Assembly: GCF_016820655.1 (NCBI RefSeq)
Contig: NZ_WSFT01000009.1
Coordinates: 1-55,719 of the forward strand
Origin: Anaeromonas frigoriresistens
GTDB taxonomy: Bacteria > Bacillota > Clostridia > Tissierellales > SIT17
Reading direction: 5' to 3'
DNA: 55,719 nucleotides
Position numbers and translations under genes: made by a program. Position 1 is the stretch's first letter. Each line of letters begins with the position of its first letter. Shown here piece by piece: positions 1 through 55,719 of the stretch. The notes beneath the pieces are model-generated. The model saw only the letters and a program-made list of their open reading frames with translations, ran no database searches and had not been told where the DNA came from.

Positions 1-50
1 TATTGGATTGAGTAAACATAACCTCTTCCGTAACTTACATTGTTATTCAT
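1..50 (-). CDS. 5' end of an unidentified gene, cut by the window edge
   Basis: An ATG at 48-50 on the minus strand opens a frame of 16 codons (MNNNVSYGRGYVYSIQ) that runs off the left edge. An AGGTGAT sequence sits just upstream at a workable spacing for a ribosome binding site. The fragment is too short to assign to a family, so this is only a plausible gene start. Confidence 0.35.
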   Translation of the reverse strand, partial: MNNNVSYGRGYVYSIQ

Positions 51-148
51 ATCATCACCTATTTCTATTATATCATATGTTGCTAGTATATTCTACTATA
101 TAACTATTATTCATATGAATTACTTTTTATCATATGTTATATCTATTA

Positions 149-197
149 AAAAAATATCGCCTTAACTCATCACTGAAGTAATGAGGGTGCGGGCGAT
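149..197 (-). terminator. Rho-independent terminator (minus strand)
   Basis: On the minus strand an imperfect hairpin (ATCGCCC pairing with GGCGAT, and CTCAT with ATGAG inside it) is followed by ATTTTTTT. It would end transcripts coming from the small genes at 289-629. Confidence 0.6.
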
Positions 198-288
198 AAT
201 ACTCAAAACAATACCTCCAATAAACTCGTCACATTATACTACAATCAAGACATACTTTTATATAGCGGCATTCTTTGTGATATAGTTC

Positions 289-438
289 TTATTTAATCTT
301 TTGTTTTAATTCTTTTAAATAAACCCCGACTCCAACAGTGCATGAAAAGATACCTGCTAATATTACCCCCCAAGAATAACTATTATTAAACGGATGATTT
401 AAAACCCTTGCAACATAGTTTAAAATATAGTATCTTAA
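289..438 (-). pseudogene. Short membrane-protein remnant without a clear start
   Basis: An open frame of about 50 codons ends at TAA 289-291. It contains one convincing membrane span (SWGVILAGIFSCTVGVGVYL) followed by a charged KELKQKIK tail. There is no ATG in frame after the upstream stop, and no ribosome binding site was found. It could be the 3' part of a decayed small membrane protein or an artefact. It lies directly downstream of the DUF4177-like gene. Confidence 0.3.
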
Positions 439-629
439 TTTTCTTTAACTCTTTCAAGAATAATAGTAGTTTCATTTTTATTTGGGTTAGTAAAAAAAAC
501 AGTTCTATTTCCAAACTTTATATCAAATATTCTCCACCCTTCTTTTCCATAATCATTTAAAATATTTTCTAACTCCTCAGTAAGAGTTAAAGTACTGAGA
601 TTCCATTTAAAAACCTTATATTCATACAT
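435..629 (-). CDS. DUF4177-like small protein
   Basis: The protein is about 64 residues and begins MYEYKVFKW. It has the pattern of DUF4177 proteins: an N-terminal YEYK strand, a middle helix ending in a 'YGKEGWR' turn, and a short C-terminal strand (TTIILERVKEN). The function of the family is unknown. The start at 627-629 is preferred over the longer frame because the AAAGGAGAG ribosome binding site lies about 11 nt before it, and the family begins at this Met. It appears to be a single-gene unit. Confidence 0.6.
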   Translation of the reverse strand: MYEYKVFKWNLSTLTLTEELENILNDYGKEGWRIFDIKFGNRTVFFTNPNKNETTIILERVKEN

Positions 630-908
630 AATAAACATCTCTCCTTTTCTATACAATATATTTTTTGTTACAATTAAATTTACAACTACAAATCTAATTC
701 TTAATTTCTATATAAAAGCATTGAATCCTTTTAAATTATAATCAATATTTTCCAAATGTTCTATTTGTTATTGGATTCCAAAATGAAATAATGTATGGTT
801 TCGTACTAAAAATGGCGTTGTGACACAAAAGAATTTTTATATGCCATTTATAAGATATTCTAAAATATGTATATAATGATCGAAATTTAACTATAGCAGA
901 GCCTTAAT

Positions 909-944
909 AAAAAGGATAAAGTATTTTTCTACTTTATCCTTTTT
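909..944. terminator. Bidirectional hairpin terminator
   Basis: A near-perfect stem (AAAAGGATAAAGTA with TACTTTATCCTTTT) closes on a short T-rich loop, with A and T runs on its two sides. It sits just past the stop of the 946-1479 gene. The rest of 657-908 contains nothing I can identify. Confidence 0.7.
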
Positions 945-945
945 A

Positions 946-1479
946 TTATTCCCTTTTTAAAAGGTTTATCATTTCTAATTTATCTTCTTCCCTTATATAT
1001 CCGTATCTGCCTTCAGTATTAAAAATAATAAGTTTATTAGACTCTTCATCTTTCCATAACCACATTTGAAGTATTATTACTTTTTGTTTACTATTATCTA
1101 ATTTAATTTTGTAGTCAGGATTATCTAAATCTACGTCAAACTCTCTATTTGCATACTTAAATTCAAAAGATACATTTCCAATATTATCTAAAATTCTATA
1201 TATACGGGATTTATCAGTAACTTTTATTAAGTCAATACTATCCTCAGTAGATATCCACATTACTTCATGTTCTAGTTTCACAAATTCTTTAGACTCATTT
1301 TTTATATAAATAGCTATAGAAAGGATAAATACTACAGATATAATAATTAAAATATTTTGAGTTTTTTCAGAAACTATATTTGAAAGGATATATTTAGCTA
1401 TAATTACTATCAATCCTCTGAGAAAAAAATTATTGCCATTAGAATTCCATCTAAAATAGGCATGCCTCATATCCTTCAT
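946..1479 (-). CDS. Membrane-anchored protein of unknown function
   Basis: The protein is 177 residues and I do not recognise the family. Two hydrophobic stretches lie near residues 20-37 and 42-58. The rest is a soluble, beta-rich, acidic domain that includes 'LEHEVMWISTEDSIDLIKV' and 'KLIIFNTEGRYGYI'. The layout suggests a small extracytoplasmic domain tethered to the membrane. The start is uncertain: ATG at 1477-1479 lacks a strong ribosome binding site, and a second ATG three codons later follows GAAGGAT. It is followed by a strong terminator. Confidence 0.55.
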   Translation of the reverse strand: MKDMRHAYFRWNSNGNNFFLRGLIVIIAKYILSNIVSEKTQNILIIISVVFILSIAIYIKNESKEFVKLEHEVMWISTEDSIDLIKVTDKSRIYRILDNIGNVSFEFKYANREFDVDLDNPDYKIKLDNSKQKVIILQMWLWKDEESNKLIIFNTEGRYGYIREEDKLEMINLLKRE

Positions 1480-1581
1480 TCATTAATTAGTAGCGTCATG
1501 TCTTATCCTTATTTTACCATATAAGAAGATCCATATCACTCAATACTTTTGTATTATAATAGAAAAAGTTAAATATTTGCC

Positions 1582-1610
1582 TTGACTTTTTATGATTACA
1601 GATGTAATCT
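1582..1610 (+). promoter_or_regulatory. Promoter of the blaI/blaR1-type operon
   Basis: A TTGACT -35 box at 1582-1587 is followed 17 nt later by TAATCT (1605-1610) as a possible -10. The -10 lies inside the first repressor palindrome, so a bound repressor would block polymerase. The -35 is convincing; the -10 is weak. Confidence 0.5.
1594..1609 (+). promoter_or_regulatory. BlaI/MecI-type operator 1
   Basis: The 16-nt perfect palindrome GATTACAGATGTAATC contains the TACA-N2-TGTA core typical of BlaI/MecI binding sites. It overlaps the likely -10 region upstream of the repressor gene, which fits negative autoregulation. Confidence 0.75.
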
Positions 1611-1619
1611 ATATATAAA

Positions 1620-1635
1620 GACTACATCTGTAATC
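1620..1635 (+). promoter_or_regulatory. BlaI/MecI-type operator 2
   Basis: GACTACATCTGTAATC is a second near-palindrome with the same TACA-N2-TGTA core, 26 nt from the first, centre to centre. Paired dyads like these are usual in bla and mec promoters, where two repressor dimers bind side by side. Confidence 0.75.
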
Positions 1636-1657
1636 TATTAATAAGGAGGGTAAAATT

Positions 1658-2032
1658 ATGAAGGATATACCTCAGATCTCTGATGCTGAATGGCAAGTAA
1701 TGAAGGTTTTATGGGAAAATAAACCCATGACAGCTATGGAAGTTTATAAAGAATTAGAAAGTAATACAGAATGGAAATCTAAAACGGTGAAAACCCTATT
1801 AAGACGATTGGTAGATAAAAAAGCTATAGACTACATTGTAGATAACAGAACTTACATCTATACCCCTATAGTTAAAGAAAGTGAATGTATCAAGGCAGAA
1901 ACTGAAAGCTTATTACAAAAGGTAGCTAATGGATCCTTTAATCTATTAGTACAAAATTTCATTAAAGAACAAAGCTTAAGTCAAAAGGATTTAGATGAAC
2001 TAAAAGAAATTATAGACAAAAATAAAGAATAG
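1658..2032 (+). CDS. BlaI/MecI/CopY-family transcriptional repressor
   Basis: The protein is 124 residues, the usual length for the family. The N-terminal half is a winged helix ('ISDAEWQVMKVLWENKPMTA' and 'WKSKTVKTLLRRLVDKKAI'), with the wing at 'YIVDNRTYIYTPIV'. The C-terminal helices form the dimer interface where the partner protease normally cleaves. A strong AAGGAGGG site precedes the ATG, and two TACA-N2-TGTA operators lie just upstream. The next gene is a BlaR1-type protease starting 11 nt after its stop, so the pair forms a signal-responsive repressor system. Confidence 0.92.
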   Translation: MKDIPQISDAEWQVMKVLWENKPMTAMEVYKELESNTEWKSKTVKTLLRRLVDKKAIDYIVDNRTYIYTPIVKESECIKAETESLLQKVANGSFNLLVQNFIKEQSLSQKDLDELKEIIDKNKE

Positions 2033-2043
2033 GTGGGGATAAT

Positions 2044-3765
2044 ATGAGTCTAGAGCAAATATTTAAGTTTATACTTTTATCATCAGCAATGGGTAGTATT
2101 TTAGCTGTGTTAATACTCTTTTTGAAGAAAATATTAAAAAAACAATTGAATGCCCATTGGAGTTATTATATTTGGTTTATATTGCTCATACGATTGATTA
2201 TGCCCCTTGCTCCAGAAAGTTCAATCAGCATATTTAACCTTTTTGATGATACTAATGCATCTGTTAAAGTTCTACAAGAAGATATTCAAAAGGAGTCCTC
2301 TCCTAATACATATTCTAGTGAAAGTAGTTCTAATGAAAATAATATTGCTAAGGAGAGTTATTCTAGCAGTGAACAAACCAATGAACTACTACCTAAGACT
2401 AATACAACAGATATAACACCTAAAGAAGGTAATTCATTAGTTACTAAATCTATAGAGAATAACATTTCTTACATGAGTATATTATCCGTCATATGGTTAG
2501 TAGGGATAATTATATTGATTCTATATACGATCTTCGCAAATATGAAGCTATGGTTTAATCTTAGAAAGGAATCTGTAAGTAATAGTGAACAAATGTTATC
2601 CCTTTGGGAAGAGTGTAAAAAAGAAATGAATATACATAGGTCTATACCTTTAATAACAAGTAAAAATATACATACCCCCACTTTAATTTCATTTATAAAG
2701 ATACAATTGGTCTTCCCGGAGAAAATGATAAATAAATTATCTAATGAAGAAATAAGATATATATTCTTACACGAACTCTCCCACGTAAAGAGATTAGATA
2801 CAGTAACTAATTGGATAATGGTTATTATTCAAAGTATACATTGGTTTAATCCTGTAGTCTGGTTCTCTTTTCATAAAATGAGACAGGATTGTGAAATATC
2901 CTGTGATGCTACAGTTTTATCCCATTTAAGTAAAGATGAACATAAAGAATATGGAATGACAATTATAAGCTTATTAGAAATGTTCTCTAATAAGTATTAC
3001 ATCCCAGGAACATCTTCTATATTAAGGTCAAAATCAGGAATAAAAAGGAGAATTAAAATGATCACTCAATTTAAAAAGCATCCATTTATATGGTCGGTGA
3101 TAGGGATTGGATTAGTTGTGATATTGGCATTTATAGGACTTACAAACCCTATAGGTTCTACTAAGGCTGATAATCATGATGAACTTACTGATAAAGCAAA
3201 CATACTAGAACAACATCAAGCTTATCTTAATTCCCTTAAAATATCATATGATGAGTTTGAATCTTCAGTTCAAAATATTGTATCTGCAGATTATTTAGCT
3301 TCTTATGATGATACCCTTATATTCGGTGCAAATGGAAAAGAGTATAAAGTATCTGATATCAAAGGTTTATCTGAAAAAGAATTAAGCAGTTTGCAGGATG
3401 AGTTAGTGAGAGTTAGAAAGGAGCTTGGGACTAATAATCCAGAAGTAATTATTGGCTTCTCTAAATCTTATGATGCAGGCATTTATGATTGGAAGTATGT
3501 TTATTCTAAAACTATTTTTAAGGATAATAATGGTAAGGACACAGGAATGATAACTACTAAGAGATATACTTTTGAACAACAAGGAGAAGAATGGAGAATA
3601 ATCAATGTAGACTCTGATATATTTCCTGCTACGATAGATGATAAAGAGATATTAGGTGCATTACTTGATGAATCAATACCTAAGTTAAAATATCAAACAA
3701 TAAATAATGAGAACTTCGAATATATTTTTAAGCTTGGATTATCTAGCTTTTATGAGATACGATAA
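2044..3765 (+). CDS. BlaR1-type M56 membrane metalloprotease / sensor
   Basis: The 573-residue protein has four predicted membrane spans in its first 380 residues and the zinc protease motif HELSH near residues 243-247. It also has the family sequences 'WFNPVVWF' and 'CEISCDATVL'. In BlaR1/MecR1 systems, ligand binding outside the cell activates this protease, which leads to loss of the repressor. After the last span (about 350-367) the C-terminal 200 residues are not a penicillin-binding domain. They resemble a small extracytoplasmic domain of unknown ligand. No beta-lactamase lies next to it, so the target genes are unclear. Residues 70-140 are a Ser/Asn/Glu-rich loop. Confidence 0.85.
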   Translation: MSLEQIFKFILLSSAMGSILAVLILFLKKILKKQLNAHWSYYIWFILLIRLIMPLAPESSISIFNLFDDTNASVKVLQEDIQKESSPNTYSSESSSNENNIAKESYSSSEQTNELLPKTNTTDITPKEGNSLVTKSIENNISYMSILSVIWLVGIIILILYTIFANMKLWFNLRKESVSNSEQMLSLWEECKKEMNIHRSIPLITSKNIHTPTLISFIKIQLVFPEKMINKLSNEEIRYIFLHELSHVKRLDTVTNWIMVIIQSIHWFNPVVWFSFHKMRQDCEISCDATVLSHLSKDEHKEYGMTIISLLEMFSNKYYIPGTSSILRSKSGIKRRIKMITQFKKHPFIWSVIGIGLVVILAFIGLTNPIGSTKADNHDELTDKANILEQHQAYLNSLKISYDEFESSVQNIVSADYLASYDDTLIFGANGKEYKVSDIKGLSEKELSSLQDELVRVRKELGTNNPEVIIGFSKSYDAGIYDWKYVYSKTIFKDNNGKDTGMITTKRYTFEQQGEEWRIINVDSDIFPATIDDKEILGALLDESIPKLKYQTINNENFEYIFKLGLSSFYEIR

Positions 3766-3775
3766 ACTAATAAAA

Positions 3776-3805
3776 AGGGTTAACTTGAAATTCAAGTTAA
3801 CCCTT
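3776..3805. terminator. Bidirectional terminator between convergent genes
   Basis: A perfect 15-bp inverted repeat (arms AAGGGTTAACTTGAA and TTCAAGTTAACCCTT), flanked by A and T runs, lies between the blaR1-type gene (plus) and kamE (minus). It can serve both. Confidence 0.8.
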
Positions 3806-3810
3806 ATACA

Positions 3811-4566
3811 TTATACTAAATCTCTTTCCACTATTTCTGTAACTATAAAGCTTGCCACATCATTTGCAAAGCTTCCTGTTCCAAATCCTGCATCATAGCC
3901 TAACTCTTTGGCTAATTCATGGGATAATCTAGGACCCCCGCATACTAATACGATCTTATCTCTTAAACCTTCTGCCTCAAGTAATTCTACTAGTTCAGTA
4001 AGGTTTGGGATGTGAACATTTTTCTGTGTAACTATTTGAGATACTAATATCGCATCGGCATCTAATTCTATAGCCTTTGCTACTAGTTCTTCATTGGGTA
4101 CTTGACTCCCCATATTTATAGCTTCTATTCCTTTATATCTTTCTAATCCATAATGACCATCAAAGCCTTTCATATTCATTATGGCATCAATTCCAACAGT
4201 GTGAGCATCCGTACCAGTGCATGCTCCTATTATTGTTATATCTCTTTTTATATTTTCTTTTATATAATCTTCTACTCCATATTTATCCATGGAATCAACT
4301 TCAACCTTAGGAACTTCAATTTTAGTATAGTCAATAGTGTGTTGACATTTACCGTATACTACAAAGAAAGTGTAACCTACTCCTAGGTCAGCATAATGTA
4401 CTACTTCAGGATCTTCTAAACCCATTTTTTTAGCTAATAGTCTAGCCGCTTCCTTTGACTCATCATTATAAGGAATTGGTAATGTAAAAGATGTTTGCAT
4501 CATACCATCATTTAATGTATCTCCATAAGGTTTTACCCTTGTTAAATCTACCTTTTCTACAGCCAT
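3811..4566 (-). CDS. kamE: Lysine 5,6-aminomutase beta (small, B12-binding) subunit
   Basis: The 251-residue subunit carries the base-off cobalamin motif: 'GTDAHTVGIDAIM' contains the D-x-H-x-x-G signature, whose His coordinates cobalt, and 'VCGGPRLS' contributes to the nucleotide loop. With KamD it forms the adenosylcobalamin- and PLP-dependent enzyme that moves the terminal amino group of beta-lysine to C5, giving 3,5-diaminohexanoate. It is the last gene of the operon and overlaps the kamD stop as TAATG (translational coupling). Its length fits the family. Confidence 0.95.
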   Translation of the reverse strand: MAVEKVDLTRVKPYGDTLNDGMMQTSFTLPIPYNDESKEAARLLAKKMGLEDPEVVHYADLGVGYTFFVVYGKCQHTIDYTKIEVPKVEVDSMDKYGVEDYIKENIKRDITIIGACTGTDAHTVGIDAIMNMKGFDGHYGLERYKGIEAINMGSQVPNEELVAKAIELDADAILVSQIVTQKNVHIPNLTELVELLEAEGLRDKIVLVCGGPRLSHELAKELGYDAGFGTGSFANDVASFIVTEIVERDLV

Positions 4567-6122
4567 TATCTGTCACCTCCAAGCATTAGTTTAATGAATG
4601 GATTGTAGTATCCTTCACCCTTAGTGATAACTCCATCAAGACCTTTTCCACCATCTCTTGGTCTCTTAACTGCTGCAAATTTACCTTTTTCTATAGTAGA
4701 GAATAGTCCTTCTTGCTCTATATCCTTAAGAAGTTCATCTGCATCTTTTAATACATTCTGAGCTCTTGTTTGAATCATTCCACCATCTTTGAATTCAATT
4801 TCATCTCCTATGTTTCTTGCATTATTAAAAATGTATTTTGCATTTTCTATAGATAGCATTCTATCTTGAAGATGTGGTGTATGGATTGCTTCTGTAGGCA
4901 TACCTAACAACTGTAGACCTTGATTAGTCCATACGGATACAAGGTTAAACATTGCATCTTGAAGATGTCCTTTAAATATATTTCCTGTCATAAACTTTGT
5001 TGGAGGCATATATTTAAGAGGGGCATTAGGGAATATCTCTCTTGCCATTTGAGCTTGAGATAATTCAAGTAAAAATCCATTTTCTAAATTAGGATCCATC
5101 TCAAAAGCATGACCTAATCCCATTTGTTCTTCTGGTATTCCAGCTTTTAGGGCAAATTGCTCATTCATAAATTGAGATGCTAATACTGTATGAGCTTCCT
5201 CTACTGCATCAGCTGTAGTAAGGTAGTTATCTTCTCCTGTATTTATGATAACTCCACCATATCCATTGATGATTCTAGAGAAGTACTGGTCTACTAATGT
5301 TCTTTGCATATTTATATCTCTAAATAATATTCCATATAAAGCATCGTTAAGCATTACATCAAGTCTTTCTAATGCTCCCATTGCTGCAATCTCTGGCATA
5401 CATAATCCTGAGCAGTAGTTACAAAGTCTTATATATCTTCCAACTTCTTCTCCCACTTCATCAAGGGCTTCTCTCATAAGTCTGAAGTTTTCTTGAGTTG
5501 CATATGTTCCTCCAAATCCTTCAGTAGTAGGACCATAAGGTACATAATCTAATAAACTTTGAGCAGTAGTTCTGATTACAGCTATGATGTCTGCTCCCTG
5601 TCTAGCCGCTGCTTGAGCTTGAACTATATCTTCATAGATATTTCCTGTTGCAACTATAACATAAAGATAAGGCTTTGTTCCTTCTCCTAAATTCTCAATA
5701 TATTCTTCTCTTTTAATTCTATTTTGTCTAATTCTTTCTGTTGTATCTTTTGCTATACCATCTATTACTTTGTATATATCTTCATCAGATGCTATAGGTA
5801 GCTTAGTTAAGTCAATATCTCCTGCACTAACCATTTCTGCTACTTTTTGGGGACTTTCTTTTGTATGAATCATAGCATTACCTATCCAATAGGCTATACC
5901 TTTATTTAGTCCTCCTCCTTCTTTAACATTATCTACTACTACGTTTGGTAATGGTCTTTCTATTTCGTCTACTCCGTCAATACCCAATAGTCTAGCTACT
6001 GTTCTTTCTACAGATACCGTAGAGTGCTTATCGATAAATTCTTGAACATCTTCAGCGATATTATTTGCAGCATTTCTTGCACTATCTACTACATTAAAAT
6101 CAAGATTTAATTTACTCTTCAT
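4566..6122 (-). CDS. kamD: Lysine 5,6-aminomutase alpha (large) subunit
   Basis: The protein is 518 residues and matches the large subunit of D-lysine/beta-lysine 5,6-aminomutase. That subunit forms the PLP and substrate barrel and pairs with the cobalamin-carrying KamE. Diagnostic stretches include 'RLCNYCSGLCMPEIAAMGAL', 'GYGGVIINTGEDNY' and 'PPTKFMTGNIFKGH'. It overlaps the end of kamC by 11 nt and couples to kamE by TAATG. It acts in the cytoplasm as the second rearrangement step of lysine fermentation to acetate and butyrate. Confidence 0.95.
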   Translation of the reverse strand: MKSKLNLDFNVVDSARNAANNIAEDVQEFIDKHSTVSVERTVARLLGIDGVDEIERPLPNVVVDNVKEGGGLNKGIAYWIGNAMIHTKESPQKVAEMVSAGDIDLTKLPIASDEDIYKVIDGIAKDTTERIRQNRIKREEYIENLGEGTKPYLYVIVATGNIYEDIVQAQAAARQGADIIAVIRTTAQSLLDYVPYGPTTEGFGGTYATQENFRLMREALDEVGEEVGRYIRLCNYCSGLCMPEIAAMGALERLDVMLNDALYGILFRDINMQRTLVDQYFSRIINGYGGVIINTGEDNYLTTADAVEEAHTVLASQFMNEQFALKAGIPEEQMGLGHAFEMDPNLENGFLLELSQAQMAREIFPNAPLKYMPPTKFMTGNIFKGHLQDAMFNLVSVWTNQGLQLLGMPTEAIHTPHLQDRMLSIENAKYIFNNARNIGDEIEFKDGGMIQTRAQNVLKDADELLKDIEQEGLFSTIEKGKFAAVKRPRDGGKGLDGVITKGEGYYNPFIKLMLGGDR

Positions 6123-7761
6123 AGTTTGTCTCCCCTTTCATTAATATTTCTTCGGCTAAATCTAATATTTCTTCTTGAAGTCCCATAAACCTAGCAATAT
6201 TTAATGCATCCCTAGGCACTTGGGTATTATCTTCTACTCTTTTTAATCTATAGTCCATATACTCACTTATCATATCAATACCATATCTATCATAATTGAT
6301 CATTTCTTCCTTAAGTCTATCATAGTCTAAGTTTTCCAATCCTACTACTTGATAATGGGCTACACCTGAAGTATTAGCCACATTATCATAGTGAGTTGTT
6401 ATCACACTAATAGAGGGTTTATCTAAAAGAAATTTAACTATGGCTTTGGATATTGCATAGCCCTCCTTTGGATTTGTCCCTCGCGCTAATTCATCGATTA
6501 ATATAAGTCCGTTCTTATCACTTTCCCTTAAGGCACTTTTCACCTGATTTATTTCTCCCCCAAAGGTGCTAAGGCCTGAATCGATTGATTGCAAATCTCC
6601 TATAGAGACATATATATAATCTACTATAGATACTTCCATATATTTTGCGGGAACTAGTAATCCATATTGTGCCATAGCAGTAAGAAGGGCTATGATTTTT
6701 AGTGTGATGGTTTTACCTCCCATGTTGGCTCCAGTGATACATGTGGCTCCAGACTTAAGATCTATTGATATTGGTATGAATTTTCCTCTACGTCTATTAA
6801 GTTCATCTTGAACTTCAGGGTGAACCCCTTCAACTATATCAATCTTATTTTCGGTTATTATTTTAGGTTGACTACAGTTAAGACTTAATGCAAGGTAAGC
6901 TTTTGCTATTTTTAAGTCAAAATTGGCTATAGCTTCAATATTGTTATTTATAAGAGGTAGATTTCTTGCTATTTCTTTTGACAATCTTTCTCTTATTCTT
7001 AATTCTTCTTCTTCTTCTAATTCTTTAAGTTGTTCTAATCTATTTAGTAATTCTTCTATTTCAATTCCATCTACTACTCTATATCTTATAGACATATAGC
7101 TTTCTGATAAATACTCAAAGTCTGAGTGCTCTGATATGATTCCATTTAATGATACATCTTCCTTAGGAACTATAACTTCACCTTTAGGGTTAATTCTAAT
7201 ATTAAGCTCTTTTTTTAACCTACTTCTTTTTTCATTCTTCCTTAATTTTATATCCCGTCCTAAAGCTCTTTTTTCTTCCCTTATATTTGTTAATTCTTGA
7301 GAATATTCATCATAAATATAGAAGGTTTGAAGATTTTTATCTTGAGGATCAAATAGAGATTTTAATTCTTCTGATGATTGAACCTTCATATCATCATACA
7401 TGGTAAAGGATAATTTTTGGGTTAATCCTTCAATATCATCTATAAAGGATACAAAGCTCTTTATCTCATAAAGCTCTATCACTGTAAGTATTTGATCATT
7501 TTGGGCCCTATATAGGGAATGTCTGATATCTTTAATATGAGCTAGAAGGGATTTTATCTGATTAAATATGTTTTTGTTTTCTTCAACACTTTTTGTAATT
7601 ACTCCAACCTTTTTTAACTCCTCTTCAAGCTCATTCTTATCAAAATAGGGAGTTATTTCTCTTTTTTTATCTCTCCCATAGGGAGTTAATAATTGAAGTT
7701 TATTCATCACATAGTTAAAGCCAATCAGTGATTTTGTATCATCATTCATATATTTAATCAA
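6112..7761 (-). CDS. kamC: KamC, MutS-like ATPase of the lysine 5,6-aminomutase reactivase
   Basis: The 549-residue protein has a MutS family ATPase domain in its C-terminal half: Walker A 'TGANMGGKT', a MutS-like 'GLSTFGGEI' signature, Walker B 'LILIDELARGTNP', and a later 'VITTHY' segment. The N-terminal half is helical with a long coiled coil (about residues 150-270). It lacks mismatch-recognition features. In lysine-fermenting anaerobes this protein and KamB are thought to eject damaged cobalamin and reactivate KamDE. The start is TTG with AAGGAGGTG just upstream; the next ATG lies too far from that site. Confidence 0.88.
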   Translation of the reverse strand: MIKYMNDDTKSLIGFNYVMNKLQLLTPYGRDKKREITPYFDKNELEEELKKVGVITKSVEENKNIFNQIKSLLAHIKDIRHSLYRAQNDQILTVIELYEIKSFVSFIDDIEGLTQKLSFTMYDDMKVQSSEELKSLFDPQDKNLQTFYIYDEYSQELTNIREEKRALGRDIKLRKNEKRSRLKKELNIRINPKGEVIVPKEDVSLNGIISEHSDFEYLSESYMSIRYRVVDGIEIEELLNRLEQLKELEEEEELRIRERLSKEIARNLPLINNNIEAIANFDLKIAKAYLALSLNCSQPKIITENKIDIVEGVHPEVQDELNRRRGKFIPISIDLKSGATCITGANMGGKTITLKIIALLTAMAQYGLLVPAKYMEVSIVDYIYVSIGDLQSIDSGLSTFGGEINQVKSALRESDKNGLILIDELARGTNPKEGYAISKAIVKFLLDKPSISVITTHYDNVANTSGVAHYQVVGLENLDYDRLKEEMINYDRYGIDMISEYMDYRLKRVEDNTQVPRDALNIARFMGLQEEILDLAEEILMKGETNYEE

Positions 7762-7773
7762 AATTCCACCTCC

Positions 7774-8787
7774 TTACATCATCACATCAAATACAGGCAA
7801 ATCCTTTATATAGCTACTCATTTTTTCTCTAAAATCTTCTGGGTTAAAGTAATATCCTAATGGTGAATAGGGGTTTAATGTTATTGCTACAACATTAATA
7901 GTGTTTATCACTTTAACTTTAACTCCTCTTTTCATGAACTTTAACCAATCTTTAGGCCCTATAAAAACCTTTGTCCCATCCGGAACTACTATAGTAACAT
8001 CCTTATATAATTTAGAAGATTCAGTGATATCCTTTAATGTCTTAGTTACCAAAGACCCCGGGATAAATATATACTTGCTAGTTTCATCTATATTATCTGC
8101 TATTATTTTTCCAGAGTTTAATGATGTTTTTATATCTAATTTATTAATGTTATAACTTTCATCTATAATACATATATCCTTAGTTCCATCTAATTTTTCT
8201 TTTAAGTTTTCTTCAATTTCAGGAAGTCCTAAAAGAGTTTTCTTATGCAGAGTCTCTTCTATAACCCTATCCATACTTCTGCTAAGTACCGCTCCAGTAG
8301 CTAATACTGCTCCTTCGGTTATAGTAGGGTCTGCCACAGCTATTCTGTTTAAGGAACCATCAACTAAGACTAACTCTGCTCCTAATTCCAGTATCCTATC
8401 AGATATGTCCTTCATCTCCTTTATAGTTTGAGGTCCAGCGATTTCTATATATCCTCCATCTATCACTCTTCCTAAGACTATATTTCCCATAGGAGATCTG
8501 TATTTTGTTATTTCTATTATTTCAATAGTAGCATCGCTTCTATCAATACTACCAGTAGTTGTTGCTATAATATTGCCATCGGAGGCGTATATGGCTGGTT
8601 TTTCTGTATTGGTTAATACATCTGTCCGTTCCCCATCTCTCCCAGTAGATGTGATACCTAGATTTATATCTCTATCATATGCATCTTCTATTATTCGATT
8701 TAGTGCAACTGTTTTTCCTGCATTTTTTGCCATTCCTATTATTGAGACTATTTTATACTTTTGATGTATTAAACCAATTAACTCCAT
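7774..8787 (-). CDS. kamB: KamB, lysine 5,6-aminomutase reactivase subunit
   Basis: The 337-residue protein has a P-loop near its N-terminus ('GMAKNAGKTVALN', about residues 18-30) and no membrane spans. It occurs with KamC in lysine fermentation operons and is annotated as the partner of the reactivating ATPase; biochemical detail is limited. It ends 12 nt before kamC. The strong ribosome binding site AAGGAGGG precedes the ATG. A dispersed repeat separates it from kamA. Confidence 0.85.
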   Translation of the reverse strand: MELIGLIHQKYKIVSIIGMAKNAGKTVALNRIIEDAYDRDINLGITSTGRDGERTDVLTNTEKPAIYASDGNIIATTTGSIDRSDATIEIIEITKYRSPMGNIVLGRVIDGGYIEIAGPQTIKEMKDISDRILELGAELVLVDGSLNRIAVADPTITEGAVLATGAVLSRSMDRVIEETLHKKTLLGLPEIEENLKEKLDGTKDICIIDESYNINKLDIKTSLNSGKIIADNIDETSKYIFIPGSLVTKTLKDITESSKLYKDVTIVVPDGTKVFIGPKDWLKFMKRGVKVKVINTINVVAITLNPYSPLGYYFNPEDFREKMSSYIKDLPVFDVMM

Positions 8788-8827
8788 TCCAGCCTGCCCT
8801 CCTTTTATTTGGTTTGTATTATTAATT

Positions 8828-8884
8828 TGTCATTCTGAACGGAGTGAAGAATCTTAAGATCCTTCGCCTTCGCTCAGGATGACA
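8828..8884. repeat. Dispersed imperfect palindrome (REP-like), copy 1
   Basis: A 57-bp imperfect inverted repeat starts with TGTCATTCTGAAC and ends with CGCTCAGGATGACA. A related copy lies at 46860-46921 in the same orientation. This copy sits inside the lysine operon between kamA and kamB. Sequences of this kind are scattered in many bacterial genomes; the mobiliser is unknown here. Confidence 0.8.
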
Positions 8885-8895
8885 GACTTAAACTT

Positions 8896-10161
8896 TTACT
8901 CAGCTGTAGTCATTCTATTCTTTGCTCTTTCATTTCTTGCAAGCTTAGTAGGCTCTAGAGCTATATCATGACCTTCTAATAATCCCGCTACACCAGTTAA
9001 TTTATGATCTTCTTTACCAGTACACACATCACATTTACAAGCAGATTCTTTTACTTCTGGCTCAGTATAAGTAGTAATAACCCCTTCAAAGTTTCTTAAG
9101 ATAAGCTTGTTTGATGATCTAGATACTACATAGTTTGGCATTACTGGAATCTTTCCACCGCCACCAGGAGCATCTACAACAAATGTTGGTACTGCATAAC
9201 CTGAAGTATGACCACGAAGACCCTCTATAATCTCAATACCTTTACCTACAGAAGTTCTGAAATGCTCGATTCCCATAGATAAATCACATTGATAGATGTA
9301 GTATGGTCTTACTCTAATTTTAACTAATTTATGAACTAAATCTCTCATAGTATGAACACAATCATTTACTCCTCTGAGAAGTACAGATTGGTTTCCTAAT
9401 GGTACTCCAGCATTAGCTAATAACTCTATAGCTCTTGTAGATTCTTCAGTGATTTCTTTTGGATGATTGAAATGAGTGTTCAACCATACTGGATGATATT
9501 TTTTAAGCATATTTACAAGATCTTCAGTTATTCTTTGAGGCATAACAACTGGTGCTCTTGAACCTATTCTTATTATTTCTACGTGAGGAATTTCCCTTAA
9601 CTCTTTAATTATTTTTTCAAGTCTTTCATCAGAAACTAATAAAGCATCTCCTCCAGATAATAATACGTCTCTAACTCCTGGAGTATTTCTGATATATTCT
9701 ATAGCTCTTTCTATTCTGTCCATTCCCATAGCTGAGTCCTGTTGTCCTGCAAATCTTCTTCTAGTACAATGTCTACAATACATTGAGCATTGATCTGTTA
9801 TTAAAAGAAGTACTCTATCAGGATATCTATGAGTTAATCCAGGTACTGGAGAGTCAGTATCTTCATGAAGGGGATCCTCCATATCTGCTGCTCCCATGTG
9901 TGTTTCTAATACTTGAGGTACTGCTTGAAGTCTAACTGGACAGTTAGGATCATTTTCATCCATTAATGAAGCATAGTATGGAGTAATACCCATTCTAAAT
10001 TTCTCTAAAACTTTAGAGATTCTTTCTTCTTCTTCTTTAGTAATGTTTATTATTTTTTTCAAATCTTCAATAGTATCTATTCTATTTCTTACTTGCCACT
10101 GCCAATCGTTCCAATCTTCTTCTTTAACATTTTTCCAAATTTCAATATTTTTATAGTTCAT
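8896..10161 (-). CDS. kamA: L-lysine 2,3-aminomutase (radical SAM)
   Basis: The 421-residue enzyme converts L-lysine to L-beta-lysine, the first step of lysine fermentation. It has the radical SAM cluster motif C-x3-C-x2-C ('[12 protein letters not shown]'), the PLP-binding '[14 protein letters not shown]' loop with its lysine, and a C-terminal Cys cluster ('CKCDVCTGK') that binds zinc in this family. The length matches characterised clostridial enzymes of about 416 residues. It sits between kdd and kamB, consistent with a single operon. Confidence 0.97.
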
Positions 10162-10181
10162 TTCATTAGCCCCCTTTTAAT

Positions 10182-11219
10182 TTATGCGTATAGTTCTTCG
10201 TATACTTTTCTTAATTCTTCGTTTTCTCTCATTATTTGAAGTGCTATTTCAGCGTGTCCTTTTGTATATCCATTACCCATAATCATGTTTGAGTCTCTTC
10301 CTACTCCTTCTGCTCCTAAAGCTGCTTTAGTAAAGCTCGTTGCCATACTGAAGAAATAGATTGTTCCATCATCTTTAGTAGCTAATATACTTCCCATTTC
10401 AGTATTTGGCACATTAACATTGTTTATAGTTATATCAGCCATTTTCCCATCAGTTAATTCACTTACTCTATTCATTACATCTACTGCATTAGTAGCATCC
10501 CCTACTATATAATGATCAGCTAATCCTAACGCTTTAACTCTCTCAATACTCTTTTCACTATACCCTAGGCAAATAACTGTACCAGTTACTCCTACTCTTT
10601 TCTTTGCTTCATATAAACAAAGCATTCCAGACTTTCCTGCTCCACCAATAACTAATACAGTATCTCCTGGTTTAACTAATTTTGCAGTTTGAGCTGGTGC
10701 TCCAGCAACATCTAGTACTGATAATGCTAAATTCTCTGGAATATCAGAAGGTAATACTGCATATATTCCACTTTCAAATAGTATAGCTTTTCCATTTATA
10801 TCAACTTGATCAATATCTTTTCTTACTTCTACTATTTCATCAATTCTTAAAGGGGTTAATGATAAAGAAACTAAAGTTGCTATCTTATCTCCTACTTTAA
10901 GATCAGTTTTTCCTTCTAAAGCTGGACCTATTTTTTCAACAGTTCCTATAAGCATTCCACCGGATCCTGTTACTGGATTTTGGTGCTTTCCTCTAGATTC
11001 AACTATACCCTTCATTATTTCTTTGATTTTTTCAATATCTCCTCCAGCTTCTTCTTTTATTTGAGTAAAACTAGCTGAGTCAACATTTAATGTTTGAACA
11101 TCAATAAGAATTTCATTGTCATAAATCTCCATGTTGTTATCTATTTTTGTAGCTGGTTGAGGTAACGTGCCCTTAGGTTCAATTACTCTATGAGTTCCAA
11201 ATTTACATCCTTTTTTCAT
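10182..11219 (-). CDS. kdd: L-erythro-3,5-diaminohexanoate dehydrogenase
   Basis: The 345-residue protein has a Rossmann-type nucleotide motif ('VLVIGGAGKSGMLCLYEAKK') inside an alcohol-dehydrogenase-like fold. In lysine fermentation it oxidatively deaminates 3,5-diaminohexanoate to 3-keto-5-aminohexanoate, using NAD(P). It is the first gene of the operon, with ribosome binding site AAGGAGGCG and a sigma-54 promoter about 70-85 nt upstream. It ends 20 nt before kamA. The enzymes for the next steps (kce, kal, CoA transferase) are not in the window. Confidence 0.93.
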   Translation of the reverse strand: MKKGCKFGTHRVIEPKGTLPQPATKIDNNMEIYDNEILIDVQTLNVDSASFTQIKEEAGGDIEKIKEIMKGIVESRGKHQNPVTGSGGMLIGTVEKIGPALEGKTDLKVGDKIATLVSLSLTPLRIDEIVEVRKDIDQVDINGKAILFESGIYAVLPSDIPENLALSVLDVAGAPAQTAKLVKPGDTVLVIGGAGKSGMLCLYEAKKRVGVTGTVICLGYSEKSIERVKALGLADHYIVGDATNAVDVMNRVSELTDGKMADITINNVNVPNTEMGSILATKDDGTIYFFSMATSFTKAALGAEGVGRDSNMIMGNGYTKGHAEIALQIMRENEELRKVYEELYA

Positions 11220-11287
11220 AATAACGCCTCCTTAGATTTTTTATATTTTTATTTATTTCGAAAATGTTTTCCTACTTGTAATATAGT

Positions 11288-11303
11288 TGCAAATAGCATG
11301 CCA
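11288..11303 (-). promoter_or_regulatory. Sigma-54 promoter of the lysine operon
   Basis: On the minus strand TGGCATGCTATTTGCA matches the -24/-12 consensus TGGCAC-N5-TTGCA with one change. It lies about 70 nt upstream of the kdd start. The gene upstream encodes a sigma-54 activator, which makes the assignment strong. Confidence 0.88.
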
Positions 11304-11529
11304 CTTTCAATGTAGTTAATAAATTAACAATCTAAAATAGAGAAAATTAACTTTTATTATACTGGTATTGTTAATAATAATAGCCTCAAAATAAGTATTA
11401 GCCTTGGTTAACTTTTTCTTTTTACTATTTTTACATATTCGTAATACTATTTATATTCTGAATATTGAGTGTTTATTATCAAAGAAACTGGGTAAAAATT
11501 TCTTATATTTGATTAATTGTGCTGGATTT

Positions 11530-11546
11530 TGGGCATTAATTAATGG
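11530..11546. promoter_or_regulatory. Probable activator (UAS) site for the lysine operon
   Basis: GGCATTAATTAATGGTT closely resembles the core of the perfect palindrome in the activator leader (GGCATCAATTGATGCCA), differing in two core positions and in the right flank. It lies about 230 bp upstream of the sigma-54 promoter, a workable distance for an enhancer site. The rest of 11304-11580 is AT-rich with nothing else I can name. Confidence 0.5.
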
Positions 11547-11580
11547 TTATTGTTAAATAATATACTTTTTATCCTTCAAA

Positions 11581-11611
11581 AAACTCCTAAGATTCATTTC
11601 TTAGGAGTTTT
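11581..11611 (-). terminator. Terminator of the sigma-54 activator gene
   Basis: A hairpin with arms AAACTCCTAAG and CTTAGGAGTTT overlaps the stop codon of the activator gene. On the minus strand it is followed by a short T-rich stretch. It separates the activator transcript from the lysine operon promoter. Confidence 0.75.
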
Positions 11612-12995
11612 TTAATCCATACTTCTTCATCTTATATTGTAATGTCTGTCTCGGTATTGATATAATATCTGCTGTTTTACTGATATTCCAATGGGTTTTA
11701 TTCAAACCATCTAATATTATTTTTTTCTCCAGTTCCTCTACTGCCTTATTTAATGGTTGCACTTCCTCATCTAGTGAAATAGTATCAATAAATTCTCCAA
11801 ACTGATAAGGAAGATGTTCTCTTTTTATTATATGAGTCTCCTCTATAGACAATATTCCTTGGATCACATGTTCAAGCTCTCTAATATTTCCTGGCCAATC
11901 ATATTTATTAAATATGTCTAAGACTTCTTTTGATATATTATCAACAGATGTATCTAGTTTTCTATTATATTTATCAATGAAATACTCTACTAATACTGGG
12001 ATATCATCCTTTCTTTCTCTTAAAGGAGGTATTTTAAGGTTTATTACACTAAGTCTATAGAATAAATCTTTTCTAATTAGTTTTTCATCCATTGCTTGTT
12101 CAGGCTCAGTATTAGTTGCAGTAATCACTCTAACATCCACATCAATAGTCTTTGTTGAGCCTAGTCGTCTTATACTACCATCTTGTAGCACCCTTAACAT
12201 TTTTGCTTGAAGTTCTAGGGGCATGGAGTTTATCTCATCAAGAAATAATGTACCCTTATTGGCTAATTCAAATAAACCTGGCCTATCCTCAGCTCCGGTA
12301 AAACCTCCCTTTACTGTACCAAATAGGATCCCCTCAAGTAAATTAGCAGGTAGGGCTGCACAGTTCTGAGCAATAAAAGGTTTGTTTTTTCTGCCACTGG
12401 CATTATGGATTGATTGAACTAATAGTTCCTTTCCTGTCCCAGTTTCACCATATATAAGTACTGGAGAAGAAGTTTGAGATGCCCTTAATGCCATTGCTTT
12501 AAGTTTAAGCATCTTTGCATTTTGCCCTATTATATCAACAAATGTATATTTAGCTCTTTCTTTATTCTCCTTAGGATCTTTAGTTTCTTTATATAATTTA
12601 GATTGAAGATCTACTATTCTCTCTGATAATTCTCGAACTTTGGTTATATCTCTAGATAACTCAATGGCCCCCTTTATTCTTCCTTTTTCTTTGATAGGAA
12701 TTGAGGTGTTTATTGTGGTTATCTTATCTCCTTTATAATTGACAAAAGTCTGTTCTGCCTCAAATATAGGACTACCAGTCTGCATTACCTTTATAAGAGT
12801 ACTGGTATCATGGGATAGGGATGGATAGACTTCAAATATATGTCTACCTAAGGTTTTTTCTACATCTAACTCATCAAGATTTTGAGCTGATTTATTAAAA
12901 TATAATATTTTACCCTTTTCATCAATTATTTGAATACCTTCTTCTATATAGTTAAGTATTTCAAATATATTTTCTCTAAAAAAAATATTTTTCAT
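11601..12995 (-). CDS. PAS domain sigma-54-dependent activator (RocR-like), likely regulator of lysine fermentation
   Basis: The protein is about 465 residues: an N-terminal PAS domain (residues about 5-110), an AAA+ domain with Walker A 'GETGTGKE' and Walker B 'GTLFLDEI', and a C-terminal Fis-type helix-turn-helix ('HWNISKTADIISIPRQTLQY'). The sigma-54 contact loop reads GGFTGA instead of the usual GAFTGA. The start at ATG 12993-12995 is chosen because AGGAGG lies 6 nt upstream; a longer reading would use TTG inside a palindrome. A 30-bp palindrome lies in its leader, and a related site lies before the lysine operon. The PAS ligand is unknown. Confidence 0.9.
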   Translation of the reverse strand: MKNIFFRENIFEILNYIEEGIQIIDEKGKILYFNKSAQNLDELDVEKTLGRHIFEVYPSLSHDTSTLIKVMQTGSPIFEAEQTFVNYKGDKITTINTSIPIKEKGRIKGAIELSRDITKVRELSERIVDLQSKLYKETKDPKENKERAKYTFVDIIGQNAKMLKLKAMALRASQTSSPVLIYGETGTGKELLVQSIHNASGRKNKPFIAQNCAALPANLLEGILFGTVKGGFTGAEDRPGLFELANKGTLFLDEINSMPLELQAKMLRVLQDGSIRRLGSTKTIDVDVRVITATNTEPEQAMDEKLIRKDLFYRLSVINLKIPPLRERKDDIPVLVEYFIDKYNRKLDTSVDNISKEVLDIFNKYDWPGNIRELEHVIQGILSIEETHIIKREHLPYQFGEFIDTISLDEEVQPLNKAVEELEKKIILDGLNKTHWNISKTADIISIPRQTLQYKMKKYGLKNS

Positions 12996-13034
12996 CATTA
13001 TCCTCCTATGCTTAATTTTCGGCACCTGTTGCAA

Positions 13035-13064
13035 AATAATTGGCATCAATTGATGCCAATTATT
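13035..13064. promoter_or_regulatory. 30-bp perfect palindrome in the activator leader
   Basis: The palindrome, with core TGGCATCAATTGATGCCA (13041-13058) and outer arms AATAAT/ATTATT, sits 40-70 nt upstream of the activator start. It probably binds the activator itself, allowing autoregulation. It could alternatively form an RNA hairpin, but no T-run follows it. Confidence 0.6.
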
Positions 13065-13071
13065 AATGTTT

Positions 13072-13488
13072 TTATGAAAAAGTAATATCTAATGTATTTA
13101 GACTTTCCATTGTATTAGATATTATAAGTCTATATTTCAAGCTAAGATCACCTTTACCTTCATCGCTTATATCTACATTTACCTTTTGGGTAGTTACTTC
13201 CATATTTAAATTACCATAAGCTGTGGTATATTCGGTATTATATCTGTCACCCTTTTTGAAGGATAATTTAGAGTTATTCTGTCCAAATCTTTTCATCCAT
13301 ACTTCATCATCTTTTATCTTTAATGTAGTAGTGGATCCCTCCATGCCAGATATCTCAGTTTCATCATATACTACATAATAAAAATTATTCTTTTTATAGA
13401 ATTTTCCTTCTGTTGTTAATTCTATTTTATTACTCTCACCATCATCTGTTTTTTGAGTACCTAATATCTTTACCATTACATCTTTCAT
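13072..13488 (-). CDS. DUF1934 (YwiB-like) protein
   Basis: The 138-residue protein fits the DUF1934 family: a small beta-barrel with motifs 'VKILGTQK', 'FYYVVYDETEISGMEGS' and a C-terminal 'LKYRLIIS' strand. Lipocalin-like folds are seen in the family, but the function is unknown. No signal peptide is visible. It has its own ribosome binding site (GAGGAAG) and ends just before the palindrome of the activator gene. Confidence 0.75.
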   Translation of the reverse strand: MKDVMVKILGTQKTDDGESNKIELTTEGKFYKKNNFYYVVYDETEISGMEGSTTTLKIKDDEVWMKRFGQNNSKLSFKKGDRYNTEYTTAYGNLNMEVTTQKVNVDISDEGKGDLSLKYRLIISNTMESLNTLDITFS

Positions 13489-13567
13489 TATATCTTCCTC
13501 TCTTATCTAGGACTATATTTCTTAGTTTATTTCACATCCCATAGTTTATAATTTATATAGTAATTTA

Positions 13568-15910
13568 TCAAGTAATTCTGTTTTTAAGAGCTTCTATAAA
13601 GTCTAGATTCTTTATTTTTCTATAGGTTGCTAATTGAGCAATAATTACAAATATAACCGTTGCAAGGATAGATCCTAAATAACTAAGTAAGGATATATCT
13701 ACTCTCAATGTATATATATCAGTACTATACATACTCTCTAAATATTTAATCATATATAATCCCAAAGGGATACCTAATAAAATTCCCGTTATAGTCATTA
13801 TAGCATTTTCCTTAGTAACTATCTTGAATATTTCTTTTTTAGATAGTCCTAATACTCTTAAAGAAGAAAATTCTAATCTTCTCTCAGCTATATTCATTAT
13901 TGTTGAATTATATATGATAACGAATCCTAAGATTCCTCCGGCCAATAGCATGATGCCTAAACTCAATATAATTAAATCTGTAAACTCCATATATATATTT
14001 ATCATATCCTTTGTTGATTGGATAAAGGATACATATTCTAGATCATCTAATCTATTTTTAACATCTTCATCAGAGTTTATATATACTCCAGTGGTGATAT
14101 TACTGCCGATAAATTCTTCTCTCATTTGAGATATATTCATATATCCATTACTTCCTAGAGACTGTCTTATTATACCTTTAACTTCTACTTTAATATTTTC
14201 GTCATTATTGAAGGTTTTGATTTCAATATTATCTCCTTCTTCTAGATCCAAGACTTTTGCTAATCCCTCTGATAATAAAATACCCTTCTTCGGTAATTCT
14301 ATATCATCTCCTTTAACTGAAGTAAAATCATAAAACTCTGTATTTTCCTCTAATCCTATTATAGTCACAACTTTTTCTTTTTCTTCATTAATTATTTCAA
14401 AAGGATACTCAATCTTATTCTCTATTTTACCTATTTGTAATTCTTCTTTTATATCCTCTATTACATCTCCCGTCATAGGTCTATTAAAGTTTATATTATA
14501 CTCCATTAATTGAAAGTCAGTGTAGTGTTTATCAAACATTGTATTCATTGCATCTAGCATTGCAAAGGGCATTATAACTATAGAGAATGTTATAGCTATT
14601 CCTAAACTTAAGAATATAAATCTTTTCTTATTTCTGAATATGTTCCTAAATACCATCTTCTCACTAAAGTTTAATCTTCTCCATAAAAATCCTATCCTAT
14701 CTACAAATACCCTACCGCCTTTTTTAGGAGGATCTGGTCTCATGGATTCAGCTGGATCTATCTTTAATACCTTTCTAGCTCCCCATAGTCCAGCTAATAC
14801 ACAAAACATCACAGATAATATGATGCCATATAGGGTGAATTCCGGATAAAATCTTCCCTCCAAGAAGGGGATATTAAAGAAATTGAGATACATTTTAGCC
14901 ATCTGATTAGCTAATAAACTTCCTAATAATATCCCTATAACTGATCCTATCAGACCTAAACTTAAGGATAATTTAGTGTAGTGGGCTAATATTTTTCTAT
15001 TATTATATCCTAAGGACTTCATTACACCGATAGACATCCTATCATTTCTTATCATTCTAGATATCAATGCAGCTATTATAATCCCTGCTACCCCTAGAAA
15101 TAATAGCGGTATCGTACTAGATACCTGTTTAAGTCCTTTTATCTCTTCATGAACCATTCTATTACTCAACTGATCTTCTCTAGGATATATTCTTCTAATT
15201 TTAGATCCTTTCATCTGATCTTCTATTTCTTCTTTTAATACTTCTAAGTTCTCTGTATTTTTTGATGTTACTAAGGCTTCGGTGTAAACACCACTATATC
15301 CTAATATCTCTTCTAAGTATTTCTCATCCATATATACTACTCCAAACTTCTTAGGAGTTGGAAGAAGACTTTGTTCATCTTCCATCAAATAGATATATTC
15401 AGGACTGGATACTATTCCTTTAATAGTAAATATAATATCCTTTCCTCCTATTTCTAATGTTATATCATTTCCCACATCTAGACTTCTAGCTTCAGCAAAT
15501 TGCTTTAGCATTAAAACTTCCTTTTTCTCTATATTTTTATCTCCCTTTACCGTATATAGCTTATTTATTTCTTTATCCTTTCCTTGAGATATTAACCTCA
15601 CCTTTGCATCTTGATCTTCATCTTTAAAAGGAACATCTACTACTATCCTTCCTTCAACTTTAGATACATCGGTAATCTGTTGGATTTTCTCGATATCTCC
15701 ATCAGATAGTTCTACTGCCTCTATAAAAAGATCACTAAAATTCATTCTATTAAAATATGTATCTATAGACTCTTCTAAATTGATCGCTGCCATACTTAAT
15801 CCAGTGTATATTATAAGTCCAATGATTATTAGGACAGTTATCGCAATAAATTGACCTTTAGAATTTTTAATAAGCCTTAATAGTCTTAAATCTAATTTTT
15901 TCATTACCAT
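13568..15910 (-). CDS. FtsX/MacB-type ABC transporter permease
   Basis: The 780-residue permease has a transmembrane span at residues about 18-40, then a large extracytoplasmic domain (about 45-260). Two FtsX-type membrane modules follow (about 265-380 and 655-775), with a second extracytoplasmic domain between them after a span near 425-445. 'GVMKSLGYNNRKIL' and 'SSLRVLGLSKKEI' mark the coupling segments of each module. It partners with the ATPase encoded just upstream, whose stop overlaps this start region (TAATG at 15904-15906, or an ATG two codons earlier). Such transporters export lipids or peptides, or act by mechanotransmission; the substrate here is unknown. Confidence 0.9.
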   Translation of the reverse strand: MVMKKLDLRLLRLIKNSKGQFIAITVLIIIGLIIYTGLSMAAINLEESIDTYFNRMNFSDLFIEAVELSDGDIEKIQQITDVSKVEGRIVVDVPFKDEDQDAKVRLISQGKDKEINKLYTVKGDKNIEKKEVLMLKQFAEARSLDVGNDITLEIGGKDIIFTIKGIVSSPEYIYLMEDEQSLLPTPKKFGVVYMDEKYLEEILGYSGVYTEALVTSKNTENLEVLKEEIEDQMKGSKIRRIYPREDQLSNRMVHEEIKGLKQVSSTIPLLFLGVAGIIIAALISRMIRNDRMSIGVMKSLGYNNRKILAHYTKLSLSLGLIGSVIGILLGSLLANQMAKMYLNFFNIPFLEGRFYPEFTLYGIILSVMFCVLAGLWGARKVLKIDPAESMRPDPPKKGGRVFVDRIGFLWRRLNFSEKMVFRNIFRNKKRFIFLSLGIAITFSIVIMPFAMLDAMNTMFDKHYTDFQLMEYNINFNRPMTGDVIEDIKEELQIGKIENKIEYPFEIINEEKEKVVTIIGLEENTEFYDFTSVKGDDIELPKKGILLSEGLAKVLDLEEGDNIEIKTFNNDENIKVEVKGIIRQSLGSNGYMNISQMREEFIGSNITTGVYINSDEDVKNRLDDLEYVSFIQSTKDMINIYMEFTDLIILSLGIMLLAGGILGFVIIYNSTIMNIAERRLEFSSLRVLGLSKKEIFKIVTKENAIMTITGILLGIPLGLYMIKYLESMYSTDIYTLRVDISLLSYLGSILATVIFVIIAQLATYRKIKNLDFIEALKNRIT

Positions 15911-16614
15911 TCGATCCTTTCTGGAGAAATAGGATTTTCATTAACTTTATTGTCTACTATTTTTCCACTTCTCATCTTTATAACTCTATCCCCCATTTTT
16001 GAGATTGGTGAGTTATGGGTAATTATAACTACAGTCTTTTTATAGTCTTTATTGATTTTATTTAGTAAGGACAATATAGATTTTCCTGTCTTATAATCTA
16101 GTGCTCCTGTAGGTTCATCACATAATAATATAAGGGGATTTTTAGCTACCGCCCTAGCAATAGCTACCCTTTGTTGTTCTCCACCACTCATTTGAGATGG
16201 AAAATGTCCTTTTCTATCTGATAAATTCACACTTTCTAACACTTCTGCTATTTTTAATGGATCTTTACATATCTCTGTTGCTAACTCCACATTTTCTTCT
16301 GCTGTTAGGTTCGCCATTAAATTATAAAACTGAAATACAAATCCCACTTTATCTCTTCTATAACTAGTAAGGGATTTATCATTATATTTTGTTATATCTT
16401 CATCTCCTATAAAGACTTTTCCTTCTGTTGGAGTGTCCATCCCTCCTATAATATTTAATAGAGTACTTTTCCCAGAGCCACTGGGCCCTACAATTACTAC
16501 AAATTCCCCTTCATTTATATCAAAGGAAACTTTTTTTAGAGCATTTACCGTTACTTCTCCCATTTTATATTCTTTGCTTAAATCTTCTACCCTTATCAAT
16601 TTATTCTTCTCCAT
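15904..16614 (-). CDS. ABC transporter ATP-binding protein (LolD/MacB type)
   Basis: The 236-residue ATPase has Walker A 'GPSGSGKST', a Q-loop in 'FVFQFYN', the signature '[14 protein letters not shown]', Walker B '[12 protein letters not shown]' and the switch His in 'VIITHN'. The 'GALD' ending is typical of the subfamily that energises FtsX-type permeases. It overlaps the permease gene and would power it from the cytoplasmic face. Confidence 0.93.
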
Positions 16615-16689
16615 ATTTACACCCCCGATTAAATAACTTCTTATTTATATTTTATTGTATATATTGTCTTTTGAATAGAGTAGACAAGA

Positions 16690-16718
16690 AAAAACCTGAG
16701 ATATTTTATCTCAGGTTT
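16690..16718 (-). terminator. Terminator after ypeB
   Basis: A hairpin with arms AAAACCTGAGATA and TATCTCAGGTTTT is followed by T residues on the minus strand. It lies 5 nt past the ypeB stop. Confidence 0.8.
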
Positions 16719-16722
16719 TACT

Positions 16723-18087
16723 CTACATCATTAATGTTCCATTTTCATCTTGTATTATTCTAAGGATATCCTCTTGGCTACCATCTAATGCATTTATATA
16801 TACTATGAAATCTGATCCTTTATATGTACCACTAAATTCATAGCATAATACATCTCTGTTGCCATTATCAGGTATAACTGCTAACCGGACCTTTTTAATT
16901 TCAAATCCAATCCTAATTTTATCCTTTGCTTCTTTCTCACTAATCTTAGGTTTTAGTAATTCTCTCTCATGATTACTCTTAAGGAAGTTAGACGCGTCTA
17001 CTCCTATTACTTCCCCATTATCTAGAGCTACTTTTACCTTTATCAAATCTGTGTAAATTGGGATTCCATTTTGTTCATATACAAAATTATAAACTATAGA
17101 ATCCTCATATTTTGTACTATAATTAGCTTGCATATTAGTATAACCATTTTTATCCAAAAACTCTTTAGCTATCCTTAAGGCTTCTTTGTCACTGAGTTTC
17201 TTATTTTCAACATTTCTAGGATTCTCCATCCATACTACCTTGCCGCCTTTTACACTAACTCCTACAATTACACTACTTTCCTCACCTTTAGGAGTTATAC
17301 TAAAGGTATAGGCATCAATATTAGAGCTACCAGTAGATTCTCCTTTATTAAACATATTTATCTCTTCTGGATTTTTAACCCCTATGAAATCTAGAGCTAT
17401 TTTTTCTGCTTCATTTTCATCTACTGTTCCTTCTCCTAGACCTTTAGGTTTAACATTTAGTACTTGATCTGAGAAGGGTCCATCATATATTAATTCAGGA
17501 TAATCCGTCATCTGTTCTTCTTCATATTTTTGCATTTGGGTATCTAAAATATCTTCATTAGCATCCCCTATTTCTTCCTTTTGACCCTGTCTTACCTTGA
17601 ACATTGTCAAGTTGCCCTTCATTATTTTATCATGGGCTCCTTGTAATTCAGTTGTTAATTGCTGAGTATAATCTTGTAATTTAAATAAAGTCTGTCTTTC
17701 CTTATCATCTAGTTTATCACCCTTCATATATCTACCTATCATTGAATAACTATAGTCAGCCACTTGAGTTAGAAATTTTTCAGTCTTGGCTATATTTTGA
17801 TGCCCTACTGGAAGTTGTGACAATTTATCATGGGCAAAAAATGCCTGTTGATATATTTGGCTAAGTAATAATACATCACTCTCTTCTGATGTAGATACTA
17901 GAGTCTTAGATAAAGAGGTCTGTACTGTTTCTATATTATCCTTCATATCATAAAACATTCTTTGATATTGATTAACTAACTGATCTTTATAATAGTTTTT
18001 CTCTCTATATTGATTATATCCCCATACTCCCGCAACCACTAATGCTATGGCTAAGAAGGTGGGTAGAAGACCTTTTCTATATCTCAT
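16723..18087 (-). CDS. ypeB: Germination protein YpeB
   Basis: The protein is about 454 residues with an N-terminal membrane anchor (LLPTFLAIALVVAGVWGY). A long helical region follows, then three PepSY-like repeats in the C-terminal half ('DENEAEKIALDFIG', 'LSDKEALRIAKEFLD', 'ISEKEAKDKIRIGFEI'). In Bacillus, YpeB localises and stabilises the cortex hydrolase SleB in dormant spores. Here sleB is immediately upstream, 14 nt away. The ATG at 18085-18087 is preferred over the in-frame TTG two codons earlier because GGGAGG is well placed for it. Confidence 0.93.
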   Translation of the reverse strand: MRYRKGLLPTFLAIALVVAGVWGYNQYREKNYYKDQLVNQYQRMFYDMKDNIETVQTSLSKTLVSTSEESDVLLLSQIYQQAFFAHDKLSQLPVGHQNIAKTEKFLTQVADYSYSMIGRYMKGDKLDDKERQTLFKLQDYTQQLTTELQGAHDKIMKGNLTMFKVRQGQKEEIGDANEDILDTQMQKYEEEQMTDYPELIYDGPFSDQVLNVKPKGLGEGTVDENEAEKIALDFIGVKNPEEINMFNKGESTGSSNIDAYTFSITPKGEESSVIVGVSVKGGKVVWMENPRNVENKKLSDKEALRIAKEFLDKNGYTNMQANYSTKYEDSIVYNFVYEQNGIPIYTDLIKVKVALDNGEVIGVDASNFLKSNHERELLKPKISEKEAKDKIRIGFEIKKVRLAVIPDNGNRDVLCYEFSGTYKGSDFIVYINALDGSQEDILRIIQDENGTLMM

Positions 18088-18101
18088 TTTCAACCTCCCT
18101 T

Positions 18102-18827
18102 TTAGTTTCCGAACCAGTGTTTACCTATCTCGATGACTTTTTCTCTAGACCATATCCATTTACTAGTAGCTGTAGCTGGATTCCAATAATAAAGACATCC
18201 ATAGGAAGGATCCCAACCATTTAACGCATCCCTAGCTGCCCTTAAGGATTCTGCATCGGGAGTTAAATTGATTTGCCCATCAGCTACTGCAGTAAAAGCT
18301 AAGGGTTGATAGATAACTCCTGCTATTGAATTTGGAAATGTTGGACTTTCAACCCTATTTAATATGACTGCAGCTATGGCAACCTTACCAACATAGGGCT
18401 CTCCTCTAGCCTCTCCATGAATTGCTCTACCTAAAAGATATACATTATCATCTCTTGTAACTCCTCCACTTCCACCTCCACCAGTAGATTGAGTCCCTCC
18501 TAAGGATATTCCTAATGCATTAGCCGTTGATGGACCTATGATTCCATCTACAGCTATGCCATTTCTCCTTTGGAACTCTCGAGTAGCCCTATAGGTTTGA
18601 GCTCCATATACTCCATCAATAGCCCCATTATAATATCCCCAATCCTTTAATCTCTGTTGAGCCTCTCTTACTGCACTTCCTGATGATCCCCAATATATTA
18701 CCCTTGGGGCTCTGGCTACAGTTGTATAGGAGGTAGTCTCTTTACCATTCATTCTTTGGATAAAAAATAAATTGAAAGGTATTAATACTAATAAAAATAT
18801 AGATGTAATTATTATTAGTTTTTTCAT
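18102..18827 (-). CDS. sleB: Spore cortex-lytic enzyme SleB
   Basis: The protein is about 241 residues: a signal/anchor segment at the N-terminus, a peptidoglycan-binding domain ('SAVREAQQRLKDWGYYNGAI', 'GIIGPSTANALGI'), a Gly/Ser linker, and a C-terminal hydrolase_2 domain ('LGRAIHGEARGEPYVGKVA', 'AVILNRV'). It is a lytic transglycosylase that degrades muramic-delta-lactam cortex during germination. AGGAGG lies 6 nt before the chosen ATG. It is paired with ypeB. Confidence 0.95.
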   Translation of the reverse strand: MKKLIIITSIFLLVLIPFNLFFIQRMNGKETTSYTTVARAPRVIYWGSSGSAVREAQQRLKDWGYYNGAIDGVYGAQTYRATREFQRRNGIAVDGIIGPSTANALGISLGGTQSTGGGGSGGVTRDDNVYLLGRAIHGEARGEPYVGKVAIAAVILNRVESPTFPNSIAGVIYQPLAFTAVADGQINLTPDAESLRAARDALNGWDPSYGCLYYWNPATATSKWIWSREKVIEIGKHWFGN

Positions 18828-18896
18828 TTTAGTCCTCCTCATAAATTACTTTGAATTTTTACTATATTTTTTGTCAGAAGGACTAAGATTATACAT

Positions 18897-18934
18897 ATAT
18901 AAAAAAGAAAGGGTTAACCCTTTCTTTTTTATAT
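18897..18934 (-). terminator. Long palindromic terminator of spoIIR
   Basis: A 38-bp perfect palindrome, centred on GGGTTAACCC with A- and T-rich arms, overlaps the spoIIR stop codon. Because each arm ends in a homopolymer run, it can act as a terminator in both directions. Confidence 0.8.
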
Positions 18935-19600
18935 GCCACTATCAAACATCTTAGCTAGTTTAGTCCTATTTCGTTCTAATACTTCTACTAATTTGAATTT
19001 TATTTTAACTGGGACATCTTGAGAATTTTCATTATTATTTATCATATTATATTCTTCTTCTGATAAAACTTCAGTCATATTCTTTTCTGTTTCTTCACTG
19101 GGTACTCCATTATCCATATCTAAGAAACATAGGGGCGGGAACATAACACACCACCAATTTTCTCCTTTTCCTTCACCTAATACCACTCTAAGAGCTGTAT
19201 AGTTTCCTGCCGGAAGTGTAAATCCTCCATAGGTTTTAGTTGGGAAATCATAATCTCCAAAATATACCTTCACATCATATTCCTTACCTATTCTATGTAA
19301 TTCTTCTTTTGCTATTTTTTGTATAATATCCATATTATTAGATAAAACTTCTCTAGTTTCTCTAATAGATTTAGACTTTTCAAATTTCGGTGTCATTTCC
19401 TCAATGATCTTATCTCTTATTTGTAGCTTTATACTTTGATCCTCTTTAGTATCACTATTGGCTATAACATGGAGTCTAATCAACTTTTCTTTATAACCAT
19501 CTACATTTTTATAGACCTCAGCTAAGGATACTGCTGCTACCCCTATCAATATGCCAATTATTAATATAATATTAATTACAATCTTTGTTTTACCTTTCAT
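18929..19600 (-). CDS. spoIIR: Stage II sporulation protein R
   Basis: The 223-residue protein has an N-terminal membrane or signal segment. The SpoIIR domain carries the typical 'LIRLHVIANSDTKEDQSIKLQIRD' beginning and 'KTYGGFTLPAGNYTALRVVLG...NWWCVMFPPLCFLD' core. It is made in the forespore, acts across the septum, and triggers SpoIIGA-dependent processing of pro-sigma-E in the mother cell. The ribosome binding site AGGAGG is good. It is a single gene between sleB and the ger operon. Confidence 0.95.
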   Translation of the reverse strand: MKGKTKIVINIILIIGILIGVAAVSLAEVYKNVDGYKEKLIRLHVIANSDTKEDQSIKLQIRDKIIEEMTPKFEKSKSIRETREVLSNNMDIIQKIAKEELHRIGKEYDVKVYFGDYDFPTKTYGGFTLPAGNYTALRVVLGEGKGENWWCVMFPPLCFLDMDNGVPSEETEKNMTEVLSEEEYNMINNNENSQDVPVKIKFKLVEVLERNRTKLAKMFDSGI

Positions 19601-19736
19601 CTTAATACCTCCTATTTCTAGGGAATTTATTCCAATGTTTGTCCACTCCCACTCCCTTTATTAATATAAAGTATTAGCATAAAAGGTAATTTTTAAACCT
19701 ATTTTATATATTTTTCTAGAATAATTTTTAAAAAAA

Positions 19737-20879
19737 TTATTCTGTTAGTCCTACTCTTCTTATTTTACTATTTACATTTACTTGAAAATCAATTTTTCTG
19801 AACTCTTCCTCCCAATTATCTTCTAGTTCTTTCCATAAGTCAGGTTCTCTCTTACTAATATAGTCTTCTATTCCTATAATATCCGTTGCAAATTCATCTT
19901 GTAATTTATTTATAGTATTTAATATTTTTGTTTCAATTTCATTATTTAACTCTTTTTCAATTTCTTTTATTTTTTTAGTATCTAATATATCTGTATCTAA
20001 AGCAATAGTACCTGGCTCTAAATATTCTTCAATATAACCTTCATTTTCTATATCATAAGTAAACTTTATACTACCATCCTTAATTTTCATACTTTTTTCA
20101 ATATTAAAATTTTCAATAATATATGTTATAACATATCTTCCTGAATCTCTAATAATAGTAACATCCTCATTATTTATTTTTTCTCTGAGTATTAGCACTG
20201 ATGTAGTATCTGTTTCATCTAATTTCCCGATCATTTTAATATCTTTGATAATAGATGCTCCTGCTAACTTAAGCTCTTCTTCTCTAGGCATAACTATCCC
20301 AATCATGGCCACTTTACTTCTATGTAAATGAGTAAATAATTCTCCTATGCTTTCAGTATAATACCGTCCTCCTACATTTTCTCTTTGTACAAGATCCCAT
20401 ATGAATCTACCTATAACCGGTTTCTCTTTCATTTCTGTATTTATCACATCTCTGGCCTTTCCTTCAGCTATAAGTATAATAATCCTTCTTCCTATATCTG
20501 GGGACCTGTCTAAAGCATTAAGTACCGTAGCTAACTTTATTTGGTCTTTAGCAACATCTTCTCCAATAATTACTACCTTTAAATGCCTAAAAAACATATC
20601 ATTCTCTATTCTAGTTGCTACCTGTCTACTTATCTCAGATATAGTGGCTCCTTCAACTGCTATTGTAAACCTAGGCTCACCTTCTCCAGTTTTTCCATAA
20701 GCAGCTAAGTTAGGATACTCATAGGTAAGTACAAATCCAGGGGAATTCTCCTTTCCTTCTATGCAATCTATTCCTATAGCTGATATATAAGCTCTGTTTT
20801 CTATTTCTTTCTTATCCCAACAAGCAGTGTTCATTAAAAGAACGAAAAAAAACATTAGTCCTAATATCGACTTTTTCAT
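19737..20879 (-). CDS. gerC: Spore germinant receptor C subunit (Ger(x)C lipoprotein)
   Basis: The 380-residue protein begins with a lipoprotein signal ending in a lipobox-like 'MNTACWDKKEIENRAYI', so it is probably anchored to the outer face of the inner spore membrane. The GerC pattern continues with 'FTIAVEGATISEISRQVATR' and 'FRHLKVVIIGEDVAK'. It overlaps gerB by 4 nt and is the last gene of the receptor operon. Confidence 0.93.
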   Translation of the reverse strand: MKKSILGLMFFFVLLMNTACWDKKEIENRAYISAIGIDCIEGKENSPGFVLTYEYPNLAAYGKTGEGEPRFTIAVEGATISEISRQVATRIENDMFFRHLKVVIIGEDVAKDQIKLATVLNALDRSPDIGRRIIILIAEGKARDVINTEMKEKPVIGRFIWDLVQRENVGGRYYTESIGELFTHLHRSKVAMIGIVMPREEELKLAGASIIKDIKMIGKLDETDTTSVLILREKINNEDVTIIRDSGRYVITYIIENFNIEKSMKIKDGSIKFTYDIENEGYIEEYLEPGTIALDTDILDTKKIKEIEKELNNEIETKILNTINKLQDEFATDIIGIEDYISKREPDLWKELEDNWEEEFRKIDFQVNVNSKIRRVGLTE

Positions 20880-21979
20880 GCTTTATTAGCTCCCTTCTTC
20901 TTCTTAAATAATGAAATACTAAATAATAGTATAGGTATAACTATAGCTATGGCAGTTCCAAAGTAATTACTAAACAGACCAATATATTCATAGGCTGCCG
21001 CTATATTTTCCGGAACAAGAGCCAATATATAAATTATAGGTAATAATGGCATAGACATAAAATTTGTCTCTTTTAATTTAAGAGATTTACTTAATATAAC
21101 ACTCCCTTGCATCAGTATTATAGCTAAACTTTGAAGGGTAAGAAACGTCCATAGGCCTATGACTACTCCATCTACATTTTCTAAAAAGGTACCTGGAACA
21201 TCTACTGTTTTCATTAAGAATAATGTTGGCCATAAAAGATCCATAGTTTGTATCCGTCCAAATTGGGTTAACACCACGATAAATATAGTTATATATATCA
21301 CAGCAAGAAAAACCACAGATAAAATATTGTATCTTAAGACCTTTTTAGTGTCATTTAAATAAGCCGTTGAGATTAATATTATCTCCGTTCCTATGAAACT
21401 AAACATAACCACCTTTATTCCTTTAGCTATATCCATAGGACCTACTTGAAATATAGGATAAATATTAGTAAAGTCTAAATCAGGAACAATTGCTAATAAT
21501 AAAATGAAAAAAGGGATGATCGCCAATGGAAATATTATTTGAACTAATCTAGCTATTGTTTCAATTCCTTTTCTAGCAATATAAACATTAGATATGAGCA
21601 TAGTTATGATAATAACTTCTAAGGGGGTATTCTGTAATAAAAACATTTTTACTATCTCTGAGGAGATTCTAACTACACTGGCTGCTGAGAAAATATAAAA
21701 AAGTATAAATATTATACTAAATAACACACCAATAGGTTTTGGAATGAGGGCATCCATTATCTCTACTACCGTTTTACCTGTAAATTTTAAAGTTAATTTA
21801 GTATGAATCATGACTAATAATATAGTAAGAACTGATCCTATTATTAACATCATAATACCATCAGAGCCAAAATCCTTAGCTAAATCACTAGGAAGAGATA
21901 ATATCCCCACCCCAAAAACTGAACCAATGATAAGTCCAGCATTTTGTCCTTTTGTTATCTTATCATTGTTTCCTATCAT
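20876..21979 (-). CDS. gerB: Spore germinant receptor B subunit (GerAB-type permease)
   Basis: The protein is about 367 residues with around ten membrane spans. It belongs to the spore permease group of the APC superfamily ('GLIIGSVFGVGILSLPSDLA' forms the first span). In germinant receptors the B subunit binds the amino acid or sugar trigger. The ATG at 21977-21979 is favoured because GCGAGGGTG lies upstream; a longer frame starts at GTG eight codons earlier. It overlaps gerA at its start and gerC at its end. Confidence 0.93.
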   Translation of the reverse strand: MIGNNDKITKGQNAGLIIGSVFGVGILSLPSDLAKDFGSDGIMMLIIGSVLTILLVMIHTKLTLKFTGKTVVEIMDALIPKPIGVLFSIIFILFYIFSAASVVRISSEIVKMFLLQNTPLEVIIITMLISNVYIARKGIETIARLVQIIFPLAIIPFFILLLAIVPDLDFTNIYPIFQVGPMDIAKGIKVVMFSFIGTEIILISTAYLNDTKKVLRYNILSVVFLAVIYITIFIVVLTQFGRIQTMDLLWPTLFLMKTVDVPGTFLENVDGVVIGLWTFLTLQSLAIILMQGSVILSKSLKLKETNFMSMPLLPIIYILALVPENIAAAYEYIGLFSNYFGTAIAIVIPILLFSISLFKKKKGANKA

Positions 21980-23564
21980 CTTTGTTTTCACCCTCGCTTT
22001 CACTACTCACGTCGTTTACCTTTTGGCTGTTATCCATCCTAACTCTGTTCTTTATCCTAAGATATTTAGGTCTTAGTTTCATAAATTTATGGGGTACACG
22101 AATTATACTATCTTTCAAATCATAAAAATCATTTATTATATTTGAATAAGGCTCCATATAAGGAATACCAAAGCTTTTCAAGCTAACTAAGTGCGTCAAA
22201 AGTACCATTAACCCTAAGACTATACCATAAAAACCCAACACTGCTCCTAATACCATTAAAATAAATCTCCAAAGTCTTATTCCTGCCGCGATCCCAAAGC
22301 TAGGAAGAGAAAATGAAGCTATGGTAGTTAAAGCTACAATGATTATCATAAAGGGACTAACAATTCCAGCCTCTACTGCCGCTTGACCTATTACTAGACC
22401 TCCTACTATACCTATAGTGGTACCAATAGGTCCTGATATCCTAGTTCCTGCTTCCTGTAGTATTTCTAATGTTCCTTCCATAATAAAAGCCTCTATAAAA
22501 GCAGGAAAAGGTACATCTATCCTAGTAGCAGCAAGATATAAGGCTAGTTGGGTTGGTAGCATTCCAGGATGATATGAAGTAATTGCTATGTATAGAGCAG
22601 GTAGTACTAAAGATAAAGGTACAGCAACGTAACGTATCATTCTTACAATAAAAGCAGCAGACCATCTGCCATAATAATCCTCTGCCGCTTGTAATAGTGT
22701 ATTCCAAGTAGCTGGTAGCAAAAGAACAAAGGGAGTATTATCAATTACTAAGGCTACCCTACCTTCATACAAAGCAGCTGCTACTGAATCTGGACGTTCT
22801 GTATCTTGTATTTGAGGAAAGGGGGAAAGCCAGTTGTCTTCAATTAATTGTTCTATAAAAGAACTTTCCAATATAGCATCTACTTTTATATCATCTAACC
22901 GTTTATTCACTTCTTCTAGTATGTTTTTGTCTACTACATCATCTAAATACATTATTGCTACATCAGTTTTCGATTTTACTCCTATTTGTTTATATTTTAA
23001 TTTAAGCTGAGGATCTCTTATTCTTCTTCTAATAAGGGTAGTATTCACTTTCCCTGTTTCAGTAAATCCATCCCTCGGACCCCTTGTTACACTCTCTGTA
23101 ACTGGTTCACTTATACCTCGAACAGGCCATCCTCTAGAAGATATAAAGAGCACTTCTTTAAATCCATCTAAGAGTACTATGGTTTCCCCAATCAACACAC
23201 TGTCTATAGCCTTTTTAAGACATTTTAAATCTTTAACCTCTGTTATAGGGATATTTCCTTCCTTTGATAAATCATATAAATTATTGCCAACCATCCTAGG
23301 GTTAGGAATTTCATCTCTAGCCACTTGCATCAATGATTCTAATACATATTCACTCACTAGTTTTTTATCTACTAGACCATCAACATATACTATTGCAAAT
23401 CTATAATTCTGTCTTTTACCTACATTAAATTCTCTATATATTACATCATCACAGTCAGTTAGTATTTCTTTCATTTTATCTATATTATCATTTAAGTCTT
23501 TAGAAATAGGAATTTCTATTTCTTCTTGCTTCTGATCTTTTTTTTCTTTATCTTTTCTTTTCAA
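21963..23564 (-). CDS. gerA: Spore germinant receptor A subunit
   Basis: The 533-residue protein has an N-terminal soluble domain of about 280 residues and a C-terminal membrane domain with around five spans. Family sequences include 'ILTDCDDVIYREFNVG', 'SEPVTESVTRGPRDGFTE', 'NTTLIRRRIRDPQLK' and 'RPDSVAAALYEGRVAL'. It oligomerises with GerB and GerC in the spore inner membrane, where A-subunit oligomers act as a germinant-gated ion channel. The tails are highly charged. It is preceded by a short membrane-protein gene, 18 nt away. Confidence 0.95.
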   Translation of the reverse strand: MKRKDKEKKDQKQEEIEIPISKDLNDNIDKMKEILTDCDDVIYREFNVGKRQNYRFAIVYVDGLVDKKLVSEYVLESLMQVARDEIPNPRMVGNNLYDLSKEGNIPITEVKDLKCLKKAIDSVLIGETIVLLDGFKEVLFISSRGWPVRGISEPVTESVTRGPRDGFTETGKVNTTLIRRRIRDPQLKLKYKQIGVKSKTDVAIMYLDDVVDKNILEEVNKRLDDIKVDAILESSFIEQLIEDNWLSPFPQIQDTERPDSVAAALYEGRVALVIDNTPFVLLLPATWNTLLQAAEDYYGRWSAAFIVRMIRYVAVPLSLVLPALYIAITSYHPGMLPTQLALYLAATRIDVPFPAFIEAFIMEGTLEILQEAGTRISGPIGTTIGIVGGLVIGQAAVEAGIVSPFMIIIVALTTIASFSLPSFGIAAGIRLWRFILMVLGAVLGFYGIVLGLMVLLTHLVSLKSFGIPYMEPYSNIINDFYDLKDSIIRVPHKFMKLRPKYLRIKNRVRMDNSQKVNDVSSESEGENKDDRKQ

Positions 23565-23582
23565 AAGGAAATCCTCCCATCT

Positions 23583-23783
23583 TTACAAAATTATCGATAT
23601 GATATAGGTTAAAGGTCCTATTACTGCTAAAGCTATAGATAACCCCACCACTATTTTCCTTTCTTTTTTTAAACCTTTCTTTTTTAAATCATTTGCATCA
23701 ATAAAAAAAAGAACAAATGCTAATACTAAAGTTAATAACACAAAATAAAAGTCTATTAATCCCTTAAACTTTTCAATCAACAT
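23583..23783 (-). CDS. Small two-span membrane protein, CLC_0170-like
   Basis: The 66-residue protein has two hydrophobic helices (about residues 11-29 and 44-65) joined by a very basic loop (LKKKGLKKERK). It resembles the small CLC_0170-type proteins found with ger genes in Clostridia; the function is unknown. It is the first gene of the ger operon, starting downstream of the structured element at 23869-23997. It may be an accessory of the germinant receptor, comparable in size to GerD/GerE-type small partners, but that is only inference. Confidence 0.6.
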   Translation of the reverse strand: MLIEKFKGLIDFYFVLLTLVLAFVLFFIDANDLKKKGLKKERKIVVGLSIALAVIGPLTYIISIIL

Positions 23784-23868
23784 AAAGATCTCCTTATATA
23801 AGTTTTATTTTCTTTTAATCTTTCCTTATAATATTTACTATAGTGAGATTTGTTATTCATTGGCAATT

Positions 23869-23997
23869 AAAAAAGGCGGACTAAAAACGTGTCCGCTCAT
23901 CTCAAGAAAACCTAGTTTCCCTTCGACGATGCATAAGACGTGCATCTGAGCACCCTTCTAATGCGACAGGGGATTTTATCCCCCACACCCCCAACTT
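23869..23997 (-). ncRNA. Structured, terminator-ended element of unknown family
   Basis: On the minus strand this 129-nt element folds into a row of short hairpins. They are GGGGAU-AAA-AUCCCC, GAUGCA-loop-UGCAUC, GGAAAC-UAG-GUUUUC, and a terminator stem GCGGAC...GUCCGC followed by a U-run. It is more GC-rich than its surroundings and has no open frame. It lies after the gntR terminator and before the ger operon, so it could be a free small RNA, a leader, or the right end of a small IS200/IS605-type relic. I could not match it to a known riboswitch. Confidence 0.5.
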
Positions 23998-24090
23998 TTT
24001 TATTATATTCCAATATTTTCTATAGTATTAAAACTCAGTGTTTATCATCAGTTTAGAAAATCTATTAAATTAAATTCCTATACAATAAAA

Positions 24091-24116
24091 AAGAGACCCA
24101 ATTCAATTGGCCTCTT
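24091..24116 (-). terminator. Terminator of the gntR-family gene
   Basis: A hairpin (AAGAGGCCAATT with AATTGGGTCTCTT on the minus strand) followed by TTTTTT overlaps the stop codon of the regulator gene. Confidence 0.8.
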
Positions 24117-24795
24117 AGGATTCTTTATTATTTTTAAAATCGGATACTATATATTTTTTAGATATTTCAATATGCTCTTCTGCATATTTTTTAGCTGCTT
24201 CTTTGTCCCTCATTTCAATAGCATCTATTATTTTTTGATGTTCCTTAGCTAACTCAGAAGATTTATGGTGACTGCTTACATAACTAACTCTAAACCTTTG
24301 GACTTGTTCTCTCAATCCATCTACTAAGTCCATGAGCATATTATTTCGTGTTGCTTTAAAGATTATATCATGCAATTCCGTATCCTTCTCTACAATACAA
24401 GCCACATCTCCATCATTGATACATATTTTTAGCTCCTCATGTTTCTTTTTTAAAGCCTCAATCTCATCTTCCTCCATTCTTTCTGCTGCAAGATATGCCC
24501 CTAAACCTTCTATACTCGCCCTTATCTCTAAGGCCTCCTTTATATCCTTTAATGATACCTCAGATACATAAGCTCCTTTTCTAGGAACCATTATAACAAG
24601 TCCTTCTAACTCTAACTTTCTTATAGCCTCTCTTACAGGGGTTCTACTAACCCCTAAACTTTCTGCTAATTGAATCTCCATAAGTCTTTCTCCAGGTTTC
24701 ATTTTTCCTAATATGATTGATTCTCTTAAATGTTCAAATACTATTTCTCTCAAAGGTTTATAGTCGTGTAAATTCAGCTTATCCATTTCCTTCAT
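24115..24795 (-). CDS. GntR family (FadR/FCD) transcriptional regulator
   Basis: The 226-residue protein has an N-terminal winged helix ('LREIVFEHLRESIILGKMKPGERLMEIQLAESLGVSRTPVREAI') and a C-terminal FCD ligand domain ('ALEIRASIEGLGAYLAAERM', 'LHDIIFKATRNNML', 'EHQKIIDAI') whose His and Asp residues usually bind a metal and a carboxylate ligand. The target is unknown. It follows ispE by 36 nt and may share its transcript. Confidence 0.9.
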   Translation of the reverse strand: MKEMDKLNLHDYKPLREIVFEHLRESIILGKMKPGERLMEIQLAESLGVSRTPVREAIRKLELEGLVIMVPRKGAYVSEVSLKDIKEALEIRASIEGLGAYLAAERMEEDEIEALKKKHEELKICINDGDVACIVEKDTELHDIIFKATRNNMLMDLVDGLREQVQRFRVSYVSSHHKSSELAKEHQKIIDAIEMRDKEAAKKYAEEHIEISKKYIVSDFKNNKES

Positions 24796-24831
24796 TGATT
24801 TTCCTCCTCGTCCCTCATCATATTTTATAAT

Positions 24832-25683
24832 CTATATTGTTTTGCTAAAGAATACCTCATCAATGTAATTCTTTAAGAACTTTTCACAGTCTTTTCCTTT
24901 TTTATAATCATCGAAAATACCAAAAACAGTTGGCCCACTTCCACTCATAATACTTCCAATCGCCCCTCTGTCTAGCATCTCTTTCTTTATTTTATTAATT
25001 ACAGGATACTTCTTTATAGTTACAGTTTCTAATACATTAACCATGTTTTCTGCTAAAATATAAATATCATCATTTTTTATGGCTTTAATTACTCTTTCAG
25101 TATCAGGATGAGTAGGAATATTTTCTATATCTAAATTATTATATACATAAGCAGTAGATACATCAATATCAGGCTTAGCAATTAATACATACTTATCTGA
25201 GAAACTATTAAGCTTTGTAAGCTCCTCACCTATGCCTTCAGCTAGAGCAGTACCTCCCATTATACAATAGGGTACATCAGCACCTATTTTAACTCCTATA
25301 TCCATTAATTCTTCTTGAGTTAAGTTTAAATCCCACATTTCATTTAACCCTATTATAGTCTGGGCACAATCGGAGCTACCTCCAGCTAGTCCTGCTGCCA
25401 TAGGAATTTTTTTATCTATTCTCACTTTTATTCCTTTGCCTATATCAAACTTATCACTGATTAACTTATAAGCTTTATACACTAAATTTGATGAATCCGT
25501 AGGAACTCTAGAATCGGAGCATTCAATCTCTATACCGGAGTCTATTTCAGTTAAAGTTATTTCATCCTTTAAATCTATCTGTTGCATTATCATTTTTACT
25601 TCATGATATCCATCTTCTCTTTTCTTTAATACATCTAAAGATATATTTATTTTAGCATAAGCATTTAATTTTATCTCTCTCAA
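24832..25683 (-). CDS. ispE: 4-diphosphocytidyl-2-C-methyl-D-erythritol kinase
   Basis: The 283-residue GHMP kinase of the MEP isoprenoid pathway phosphorylates CDP-methylerythritol at O2. Motifs are 'NAYAKINISLDVLKKREDGYHEV' (substrate), 'PMAAGLAGGSSDCA' (ATP loop) and 'SIMSGSGPTVFGIF'. The start is TTG, with TAGGAG about 9 nt upstream; no ATG is available near the family start. The cytoplasmic housekeeping role is well established for the family. Confidence 0.96.
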   Translation of the reverse strand: MREIKLNAYAKINISLDVLKKREDGYHEVKMIMQQIDLKDEITLTEIDSGIEIECSDSRVPTDSSNLVYKAYKLISDKFDIGKGIKVRIDKKIPMAAGLAGGSSDCAQTIIGLNEMWDLNLTQEELMDIGVKIGADVPYCIMGGTALAEGIGEELTKLNSFSDKYVLIAKPDIDVSTAYVYNNLDIENIPTHPDTERVIKAIKNDDIYILAENMVNVLETVTIKKYPVINKIKKEMLDRGAIGSIMSGSGPTVFGIFDDYKKGKDCEKFLKNYIDEVFFSKTI

Positions 25684-25789
25684 AAAATCACTCCTAGGAC
25701 TTCCATTTAATTTATTATATCAAATTAGTACTTTGTATTTATTATAACGAAATATTGTATACATTGAAACACTTCTTTTGCAAAAAAAG

Positions 25790-25813
25790 AAGCTAGAGAT
25801 TAATCTCTAGCTT
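25790..25813 (-). terminator. Terminator of the SPOCS-LysM gene
   Basis: A 24-bp perfect palindrome (arms AAGCTAGAGATT and AATCTCTAGCTT) is followed by CTTTTTTT on the minus strand and overlaps the stop of the upstream gene. Confidence 0.85.
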
Positions 25814-27380
25814 AAATAGTAACATCTACAGTTTTAATTATAAATATTTTTTCTCCTGGCATTATATTCTCCGGAGTCATTATTTCATTTATCTTTATTA
25901 GCTCCTCTATTGTAGTGTTATAGTTTTTAGCTATATCCCACAGAGTATCATTAGCTTTCACAGTATATATTACGATAGAAGGTCTCTTCTTTTCATCTAC
26001 TGCCTCTTCTAATTCAATAGCCTCTGTTACAATATCTATACTCTTAATTCTATTTATTGAAGTATTAAGCTTAATTTTTGATTCTACTTCTACTTCTCTA
26101 GAGCTTACTTTTTCATATTCTATATCTTCAAGAATCATATCAATTTCAGCATCCATATCTTCTGAAATACCTTCCATATCAATATAAGATTTAAATGGAA
26201 AATCACTTCTTATACTCTTTATTTCTCCACTTTCTTCTCCTAAATAAAGCATATTAGCAGTAGCTATTCCTTCTATTATAGCTTTACTTTCTATTATTCT
26301 AGTATCTGTTATTATAGGCTTCACACTAACCGTATATATTTCTTTGATTATCTCATCATCTTCAGATACATCTATTACACCTCTTACATTTTCTTGGTTT
26401 ATAGTTGCTCCAATATTTTCATTTATTTTTATTACTTCCTTAGATAAATCAAATCTCTTATCAGTAGAGTATGTATCTATTGTTATCTCTTTTTCTTTAT
26501 TCTCAAAGACTTTGGCATCAATTTTTATAAGAGATTCTACATCTACAACTCTAGACCTACCATTTATGTCTTCCTTTATTTCATAATAAGGTTCTAAGGA
26601 ATCTAATTTTACTTTATATTCCATATCATTGTTTATACCAGAAATATCTACAAAATGAGTAAAGGGAATTTCATGAGTTATATGGTTAATCCTATTATTT
26701 TCATCATCCCCTAGATACATTATGGAACCTTTTATTTCTCCTGCAACTATAACTTTGTCTTCTACAATCTTTATTTCCCTTTCATAAGCCTTTAGATCTA
26801 CTCTAAGTATATCAATTACATCAGGAAGCTCCTCTGATAATTCAAATGCATCCTTTATCATAGTAGTAGATGAGTTCTCCCCAAATACTTCATTATACCT
26901 GATTTTTTCTTTTAATACTTGAATACCCTTTTCTCCTTGAATATCCTTTAATATGTTTATATTGTTACTCTTCATAATTTTTCCATCTAAGGATATCACA
27001 GATTTAACTTCTATATTTTTATCATCTAACAATCTATAGTCTATATTCTCTACATTTGGAATAATCTCGGCCTTCATATCTTCTTTTATTCCATCTATAG
27101 AGATATCTTCTTTAAATACTAATTTATATCCTTTACTATAGATTCTATTTTCCTCTTCTCCCATATAAAGAGTTCTTGTATTGAGATATCCAGATACTTT
27201 TATTTTATCTTTATGTAATTCTACAGAATCAACAACTACATCTCCTTCAGTATTTAACACTTTAAATATCTTAGGTTCATCCGATGCCATTTCGATATTT
27301 TTGTGTAAATATACGTCTTTTTTATCCCTACCAACAGTTTGGTCTATCTTAATTAGGTCTTTTATTAATTCAATTGGCAC
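25812..27380 (-). CDS. SPOCS (DUF3794) repeat and LysM domain spore protein
   Basis: The 522-residue protein has three tandem SPOCS/DUF3794 domains. The repeats share 'VSGYLNTRTLYMGEEE', 'VAGEIKGSIMYLGDDE' and 'IEGIATANMLYLGEES' strands, with partner 'F...VDISGI' segments. A C-terminal LysM ends the protein ('YTVKANDTLWDIAKNYNTTIEELIKINEI'). Related proteins are spore coat or morphogenetic factors that anchor to cortex peptidoglycan through LysM. The start is GTG with GAGGAGGGAG upstream. It stands alone between veg and ispE. Confidence 0.88.
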   Translation of the reverse strand: MPIELIKDLIKIDQTVGRDKKDVYLHKNIEMASDEPKIFKVLNTEGDVVVDSVELHKDKIKVSGYLNTRTLYMGEEENRIYSKGYKLVFKEDISIDGIKEDMKAEIIPNVENIDYRLLDDKNIEVKSVISLDGKIMKSNNINILKDIQGEKGIQVLKEKIRYNEVFGENSSTTMIKDAFELSEELPDVIDILRVDLKAYEREIKIVEDKVIVAGEIKGSIMYLGDDENNRINHITHEIPFTHFVDISGINNDMEYKVKLDSLEPYYEIKEDINGRSRVVDVESLIKIDAKVFENKEKEITIDTYSTDKRFDLSKEVIKINENIGATINQENVRGVIDVSEDDEIIKEIYTVSVKPIITDTRIIESKAIIEGIATANMLYLGEESGEIKSIRSDFPFKSYIDMEGISEDMDAEIDMILEDIEYEKVSSREVEVESKIKLNTSINRIKSIDIVTEAIELEEAVDEKKRPSIVIYTVKANDTLWDIAKNYNTTIEELIKINEIMTPENIMPGEKIFIIKTVDVTI

Positions 27381-27648
27381 ATTACTCCCTCCTCTTATAA
27401 TTACCCTGAACTAATACAGGCATTATTCTATTAATATATCTATGCATTAGGTAGGGATAAAATGTCCAGTTTCTTTTAAAATTTCATACTCTTCTTTAAT
27501 TTTTAATGATTTTTATACAAAAATATTCAATATCCATCTATAGACCTATTATCATATATTTATAATATGATAAAATATAATTGAGTTAAATAATTTTACG
27601 TAATTTCCCTAACGGGATCCTTCCCCTTTTTTCTTCAATAGAACCCTT

Positions 27649-27694
27649 AAATATAAAAATACTATCCTCTTAAGAGGATAGTATTTTTATATTT
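27649..27694. terminator. 46-bp perfect palindrome downstream of veg
   Basis: Arms of 23 nt pair without mismatch around CCTCTT-AAGAGG, with AT-rich outer parts. It follows the veg terminator and may be a second terminator or a cruciform or binding site. The stretch 27381-27648 to its left is AT-rich leader sequence of the SPOCS gene, with nothing else identified. Confidence 0.6.
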
Positions 27695-27704
27695 ACCAAG
27701 TAAA

Positions 27705-27726
27705 AAACCGCCTATCGGGCGGTCTA
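27705..27726 (-). terminator. Terminator of veg
   Basis: On the minus strand GACCGCCCGATAGGCGGTTTT forms a short GC-rich hairpin followed by a T-run just after the veg stop. Confidence 0.85.
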
Positions 27727-27729
27727 CTA

Positions 27730-27996
27730 TTAGCTAATCTGTATTTTGTTATCGATCTCACAAAGAGTGACTTCAACTGTTTCTGTTAATATATCGGAGT
27801 AACTATAGGATACTCTTCTTACAGAGTTATATCCTCCCTCAATTTTTACAACAAAAATACTAGGATAAGCGTTCTCTAAGACACCTTCTCTGATAGTTGT
27901 CTTTTTTCTTCCTTTGTTTGCCTTAAGTCTCACCTTTTCCCCTATGTGGGTCTCAACATTCTCTCTGATTTGTTCTAGAGTGTTTCTTTTTATCAA
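27730..27996 (-). CDS. veg: Veg protein
   Basis: The 88-residue protein matches Veg ('IRENVETHIGEKVRLKANKGR' and 'GVLENAYPSIFVVKIEG', in pieces). In Bacillus, Veg is an abundant small protein that stimulates biofilm matrix expression, and its fold is Sm-like. I place the start at TTG 27994-27996 because AAGGTGAT lies just before it and the family begins near there. The longer frame starts at another TTG without a ribosome binding site. Confidence 0.9.
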   Translation of the reverse strand: MIKRNTLEQIRENVETHIGEKVRLKANKGRKKTTIREGVLENAYPSIFVVKIEGGYNSVRRVSYSYSDILTETVEVTLCEIDNKIQIS

Positions 27997-28139
27997 AGGA
28001 TCACCTTCTTCATTTATTTTAGACAAATGGTGTTAAACTAATAATAACACAAATTTCGCCAAAAGTCAAACATCTAAATAATCATTATACTACTTGGCTT
28101 GTATCATGTCAATAATATTTAGAATTAATCTATTTATTA

Positions 28140-29558
28140 TCAATATTTATAGTATTCAATAATTCCCTTTGTGATGGACTTTGATATATTTTGTAGAAAT
28201 TTCTTATCCTTTAATCTTTTTTCTCTGTCGGGATTTGTAAGATATTCTACTTCTATGTGTAATGAACTAACCCCTATCTCTCGAAGAATAAAAAAATCAG
28301 CAATTTTTATGCCTCTATCTATAATATCTGTATCCTTTGATAATATTTTCATTATACGTAGAGCTAGATTTACACTATCTCTATCATTTTTATAATGATA
28401 TATTTCACAACCATGTATAGAAGAATTATGATAAGAATTTAGATGTAAACTTATAAAAAAATTCGGACGAATTTCATTAGCAGTTTTCACCCGTTGACTT
28501 AATGGTACATATTCATCTACTTCTCTTGTGAGTATTACTTTTGCCCCAGCTTCCTCTAATTGATTTTTTAATAATTTAGCTATATCTAGTACTATATCTT
28601 TTTCCCTTGTTCCATCTATACCAATTACATCTTGACTACTATTTCCACCATGTCCAGGATCTATCATAAGTATTCTTCCCTTTAATGGCTGATTTATACA
28701 CGGTTTATCTATTTCCTTTATTTCAATACCTGTATAATAGTACTCAAGTATTTGTTTATAGCTCTTTCCCAAGTTAGCCATTTCATTAGCTCCCCATTGA
28801 CATAATCCCAAGCCATCTCCTTTTCCTCTAGTTCTTATTTTTAATCTCTCAGGAGCAATACTAAATCGAGTTGAATCAATATCTAATTTATTTTTAAAAT
28901 CAATACCATTAAATTTAGAGTCTCCTATTTTTATACTAGCTACTCTACCTAGTAAATCTCTTTTTATATCTTGAACGAAATTATTAATCCTTATATTCTC
29001 AGTAGCATTCATATAAGGAAATCTAGTATCTAGTCTTTCGGATATTTCCTTTATATCCATCTCTATTTCATTTTGCCAATTAGGAGAGTCTTTACAATAA
29101 TTACACAATACTCTTCTAAGATAAAAGGTTTTAGTTCCTATAACATTCTCAGAATTCTCTGTAGACCCTCCACAGGTGTCATGAAACCTTGCATCTATAG
29201 GTTTATTATTTACTGTAATAATAAGATTTTTAGTATCATTTATTGCCTTTTCTAATTTATTTAAATTTTTTTCAGATAATGCTTTATATTTTTGTAATAT
29301 ATTCTCACCTAAATAATGTTCTCCATCACATATATCGCAATTTTCATGATAAAGAGATCCTTCACCACCAAATAATTTCATTTTTCTGATTAAATTAGTT
29401 CTTGCTATTATTGCATTTGCCTTCAAGGCTTCAATATTAAACTCTATAGGACACTGAGATAATATAATCATTTCTATTACATCCTCTACAAGCCTCTCAA
29501 TAATATTTCCCTTTTCATGGTTATACATTTTTATATAAATATGTTTATCCTTATTCAA
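28140..29558 (-). CDS. SpoIID/LytB domain fused to N-acetylmuramoyl-L-alanine amidase
   Basis: The 472-residue protein has an N-terminal SpoIID/LytB region (about residues 5-290; 'IEALKANAIIARTNLIRKM', 'HDTCGGSTENSENV', 'GDGLGLCQWGANEMA'). An Amidase_3 domain follows (about 300-472; 'RILMIDPGHGG', 'REKDIVLDIAKLL', 'FISLHLNSY', 'LHIEVEYLTN'), with the zinc His and Glu residues present. SpoIID is a lytic transglycosylase in engulfment; joined to an amidase it could both strip and cut glycan strands. I see no signal peptide, which is odd for wall enzymes. Cys pairs CDIC and CNYC are present. The start is TTG with TAGGAGG 8 nt upstream. Confidence 0.85.
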   Translation of the reverse strand: MNKDKHIYIKMYNHEKGNIIERLVEDVIEMIILSQCPIEFNIEALKANAIIARTNLIRKMKLFGGEGSLYHENCDICDGEHYLGENILQKYKALSEKNLNKLEKAINDTKNLIITVNNKPIDARFHDTCGGSTENSENVIGTKTFYLRRVLCNYCKDSPNWQNEIEMDIKEISERLDTRFPYMNATENIRINNFVQDIKRDLLGRVASIKIGDSKFNGIDFKNKLDIDSTRFSIAPERLKIRTRGKGDGLGLCQWGANEMANLGKSYKQILEYYYTGIEIKEIDKPCINQPLKGRILMIDPGHGGNSSQDVIGIDGTREKDIVLDIAKLLKNQLEEAGAKVILTREVDEYVPLSQRVKTANEIRPNFFISLHLNSYHNSSIHGCEIYHYKNDRDSVNLALRIMKILSKDTDIIDRGIKIADFFILREIGVSSLHIEVEYLTNPDREKRLKDKKFLQNISKSITKGIIEYYKY

Positions 29559-29766
29559 CCTCCATTCCTCCTATACAATAGTTTAATATTTCTTTTGATC
29601 TAGTAATGGATTTATTTACTAAAAAAGATTTAAGAAATTACAAACTTTCGGTATAATATATATTATGAATTTATATATATACTGTTCCTTGTACATTAAG
29701 TTGTTACTAAAGGAATAGGTAAAGAAACAGTTATTAAAAAAAAGGGGGGAAGGTTTAACCGTATAT

Positions 29767-31569
29767 ATGAAAGGAACTGTGGTATCCTCATGGGTAAAAA
29801 CTTGCCAGAAAGTATTTGGTGAAGATATAACAAAAGAAGCAATGATACAGGCTGGTATGAAACCAGATAAGGTATTTAGACCTACCGAAGATGTGGATGA
29901 CAAATATCCCAAGGCAATGATGGAATACATATCCGATAGGAGAAGTGAGTCCGTATATGATACTTGGAAAGAAATGGGTAGGGATAATATATATACTTTT
30001 TTCAATGATTATCCAGCATTCTTTGATCATAAAAACCTATATTCTTTTTTAAGGTCAATGTATGATGTTCATGTGGTAATAGCAGGAAAGATACCAGGAG
30101 CAAAACCGCCATTGGTAAATATACATTCGGTGGATAAATATACAGCTGAAATGACTTATCAATCTAAAAGGGGTCTATTTGGCTACTTCCATGGTCTATT
30201 AGAGGGAGCAGCAAACTTTTATGGTGAAAAAATAGAGATAGATACCTTGGAGAGAACTAAAGACTTTTTAAAAGTACATATTAAATTTGAAGAGCAAATA
30301 TATTATTATAAATCCTATAAAATAAACAAGATTCTTTCCTTTGGGTTTGTTAAAAAATTAGAGGCCAAGATAGCTATATCTTCTCTCTTATTAGTAGGAC
30401 TACCCTACTTATTGCTTTCTCAATTCATAGAAGGTACTCTTTTGACAGGGATAACTTTAGGTCTTACATTAGTAGTGCCTTACATAATATCAAAACTATT
30501 ATTTATGCCTAAGAGAAGTATCATCAATCAATTAAATAATATAAAAGAAAGACAGTATGCAGAGGATAACGAAATATCTACTAATGATTTTTTTGAAGAT
30601 ATAAATAATCTAATATCAGAATATAAAGATGTGTTAAAAACAGATTTTGTTGGATTTAAAGGAGTAATTGATGAATTAAGTGTATTTAGTGATAAGTTCA
30701 ATGAGATTTCAGGAAATATGAACACTACCTCCAAAGAAATAGCTGGAGTAGTTGAACAAGTAGCTTCAGGAGCAATAAATCAAGCTGAGGAAACTGAATC
30801 AGCAGCATATCTTTTAAATAACAATATATCCTCATTAAATGAAATAACTAGAAAAGAAAATGATAGTAAAGAATCCTTAGAAAAATCAGTTAGCAATATT
30901 AATAGAGGTTATGATGAACTTAAAGATACTTCTTTAAGCTTACAAGATATCTTAGGAAAATTCTCTAAGGTTAAAGAAAATAGTTTTAGCCTACAAAGTA
31001 AGGCTAAGGACGTAACAAGAATAGTAGAAACTGTAGAAGGCATATCAGAGCAAACTAACTTGTTAGCCCTTAACGCCTCCATTGAAGCCTCTCGAGCTGG
31101 AGAATATGGCAGAGGATTTGCTGTAGTAGCTCAGGAGATAAGGAGTCTAGCAGAAGAATCTAAGTCAGCAGTAAACAATATAAATGAGAATTTATTATCC
31201 TTTATAAATGAAATAGATATCTTAGTCGGACAAATTGATGATCAATATAAAATATTAGATAAAGAAAACAACAAACTAGCTCAAGTTGCTGATGGCAACT
31301 ATGATACTGTAGTGTCTATTAAACAGGTATCAGACTCCCTTATTGATATGATAAACTCTTTAAGTGAAGAGACAGAAGCTATCACAAGGGTATCTGGAAA
31401 TATAGAGTCTCTTGCTGCAATAGCAGAGGAGAACTCTGCTTCCTCTCAAGAGGTAAGTGCAAATGTTACTACTTATTCTGCTGAAATAGGTAGAATGATG
31501 GATAATATAAAAGAGTTTAAGAAGGTTTCAGATGAGTTTAAGAAGGATCTAGGAAAATATAAAATATAG
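29767..31569 (+). CDS. H-NOX (heme NO/O2-binding) domain chemoreceptor
   Basis: The 600-residue protein has an N-terminal H-NOX domain (1-180), a two-span membrane segment (about 203-246) with almost no external loop, and a C-terminal methyl-accepting signalling domain ending at 600. The heme ligand His102 ('YDVHVV') and the propionate motif Y131-x-S133-x-R135 are present. Trp9, Asn74 and Tyr140, which bind O2 in the Thermoanaerobacter H-NOX, are also there. The hairpin tip reads '[21 protein letters not shown]'. It probably steers an anaerobe away from oxygen or NO. It is one of few plus-strand genes. Confidence 0.93.
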
Positions 31570-31574
31570 ACAAA

Positions 31575-31611
31575 ATAAACCTAAGGAGTTTCCCTTAGGT
31601 TTATTTTTGTA
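31575..31611. terminator. Bidirectional terminator
   Basis: A hairpin with arms AAATAAACCTAAGG and CCTTAGGTTTATTT lies between the convergent chemoreceptor gene and the next minus-strand gene, overlapping the latter's stop. Confidence 0.85.
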
Positions 31612-31919
31612 TCCTTTATTTCTCTTTTAAATTTATCATTCTTTTCATAAAATATCGTAAGATATATTCCACCTAATATAGTATATAAGACATATAATAT
31701 AAGTATAAGAAATGAATTATAAAATGCTAATACCATAGTGAATAGACCTAAGGAATAAAGAAATATTCCAATAGCTCTAGTTATTTTATCTATATCAATG
31801 TACTTTTTTCTCTTTTCAGTCAACATATTATATCCTGATATAAGCCAATACATCTTAAATACATGAACACATAAACCTATTCCGATCAATAATATACCTA
31901 ATAGAATACTTATAGTCAT
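31581..31919 (-). CDS. DUF3784-like membrane protein
   Basis: The 112-residue protein has three predicted spans (about 3-20, 47-66 and 70-90). The 'YWLISGYNMLTEKRKKYIDIDKI' segment after the first span is typical of DUF3784 proteins, whose function is unknown. The start ATG follows GGGGGATATAAATT. It begins a run of accessory-looking genes on the minus strand. Confidence 0.7.
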   Translation of the reverse strand: MTISILLGILLIGIGLCVHVFKMYWLISGYNMLTEKRKKYIDIDKITRAIGIFLYSLGLFTMVLAFYNSFLILILYVLYTILGGIYLTIFYEKNDKFKREIKDTKINLRETP

Positions 31920-32024
31920 AATTTATATCCCCCGATCACATCTATCAACCTCTACTTATATACACTTCAATAAAAATAATGAAATACCTTCTATTTTTTA
32001 TAATTATTTCCATAAAGTTTTATT

Positions 32025-32516
32025 CTAACTTATCCATAGCATCTTATTTTTTATCATTTTCCACTCAGTTCCGCTTTTTTTGAATTCAAATTTTATACCA
32101 ATAGCACCTAATCCAGACCTATATTTAGATGCTTCAAATGATATTTTATTAGAGGAAAATTTGTTCATCTTATCTATTGATATTAAAATTCCGTTCTTTA
32201 AAACTAGCTTTTCTTCATCAAATTCTCCTTGCTCCTTTAATTCATCTAAGGAAGCATCCTTGACTTCAGTGTAATTTTCTTCAATATAATCTATTATTTC
32301 TTTTTTTATTTTTTCATCAATTCCTTCAAAAGTATCAAAATCTATCGCTATATAATCAATATCACTATTCAATCCTTCATCTTCTTCGATTAACCATTCA
32401 ATAGCTTGGATATATACATTAGCCAAGCCATCCTCTTCCCCCGGCGAGTTATTTATTCCACATCCCGAGAACATTAACAGCGCTACAATAAAAATCACAA
32501 TTAATATTTTTTTCAT
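32025..32516 (-). CDS. Lipoprotein of unknown function
   Basis: The protein is about 163 residues with a lipoprotein signal (MKKILIVIFIVALLMFSGCG; the Cys becomes the lipidated N-terminus). The mature part is acidic and includes 'AIEWLIEEDEGLNSDIDYIAID' and 'SFEASKYRSGLGAIGIKFEFK', a pattern I have seen in small clostridial hypothetical proteins but cannot name. The ATG at 32514-32516 is chosen because GAGG lies 8 nt upstream and it gives a standard signal peptide. The next gene upstream (32574) codes for a membrane protein and may share the operon. Confidence 0.7.
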   Translation of the reverse strand: MKKILIVIFIVALLMFSGCGINNSPGEEDGLANVYIQAIEWLIEEDEGLNSDIDYIAIDFDTFEGIDEKIKKEIIDYIEENYTEVKDASLDELKEQGEFDEEKLVLKNGILISIDKMNKFSSNKISFEASKYRSGLGAIGIKFEFKKSGTEWKMIKNKMLWIS

Positions 32517-32573
32517 ATTCATTACCTCTTCTCTTTTATATATTAAACGAGGTAAATATGATTTTTGTTCCAT

Positions 32574-33089
32574 CTAATCTAATTTTCTTACTTTATTAAT
32601 AATATTACTTAATCCTTTTCCACCAAATACTAATATAATACCAAAAATAACTCTAGTTATATCACTGATAAGCATTGTATAATACATAGATATGTTCCTC
32701 GTTAGACCCATACCAGTGCTAGGTACTTGATATATTCTAAATACTGTAGTGATTAATGTTGGTAATGATATCCCAATTAGATATACTCCTAAGGTAGAAA
32801 AAGCAACTTGTTGAACTTTATTATAATCAATGTTAATTGTGTATTCTTCTTTGTCCTCTTTAACCATCATATTAGAAATCTTATCAGAGAAAATCCATAT
32901 CAATAAACTTAAAACAAATAATATAATTATAGGCATAGTATAAGCGACAACTTCTAGACCTGGGTCTGGCATGCTAGGATCATTTCTTAATAAGGACTGT
33001 ATTACACCTGGTAGATAAAGTGTCATCCTAACAAATACATTTATTGATATTATTTTCAACGCTATATTAGCTATTTTTCTATAATTCAT
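32574..33089 (-). CDS. Four-span membrane protein of unknown function
   Basis: The 171-residue protein has predicted spans near residues 8-28, 48-66, 95-115 and 137-157, with a short charged cytoplasmic loop (VKEDKEEYTINIDYNK). I recognise no family. The ribosome binding site AAGGAGGAG is strong. It lies 20 nt after the GNAT gene and just before the lipoprotein gene, so the three are likely co-transcribed. Confidence 0.65.
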   Translation of the reverse strand: MNYRKIANIALKIISINVFVRMTLYLPGVIQSLLRNDPSMPDPGLEVVAYTMPIIILFVLSLLIWIFSDKISNMMVKEDKEEYTINIDYNKVQQVAFSTLGVYLIGISLPTLITTVFRIYQVPSTGMGLTRNISMYYTMLISDITRVIFGIILVFGGKGLSNIINKVRKLD

Positions 33090-33108
33090 TTTTTCTCCTC
33101 CTTTATAA

Positions 33109-33501
33109 TTATAAATATCTTCTCAGTACCATCCCGTGAGACTTTAACATATCGAACCTTTCATAATATGATTGCATCTCTTTATCGCACATCAGATCAA
33201 TGCATGGTATATCTTTTAGCTCTTCTAACATTCTATTCATTAACTCTGTACCTATGCCTTTTTCTTGATATTCAGGTAGAATCTCAATCATTGGAATAAA
33301 CGCAAAATTCACATTGTCACTTAATGCATTTATAAATCCTATAACCTTTCCTGTATCAGTATCTATAGCTAATACTTTATATTGACTATTTTCTAATATC
33401 TTAATATGTTCTTTTGTACTAAGAGGATTTTTCCAACCTACAAAAAAACCTTGTAAGTTAGATTCCATTATACCTTCTAAGTTAATTTTATATTTTATCA
33501 T
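33109..33501 (-). CDS. GNAT family N-acetyltransferase
   Basis: The 130-residue protein is short but has a GNAT acetyl-CoA loop ('ILPEYQEKGIGTELMNRMLEEL'; Q/R-x-x-G-x-G/A motif) preceded by a beta strand 'NFAFIPMIEI'. The substrate cannot be told from the sequence. A GGGGGAT ribosome binding site precedes the ATG. Confidence 0.85.
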   Translation of the reverse strand: MIKYKINLEGIMESNLQGFFVGWKNPLSTKEHIKILENSQYKVLAIDTDTGKVIGFINALSDNVNFAFIPMIEILPEYQEKGIGTELMNRMLEELKDIPCIDLMCDKEMQSYYERFDMLKSHGMVLRRYL

Positions 33502-33587
33502 TCTATCCCCCTTAACTAAATCCCATATTATTACTATTATTACATTTCTATATATATTATTAATTCCCTTTATTTATATTAAAAAAT

Positions 33588-33620
33588 TAAAAGGCATCTC
33601 CATAATGAAAATACCTTTTA
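33588..33620 (-). terminator. Terminator of the MFS gene
   Basis: On the minus strand AAAAGGTAT pairs with ATGCCTTTT around a loop of about 13 nt, followed by AATTTTTT. It lies just after the MFS transporter stop. Confidence 0.6.
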
Positions 33621-33628
33621 TTATCCTT

Positions 33629-34870
33629 CTATATAACCTTGACATCTTCTTTTCTTATATCCATGATATAAAGTCTATACATCATTATGCTTCCTACAAG
33701 GGATAAAGCCCCTATCAATATCCATAGACTTTTTATTCCTGAGTATTTTACATAAGCCCCTGCCATCATTGGACCTATTATAAATCCTAATTTTCTTATG
33801 ATAGGAAATACAGCATTGAACCTACCCCTATGGGTAATAGGAGTATGATTGGCTATATAAACACTAGTATTGGTAGCTACTAGTATCTCTCCAATAGTCC
33901 ATATGATAGTTGATACAACAAATAACCAAAAACTATTAATAAATGCTATCATTCCAAATCCAATCATATATAGTATTCCTCCTACCGCTATATTAAAGGA
34001 AGATTTAAAATCTTTAGTTGCAGAATTAACAACCACAGTGAATATACTACACATAACAGCATTAACTGTCATAAGCACACCAAAAAGAGTAGCACCATTA
34101 TCCCCAAAAACATCTCCTATTTGTAAAGATAATCCAAAATTAAACTGGGAAAAGACAATAAAATATATCACAATGATAAAGGAAAACATCAATAAAGTTG
34201 GTCTTTTTATCAATATTGATAGTAGATTTCCTTCTTCTGCTTTTTCATAAGTTTTACTCTGAGACTCCATTATTTCATCTTTATCTGGCAAGGTTTCAGG
34301 TACAAAAATAGCTACTAAAGCTATGGATAGGAATGTAGTTAAAGCATCTCCTAAAAATAACCACATCAGATAATTCTTATATAAAAATCCAGCCAATAAA
34401 GGTCCTACAGAATATCCTATATTAATAGCCATATAGTGAAGAGAAAAAGCTGATTTTCTTTCTTCTCCATCAGTTATATCTGTAATGATAGTTCCATATA
34501 CTGGTTGAGAAAATCCACCAAAAAAGCTAGAAAACATTAAAATACTTGTGATTATAAGGGGACTTTCTACAAATGCACATGTCCCATAGCCTATTCCTGC
34601 TAATGTTCTAAAGATTATAAGTATCTTTTTTCGTCCTATTTGATCAATTAACTTTCCACCTATCATAGCTCCTAGCATACCTAGACCGGCATTGCAAGCT
34701 ACAATAATACCTACCATCCCTACATTAATACCTACCCGATAAGTTAAAAACATCGTTAAAAATGGTCCTACAAAATTTCCCATATTATTTACTATTGCTG
34801 CGAAAAAAATAACATATATACTTACTGGTAACCCTTTATAAGGTTGAATATATCCCCTAAGCTTATCCAT
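33629..34870 (-). CDS. Major facilitator superfamily transporter
   Basis: The 413-residue protein has twelve predicted spans. The MFS loop 2-3 motif is visible as 'GKLIDQIGRKKILI', and 'PVYGTIITDITDGEERKSAFSLHYMAINIGYSVGPLLAG' is typical of the YfmO/MdtG-like drug-efflux branch. The most likely role is export of small toxic compounds, but the substrate is not known. It is a single gene with its own terminator. Confidence 0.88.
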   Translation of the reverse strand: MDKLRGYIQPYKGLPVSIYVIFFAAIVNNMGNFVGPFLTMFLTYRVGINVGMVGIIVACNAGLGMLGAMIGGKLIDQIGRKKILIIFRTLAGIGYGTCAFVESPLIITSILMFSSFFGGFSQPVYGTIITDITDGEERKSAFSLHYMAINIGYSVGPLLAGFLYKNYLMWLFLGDALTTFLSIALVAIFVPETLPDKDEIMESQSKTYEKAEEGNLLSILIKRPTLLMFSFIIVIYFIVFSQFNFGLSLQIGDVFGDNGATLFGVLMTVNAVMCSIFTVVVNSATKDFKSSFNIAVGGILYMIGFGMIAFINSFWLFVVSTIIWTIGEILVATNTSVYIANHTPITHRGRFNAVFPIIRKLGFIIGPMMAGAYVKYSGIKSLWILIGALSLVGSIMMYRLYIMDIRKEDVKVI

Positions 34871-34967
34871 TTTATCACCCTCATTTCCTTTGTATATCTA
34901 AATATCTCTTAAAAAACATATGATTCTATTCATTTCTTTGTATCCAATGTTTTTATGAAAAGACCTT

Positions 34968-35345
34968 TTACTTTCTTTTAAGAAGTCCAAATAGACCTTT
35001 TTTCTTCTTTTTAAATCTTTTATCAATACTCTCTATTATCTCTTTTGGAACTTGATTCCCTCTATATAAAGTAAAAGGATTAGAATAAAAATCATCAGAC
35101 AGACTATACCCTCTATTACAATCAGGACACTTCCAGCTGTGGGGTTTGTTTTCTAAGTTCTCTACAAAAGGTCCTCCCATGCCGCAGTCTTCACACCAGA
35201 CATCTGCTATTTCTTTACTACAATTATTACATTTTATAAAACAATCTTGCTCCATATCATCTATAAAATAAATTCCTTCTTCTTCACAGTTTACACAATA
35301 TAAATACATATAATTTTTCTTATTCATATCTTCACTCTTAATCAT
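34968..35345 (-). CDS. Zinc-ribbon protein of unknown function
   Basis: The 125-residue protein has eight Cys in four C-x2-C pairs ('CVNC', 'CNNC', 'CEDC', 'CPDC'), suggesting two zinc ribbons. A basic tail follows (FKKKKKGLFGLLKRK). It has no signal peptide and no membrane span. It could be a nucleic-acid- or protein-binding adaptor; I do not recognise the family. Confidence 0.65.
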   Translation of the reverse strand: MIKSEDMNKKNYMYLYCVNCEEEGIYFIDDMEQDCFIKCNNCSKEIADVWCEDCGMGGPFVENLENKPHSWKCPDCNRGYSLSDDFYSNPFTLYRGNQVPKEIIESIDKRFKKKKKGLFGLLKRK

Positions 35346-35389
35346 TATTTTCCCCCTTATATTTAACTAATAAAATTAAGCTTGAAATA

Positions 35390-35572
35390 TTATCTAACAG
35401 GAGTCACTACCGGTTTCCCATCCTTATCTAATAGAACAGTAAGTCCTCCTGCATAACCATCATTTCTAAATAAATAGTTTACCCCGGTTTCAGTATCTAC
35501 TATTATCTTGATCCGGGAAAGCTTTCCCTGCTCATAAGTTGTAATAAATCTTTTATTATCTTCACCGAACAT
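35390..35572 (-). CDS. DUF6440-like small protein
   Basis: The 60-residue protein has the DUF6440 pattern: 'KIIVDTETGVNYLFRNDGYAG' followed by 'LTVLLDKDGKPVV'. It is a small beta-rich protein of unknown function. GAGGT lies before the ATG. It may be co-transcribed with the acetyltransferase gene upstream (25 nt gap). Confidence 0.75.
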   Translation of the reverse strand: MFGEDNKRFITTYEQGKLSRIKIIVDTETGVNYLFRNDGYAGGLTVLLDKDGKPVVTPVR

Positions 35573-35596
35573 AATACCTCACCCCTCTTACATATA

Positions 35597-36127
35597 TTAT
35601 TCACTAAATTCTTCTCTTAATAGACTCATTATAATATCATCATGATATTCTCCATCTCTAAATATTTCTTGCCTTAATATACCTTCTACTTTAAACCCAC
35701 ATTTCTCATAGGATTTTTGAGCTCTTTCATTGAAAGAAAATACATTTAATTTGATTTTATTTATATTCATCTCTTTAAATATAAATTTGATTAATACTTC
35801 CATTGCATCAGTACCATACCCTTTTCCCCAATAATCTTTATCTCCAATAAATATTCCAATAGTGACAGTACTATTCTTCCAATCTACTTTATTTATTCCA
35901 CATCCTCCGATGTATTTCCCTTCTTCTAAAGTCTCAATAGCAAAACTATATGTATCATTTGTTGCGGATTGACTTGCATACCATTTCTCCTCATCCTCTA
36001 AAGTATACAAATAGGGTATTCCAGGGGTTAATAACCCTCTTACCTCTGGATCATTCATGTACCTTTGAGCTTTTTTCACATCATCCTTTGTATATTCTCT
36101 TAATTTAATTTTATTCCCTATGAACAT
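35597..36127 (-). CDS. RimJ/RimL-type GNAT N-acetyltransferase
   Basis: The protein is about 176 residues with the RimJ/RimL layout: 'MFIGNKIKLREYTKDDV' N-terminus, 'GGCGINKVDWKNSTVTIGIFIG' strands, acetyl-CoA loop 'YWGKGYGTDAMEVLIKF', and 'KLNVFSFNERAQKSYEKCGF'. Relatives acetylate ribosomal proteins, peptides or small amines. The ATG at 36125-36127 follows AAGGGGGAATT; a longer frame lacks a site. Confidence 0.88.
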   Translation of the reverse strand: MFIGNKIKLREYTKDDVKKAQRYMNDPEVRGLLTPGIPYLYTLEDEEKWYASQSATNDTYSFAIETLEEGKYIGGCGINKVDWKNSTVTIGIFIGDKDYWGKGYGTDAMEVLIKFIFKEMNINKIKLNVFSFNERAQKSYEKCGFKVEGILRQEIFRDGEYHDDIIMSLLREEFSE

Positions 36128-36309
36128 TCTAATTCCCCCTTTATTAATTTGCCCTAAATGATTAATATAATAGTTCTGTATAATGTAAATAAATCCTTTA
36201 ATTTTCAATAAGAACGTCTCTATACTTTGAGATTTTTACAAAAATTCTATATTGCTAAAGATGGTTATTTTTCTATTTTATAATTAGTTTAATTAATCTC
36301 CTTTAACCC

Positions 36310-37419
36310 CTACTCCTTTTGTTTAGTAGTCATTGTTTCTCTAAATAATATATATATTAATTCTTTATTATCTGTTAAATCTATTCCATCAGTATTTTGG
36401 ATAACAGATAAATAGTCCAAGTTTATATCATTTAAATATTCTTTTTTTATAGAATAAACCAACATTTCTGCAACCTTATCAACAAACACTACTTTATAAG
36501 GTCGTCCATAATAATCATCTGCTTTAAGAGATATTTTTTCTGTTATATTTAATTTATCCTGTAATGAAATGATCTGTTCATATGCTTTACATATTAGACC
36601 ATCAACTTCTTCTATATCTTCACAATTTAATATCTCTGAAAATGTTGTACTTATTTCTTCATAGCATCTTAAACCTCTAAAACCTTTATATGTCCACTTG
36701 CTATAAGGTATATATTCTCTTTCAGTTAAGTAGCATATTTTCATTAATGTATTTACTATTCTAGAAGCTATAAGCTTTACGCCTAAATCCTCTCCTAGAT
36801 CTATATTTCTTCCTACAAAGGCTTCTTCTTCAGCTATGTGATTCCAGAAGGCTGCTAATTTTAATCTTAGTACATCTTCAGGATAGAACTCAAAGTATCT
36901 TCTCACTCTATTTAACTTGTCTAGTCCATCGTGAAATACTTTTCCTTTAGTTACTTCTATTAAACCTTGATCTGAAAACTTCAACCAATCCGTTATTTTA
37001 ATATTATCAATATCTTTTATTCCTAAAGAATTTCGTAAAAAGTCACTAATACTCATAATATCTATAAGGTGATTTACTTCACCTTGCTGGATTTCTTTCA
37101 TCCTCTGAACTCCATCCTCTAAAGGATCAGTAAAATTGGTTGGTAAATCTCTATATTCATAGGGCAAATTTTTTCTTAATAATTGATTTACTTTATTTTT
37201 ATATTCATCCATATCTTTCTCATCTAAGAATATTATCATTCTCGGTCCCCAGTTATGATCCATAGATATATGAGTATCATATCCTAATACATCTGATCCA
37301 TAGCCTATTAATCCCACAGAGTATTTTAATCCTGGATAGTTTTCTTCAATTAGTGGTTTTACAACCTCCTTATAATATCCTTCATTCAACTCTAGTCTCT
37401 TTATGAATTTTTTATTCAT
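36310..37419 (-). CDS. DUF4037 protein (nucleotidyltransferase-like)
   Basis: The 369-residue protein has the DUF4037 signature 'GSDVLGYDTHISMDHNWGPR' near residues 46-65. The G-S-x(n)-D pattern is typical of nucleotidyltransferase folds, and the remainder is helical. Family members have no confirmed function; a role in modifying small molecules or antibiotics is possible. It lies 26 nt after the ABC-2 permease stop. Confidence 0.78.
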   Translation of the reverse strand: MNKKFIKRLELNEGYYKEVVKPLIEENYPGLKYSVGLIGYGSDVLGYDTHISMDHNWGPRMIIFLDEKDMDEYKNKVNQLLRKNLPYEYRDLPTNFTDPLEDGVQRMKEIQQGEVNHLIDIMSISDFLRNSLGIKDIDNIKITDWLKFSDQGLIEVTKGKVFHDGLDKLNRVRRYFEFYPEDVLRLKLAAFWNHIAEEEAFVGRNIDLGEDLGVKLIASRIVNTLMKICYLTEREYIPYSKWTYKGFRGLRCYEEISTTFSEILNCEDIEEVDGLICKAYEQIISLQDKLNITEKISLKADDYYGRPYKVVFVDKVAEMLVYSIKKEYLNDINLDYLSVIQNTDGIDLTDNKELIYILFRETMTTKQKE

Positions 37420-37445
37420 ATACTCCCCCTTTTATTATTAATCCC

Positions 37446-38189
37446 TTACTCCCATTTAAAAAACTTGATAGATAATATTGTTAGTACTATAGTGATTCCG
37501 ATTAATATGATTAATTCAGTGGTATAGTCCATTAAATGACTTCCTAGCCATACACCTTTGAATAGTTCAACTCCATAAGTTAAGGGTAATAACTTAGAAA
37601 TATTTATTATACTTTGAGGCATCATTTGTAAAGGCATAGTCGCTCCTGATAAGAAAAGCATAGGAAAATAAATAATATATGAAATGGCAGTTGCCATTTT
37701 TGCATTCTTAGAAACCCCTGCAATGAACAAGCCAATTGAAAAAACACTTAGTAATATAATAATAAACGCAATAATTCCTTCAAAAATATTACCAAAGTAA
37801 TGAAGATCAAAAATTATTTTTCCTACTATAATTAAAAGTCCCATACCAATAAATGTGTTAATTGTATTAACTAATAACTGAGATAAAAGTATATCTAAAG
37901 GTTTAATTGGTGTTGCCATAAATCTCTTTAAAATTTTCCCCTCTCTATATTGAGCTAATGTAAGGGGTAATGTCATTAGTCCACTTACAGCAATAATAAT
38001 ACATATATATCCTGCTATAGATGCATCTACTCCACCATATCCACCCATAAACTCGGAAGGTTCATTACCATAGATAGTTCCAAATAAAAGCAACATCATC
38101 ACTGGAAAAACTAATGAAAAAAACAGATTTAAAAAGTTTCTATTATTTAATTTCCATTCTATTTCAGTAATTTTCATAAATTCTTTCAT
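37446..38189 (-). CDS. ABC-2 type transporter permease
   Basis: The protein is about 247 residues with six predicted spans and the ABC-2 family 'MATPIKPLDILLSQLL' coupling helix and 'FLSGATMPLQMMPQSI' segment. It starts with TAATG overlapping the ATPase stop, so the two are translationally coupled. The pair resembles DrrAB-type exporters for antibiotics or lipids; the substrate is unknown. Confidence 0.9.
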   Translation of the reverse strand: MKEFMKITEIEWKLNNRNFLNLFFSLVFPVMMLLLFGTIYGNEPSEFMGGYGGVDASIAGYICIIIAVSGLMTLPLTLAQYREGKILKRFMATPIKPLDILLSQLLVNTINTFIGMGLLIIVGKIIFDLHYFGNIFEGIIAFIIILLSVFSIGLFIAGVSKNAKMATAISYIIYFPMLFLSGATMPLQMMPQSIINISKLLPLTYGVELFKGVWLGSHLMDYTTELIILIGITIVLTILSIKFFKWE

Positions 38190-39106
38190 TACATTTCCCC
38201 CTTCCAAGTTTTCCCTGTTAATTTGAGAAAAGCATCCTCTAGACCAGGTCTCAAGATATTTATCTTTTTATATTTTATTCTTTTATCTTTCATAAGAATT
38301 ACTAAATCAGTAATCAAATCTTCTCGTTTTGAAAAAATATTTATAGTATCATTATGTTTTTCAATCCTACTTATACCAGAGATTTCTTCATTAATTAAGT
38401 CCATAACATCTTCTTTTGTTTCAAATGTAATTAAAGTATCAATATCAGCATGTTCAATCACTCCATCAATAGTATCTATAGTAGCAATTTTACCTTCATC
38501 AATAATACAAATCTGATCACATAAATAAGCTGCTTCTTCCATATAGTGGGTTGTCATAAATATTGTTCTTCCTTCATTTCTTAATTCTTTAACACATTCC
38601 CACATTTCTCTTCTTGATTTTGGGTCAAGACCAGTAGTAAGCTCATCTAGAAAAATAATTTTAGGATTAGAAATTAATGCTAATATAATAGCAATTTTTT
38701 GTCTTTGCCCTCCAGATAATTGGGATACATAAGATTTACTTTTTTCTATTAAACCAAACCTCTCTAGAAGAGATTTATAATCTAATGGATTTTCATACAT
38801 TGACTCAAATAATTCACAAAGTTCATAAACCTTTATTTTATCTTGATAAGATGTTTCTTGTAATTGAACCCCAATCATGTCATATAACTTTCTATTATCT
38901 AGCTTAGGATCTAGACCAAGAATTCTAACCTCACCATTATCCCTTTTCTTTAGCCCTATAATACATTCTATCGTTGTACTCTTACCAGCCCCATTAGGAC
39001 CTAACATGCCAAAGATACTTCCTTTTTGTACAGCAAAAGAAACATCATTTACTGCTGTTATCCCGTTGTACTTTTTAACCAGGTTATTAACCTCAATAAC
39101 ATTCAT
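38189..39106 (-). CDS. ABC transporter ATP-binding protein (DrrA-like)
   Basis: The 305-residue ATPase has Walker A 'GPNGAGKST', signature 'LSGGQRQKIAIILAL', Walker B 'IIFLDELTTGLDP' and switch 'FMTTHYMEEA'. The extended C-terminus (about 220-300) is the regulatory domain seen in DrrA/CcmA-like exporters. In Walker B 'DELTTGLD' replaces the commoner DEPTTGLD. It works with the downstream permease. Confidence 0.93.
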   Translation of the reverse strand: MNVIEVNNLVKKYNGITAVNDVSFAVQKGSIFGMLGPNGAGKSTTIECIIGLKKRDNGEVRILGLDPKLDNRKLYDMIGVQLQETSYQDKIKVYELCELFESMYENPLDYKSLLERFGLIEKSKSYVSQLSGGQRQKIAIILALISNPKIIFLDELTTGLDPKSRREMWECVKELRNEGRTIFMTTHYMEEAAYLCDQICIIDEGKIATIDTIDGVIEHADIDTLITFETKEDVMDLINEEISGISRIEKHNDTINIFSKREDLITDLVILMKDKRIKYKKINILRPGLEDAFLKLTGKTWKGEM

Positions 39107-39136
39107 AATACTCCCCCTCTTTGATAAATCCTCTTA

Positions 39137-39712
39137 TTAATTTTTTAATGAATTCTGTATCCAATTATATACCTCATATGTTTTTGGCACCTGGATACAT
39201 ATTTGTGCTTCCTCTGTCGGTATAATTATCCCTTTAGATAGATCTCTAAAAAACAGTCTATTAAATATCGAGTACTTAAAGTCAATGATTGTTGTTTCAT
39301 TTACTTTTATGTCTTCTAATTTAACAAAAAATCCTTCATTCTTGAGATTGTCTTTAAATGGAGTAAATTTGATATAGTTATCATTTACATTTAAAATTCC
39401 AAACATGGGCCCATCCCATTTTTTCACATTACATATTATAAAAAGTCCTTCTTTGTTAGATTTTCTATCTTTATAGTATTTATCAACCCCCTCTCTTGTT
39501 TCTCTATAGAGATAGTCAGGTATGAGTGAATATTTTATTATGCCAATTATTATGATAATCACAAAGGACAATATTGTTCTATTATATATACCTGTAATTT
39601 TCAAGAAAATAAAGAATAGTAGTATGTAAATTATAAATCCTTTTATATTCTTACTTCTAAAATAATTCCTTACAAAATCCAATGTTTCTCTTTTCTCTAA
39701 ATGAGTTGTCAA
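39137..39712 (-). CDS. Membrane protein of unknown function with a PH-like tail
   Basis: The protein is about 191 residues with two spans (near 25-40 and 47-63). A cytoplasmic beta-rich domain follows that resembles bacterial PH/YcxB-like domains by strand pattern ('GILNVNDNYIKFTPFKDN'), but this is weak. The start is probably TTG at 39710-39712, which follows GAGGTGAT at the right distance; the longer frame uses GTG inside that site. It lies upstream of the ABC exporter. Confidence 0.55.
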   Translation of the reverse strand: MTTHLEKRETLDFVRNYFRSKNIKGFIIYILLFFIFLKITGIYNRTILSFVIIIIIGIIKYSLIPDYLYRETREGVDKYYKDRKSNKEGLFIICNVKKWDGPMFGILNVNDNYIKFTPFKDNLKNEGFFVKLEDIKVNETTIIDFKYSIFNRLFFRDLSKGIIIPTEEAQICIQVPKTYEVYNWIQNSLKN

Positions 39713-39834
39713 GACTATCACCTCATTTATTAATTTCTCTAACTTTTTATGAATTCCTTTTATTTAATAATAAAAAGCCCCATATATAAATTATGAGACT
39801 CATCTTGTCCTATATTATAGATAATAATCCTTTA

Positions 39835-40065
39835 TTAGTTAGTGACTCTATTTTTTAACCACTCAATATATGGATTTCCTTTTAATCTTATCTCCACCTA
39901 ACTTTAGTAATCTATCTTCAATAAGCATGTGTCTATATCCCTACTGTTCAAATATAGACAATCTTTTGTCCAAATATCTTTATCTATTTTAAAACTCTAT
40001 ATGCCCTTTTGCTTTTTACTATTTCCCTCTGCTAAATAAGATATATCTCTCCAGTTCCTAACCAT
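39835..40065 (-). pseudogene. Decayed DUF4269-type gene
   Basis: The remnant begins with an ATG directly after the ridA-family stop (TAA-ATG) and opens 'MVRNWRDISYLAEGNSKKQK', the characteristic N-terminus of DUF4269 proteins. A TAG follows at codon 23. Further pieces ('DRLLKLGGDKIK', 'GNPYIEWLKN') appear in shifted frames up to about 39835. Intact members are roughly three times longer, so the middle has been deleted and frameshifts added. This fills most of the gap 39722-40065. Confidence 0.6.
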
Positions 40066-40434
40066 TTATTTACCCTTATATGCTATTCCATCTATCTGTA
40101 CCTTTAGTCCTTCAGCCCCACCTTTATGGGCAAATTCTGTAGATATAGTTTTTCGTGCTGGAAGATTCCCTTTAAATCTTCTTTTAAATACTTCCTCCAT
40201 TATAGGAATATCCCACACATCTCTAAGGAGGACATCAACCTTAACTACTGAACTTAAGGTTAAATTAGCTTCTTTTAATCTATCTTTCATATTATCTAAG
40301 GCACCCTCAACCTGTCTTTCTACAGATTCACCTACGTTTCCTACACAAAAACTTAGAAAAATAAAGTCTCCTGCTTCTACATATCCAGAATAAGCATTTT
40401 CTTCATTTACATCTTTTCTAATTATTTCACTCAT
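40066..40434 (-). CDS. RidA family protein
   Basis: The 122-residue protein has the RidA (YjgF/YER057c) fold markers 'FIFLSFCVGNVGESVERQVEGALDNM' and 'PARKTISTEFA', where the Arg binds the imine substrate carboxylate. RidA enzymes hydrolyse reactive enamine/imine intermediates released by PLP enzymes. It lies 25 nt after the AAC(3)-like gene. It is in an accessory region rather than next to PLP enzymes, so its substrate is unclear. Confidence 0.88.
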   Translation of the reverse strand: MSEIIRKDVNEENAYSGYVEAGDFIFLSFCVGNVGESVERQVEGALDNMKDRLKEANLTLSSVVKVDVLLRDVWDIPIMEEVFKRRFKGNLPARKTISTEFAHKGGAEGLKVQIDGIAYKGK

Positions 40435-40459
40435 TTTTATCCTCCTTAGTTATAAATAC

Positions 40460-41266
40460 TTACTTTGATTTGTTTTTCAACCACTCTGTAGCATAATCCA
40501 CTGCTACCTTCTGATTGAAAAGTTTAGATTTAGAAGATCCTATTTGCCCTATATTTATATTATTATTTTCTTCAAAGTCCTTACCTATATCTTCAAATAC
40601 ATCAGTATCAAACTCTATATCATCAAAAATTTTCCATACTCTTTTATCATTTTCAATTATAGGTGCTTCCCCTTTAAATCTATTTGATAATCCTGATCGA
40701 TATTCTGCCAAATGGAAGGATGTATTACTATCGTATCCTACCCCTAGAAGCAATACCCATCCATCTAAACCATATATCTTTGCTAATAGAGATTCTTCCC
40801 CTAAACTATAGTCTAAAGAATGATCTATTAATATTTTCTCTGCATACTTACCATAAGCAGCAAAGGAATGATGAGGATGGGAACTTCTTATCACTCCAGG
40901 GAACTTACGGAAAGTTTCTACTATTGCCCCCATCCCCCTAGTTGGAGTGATTTCTGGCTCATAGGCTGGCATTGTATCTTTTATAATATCTATCCATTGC
41001 TTTGGAACTGCTGGATTCCCCCATAATGATGGATCACTATAGTCCCCAGTATGAGTTGGCATAATTATTGTACCAGTATCTGTAACTACATCCATCAAAG
41101 CTTGGATAACAGCTACTGGACCTCCACTAACCCATCCCAAAGATTTTAAAGAAGAATGAACTAATATTATCATGCCTTCTTTCAACCCCATATCTCTTAA
41201 ATCTTTTGCAATACTGTCCCTTGTTCTTGGTACAGATGTATTTTCTATTAAATGTTTTTCACTCAT
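40460..41266 (-). CDS. Aminoglycoside N(3)-acetyltransferase family protein
   Basis: The 268-residue protein has typical AAC(3) features: 'LVHSSLKSLGWVSGG', 'IIMPTHTGDYSDP' and 'RSSHPHHSFAAYG', the last with the conserved His region. These enzymes acetylate the 3-amino group of the 2-deoxystreptamine ring with acetyl-CoA. Chromosomal Firmicutes homologues may be quiet or act on other substrates, so resistance is not proved. It is followed by a RidA gene. Confidence 0.9.
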   Translation of the reverse strand: MSEKHLIENTSVPRTRDSIAKDLRDMGLKEGMIILVHSSLKSLGWVSGGPVAVIQALMDVVTDTGTIIMPTHTGDYSDPSLWGNPAVPKQWIDIIKDTMPAYEPEITPTRGMGAIVETFRKFPGVIRSSHPHHSFAAYGKYAEKILIDHSLDYSLGEESLLAKIYGLDGWVLLLGVGYDSNTSFHLAEYRSGLSNRFKGEAPIIENDKRVWKIFDDIEFDTDVFEDIGKDFEENNNINIGQIGSSKSKLFNQKVAVDYATEWLKNKSK

Positions 41267-41299
41267 TTTTATGTCCCCCTTAAAATTTCAATAATTGTC

Positions 41300-41836
41300 T
41301 TACTCTTTAATTTTTTCCATCACTATAAACTTAAAGTTATCATCTTCTATATATTCATCACATTTAACAAATTTTAATTTTTCAAATAATTTCAATGCTG
41401 CCTTATTATTTTCACCAGTTTCTATATAGATTCTATTTATATTTAAATCTCTAAATATATAGTTTACGACCATGCTAACTGCTTTCTTTGCAATCCCTTT
41501 ACCCCAATATCTTTTATCTCCTAGTATAACTCCCATCTCTCCTTGTTTCTTTTCTTTATCTATACTAAAAAAATTAACGAAACCTATGGGATTATCTTGA
41601 TTATCAGCAATTATGAAGTATATATATTTTCTTTTATTTACATCACCATTAATTATTTCAATATCAAATTTTTCACAGAAACTACCACATTCTTGAAGTA
41701 ACTCTTTACTATTTTTAGGTAATGGTCTTGGATCATGTTCATTTAAAGTTTTATCTATACTCCAAGAAAATAAACTATTAATATCTTCTTCACTAACATC
41801 TCTAATTTTAATATCATCATCTTTAAAATAAATCAT
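41300..41836 (-). CDS. GNAT N-acetyltransferase (RimJ/RimL type)
   Basis: The 178-residue protein has the acetyl-CoA loop 'YWGKGIAKKAVSMVVNYIF' and a 'RIYIETGENNKAALKLFEKLKF' segment. 'HDPRPLPKNSKELL' near residues 33-46 resembles the substrate loop of aminoglycoside 6'-acetyltransferase-like members. Its place beside an AAC(3)-like gene is suggestive, but the substrate is unknown. Confidence 0.87.
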   Translation of the reverse strand: MIYFKDDDIKIRDVSEEDINSLFSWSIDKTLNEHDPRPLPKNSKELLQECGSFCEKFDIEIINGDVNKRKYIYFIIADNQDNPIGFVNFFSIDKEKKQGEMGVILGDKRYWGKGIAKKAVSMVVNYIFRDLNINRIYIETGENNKAALKLFEKLKFVKCDEYIEDDNFKFIVMEKIKE

Positions 41837-41861
41837 TTGTTGTCCCCCCTAAGAATATTGT

Positions 41862-42344
41862 CTAATCAATTTCTTGTATATTTACATCTTCCATTGATAT
41901 TATTGAAATAGCCACTTTACCCTTCGCTTCCTTCCCTACTATTTTTATTCTACTTTTACCTTCGGGTAATTCTATAGTTTTATTATCTTTATCTTCATCC
42001 TCAAATATATTTATAACTTCATCCTCTGGAGTTATAAAGACACATTTAAATCGTCCTTTATCAAGGTGTAGATCATATTCAATTGTCAGGGTATTATCTC
42101 CTTTTGACTTAATAGACCAAAGGGATTCCATACCTGAGAAGCTACTAAAGCTTATAGCTAAGGTATCATTTGTGGTATTCCCTATTCTTTTGAAAAATGT
42201 AGCACTATCATTCTGTTTTACTATTTCTTTATCTTTGTCATAAATACCTTTTTGATAAGCACTTACTCTTGAACAACCATTCAATACAGTAATCATTATT
42301 ATAGATAATATTAATAATAATGCTACTTTAGTTATTCTTTTCAT
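41862..42344 (-). CDS. Lipoprotein of unknown function
   Basis: The 160-residue protein has a clear lipoprotein signal (MKRITKVALLLILSIIMITV, then 'LNGCS'). The mature domain is beta-rich ('NTLTIEYDLHLDKGRFKCVFI', 'IELPEGKSRIKIVGKEAKG'), reminiscent of small adhesin- or sensor-like immunoglobulin folds. I cannot name a family. Confidence 0.7.
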   Translation of the reverse strand: MKRITKVALLLILSIIMITVLNGCSRVSAYQKGIYDKDKEIVKQNDSATFFKRIGNTTNDTLAISFSSFSGMESLWSIKSKGDNTLTIEYDLHLDKGRFKCVFITPEDEVINIFEDEDKDNKTIELPEGKSRIKIVGKEAKGKVAISIISMEDVNIQEID

Positions 42345-42362
42345 ATTACTCCTCTCCCTTTT

Positions 42363-42980
42363 CTAAAACCCAATGTCTTCACTGACAATAAAAAGTCTCA
42401 TTCTATCCTTTTTATATTGCCCTTCTATAGTCACATCATTAAAACATACCCTTTCAGAACTTTTACAATCCACACACCTACTTAATTCTACACAGGGTGG
42501 ATTATATCCTGCCCTCTTTGCATTTAAAGGGGCCGCTATATTTCTTGCTCTATTTTTAGCATCTTCTAAGGTGTTACAGATTTTATTTTCTCCCACTACA
42601 ACTATTACTTTATCAGGACCATAAATCATTGCAGCAACCCTATTTCCACTATGATCTATATTCACTATATGTCCTTCAATAGATATTGCATTTGACCCAG
42701 TTATGTACCAATCTGTTAATAAAGATTGTCTTTTAAGTTCTCTAACTTCCTCTCTAGTCTTTCCTAAAGTTTTATCGTAAACTTTATTTCCTCTTTCCCT
42801 TAGTTTCTCAGATATTTTCATTTCTTTTAAAGTTTTAGAGTTTCCTACACCAACTGTACACTCTAATCCTATTAATTTTTTGATTCTATCTGATGCCTGA
42901 TCTAACCTTTCAAAAAACTCTACTTCAATATTTCTTAATTTAAAATTCTTAATTAACTCCTCTTTTCCTTCACTTAGCAT
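42363..42980 (-). CDS. LUD domain protein
   Basis: The 205-residue protein has the LUD (lactate utilisation, DUF162) pattern: 'TVGVGNSKTLKEM', 'DWYITGSNAISIEGHIVNIDHSGNRVAA', 'IYGPDKVIVVVGENKI' (in pieces), and a C-terminal Cys-rich part 'CVDCKSSERVC'. Related proteins bind or handle organic acids or lactate-derived intermediates. It is a stand-alone short member without the LldEF partners. Confidence 0.85.
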   Translation of the reverse strand: MLSEGKEELIKNFKLRNIEVEFFERLDQASDRIKKLIGLECTVGVGNSKTLKEMKISEKLRERGNKVYDKTLGKTREEVRELKRQSLLTDWYITGSNAISIEGHIVNIDHSGNRVAAMIYGPDKVIVVVGENKICNTLEDAKNRARNIAAPLNAKRAGYNPPCVELSRCVDCKSSERVCFNDVTIEGQYKKDRMRLFIVSEDIGF

Positions 42981-42991
42981 ATTAAATCCCC

Positions 42992-43705
42992 CTACTTATA
43001 TTTATCATTATCTACATTTACTAATATGCTTATAGTACTTCCATTACCTTGACCATTATTATTAAAGAACATTAGGGATAAATCTATAACTTTATTTTCA
43101 AAATCGACCAATTCTTCATTTTCATTATATTTAAACAGTTCATCATCCTTAGCAATATAGGTAGATTTAGTATTTTTTAATTTATTTTCATTGTCAATTA
43201 TTCCAGTAATATCAAATCTATAAGTATGAGCATTTTGCCATTTATTAATTATATTCTCACTAGTGACCTTCTCTATACAATCCATAGCATCAACTAGCTT
43301 TATTTCCGTGTCCCCTATTGTATTAGTATCCTCGGATTTATGTATAGTTACTTTATCTTTTGTTATAATTACTCCATAATTCTCATAGTTATTTGAAGAT
43401 CTTTTTACTGCCATATTCCATATAATTCGAGAAATCTTATTCCCTTCAATAGAAATATTAAATGCATAATCCCCAGCAAATTTCTCTGTTTCTCCATGGG
43501 ATACTACATCCATTCTAGTAATATAAATATCTTCTTCATTTTGTATATTTAACTTCCTGGTCAGTTTACTCATCATTTCATTAGTATTAAATTCACTAAT
43601 CCTATTACTGGAAATAGAAAATGTCTGTTTATCATCCGTTAGATTTATTAAAATAGTAACAGTAATAAAAAGCAATCCTATAATTAATACTTTTTTATAC
43701 TTCAT
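42992..43705 (-). CDS. Membrane-anchored protein of unknown function
   Basis: The 237-residue protein begins with an uncleaved signal/anchor (VLIIGLLFITVTILINL). The rest appears extracytoplasmic and beta-rich, with tyrosine and asparagine clusters. No family recognised. It lies close to a second membrane protein gene upstream (30 nt) and probably forms an operon with it. Confidence 0.65.
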   Translation of the reverse strand: MKYKKVLIIGLLFITVTILINLTDDKQTFSISSNRISEFNTNEMMSKLTRKLNIQNEEDIYITRMDVVSHGETEKFAGDYAFNISIEGNKISRIIWNMAVKRSSNNYENYGVIITKDKVTIHKSEDTNTIGDTEIKLVDAMDCIEKVTSENIINKWQNAHTYRFDITGIIDNENKLKNTKSTYIAKDDELFKYNENEELVDFENKVIDLSLMFFNNNGQGNGSTISILVNVDNDKYK

Positions 43706-43735
43706 CCTCTATAACCACCTTTTCCTTTTATATTT

Positions 43736-44245
43736 TTAATCATGCCAATATGCATTTGGTAACTCTCCTACTTTACCCATAATTGGATTTACCATAAAAT
43801 ATCTATCCTTATCTAATACCTTTACATGGTAATAATATGTTCTATCTTTTATTAAGAATCCTTTTGGATTATTCATTACAGGTATGGTATCTTCCCCTCT
43901 ACTATAATTTATAAATTCAACTTTTTCTGTAGTATTCAAATACTCTATAACTCTTTTCTGCCCTTCATTATAAGTATACTTAGGTAAAGTAAAATAAATA
44001 AGTAAAGGTAAAGCAATAGAGAGAATCATCACAGTAACTATTCTCCATCTCAGAAAAATTTCGTGATCCTTTAGTATCATTCTATAGCTAATTGGAAGAA
44101 ATAATAAAGGAATAAATACTACAATATTATAAACTCCTCTATATTCTATATAGACTCTATATCCCCAGTAAATTATAATTAGAGTTAATAATATTACTAG
44201 TGAGAAAATTATTTTTTTTATTTGTTGATTCTTTAATCTTGTCAT
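43736..44245 (-). CDS. Membrane protein of unknown function
   Basis: The 169-residue protein has three spans (about 10-30, 36-52 and 66-85) followed by an external domain of about 80 residues ('GQKRVIEYLNTTEKVEFINYSRG', in pieces, and 'YYYHVKVLDKDRYFMVNPIMGKV'). The last part looks like a small PepSY- or DUF-type module, but I cannot assign it. Confidence 0.65.
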   Translation of the reverse strand: MTRLKNQQIKKIIFSLVILLTLIIIYWGYRVYIEYRGVYNIVVFIPLLFLPISYRMILKDHEIFLRWRIVTVMILSIALPLLIYFTLPKYTYNEGQKRVIEYLNTTEKVEFINYSRGEDTIPVMNNPKGFLIKDRTYYYHVKVLDKDRYFMVNPIMGKVGELPNAYWHD

Positions 44246-44394
44246 GACTTTTTCCCCTCAACTCAATGATTATATAAATAATAAATATGATATATTTTTA
44301 TAACATTAAATATTTATTTCTATATAATATGAATAATACCTTCTGTTTCTTCTAATTATTATTATTATTATTCTAAAGCAGATTTCACAGAAAA

Positions 44395-44556
44395 CTAAAA
44401 TATTGATTCCCTTATAAACTTTCTATCTACTTCACTACGGGTATCCTATTCTTCACAACTAAGATCATCTCCACCATAAATCATCTGACCGAAAATGACA
44501 TTTCTATACTCTTCCACCTCATCAAACTCTAATGATGAAATTTTATTTTTTATCAT
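44395..44556 (-). pseudogene. Truncated small gene with an in-frame TAG
   Basis: An ATG at 44554-44556 with AGAGGGA upstream opens 36 codons (start MIKNKISSLEFDEVEEYRNV, end DDLSCEE) to TAG 44446-44448. The frame stays open for 16 more codons (DTRSEVDRKFIRESIF) before TAG at 44395. This looks like a gene broken by a nonsense mutation, or a true short protein. No family was recognised. Confidence 0.4.
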
Positions 44557-44615
44557 AACTTATTCCCTCTGGTATAATTTATTTAACTACAAAAATTATT
44601 TTTACATTATAAAAA

Positions 44616-44648
44616 AAGGAAAGAGAGAATAACTAGCTCTCCTTCCTT
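44616..44648 (-). terminator. Hairpin terminator in the gap 44246-44824
   Basis: On the minus strand AAGGAAGGAGAG pairs with CTCTCTTTCCTT (one mismatch) and is followed by TTTTT. It would end transcripts from the short ORF at 44706-44792. Confidence 0.7.
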
Positions 44649-44705
44649 AAACGTATAATATTCTTATTTATCTTATATTCTCATTTTAAAGAGTTAAAAT
44701 CCTAA

Positions 44706-44792
44706 TTACTTAAATTCAACTAAATACTTAATATTCCCCTTAATAAAATCTTCATCAGATCTCATATTTGTATCGTATTGATGCACTCCCAT
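44706..44792 (-). CDS. Very short ORF with a strong ribosome binding site
   Basis: The frame codes for 28 residues (starts MGVHQYDTNMRSDEDFIKGN, ends YLVEFK). AGAAAGGAGAAGG lies at a good distance before the ATG, and a terminator follows downstream. It may be a real small protein or the 5' remnant of a larger gene. No similarity recognised. Confidence 0.4.
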   Translation of the reverse strand: MGVHQYDTNMRSDEDFIKGNIKYLVEFK

Positions 44793-44824
44793 AGCCCTTC
44801 TCCTTTCTTTTATTCAAAATGCCT

Positions 44825-45226
44825 CTATTCACTAATTCTATCTCCGGATAATGTTATATTTACACTTGGCTCCATATTATCACTATCGGAATAGGTTAAT
44901 GTTAATATGACCTTTTTATCCTCATGAGTTAATCCATACTGCTTTATTTTATCTACGTTTCCAGCAGGTTTGTCCTTTGATTCCTCTATGTCCCATATAT
45001 CTTTATCTATATTTTCCATATAAAAATCAACCACCTCTCCAAAACCAATATTAGAGTTATTCACCGAATATATTTCTGTATATCCCTCTCCAGTATCATC
45101 ACTCATTACTTCATTAGCTCCCTCATATATTGGAATTCCTACGAAATTCTTAGAATACTCAGTATTACTACATCCACTTAATATTAGTACTACTCCTATC
45201 AACATAACAAATAATATTTTCCTCAT
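44825..45226 (-). CDS. Small lipoprotein of unknown function
   Basis: The protein is about 133 residues with lipobox 'LSGCS' after a short hydrophobic signal. The mature part contains 'IPIYEGANEV', 'EVVDFYMENIDKD' and 'VILTLTYSDSD', a pattern common in small Firmicutes lipoproteins that precede a paired secreted domain. The function is unknown. The ATG at 45224-45226 follows AGGGGGTACAGGG. Confidence 0.7.
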   Translation of the reverse strand: MRKILFVMLIGVVLILSGCSNTEYSKNFVGIPIYEGANEVMSDDTGEGYTEIYSVNNSNIGFGEVVDFYMENIDKDIWDIEESKDKPAGNVDKIKQYGLTHEDKKVILTLTYSDSDNMEPSVNITLSGDRISE

Positions 45227-45308
45227 CCCTGTACCCCCTATATTAATACCCTGTATATTAATATTCTTCATAATTATTCCATATCCTGCTTATTTATATA
45301 ACAAAAAA

Positions 45309-45330
45309 CTGTCGATCTAAGGACCGACAG
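45309..45330 (-). terminator. Terminator of corA
   Basis: CTGTCG and CGACAG arms flank a 10-nt loop. On the minus strand the hairpin is followed by TTTTTTG, 20 nt past the corA stop. Confidence 0.75.
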
Positions 45331-45350
45331 TGATTAATGTATATTTAATT

Positions 45351-46283
45351 TCAAAACATATTTTTCTTAGCTAATATTATTATTACTATAGTGGATAAGG
45401 CTATTGAACCTCCTAATATCAATAGAAAAGCATAAGGGGAATTTTGTAGGGGCAATCCTACATTCATACCATAGAAACTAGCAATCATTGTTGGTATAGA
45501 CATTACAATTGTTATAGATGTTAATACCTTCATAACTATATTTAGATTATTTGATATGATTGATGCAAAGGCATCCATCATTCCACTTAGAATATTACTA
45601 TAAATGTTTGCCATCTCTATTGCCTGTTTAGTCTCTATTATTACGTCTTCTAGTAAATCCTCATCTTCTGGGTAAAGCTTTACTGATTCTGATTTTAACA
45701 TCTTCTCCATTACTATCTCATTAGCAGTTAATGATGTAGAGAAGTAAACTAAACTTTTCTCTAAGTCCAGCAGCTGAATTAACTCTTTGTTTTTCATGGA
45801 TTTGTGTAGTTGTCTTTCTATTCCGTTACTCATTTTATCTATTTGTTTTAGATATGTTAAATATCTTGCTGACATTCTATATAGGATCTGTAGTACAAAT
45901 CTAGTCCTTTTATAAGTGAAAAAGGATTTTACTTTTCCTTCTATAAACTGTTCAACAATTGAATTATCTTTTAGACATATTGTTATTATATATTTTTTAT
46001 AAAGGATAATTCCTAGTGGAAATGTATAGTAGACATATGATTCATCTTCCTTTTCCACCATAGGTATATCTACTAATATGAATGTTTGATTATCCTCAAT
46101 CTCAAGTCTTGAGGTCTCTTCATCATCTAGAGGAGCTTTAAGAAAATCCATATCTACATTTAATTCCATATGAACTTTATTCAATTCCTCTTCTGTAGGG
46201 TTTATTAGGTTTATCCAACATCCTTCTTCAAATTCATCTAATTGTAATAGAGTCTTATCTATAGTTTTATATATACTGAGCAT
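45351..46283 (-). CDS. corA: CorA family magnesium/divalent cation transporter
   Basis: The 310-residue protein has a large N-terminal cytoplasmic domain, a long helix leading into the membrane, and two C-terminal spans. The pore motif is 'YGMNVGLP' after the first span. It forms a pentameric channel for Mg2+ (or Co2+/Ni2+). The C-terminal tail is basic (AKKNMF). A good AGGTGAC site precedes the ATG. It appears monocistronic. Confidence 0.92.
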   Translation of the reverse strand: MLSIYKTIDKTLLQLDEFEEGCWINLINPTEEELNKVHMELNVDMDFLKAPLDDEETSRLEIEDNQTFILVDIPMVEKEDESYVYYTFPLGIILYKKYIITICLKDNSIVEQFIEGKVKSFFTYKRTRFVLQILYRMSARYLTYLKQIDKMSNGIERQLHKSMKNKELIQLLDLEKSLVYFSTSLTANEIVMEKMLKSESVKLYPEDEDLLEDVIIETKQAIEMANIYSNILSGMMDAFASIISNNLNIVMKVLTSITIVMSIPTMIASFYGMNVGLPLQNSPYAFLLILGGSIALSTIVIIILAKKNMF

Positions 46284-46488
46284 ATTGTCACCTCTCTATT
46301 TATATTGCCCTTTTATGACTCTATTACACTTTTAAGAGTGAAAATAGAATCACAACTAGGATATTTAATTATTGTAGTACTATTAAAATATAAACTCGGT
46401 CCTTCATCCATTTTCACCACTCCTTTTTAATCAATTATCACTCTATATATCTTATTCTATTATATAAGCTTTTGCAAGATAAACAAAA

Positions 46489-46526
46489 TGTGGGTAACTT
46501 ATTTTTTGAAAAATAAGTTACCCACA
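46489..46526. terminator. Long hairpin terminator after csoR
   Basis: Arms TGTGGGTAACTTATTTTT and AAAAATAAGTTACCCACA form a near-perfect stem with T-rich flanks. It ends the copper operon on the minus strand. The remainder of 46284-46488 is AT-rich intergenic sequence with nothing else clear. Confidence 0.8.
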
Positions 46527-46548
46527 TTTATAGTATTGTTATTAACAA

Positions 46549-46812
46549 TTACTTGATATATTTATCTAATACATTAATAATTTCATCTATTTTTTCGTCC
46601 CCTTGGCCTTCTAAAATAGCTTCTTTTACACAACTTTTTATATGACCGTCTAATATATTTAAATTAGATCTTTTTAATAGTCCTTGGACAGCAAGAATCT
46701 GTTTAGAAATATCTACACAGTATCTGTCATCTTCTAGCATTCTTATAATACCTTCTATTTGACCTTTGGAGGTTTTTAGTAGATTTAATGCTTTTTTTCT
46801 TTCATCATTCAT
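46549..46812 (-). CDS. csoR: CsoR family copper-sensing repressor
   Basis: The 87-residue all-helical protein has the Cu(I) ligands of CsoR: Cys in 'DDRYCVDI' and the His-x3-Cys pair in 'DGHIKSCVKEA'. The His distinguishes it from persulfide-sensing CstR. When Cu(I) binds, the tetramer releases the operator. The ATG at 46810-46812 follows GAGGTGA; an in-frame GTG three codons earlier lies inside that site. It is the last gene of the copA-copZ-csoR group. CsoR-type inverted repeats occur upstream of copA, the HesB-like gene and ccdA. Confidence 0.93.
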   Translation of the reverse strand: MNDERKKALNLLKTSKGQIEGIIRMLEDDRYCVDISKQILAVQGLLKRSNLNILDGHIKSCVKEAILEGQGDEKIDEIINVLDKYIK

Positions 46813-46859
46813 CTTTCTCACCTCAATATTAAATAATAAATGAGTAACAGAAATAGAAG

Positions 46860-46921
46860 TGTCACTCTGAGCATGTCGAAGAGTCTTAAATAAAGATCCT
46901 TCGACTACGCTCAGGATGACA
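46860..46921. repeat. Dispersed imperfect palindrome (REP-like), copy 2
   Basis: A 62-bp inverted repeat starts TGTCACTCTGAGC and ends CGCTCAGGATGACA. It shares the right half AAGATCCTTCG...CGCTCAGGATGACA with the copy at 8828-8884 in the same orientation. It lies between copZ and csoR, inside an operon. Confidence 0.8.
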
Positions 46922-46982
46922 AAACCATAAATTATAATAGGATTATAGTTATAAAATTTAATTTAGGCTGCCCTATTATATA

Positions 46983-47195
46983 TTATACAGTCTTGATATC
47001 TACTACTTCATATCCTGCTTCTTCTACAGCTTTTGTTAAATTCTCATCCTTAAGCTCATATCCTTCTACTTCTGCTGTTTTGCTTGCTAAGTCTGCTCTT
47101 ACTTTAGTTACTTCTTCTAAGTTCATTAAAGATTTTTCCACTGCATTTGTGCAATGACCACAACTCATACCTTCTATTGTTAATGTTTTTTGCAT
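46983..47195 (-). CDS. copZ: Copper chaperone CopZ
   Basis: The 70-residue HMA-domain protein has the metal motif 'GMSCGHC' near residues 9-15, with both cysteines intact (contrast with CopA below). It passes Cu(I) to CopA. It lies 14 nt after copA, with AAGGAGAGG as ribosome binding site, and precedes csoR. Confidence 0.95.
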   Translation of the reverse strand: MQKTLTIEGMSCGHCTNAVEKSLMNLEEVTKVRADLASKTAEVEGYELKDENLTKAVEEAGYEVVDIKTV

Positions 47196-47209
47196 ATTTA
47201 CCTCTCCTT

Positions 47210-49585
47210 TTATTTTACTTTAAATCTTTTTAATCTCAGGGAATTACTTACTACAGATACTGAACTAAATGCCATAGCTGCTCCTGCTATCATTGGGTTT
47301 AATAATCCTAATGCTGCTAGAGGAATTCCTGCAGTATTATATCCAAAAGCCCAGAATAGATTTTGCTTTATAGTTCTCATTGTTTTTCTACTTAATTTAA
47401 CAGCTATAACTATATCCTTTAGATCACCCTTCATCAAGGTGATATCTGCTGCTTCCATAGCTACATCTGTTCCTGTACCTATTGCAAATCCTATATCTGC
47501 TTGAGCTAATGCTGGAGCATCATTTATACCATCTCCTACCATAGCAACATGCTTTTCCTCCCCTTGAATTCTTTTAACATTCTCTGCTTTATGTTCAGGA
47601 AGTACTTCTGCTATTACATTATCTATTCCAACTTCTCTTGCAATAGCCTTAGCTGTTCTTTCATTATCCCCTGTTATCATATATATCTCAATACCCATTT
47701 CTTTTAAGGCATCGATTGCTTCTTTTGAGCTTTCTTTTATAGTATCTGCTACTGCTATTATACCCTTTAATTCCTTATCTATAGAAAGAATCATTGCTGT
47801 TTTTCCTTCATCTTCTAATCTTTCTATTTCTGATAAAGCCTCTGATACATCTATCTTTTCTCTATTCATTAGTCTTCTATTTCCTAAAAATATTTCTTTT
47901 CCTTCTAGAGTAGAATATATACCATGCCCGGGGATTGCCTCAAAGTCTTTAACATCTGATAAATTAATGCCATCATCTTTAGCTTTATTTACAATGGCTT
48001 CTGCTAATGGATGTTCAGAGCTTTTTTCTGCTGAAGCTGATATTCTTAGCACTTCTTCTTTTGCCAAATTATAATTTATTATATCTGTTACTTCTGGCTT
48101 ACCCTTAGTGATTGTTCCTGTTTTATCAAATATTATTGTATCTATTTTATGAGCCTTTTCTAAATGCTCTCCGCCCTTTATAAGAATACCATTCTCTGCT
48201 CCTTTACCTGTTCCAACCATTATAGCTGTAGGAGTGGCTAATCCCAGTGCACAAGGACATGCTATAACAAGAACTGCTACTGCACTTATAAGGGAGGGTG
48301 TTACATCTCCTGTAACTACATACCATACAATAAATGTAACAGCTGCTATCAGAACTACAATAGGAACAAATATACCTGATACCTTATCTGCTAATCTTTG
48401 AACTGGAGCTTTTGACCCCTGAGCTTCTTCTACAAGCTTTATAATTTGGGATAATGCTGTATCCTTCCCTACCTTAGTAGCTTCAAATTTAAATGTACCA
48501 TGTTTGTTTATAGTTGATCCAATTACTTCATCCCCTGAAGTTTTCTCTACTGGAATACTTTCTCCCGTTAACATGGATTCATCAACAGTAGATTTTCCAT
48601 CTATTATCTTTCCGTCAACTGGAATTTTCTCTCCAGGACGAACTATTATAGTATTCCCTACTTCCACATCTTCTACTGGTATATCTTTTTCTTCTCCATC
48701 TTTTATAACTCTTGCTGTTTTAGCTTGAAGTCCCATAAGTTTTTTCATAGCTTCAGAGGTTTTTCCCTTAGCTACTGCTTCCATTAATTTACCTAATAAT
48801 ATTAATGTTATTATCATTGCAGAAGCTTCAAAGTAATACTGGTTTACTCCTACTATTACATTATATAAACTATAAAAATATGCTGCTGAAGTACCCATAG
48901 CTATTAATACATCCATATTTGCTCCTCCACCTCTTAATGCGTGGTAAGATCCTTTATAGAATCTATAGCCTACAATAAATTGTACTGGTGTAGCTAATAT
49001 AAACTGGAACCAACCATTACTTAAGATTGTATGAATTCCTGCCATATGGAAAAACATTGCTGAGAATAAAGGTAAAGTAAGTATTGAAGAAACTATAAAT
49101 AAATTCTTTAAATGTTTTATTTCTTTCTCCCTTGCTTCCTTCTCTTTATCTCCTTTGCTCTCTTCCTCTCGATAGGCTTTGTAACCTGCCTTTTCTACAG
49201 CTCCAATCATATCTCTAACTCCCACTTCAGAGGATAGATATTCTATTGTAGCTTTATTTGTAGCAACATTTACATTTACTTCTGATACTCCTTCAAGAGC
49301 CTTTAACGATTTTTCAACCCTTGCAGCACAGGCTGAACAAGTCATACCTTCAATACTCAATCTCATCTTATCCATTGAAGCATCATATCCTGCCTTCTTA
49401 ACTGCATTCATTAAATTTTCTATATTAACCTCATTTGGGTTATATTCAACTGTTGCCTTTTCAGCAATCAGGTTAACCGCTGCTGATTTCACTCCATTAA
49501 GCTTTGATAGAGAACTCTCTACCTTATTAGCACAGGCTGCTCAAGTCATGCCCGATATTTTAAAGCTTACTTTTTCTATAGCCAT
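47210..49585 (-). CDS. copA: Copper-exporting P-type ATPase with selenocysteine in HMA1
   Basis: The 791-residue Cu(I) exporter has two N-terminal HMA domains (about residues 1-68 and 72-142). The first metal motif reads GMT-U-AAC because the Cys codon is UGA (49541-49543, residue 15); the second is GMTCSAC. The catalytic core is complete: CPC ('ACPCALG'), phosphorylation site 'FDKTGT', 'HPLAEA' and hinge 'GDGINDAP'. The ATG at 49583-49585 follows AAAAGGAGATG. Reading only from the GTG after the UGA would lose the start, ribosome binding site and half of HMA1. A SECIS-like hairpin follows the UGA. A nonsense mutation is the alternative. Confidence 0.88.
49506..49523 (-). promoter_or_regulatory. 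SECIS-like hairpin downstream of the copA UGA
   Basis: On the minus strand the hairpin GGUAGAG-AGUU-CUCUAUC (7 bp, one G-U pair) has its loop about 25-28 nt after the UGA. The G at loop position two fits the bacterial SECIS model (a G near the start of the apical loop, loop 16-37 nt from the UGA). Confidence 0.55.
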
Positions 49586-49607
49586 AAAGTCATCTCCTTT
49601 TTACCCC

Positions 49608-49621
49608 ACCCCACATGGGGT
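49608..49621 (-). promoter_or_regulatory. CsoR-type operator upstream of copA
   Basis: The inverted repeat ACCCC-ACAT-GGGGT matches the G/C-block dyads bound by CsoR. It lies between the promoter and the copA ribosome binding site, so bound repressor would block early transcription. Confidence 0.7.
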
Positions 49622-49633
49622 GTCTTTGAGTTA

Positions 49634-49662
49634 ATTGTACCATAATATTTCATGTTGTGCAA
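49634..49662 (-). promoter_or_regulatory. Promoter of copA-copZ-csoR
   Basis: On the minus strand TTGCAC is separated by 17 nt from TACAAT, a good sigma-A promoter. The CsoR-like repeat lies directly downstream. Confidence 0.7.
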
Positions 49663-49700
49663 GAGGTCATATAATAGTATTACCCAATTAATTTAAAAAA

Positions 49701-49730
49701 AATATAGCCTCTATAATTGAGGCCATATTT
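49701..49730 (-). terminator. Terminator of the mrp-family gene
   Basis: An imperfect stem (AATATGGCCTC with GAGGCTATATT on the minus strand) is followed by a T-run, about 20 nt past the stop. Confidence 0.7.
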
Positions 49731-49748
49731 TTGACTTACAAATGTGTA

Positions 49749-50801
49749 TTATTCTGTTCTTAAAAGATTAGTAGCTATTTCTCTATATTTATCCTTCATA
49801 TTTAATCTATCATCTAGTACTGAGGGCACTCCTTTATCTCCATCTTCTCTAATTAATGTGGATAAAGGTATTTCTCCTAATAATGGAGCATTTAATTCTT
49901 CACTTAGTTTTCTACCTTCTTTTTTTCCAAATATATAATGTTTTTCATCACAATTATCGCATATAAAATAGGACATATTTTCAATTATACCGATAACCTT
50001 ACTATTAGTTTTAGATGCCATAAAACCTAGGCGCTTAGCTACATCTGCTGCTGTTATTTGGGGAGTAGTTACTATAAGAATTTCTGCATCAGGCAACTGC
50101 TGCATAAGACTTAAAGGGACATCTCCTGTTCCTGGAGGAAGGTCTATTAACATATAATCTAAATCTCCCCAATATACATCATTGAAAAATTGAGTTAATA
50201 TTCCTCCCAGTACCGGTCCTCTCCAAATCAACGCTTCATCTTTATCTACTAGGTTACCCATAGAAATCACTTTAACTCCATTTACATCAACAGGAAGCAT
50301 CATGCCTCCATTTACTACCATAGGTTTTTTATCTTTTATACCTAATATTTGTGGAATACTATGACCTAATATATCTGCATCAATAAGTCCTACTTCATAT
50401 CCCATTTGACTTAATTCCACAGCTAGATTAGCAGTTACCGTAGATTTACCAACTCCACCTTTACCACTACCTATAGCTATTACTTTAGTATCTTTAAAAG
50501 GATCTTTAGTCTCCTTTTTACCTTGAAGCTGTTGAACTAACTTTTGCTTCTGTTCATCAGTCATTTCACCAAACACTACTTCTACATGATCTATTTCTTC
50601 AAGCTTTGTTAATTCTTTCTTTATGTCTTCACTCATTGTATTCTTTAAAGGACATCCAATTGTAGTTAAAGTTACATTAACTACTACGTTTCTTCCCTCT
50701 ATAGCTACATCACCTATCATATTAAGTTCTACTAAATTCTTCTTAATTTCAGGATCATCAACTTTCTTTAATCCCTCATATATTTTATCTTTAAGAGTCA
50801 T
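49749..50801 (-). CDS. Mrp/ApbC-type iron-sulfur cluster carrier ATPase
   Basis: The protein is about 350 residues: an N-terminal MIP18/DUF59 domain (1-85; 'DDPEIKKNLVELNMI' and 'TTIGCPLKNTM') followed by a Mrp P-loop NTPase with deviant Walker A 'GSGKGGVGKST' and a CxxC pair in 'FICDNCDEKHYIFG' that holds a bridging cluster. It delivers Fe-S clusters in the cytoplasm. The ATG at 50799-50801 is preferred because GGAG lies 9 nt upstream. It stands alone between copA and the folate gene. Confidence 0.93.
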   Translation of the reverse strand: MTLKDKIYEGLKKVDDPEIKKNLVELNMIGDVAIEGRNVVVNVTLTTIGCPLKNTMSEDIKKELTKLEEIDHVEVVFGEMTDEQKQKLVQQLQGKKETKDPFKDTKVIAIGSGKGGVGKSTVTANLAVELSQMGYEVGLIDADILGHSIPQILGIKDKKPMVVNGGMMLPVDVNGVKVISMGNLVDKDEALIWRGPVLGGILTQFFNDVYWGDLDYMLIDLPPGTGDVPLSLMQQLPDAEILIVTTPQITAADVAKRLGFMASKTNSKVIGIIENMSYFICDNCDEKHYIFGKKEGRKLSEELNAPLLGEIPLSTLIREDGDKGVPSVLDDRLNMKDKYREIATNLLRTE

Positions 50802-50871
50802 TCCCTTCATCTCCTCAAGTTTTTATTTTAGTTTACTATATATTTAAAAATAACTCAGTTATTTATATCAA

Positions 50872-51453
50872 TCAATCTTCAACTCCCATGATAATCTTAG
50901 TTGGAGTTACTATGTAATCTACTGGAATGTCATGTTTATTAGGTATAATTCTAGGAAAAATTTGAAAATCATAAGCTACAGCTACTTTAAAAGCATCGGT
51001 TTGACTTAAAAGTTTGTCATAGTAACCTCCCCCATAACCTATTCTATTTCCTAATTTATCAAAAACTAGCCCAGGAACTATAACCAAATCTATTTCTTTT
51101 GGTTTAATAGGATCTAATGCGTCTTCTTTAGGTTCTAAATATCCATAAGGATTCTTACTAAGGGAATCCCCTAAATCTTTTAATCTGCTAGGAATCAAGA
51201 CATTCTCTTTCTTATCAGTATAAGGAACTATAATAGTCTTATTCATCTCCATCATTAATTCTATAAGTTTAAAAGTATCCACTTCATTTTTAAAGCTTAA
51301 ATATACCATTATAGCTTTACTTTTCTGAAACTGAGGCATTCTCATTAAATAAGAGATGATATTACCACTTAAACTATCTACATCATCTCGATTAAGCTGA
51401 TCCCTTTTTTTAAGCACTTTTTTTCTTAAATATTCTTTAGCATTAGTATCCAT
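50872..51453 (-). CDS. 5-formyltetrahydrofolate cyclo-ligase
   Basis: The 193-residue protein has 'NRIGYGGGYYDK' (folate/phosphate binding), 'AIMVYLSFKNEVDT' and the N-terminal 'RKKVLKKRDQL' helix. It uses ATP to turn 5-formyl-THF into 5,10-methenyl-THF. The ATG at 51451-51453 follows AAAGGAG; the longer frame starts at GTG next to that site. Confidence 0.94.
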   Translation of the reverse strand: MDTNAKEYLRKKVLKKRDQLNRDDVDSLSGNIISYLMRMPQFQKSKAIMVYLSFKNEVDTFKLIELMMEMNKTIIVPYTDKKENVLIPSRLKDLGDSLSKNPYGYLEPKEDALDPIKPKEIDLVIVPGLVFDKLGNRIGYGGGYYDKLLSQTDAFKVAVAYDFQIFPRIIPNKHDIPVDYIVTPTKIIMGVED

Positions 51454-51621
51454 TATGTACACTCCTTTTAAAGAATTTAATATTCTTTAATACCTAAATC
51501 TTATATAAAACTAATCACATCAATATTATATAAGATTATTTCCTTTGCGACAAATTATGATAAACTTTTTACACTTCTTTATGTATAATCATTATATTGC
51601 CAAATTTAGGAGGCTGATATC

Positions 51622-51813
51622 ATGATAATTATTCCCATTATACTAATATTATTAGGGTTTATTAATATACTTTTTCCCAATAAAGTTATTCTATTTACTG
51701 GAGGATGCAGCGATAAAAGTGTATATATTAGCAAAAATTATATAAATTTAATAAAATTAAGAGGGTTATTCTTAGTGATTATATCCAGCTTAATTATCTT
51801 TATACTAAAATAA
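51622..51813 (+). CDS. Small two-span membrane protein, DUF6199-like
   Basis: The 63-residue protein has two hydrophobic spans (1-16 and 47-62). A short polar loop between them ends in a basic segment (NLIKLRG). It resembles DUF6199 proteins; the function is unknown. TTAGGAGG lies at a good spacing upstream and a terminator follows, so it is probably real despite its size. Confidence 0.65.
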   Translation: MIIIPIILILLGFINILFPNKVILFTGGCSDKSVYISKNYINLIKLRGLFLVIISSLIIFILK

Positions 51814-51846
51814 ATCAATCTCTGTTATATAACAGAGATTGATTTA
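51811..51846. terminator. 36-bp perfect palindrome, bidirectional terminator
   Basis: Arms of 18 nt around CTGTTAT-ATAACAG flank AT-rich ends. It lies between two convergent genes and probably terminates both. Confidence 0.8.
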
Positions 51847-51859
51847 TTAAGGGGATATT

Positions 51860-52159
51860 CTAGCAAGATGATCCTCCGTTACCTGTTGTAACTCTGAATC
51901 CTTTGTGTAACCAGTCATTTGAATAATCTACATTAAATTCATCAACTTGGTTAGTTAGATTATTGTCTACTAAAAATGTTAGACCTCCGATAGTCTCAAC
52001 TGTATCGTCATTATTTTGCTCATCCAGAGCAAGACCATAAGATGGACCACCTCAACCAAAGCCTGCCACATATAATCTTACTTTTTTATCTAAAGCGTCT
52101 TTTTTGTCCATCACCTTTTTAAGCTCTACAATAGCTTTAGGCGTTACATTTAATTTCAT
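51860..52159 (-). CDS. HesB/IscA-like selenoprotein
   Basis: The 99-residue protein has one in-frame UGA at residue 36 (52052-52054), giving GFG-U-GGPSYGLALDE. This is where IscA/HesB proteins carry their first conserved Cys. The C-terminus ends GGSSC, the position of the second cysteine group. HesB-like selenoproteins with this arrangement are known in anaerobes. The start ATG follows AAGGAGGC. Likely roles are Fe-S cluster or sulfur/selenium handling. A promoter and a CsoR-type dyad lie upstream, and a SECIS-like hairpin follows the UGA. Confidence 0.9.
52016..52032 (-). promoter_or_regulatory. SECIS-like hairpin downstream of the HesB-like UGA
   Basis: UUGCUC-UGGAU-GAGCAA (6-bp stem, 5-nt loop) has its loop about 26-30 nt after the UGA, with G at loop position two. 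It fits the bacterial SECIS layout. Confidence 0.6.
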
Positions 52160-52191
52160 TTAATAGCCTCCTTATCATTCTTTAAATCTAA

Positions 52192-52208
52192 ATACCCTGG
52201 AGGGGTAT
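52192..52208 (-). promoter_or_regulatory. CsoR/CstR-type operator upstream of the HesB-like gene
   Basis: The inverted repeat ATACCC-TGGAG-GGGTAT lies just downstream of the -10 box of this gene. G/C blocks inside TATACCC half sites are typical of CsoR-family targets. Confidence 0.7.
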
Positions 52209-52219
52209 ACTTTGATTAT

Positions 52220-52248
52220 ATTGTAATATTATAATATTACAATGTCAA
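52220..52248 (-). promoter_or_regulatory. Promoter of the HesB-like gene with an overlapping palindrome
   Basis: On the minus strand TTGACA (perfect -35) is followed by 17 nt and TACAAT. A 24-bp perfect palindrome (ATTGTAATATTA with TAATATTACAAT, 52220-52243) covers the spacer and -10, which could bind a second regulator. Confidence 0.7.
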
Positions 52249-52305
52249 GTGTTAATTCTATATTATTTAATTACCCTTTATAGATTATTTATATTCAATA
52301 TTTTA

Positions 52306-52875
52306 TTAATAAAATATTGATATGCCATAATAACCAATCATAGAGATAAACAGAATTACTAATCCACTTTTCTTAAATTTTTCAACCGTTAGAGAATGAA
52401 GAATCAAAGCTAATATAAAAAGTATCGAAAAAGATACTGTTTGAACTTGAGATACACTTGATAATATGCCTTCAAATTCAAAAGCCCAGACTCCTACTGC
52501 CATAGAAAAGTAAAATGGAATTAATAGAGGATTTAGTATTTGAAAAAATGGTAGTTTCTTAAATTTAGTCCCTATATAAAGAACTAATAAAGCTATCATG
52601 ACTCCACCTATCAAGTTCAAATTATAGTGATTTATCCTTATTGCATCAAATAAATTACCTTTATATAAACTAAAATTAAATAGGACATACACTAATCTAG
52701 ATCCTATAAAGCCAGCTATCAGCTCTATAAAGTAGTAATCTTCAAGTTCTTTTTTATATTTATTATCTTTTGCTAAGAGTTTTAACATTATATATCCTAC
52801 AATAGTTAAGATTACACCAAAAGCCATATACCATGTAATACTTATCGGTCCGTATTTAAAAAATATGGGTCTCAT
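52306..52875 (-). CDS. Lgt-like membrane protein, probably not a canonical diacylglyceryl transferase
   Basis: The 189-residue protein is shorter than Lgt (about 250-280). It keeps the N-terminal fold ('YGPISITWYMAFGVILTI', 'GSRLVYVLFN', a later 'NLIGGVM'), but where Lgt has its G-R-I-G-N-F-I-N signature this has 'MAVGVWAFEFEG', without the conserved Arg. About six spans are predicted. It follows tlpA, with the start overlapping that stop (TAATG), so it probably serves the ccdA-tlpA thiol-redox operon. The lipid transfer role is doubtful. Confidence 0.65.
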   Translation of the reverse strand: MRPIFFKYGPISITWYMAFGVILTIVGYIMLKLLAKDNKYKKELEDYYFIELIAGFIGSRLVYVLFNFSLYKGNLFDAIRINHYNLNLIGGVMIALLVLYIGTKFKKLPFFQILNPLLIPFYFSMAVGVWAFEFEGILSSVSQVQTVSFSILFILALILHSLTVEKFKKSGLVILFISMIGYYGISIFY

Positions 52876-53525
52876 TAAATTTCCCCATTCCTAATCTGTT
52901 CTAATATTTGAGTCATTTGAGGATAAGTCATCATTCCCGGTACAGCTCCGATTAAAGTTCCATCCTTGTCAATATAATAAGATGTAGGATAGGCACTTAC
53001 ATAGTATCTTTGCTGAGCCACTTTGCTATCTTCATCTAATAATACAGGAAATGTATATCCGCCTTCATCTATATAATCTCTAGCTGTTTTTTCATCTTCA
53101 CCAACATTTACTGCTAATACTACGAAATCTTTATCCTTATTTTCTTCATATAATCTTTGTAAATCTGGCATTTCTTGATCACAATAGGTACACCAAGTAG
53201 CCCAGAAATTCATCATTACTATTTTGCCTTCGTAATCACTAAGAGATACTTCTTCTCCAGCTAATGTAGTAAGGGTAAAATCTGGTGCAGGTTTACCTCT
53301 TTCTAATGTTACCTGTTCTTCCTCTTCTTGAGGCTCTTCTGCTGGGTCTTCTTCTACCTTTTCCTCTGGAAGTGTTTCTTTATCATTATTTTCATCTATA
53401 ACTGCATCTTCTTTAGGTGTATCATTCCCATCATTTGTATCATTCTTATCCTGAACAGTATAATAGATACCTACTACTAGTATTATAGCTAATATAGCTA
53501 TAGCAATTATACTTTTCTTATTCAT
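52875..53525 (-). CDS. TlpA/ResA-like thiol-disulfide oxidoreductase
   Basis: The 216-residue protein has an N-terminal membrane anchor, an acidic linker (about 25-75), and a thioredoxin fold with active site 'ATWCTYCDQEMPDLQ' (C-x-x-C) and cis-Pro in 'SAYPTSYYIDKDG'. It reduces or oxidises external thiols. CcdA, encoded 32 nt upstream, likely supplies electrons across the membrane. Confidence 0.92.
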   Translation of the reverse strand: MNKKSIIAIAILAIILVVGIYYTVQDKNDTNDGNDTPKEDAVIDENNDKETLPEEKVEEDPAEEPQEEEEQVTLERGKPAPDFTLTTLAGEEVSLSDYEGKIVMMNFWATWCTYCDQEMPDLQRLYEENKDKDFVVLAVNVGEDEKTARDYIDEGGYTFPVLLDEDSKVAQQRYYVSAYPTSYYIDKDGTLIGAVPGMMTYPQMTQILEQIRNGEI

Positions 53526-53557
53526 AATATTCCTCCTTATATTATAAGGTTACTGGT

Positions 53558-54250
53558 TTAAGTCAACCAGTTCCCGATTATTACAATTTTATCTAGAAAT
53601 ACTAAAATACCAAATATCACTAAAATTAATCCTGCTATTTTATATATATAACCTGCCCATTTTTGCACTCTATTAAGAAATTTACTGAAATAACTAATGA
53701 ATAGAGCTGTTAAAATGAAAGGTATCGCCATTCCTAGAGAATATACTAATAATAGATATACAGATTGAGTTACATCACTAGATAATCCCGCCTTCACTAA
53801 TATTGAGGCTAATATTGGTCCATAACAAGGGGTCCAACCTGCAGCAAATGCCATTCCCATTACTGTAGATCCTAAAAAGCTAGTAACTTTTTTAGGAGAT
53901 TTGGCTCTTTTTTCTGTATTCATAAATCCTATATCTATAATACCCATTAAATTAAGTCCAAAGAACATGATAAGTACACCACTTATCTTAGTAAATATTG
54001 CTTTATTTTGTATAAAGATTCTGCCTATGTAAGTGGCAGATACACCCATTAGCATGAATATAATGGTAAAGCCTAGCACAAAACCCAGTGTTCTAGATAG
54101 GGCTAACCATCTTTTTTGGGCTAATTCCTCCTCCATACTTGTTCCAGTCATATACATTATATAAGCTGGTATAAGAGGTAATATACATGGAGAAAAAAAC
54201 GAAAGAACTCCGGCTCCAAATGCCATTGGAAATGTTACATCATTAAACAT
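53558..54250 (-). CDS. ccdA: CcdA-type cytochrome c biogenesis / thiol-reductant transporter
   Basis: The 230-residue protein has six spans. The redox Cys pair is present: 'SPCILPLIPAY' in the first helix and 'GWTPCYGPIL' in the fourth. It moves electrons from cytoplasmic thioredoxin to the outside for the neighbouring TlpA protein. It is the first gene of the ccdA-tlpA-lgt-like operon. The inverted repeat CATACC-AG-GGTATG at 54277-54290 lies in its promoter. Confidence 0.93.
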   Translation of the reverse strand: MFNDVTFPMAFGAGVLSFFSPCILPLIPAYIMYMTGTSMEEELAQKRWLALSRTLGFVLGFTIIFMLMGVSATYIGRIFIQNKAIFTKISGVLIMFFGLNLMGIIDIGFMNTEKRAKSPKKVTSFLGSTVMGMAFAAGWTPCYGPILASILVKAGLSSDVTQSVYLLLVYSLGMAIPFILTALFISYFSKFLNRVQKWAGYIYKIAGLILVIFGILVFLDKIVIIGNWLT

Positions 54251-54276
54251 AATATCCCTCCTTATACTAACTATAC

Positions 54277-54290
54277 CATACCAGGGTATG
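54277..54290 (-). promoter_or_regulatory. CsoR/CstR-type inverted repeat upstream of ccdA
   Basis: CATACC-AG-GGTATG shares the TACC...GGTA block with the sites before copA and the HesB-like gene. It is shorter than the HesB site, so confidence is lower. It lies in the 45-bp gap between the CDF gene stop and ccdA. Confidence 0.5.
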
Positions 54291-54295
54291 TTTAA

Positions 54296-55264
54296 TCAAT
54301 CATTATCCCTTAATGCTTTTTCAACAAAAGTACTAACCTTTTCCGTACAAATTTTGCAATCATCTTTATCTATACAACAAGGGTTTACATGGACTAATAC
54401 ACTCTTAATGTTTTCAATTCGTTCATAAACTATAGCCTCTACATCTTCAGCTATATCATGTCCTTGACTAACAGTTATGTCAGGATCTACTGCTATCTCT
54501 ATATCTACATAAGCCATAGATCCGTGCTTTCTTGCTTTGATATCATTTACTGTTTTAACTCCTGTGTGAGTCATTACTGCATTTACTATTTTAATTAATT
54601 TTTCTTCCTCTAAAGATTCATCCATTAACTCATTAGTTCCCTTTACAAATATCTCTACTCCAACCTTTACTACTATAATGGACACTAGAACTCCTGCTAC
54701 AGGATCTAAGAAGCTGTATCCTAGTCTAGCACCTAATATACCAACTAATGCAGCTATTGAGGATAATGCATCGGAGCGATGATGCCATGCATCGGCTATC
54801 AAAACATCACTATTTATTTTCTTCCCAGCTCTTAGTGAGATTCTATATTGTATCTCCTTTACTACTATTGATATTATTGCTGCCCATATAGCAGCTATTC
54901 CTGGTACTTCTGCCCCACCACTAAATATTAGCTTAATGGAGTTATATCCTATGTTTAATCCTACCGCAATTAATAGTACAGATAATAGAAATGTGGCAAT
55001 AGTTTCTGCTTTTTCATGGCCATATTGATGCTCTAAATCTTCTGGTTTTTTGGCAATAAAAAGACCTACTATTATACCTAATGAACTACCCACATCAGAA
55101 ATACTATGTATACCATCGGCAAGCATCGCATTAGAGTTTGATATTATACCTATAACTACCTTTAATACAGATAAAATTATATTTAATATTATAGTTATCC
55201 ATATTACTCTTTGACCTAATTTATATCTATCTTCTTTATTTATTATTTCTCCCAATTTATTCAC
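54296..55264 (-). CDS. Cation diffusion facilitator (CDF) metal transporter
   Basis: The 322-residue protein has six spans. The transport-site motifs are 'MLADGIHSISDVGSS' (D-x-x-H-x-x-x-D) and 'DAWHHRSDALSS' (H-x-x-x-D). The cytoplasmic domain shows the metal-binding fold ('HGSMAYVDIEIAVDPDITV'), and the end is Cys-rich ('CCIDKDDCKICTEKV'), which is not usual. It exports Zn2+, Fe2+ or similar. The start may be TTG three codons after the GTG used here. It stands alone beside a redox operon. Confidence 0.9.
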   Translation of the reverse strand: MNKLGEIINKEDRYKLGQRVIWITIILNIILSVLKVVIGIISNSNAMLADGIHSISDVGSSLGIIVGLFIAKKPEDLEHQYGHEKAETIATFLLSVLLIAVGLNIGYNSIKLIFSGGAEVPGIAAIWAAIISIVVKEIQYRISLRAGKKINSDVLIADAWHHRSDALSSIAALVGILGARLGYSFLDPVAGVLVSIIVVKVGVEIFVKGTNELMDESLEEEKLIKIVNAVMTHTGVKTVNDIKARKHGSMAYVDIEIAVDPDITVSQGHDIAEDVEAIVYERIENIKSVLVHVNPCCIDKDDCKICTEKVSTFVEKALRDND

Positions 55265-55354
55265 CCCATATTAAAAGTCTTATAATATTATACAATACTT
55301 TAGATGATAATAAACTATATTGATTAACTTACCCTATTTAAATAAATATAAAGG

Positions 55355-55383
55355 TTGGGTAAAAATAAAATATAGTGTATAAT
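55355..55383 (+). promoter_or_regulatory. Promoter of the DUF1858 gene
   Basis: TTGGGT is followed by 17 nt and TATAAT with an upstream TG (extended -10). A TTACCC/GGGTAA inverted repeat (55329-55334 and 55357-55362) overlaps the -35, but the spacing is wide and it may be chance. Confidence 0.6.
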
Positions 55384-55428
55384 AAATATACTAAGTAATA
55401 AGAATTTTTTATTAAGGAGGAATCTCAA

Positions 55429-55614
55429 TTGGCTATAACTAAAGATATGCTTATTGGTGAAATACTAAGAGAAAGATCAGATGCACCACAAATCTTAATG
55501 AGATTTGGTATGGGTTGCGTTGGCTGACCTGCTTCCCAAATGGAATCCTTAGAGCAGGCTGCTCAAGTTCATGGTTTAGATGTTGACGAATTACTTAAAG
55601 CATTAAATGAGTAA
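55429..55614 (+). CDS. DUF1858 (hybrid-cluster-associated redox domain) selenoprotein
   Basis: The 61-residue protein begins at TTG with AAGGAGG 8 nt upstream. An in-frame UGA (55525-55527, residue 33) gives GMGCVG-U-PASQ, where family members read GMGC-x-x-C. The UGA thus replaces the second Cys of a redox pair and creates a Cys-Sec pair. The remainder (SLEQAAQVHGLDVDELLKALNE) fits the family to the end. The role is probably a small thiol/selenol redox protein near metal or Fe-S proteins. A SECIS-like hairpin follows the UGA. Confidence 0.88.
55552..55564 (+). promoter_or_regulatory. SECIS-like hairpin downstream of the DUF1858 UGA
   Basis: GAGCA-GGC-UGCUC (5-bp stem, 3-nt loop starting with G) has its loop 30-32 nt after the UGA. 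It fits a bacterial SECIS, although the stem is short. A longer CCUGCU/AGCAGG pairing (starting right after the UGA) is an alternative fold. Confidence 0.5.
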
Positions 55615-55620
55615 ATAACT

Positions 55621-55648
55621 AAGACCCAGTGTATATACACTGGGTCTT
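55621..55648. terminator. Bidirectional terminator
   Basis: A 28-bp perfect palindrome (arms AAGACCCAGTGTAT and ATACACTGGGTCTT) lies between the convergent DUF1858 and glutaredoxin-like genes. Confidence 0.85.
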
Positions 55649-55657
55649 TCTATATTA

Positions 55658-55719
55658 TTATAGTAATTCTTCTAATCTATTTTTATCGAATCCTACCATT
55701 TCTTCTCCATCAACTATGA
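55658..55719 (-). CDS. Glutaredoxin/NrdH-like protein, C-terminal end only
   Basis: The visible minus-strand frame ends 'IVDGEEMVGFDKNRLEELL' at TAA 55658-55660 and continues past the window edge. The V-D-G-E-x-x-V-G-F-D pattern is the end of small glutaredoxin-like (YruB/NrdH) proteins. The active-site part is outside the window, so its Cys or Sec state cannot be seen. Confidence 0.6.
   Translation of the reverse strand, partial: IVDGEEMVGFDKNRLEELL

Follow-up and report, generated by a model that had tools for sequence, protein, structure and literature searches.

The small gene at positions 55429 to 55614 of the 55,719-nucleotide stretch of Anaeromonas frigoriresistens DNA analysed here (contig NZ_WSFT01000009.1; "the window" in what follows) very probably encodes a 61-residue DUF1858 selenoprotein, in which an in-frame UGA at residue 33 would be read as selenocysteine (Sec). 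Insertion of Sec is deduced here from the sequence, and should be regarded as very likely rather than proven. A gene of this kind may readily be overlooked by automatic annotation. DUF1858 selenoproteins having a CxxU motif are already known, and the gene in the window is a further one of them: WP_012065717.1, a DUF1858 domain-containing selenoprotein with CxxU (PF08984), is catalogued in PMC9312934 and PMC13188914, so that the novelty claimed in an earlier note on this DNA was overstated. The two proteins have the Pfam family and the CxxU motif in common, as judged from the catalogue listing rather than residue by residue, and the catalogue passages concerned give no function, hairpin or neighbourhood for WP_012065717.1. 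Within the literature covered on DUF1858, TIGR03980 and glutaredoxin selenoproteins (many journals fall outside that coverage), no study was found of the present gene, of its glutaredoxin neighbour or of its function.

The gene and its product

The features of the gene and its immediate surroundings are as follows.

55355–55383, + strand: candidate promoter (TTGGGT at 55355–55360, 17-base spacer, TATAAT at 55378–55383), picked out by eye; weak
55414–55420, + strand: AAGGAGG ribosome binding site, 8 bases 5' of the TTG start
55429–55614, + strand: gene of the DUF1858/TIGR03980 family, including the TAA stop; 61 residues if the UGA is decoded as Sec
55429–55431, + strand: TTG start codon
55516–55518, + strand: TGC codon of Cys30, first Cys of the CxxU motif
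55525–55527, + strand: in-frame UGA (TGA), residue 33, proposed Sec; followed by a predicted short helix, 34–37
55548–55567, + strand: proposed bSECIS hairpin, core only: CUU-a-GAGCA / loop GGC / UGCUC-AAG; distance from UGA to loop 29 nt
55614, + strand: last base of the TAA stop
55621–55648, both strands: two-way intrinsic terminator hairpin between facing genes, from the terminator scan

Most of what the earlier note had said of the architecture of this gene is borne out: the 61-codon frame with its start, ribosome binding site and stop can all be read directly in the sequence, as can the UGA at the second Cys position of GMGCxxC (the motif here reading C30-V-G-U33), while the terminator is listed by the scan on both strands (2 found against 0.2 expected). 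The promoter that it had also claimed fared less well, since although a TATAAT and a TTGGGT with a 17-base spacer can be seen by eye, the promoter scan lists none on the + strand 5' of the gene (three promoters were found in the region as against 3.7 expected); the promoter is the weakest element of the gene.

The claim that the protein matches its family on both sides of the UGA holds good. When C is written for U, the TIGR03980 profile matches residues 3–60, spanning the UGA, with a score of 101 bits (cut-off 44.95), and PF08984 matches with 79.5 bits (cut-off 32.2); a PF08984 search of the raw genome likewise hit the 55429–55614 locus, with one TGA inside it. In all, the genome contains five PF08984 matches at E ≤ 0.001, four of them above the cut-off, and only in the present gene is there a stop inside the match. 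Comparison with the same-genus orthologue in genome G002 gives dN 0.055 and dS 1.338 before the UGA, and dN 0.128 and dS 2.06 after it, where it must be remembered that dS is close to saturation and the stretches are short. Because the parts before and after the UGA align to a single family domain, with dN low relative to dS in each, the gene is taken to be more than a product of chance.

Two of the other family matches in the source genome may be mentioned in passing. The fifth and weakest is the first domain of a RIC-like protein on contig C38, whose gene forms a series with a flavodiiron-like and a hemerythrin-like gene (L005 1–2190, + strand, by reading). On contig C12 (L003 1453–3081, − strand) a 542-residue protein, possibly a sensor, has a C-terminal DUF1858 match of 55.7 bits that is without the Cys pair and comes after hemerythrin/PAS-like parts (by reading).

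Machinery for selenocysteine in the host

The earlier note had regarded a host devoid of selenoprotein machinery as fatal to its reading, but what was found is a complete set: profile searches identify selA (639.9 bits), selB (364.2 bits) and selD (400.7 bits), tRNA-Sec is found both by ARAGORN and by Rfam (72.5 bits, cut-off 47), and all four lie on contig C52. The host selD gene (L112; C52 41887–42810, − strand), which adjoins selA and selB, has one in-frame TGA of its own, so SelD is itself likely to be a selenoprotein. SelA scores above its cut-off in all 22 genomes chosen for the comparison, carriers of UGA and of Cys alike, and loss of the Sec machinery was rejected on this ground as the cause of Cys in the relatives.

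It is because this machinery is complete, because the UGA forms have a bSECIS-shaped hairpin, and because there are homologues with UGA at the same codon, that the Cys–Sec pair proposed in the earlier note can be called well supported. In the mechanism envisaged, SelB with Sec-tRNA would read the UGA at codon 33, aided by a hairpin with a GGC loop 29 nt to the 3' side; the resulting C30-V-G-U33 motif would sit right before a short helix, and the Cys30/Sec33 pair would presumably cycle between selenylsulfide and selenol/thiol.

The hairpin downstream of the UGA

Published criteria for a bSECIS element (PMC13188914) ask for a loop of 3–9 nt with a G early in it (in many cases G or U comes next), a distance of 16–37 nt from the UGA and a minimum free energy of −7.5 kcal/mol or below. 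The hairpin in the window agrees with these, having a loop that can be written AGGCU or GGC at 28–29 nt and an energy of −7.5 kcal/mol, a borderline value that varies with the flank included (−8.3 kcal/mol at 18 nt, −7.5 kcal/mol at 16 nt). When the gene was recoded synonymously, 76 of 4000 recodings (about 2%) equalled the window hairpin under a strict loop rule, and 24 of 400 (6%) under a loose one. For the other five UGA forms the strict rule gave 4, 21, 1, 6 and 3 of 400; the 21 belongs to the one form with a weak hairpin (−4.7), represented by L063 and L047, which are alike over the 60 bases compared. Of the 26 Cys sequences given the same treatment, one (L020) gives 11 of 400, a point against the hairpin reading. 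The recodings drew on the codon usage of the window for every sequence, a choice less suited to the Lutispora-type rows.

Of the 56 rows of the tree described below, 50 passed a motif and length filter (6 Sec, 44 Cys), and among these the −7.5 limit is reached by five of the six UGA homologues and by none of the 44 Cys homologues scored (Mann–Whitney p 5.8e-5, kinship being ignored). A control using glutaredoxins, with identical stretches counted once, gave an equivalent picture (5/7 UGA forms against 0/32 Cys forms; Mann–Whitney p 7e-7, kinship again ignored), and this separation supports the scoring method. The earlier note had also stated that its reading would fail if all neighbours had Cys and the hairpin were not conserved; as it turns out, nearly all the neighbours do have Cys, but the hairpin is common to the UGA forms.

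Against this, once the loop rule is loosened, the hairpins of several Cys homologues come out as stable or more so, down to −11.1, and if the first 45 nt of the window sequence are folded without constraint the best structure is a different, competing hairpin at −8.5. Plain folding energy was dropped as a test for SECIS elements, since the published G[G/U] loop pattern (p 5.8e-5) tells UGA forms from Cys forms better than either unconstrained 45-nt energies or the loose loop rule (p 0.002). An Rfam scan gave no match at the gathering score, and two weak matches (E 3.1 and 3.3) miss the hairpin.

These results bear directly on the possibility that the UGA is simply a one-base sequencing or assembly error, the real codon being TGC or TGT. 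The comparison covers one genome per species, the codon lies only 192 bases from the contig end, and TGC differs from TGA by a single base, all of which would allow such an error; yet the window has GAG CAG where the same-genus Cys orthologues have GAA CAA, synonymous differences within the hairpin that go in the direction of building the stem, the complete lack of hairpins at the −7.5 limit among the 44 Cys homologues points the same way, and the contig end is itself probably due to a repeat (see below). An error of this kind is therefore considered very improbable.

Somewhat less improbable, but still hardly to be expected, is that the UGA is a genuine nonsense mutation, giving a young pseudogene or a truncated product of 32 residues that is tolerated thanks to a second DUF1858 gene. 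The source genome does indeed have such a gene, single-domain, full-length and with Cys (contig C43, 86.2 bits), and Cys is found in all three same-genus orthologues. Against this, the start, ribosome binding site, frame, stop and terminator are all intact, dN remains low relative to dS after the UGA, a strict bSECIS-shaped hairpin was not found in the same-genus Cys orthologues (L014, L015 and L016), and the same substitution occurs in two other lineages that also encode SelA (G240 in one case; G268, G420, G497 and G596 in the other). Insertion of Sec thus continues to be the preferred reading.

Distribution and evolution of the Cys and UGA forms

Within the order, a protein search finds a DUF1858 homologue in 239 of 249 genomes, while the UGA pattern is found in two of the 249, the source genome and G240 (the contig in question being Tissierella record L055); this latter figure is a lower bound, the pattern requiring GMGC and also CC after the TGA. 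In a sample of the class the pattern occurs in 8 of 391 genomes, of which five are DUF1858 (the source genome, G000, together with G268, G420, G497 and G596, these four constituting one genus, g112 of family f39) and the other three failed the motif filter. A scan of contig records for the pattern returned 20 stretches that were mostly chance occurrences, six of them proving on translation to be DUF1858 (L046, L047, L049, L055, L063 and L065). Overall, four sequences from the family that contains Lutispora and one from Tissierella share the position of the UGA codon, so that it occurs in another family of the class and another of the order; the UGA forms bearing names come from Lutispora saccharofermentans, a Lutispora bin, unnamed Clostridia bins and Tissierella. 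On the Tissierella contig the UGA DUF1858 gene has as its neighbour a HesB/IscA-like gene (L088 886–1176, + strand) that itself contains an in-frame TGA (GHGUGG) and scores below the cut-offs of the models for HesB-like selenoproteins. Homologues occur also in eight plasmid records, and both of those read (Acetoanaerobium and Peptoclostridium) carry Cys.

Two of the same-genus Cys orthologues, at the same locus, are 89% identical to the protein in the window. A tree was built from 56 rows, the 59 loci minus L097 (a duplicate of L045) and two divergent paralogues, L018 and L019. It has three or more changes between Cys and Sec, pointing to separate events, and both a single clade for the six Sec rows (p-AU 0.015) and a clade of the window with G240 (p-AU 0.020) are rejected, although this tree is based on 61 columns and leaves many of its forks open. 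Most likely, to judge from these sequences, Sec replaced Cys recently in the present lineage, this being the simplest reading given that each of the three same-genus orthologues has Cys, though Sec may instead have been lost repeatedly. Such changes have precedent: Zhang et al. (2006) counted 33 replacements of Cys by Sec, spread over 17 families, and 15 of Sec by Cys, the former chiefly in families whose motif is UxxC, CxxU or TxxU (PMC1794560). Since Cys-to-Sec replacement in families of the CxxU type is thus known in general, the gene described here is one more case and introduces no new principle.

Gene neighbourhood

The neighbours of the gene within the window are the following.

52875–53525, − strand: ResA/TlpA-like thiol-disulfide protein; best match ResA, 139.7 bits (cut-off 170, not reached)
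53558–54250, − strand: CcdA/DsbD-like membrane protein; matches below curated cut-offs; same gene order in G002 and G003
54296–55264, − strand: cation diffusion facilitator gene; TIGR01297, 246.7 bits, above cut-off; absent here in G002 and G003
55658–55719, − strand: 3' end of a glutaredoxin-like gene that faces DUF1858 and is truncated where the contig stops; either the Cys or the Sec copy

Farther away, at 46549–49492 on the − strand, are genes for a CsoR-like regulator and a copper-type P-ATPase (by reading).

The facing gene resembles the Uxx-star and YruB glutaredoxin-like (seleno)proteins, a glutaredoxin family distinct from DUF1858. In G002 and G003 the locus runs: UPHC glutaredoxin, CPHC glutaredoxin, the facing DUF1858 gene, then CcdA-like, ResA-like and Lgt-like genes (the last by reading), and the order in the window is the same but for the addition of the cation exporter. 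A UPHC glutaredoxin-like gene with TGA, of the selenoprotein type, does exist in the source genome, at the start of contig C25 (L086 1–210, − strand), where it matches TIGR02196 with 79.4 bits (cut-off 88.55) and NF041212 with 62.1 bits (cut-off 66), in both cases below the cut-off, this copy being truncated by the end of its contig. The first 44 bases of C25 are identical to the last 44 of the window (55676–55719). Because the tandem CPHC and UPHC glutaredoxins share long identical runs (68 and 65 bases in G002 and G003, 32 in G001), this overlap is probably a repeat, to which the break between the contigs is probably due. A joint change from Cys to Sec in both facing genes was considered and rejected on these grounds, G002 and G003 holding two tandem copies, the near one CPHC and the far one UPHC.

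More widely in the order, 33 of 50 loci have a glutaredoxin gene opposite DUF1858, in 29 of them within 300 nt; this sample is not random, comprising the window locus, the 29 best-scoring places from the protein search, G240 and 19 loci picked over families, and it includes no Lutispora-type loci. Of the 17 loci having no facing glutaredoxin, three end within 350 nt. A glutaredoxin copy bearing a stop occurs in seven of the 50, and in each distinct one the stop is TGA. A glutaredoxin search of four Lutispora-type loci found none facing. Other associations are seen elsewhere: in L065 the UGA DUF1858 gene is directly 3' of a RIC gene (257 bits), and close to it are genes matching anaerobic nitric oxide reductase flavorubredoxin (722 bits) and the selenium transporter YedE (524.7 bits) as well as a yedF-like gene, while in Peptoclostridium the Cys DUF1858 gene is followed by hypothetical and hemerythrin genes, near an Fe-S carrier gene. 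On reading the window locus, no RIC or nitric oxide gene was found beside the DUF1858 gene.

The position of the L065 gene beside yedE and a yedF-like gene (L063 being similar by reading), together with the cation exporter adjoining the gene in the window, raises the question of whether Sec might be inserted but serve in a protein that handles metal or selenium, for instance as a selenium carrier, rather than in repair or disulfide chemistry. However, the neighbour that recurs in the order of the window is a glutaredoxin, in the 33 of 50 loci just mentioned, and the predicted fold is like that of the first domain of YtfE, so that a role of this sort seems rather unlikely, if less so than either of the readings that would deny Sec altogether.

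Predicted fold and possible function

The AlphaFold2 model has a pLDDT of 93.8 and places residue 33 immediately before the helix 34–37. It matches the DUF1858 family folds 2k5e (Z 11.1) and 2k53 (Z 9.8), representatives of the Cys-form DUF1858/TIGR03980 "hybrid cluster protein-associated redox disulfide domain", which the protein in the window resembles in its full-length match, its fold and the position of the CxxC motif, differing in having UGA/Sec in place of the second Cys. The model is also similar to the N-terminal domain of the YtfE/RIC/ScdA proteins: comparison with the first domain of YtfE (5fny) gives Z 9.7 and an rmsd of 1.1 over 55 residues at about 22% identity, and Foldseek gives E values of 0.28 to 0.6 (probability 0.99 at E 0.28), though for helical bundles a Z below about 13 may reflect merely a common arrangement. 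There are clear differences, the window protein ending after this first domain, at 61 residues, without the C-terminal di-iron hemerythrin-like domain of YtfE/RIC, and having CxxU where the RIC-type proteins of the source genome and of L065 have an adjacent Cys pair (FCCGG). Kinship with YtfE is tentatively suggested by modelled fold and gene context together.

Some published observations place DUF1858 in related settings. In a denitrification study the Bradyrhizobium DUF1858 gene bsl7085 was 29.2-fold lower in an nnrR mutant (PMC6710368), and Thermus DrpB, studied in connection with nitrate respiration, includes a DUF1858 domain (PMC6282519).

As to function, the facing glutaredoxin gene or genes may supply the reductant of the Cys–Sec pair, and its task, as a selenol/thiol carrier, might be the repair of iron-sulfur or nitrosylated centres. 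Both proposals come from neighbourhood and fold; the glutaredoxin partnership has a chance falling only slightly short of even, and participation in Fe-S or nitrosative repair, suggested because the domain resembles a free-standing version of the N-terminal domain of YtfE/RIC proteins, is a shade more tentative still. The interpretation in the earlier note is thus borne out in part, its "tiny selenol redox partner" being suggested indirectly, by the CxxU motif together with the glutaredoxin encoded opposite and the resemblance to YtfE in fold. A more ambitious version, which is doubtful though worth stating, would have DUF1858 be the RIC/YtfE N-terminal domain in free-standing form, acting in trans as a carrier in nitrosative or Fe-S repair and recharged by the facing tandem of Cys and Sec glutaredoxins, with several lineages having independently swapped the second Cys for Sec.

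Whichever of these applies, a protein of 61 residues is a very small selenoprotein, and its Cys orthologues at the same locus allow Sec and Cys to be compared in a near-identical domain, while the DUF1858 family, so far little studied, gains a testable role from its glutaredoxin neighbours and from the resemblance of its fold to YtfE. If the reading as a free-standing RIC domain were true, nature would have provided this tiny domain in matching Cys and Sec versions for one and the same repair step.
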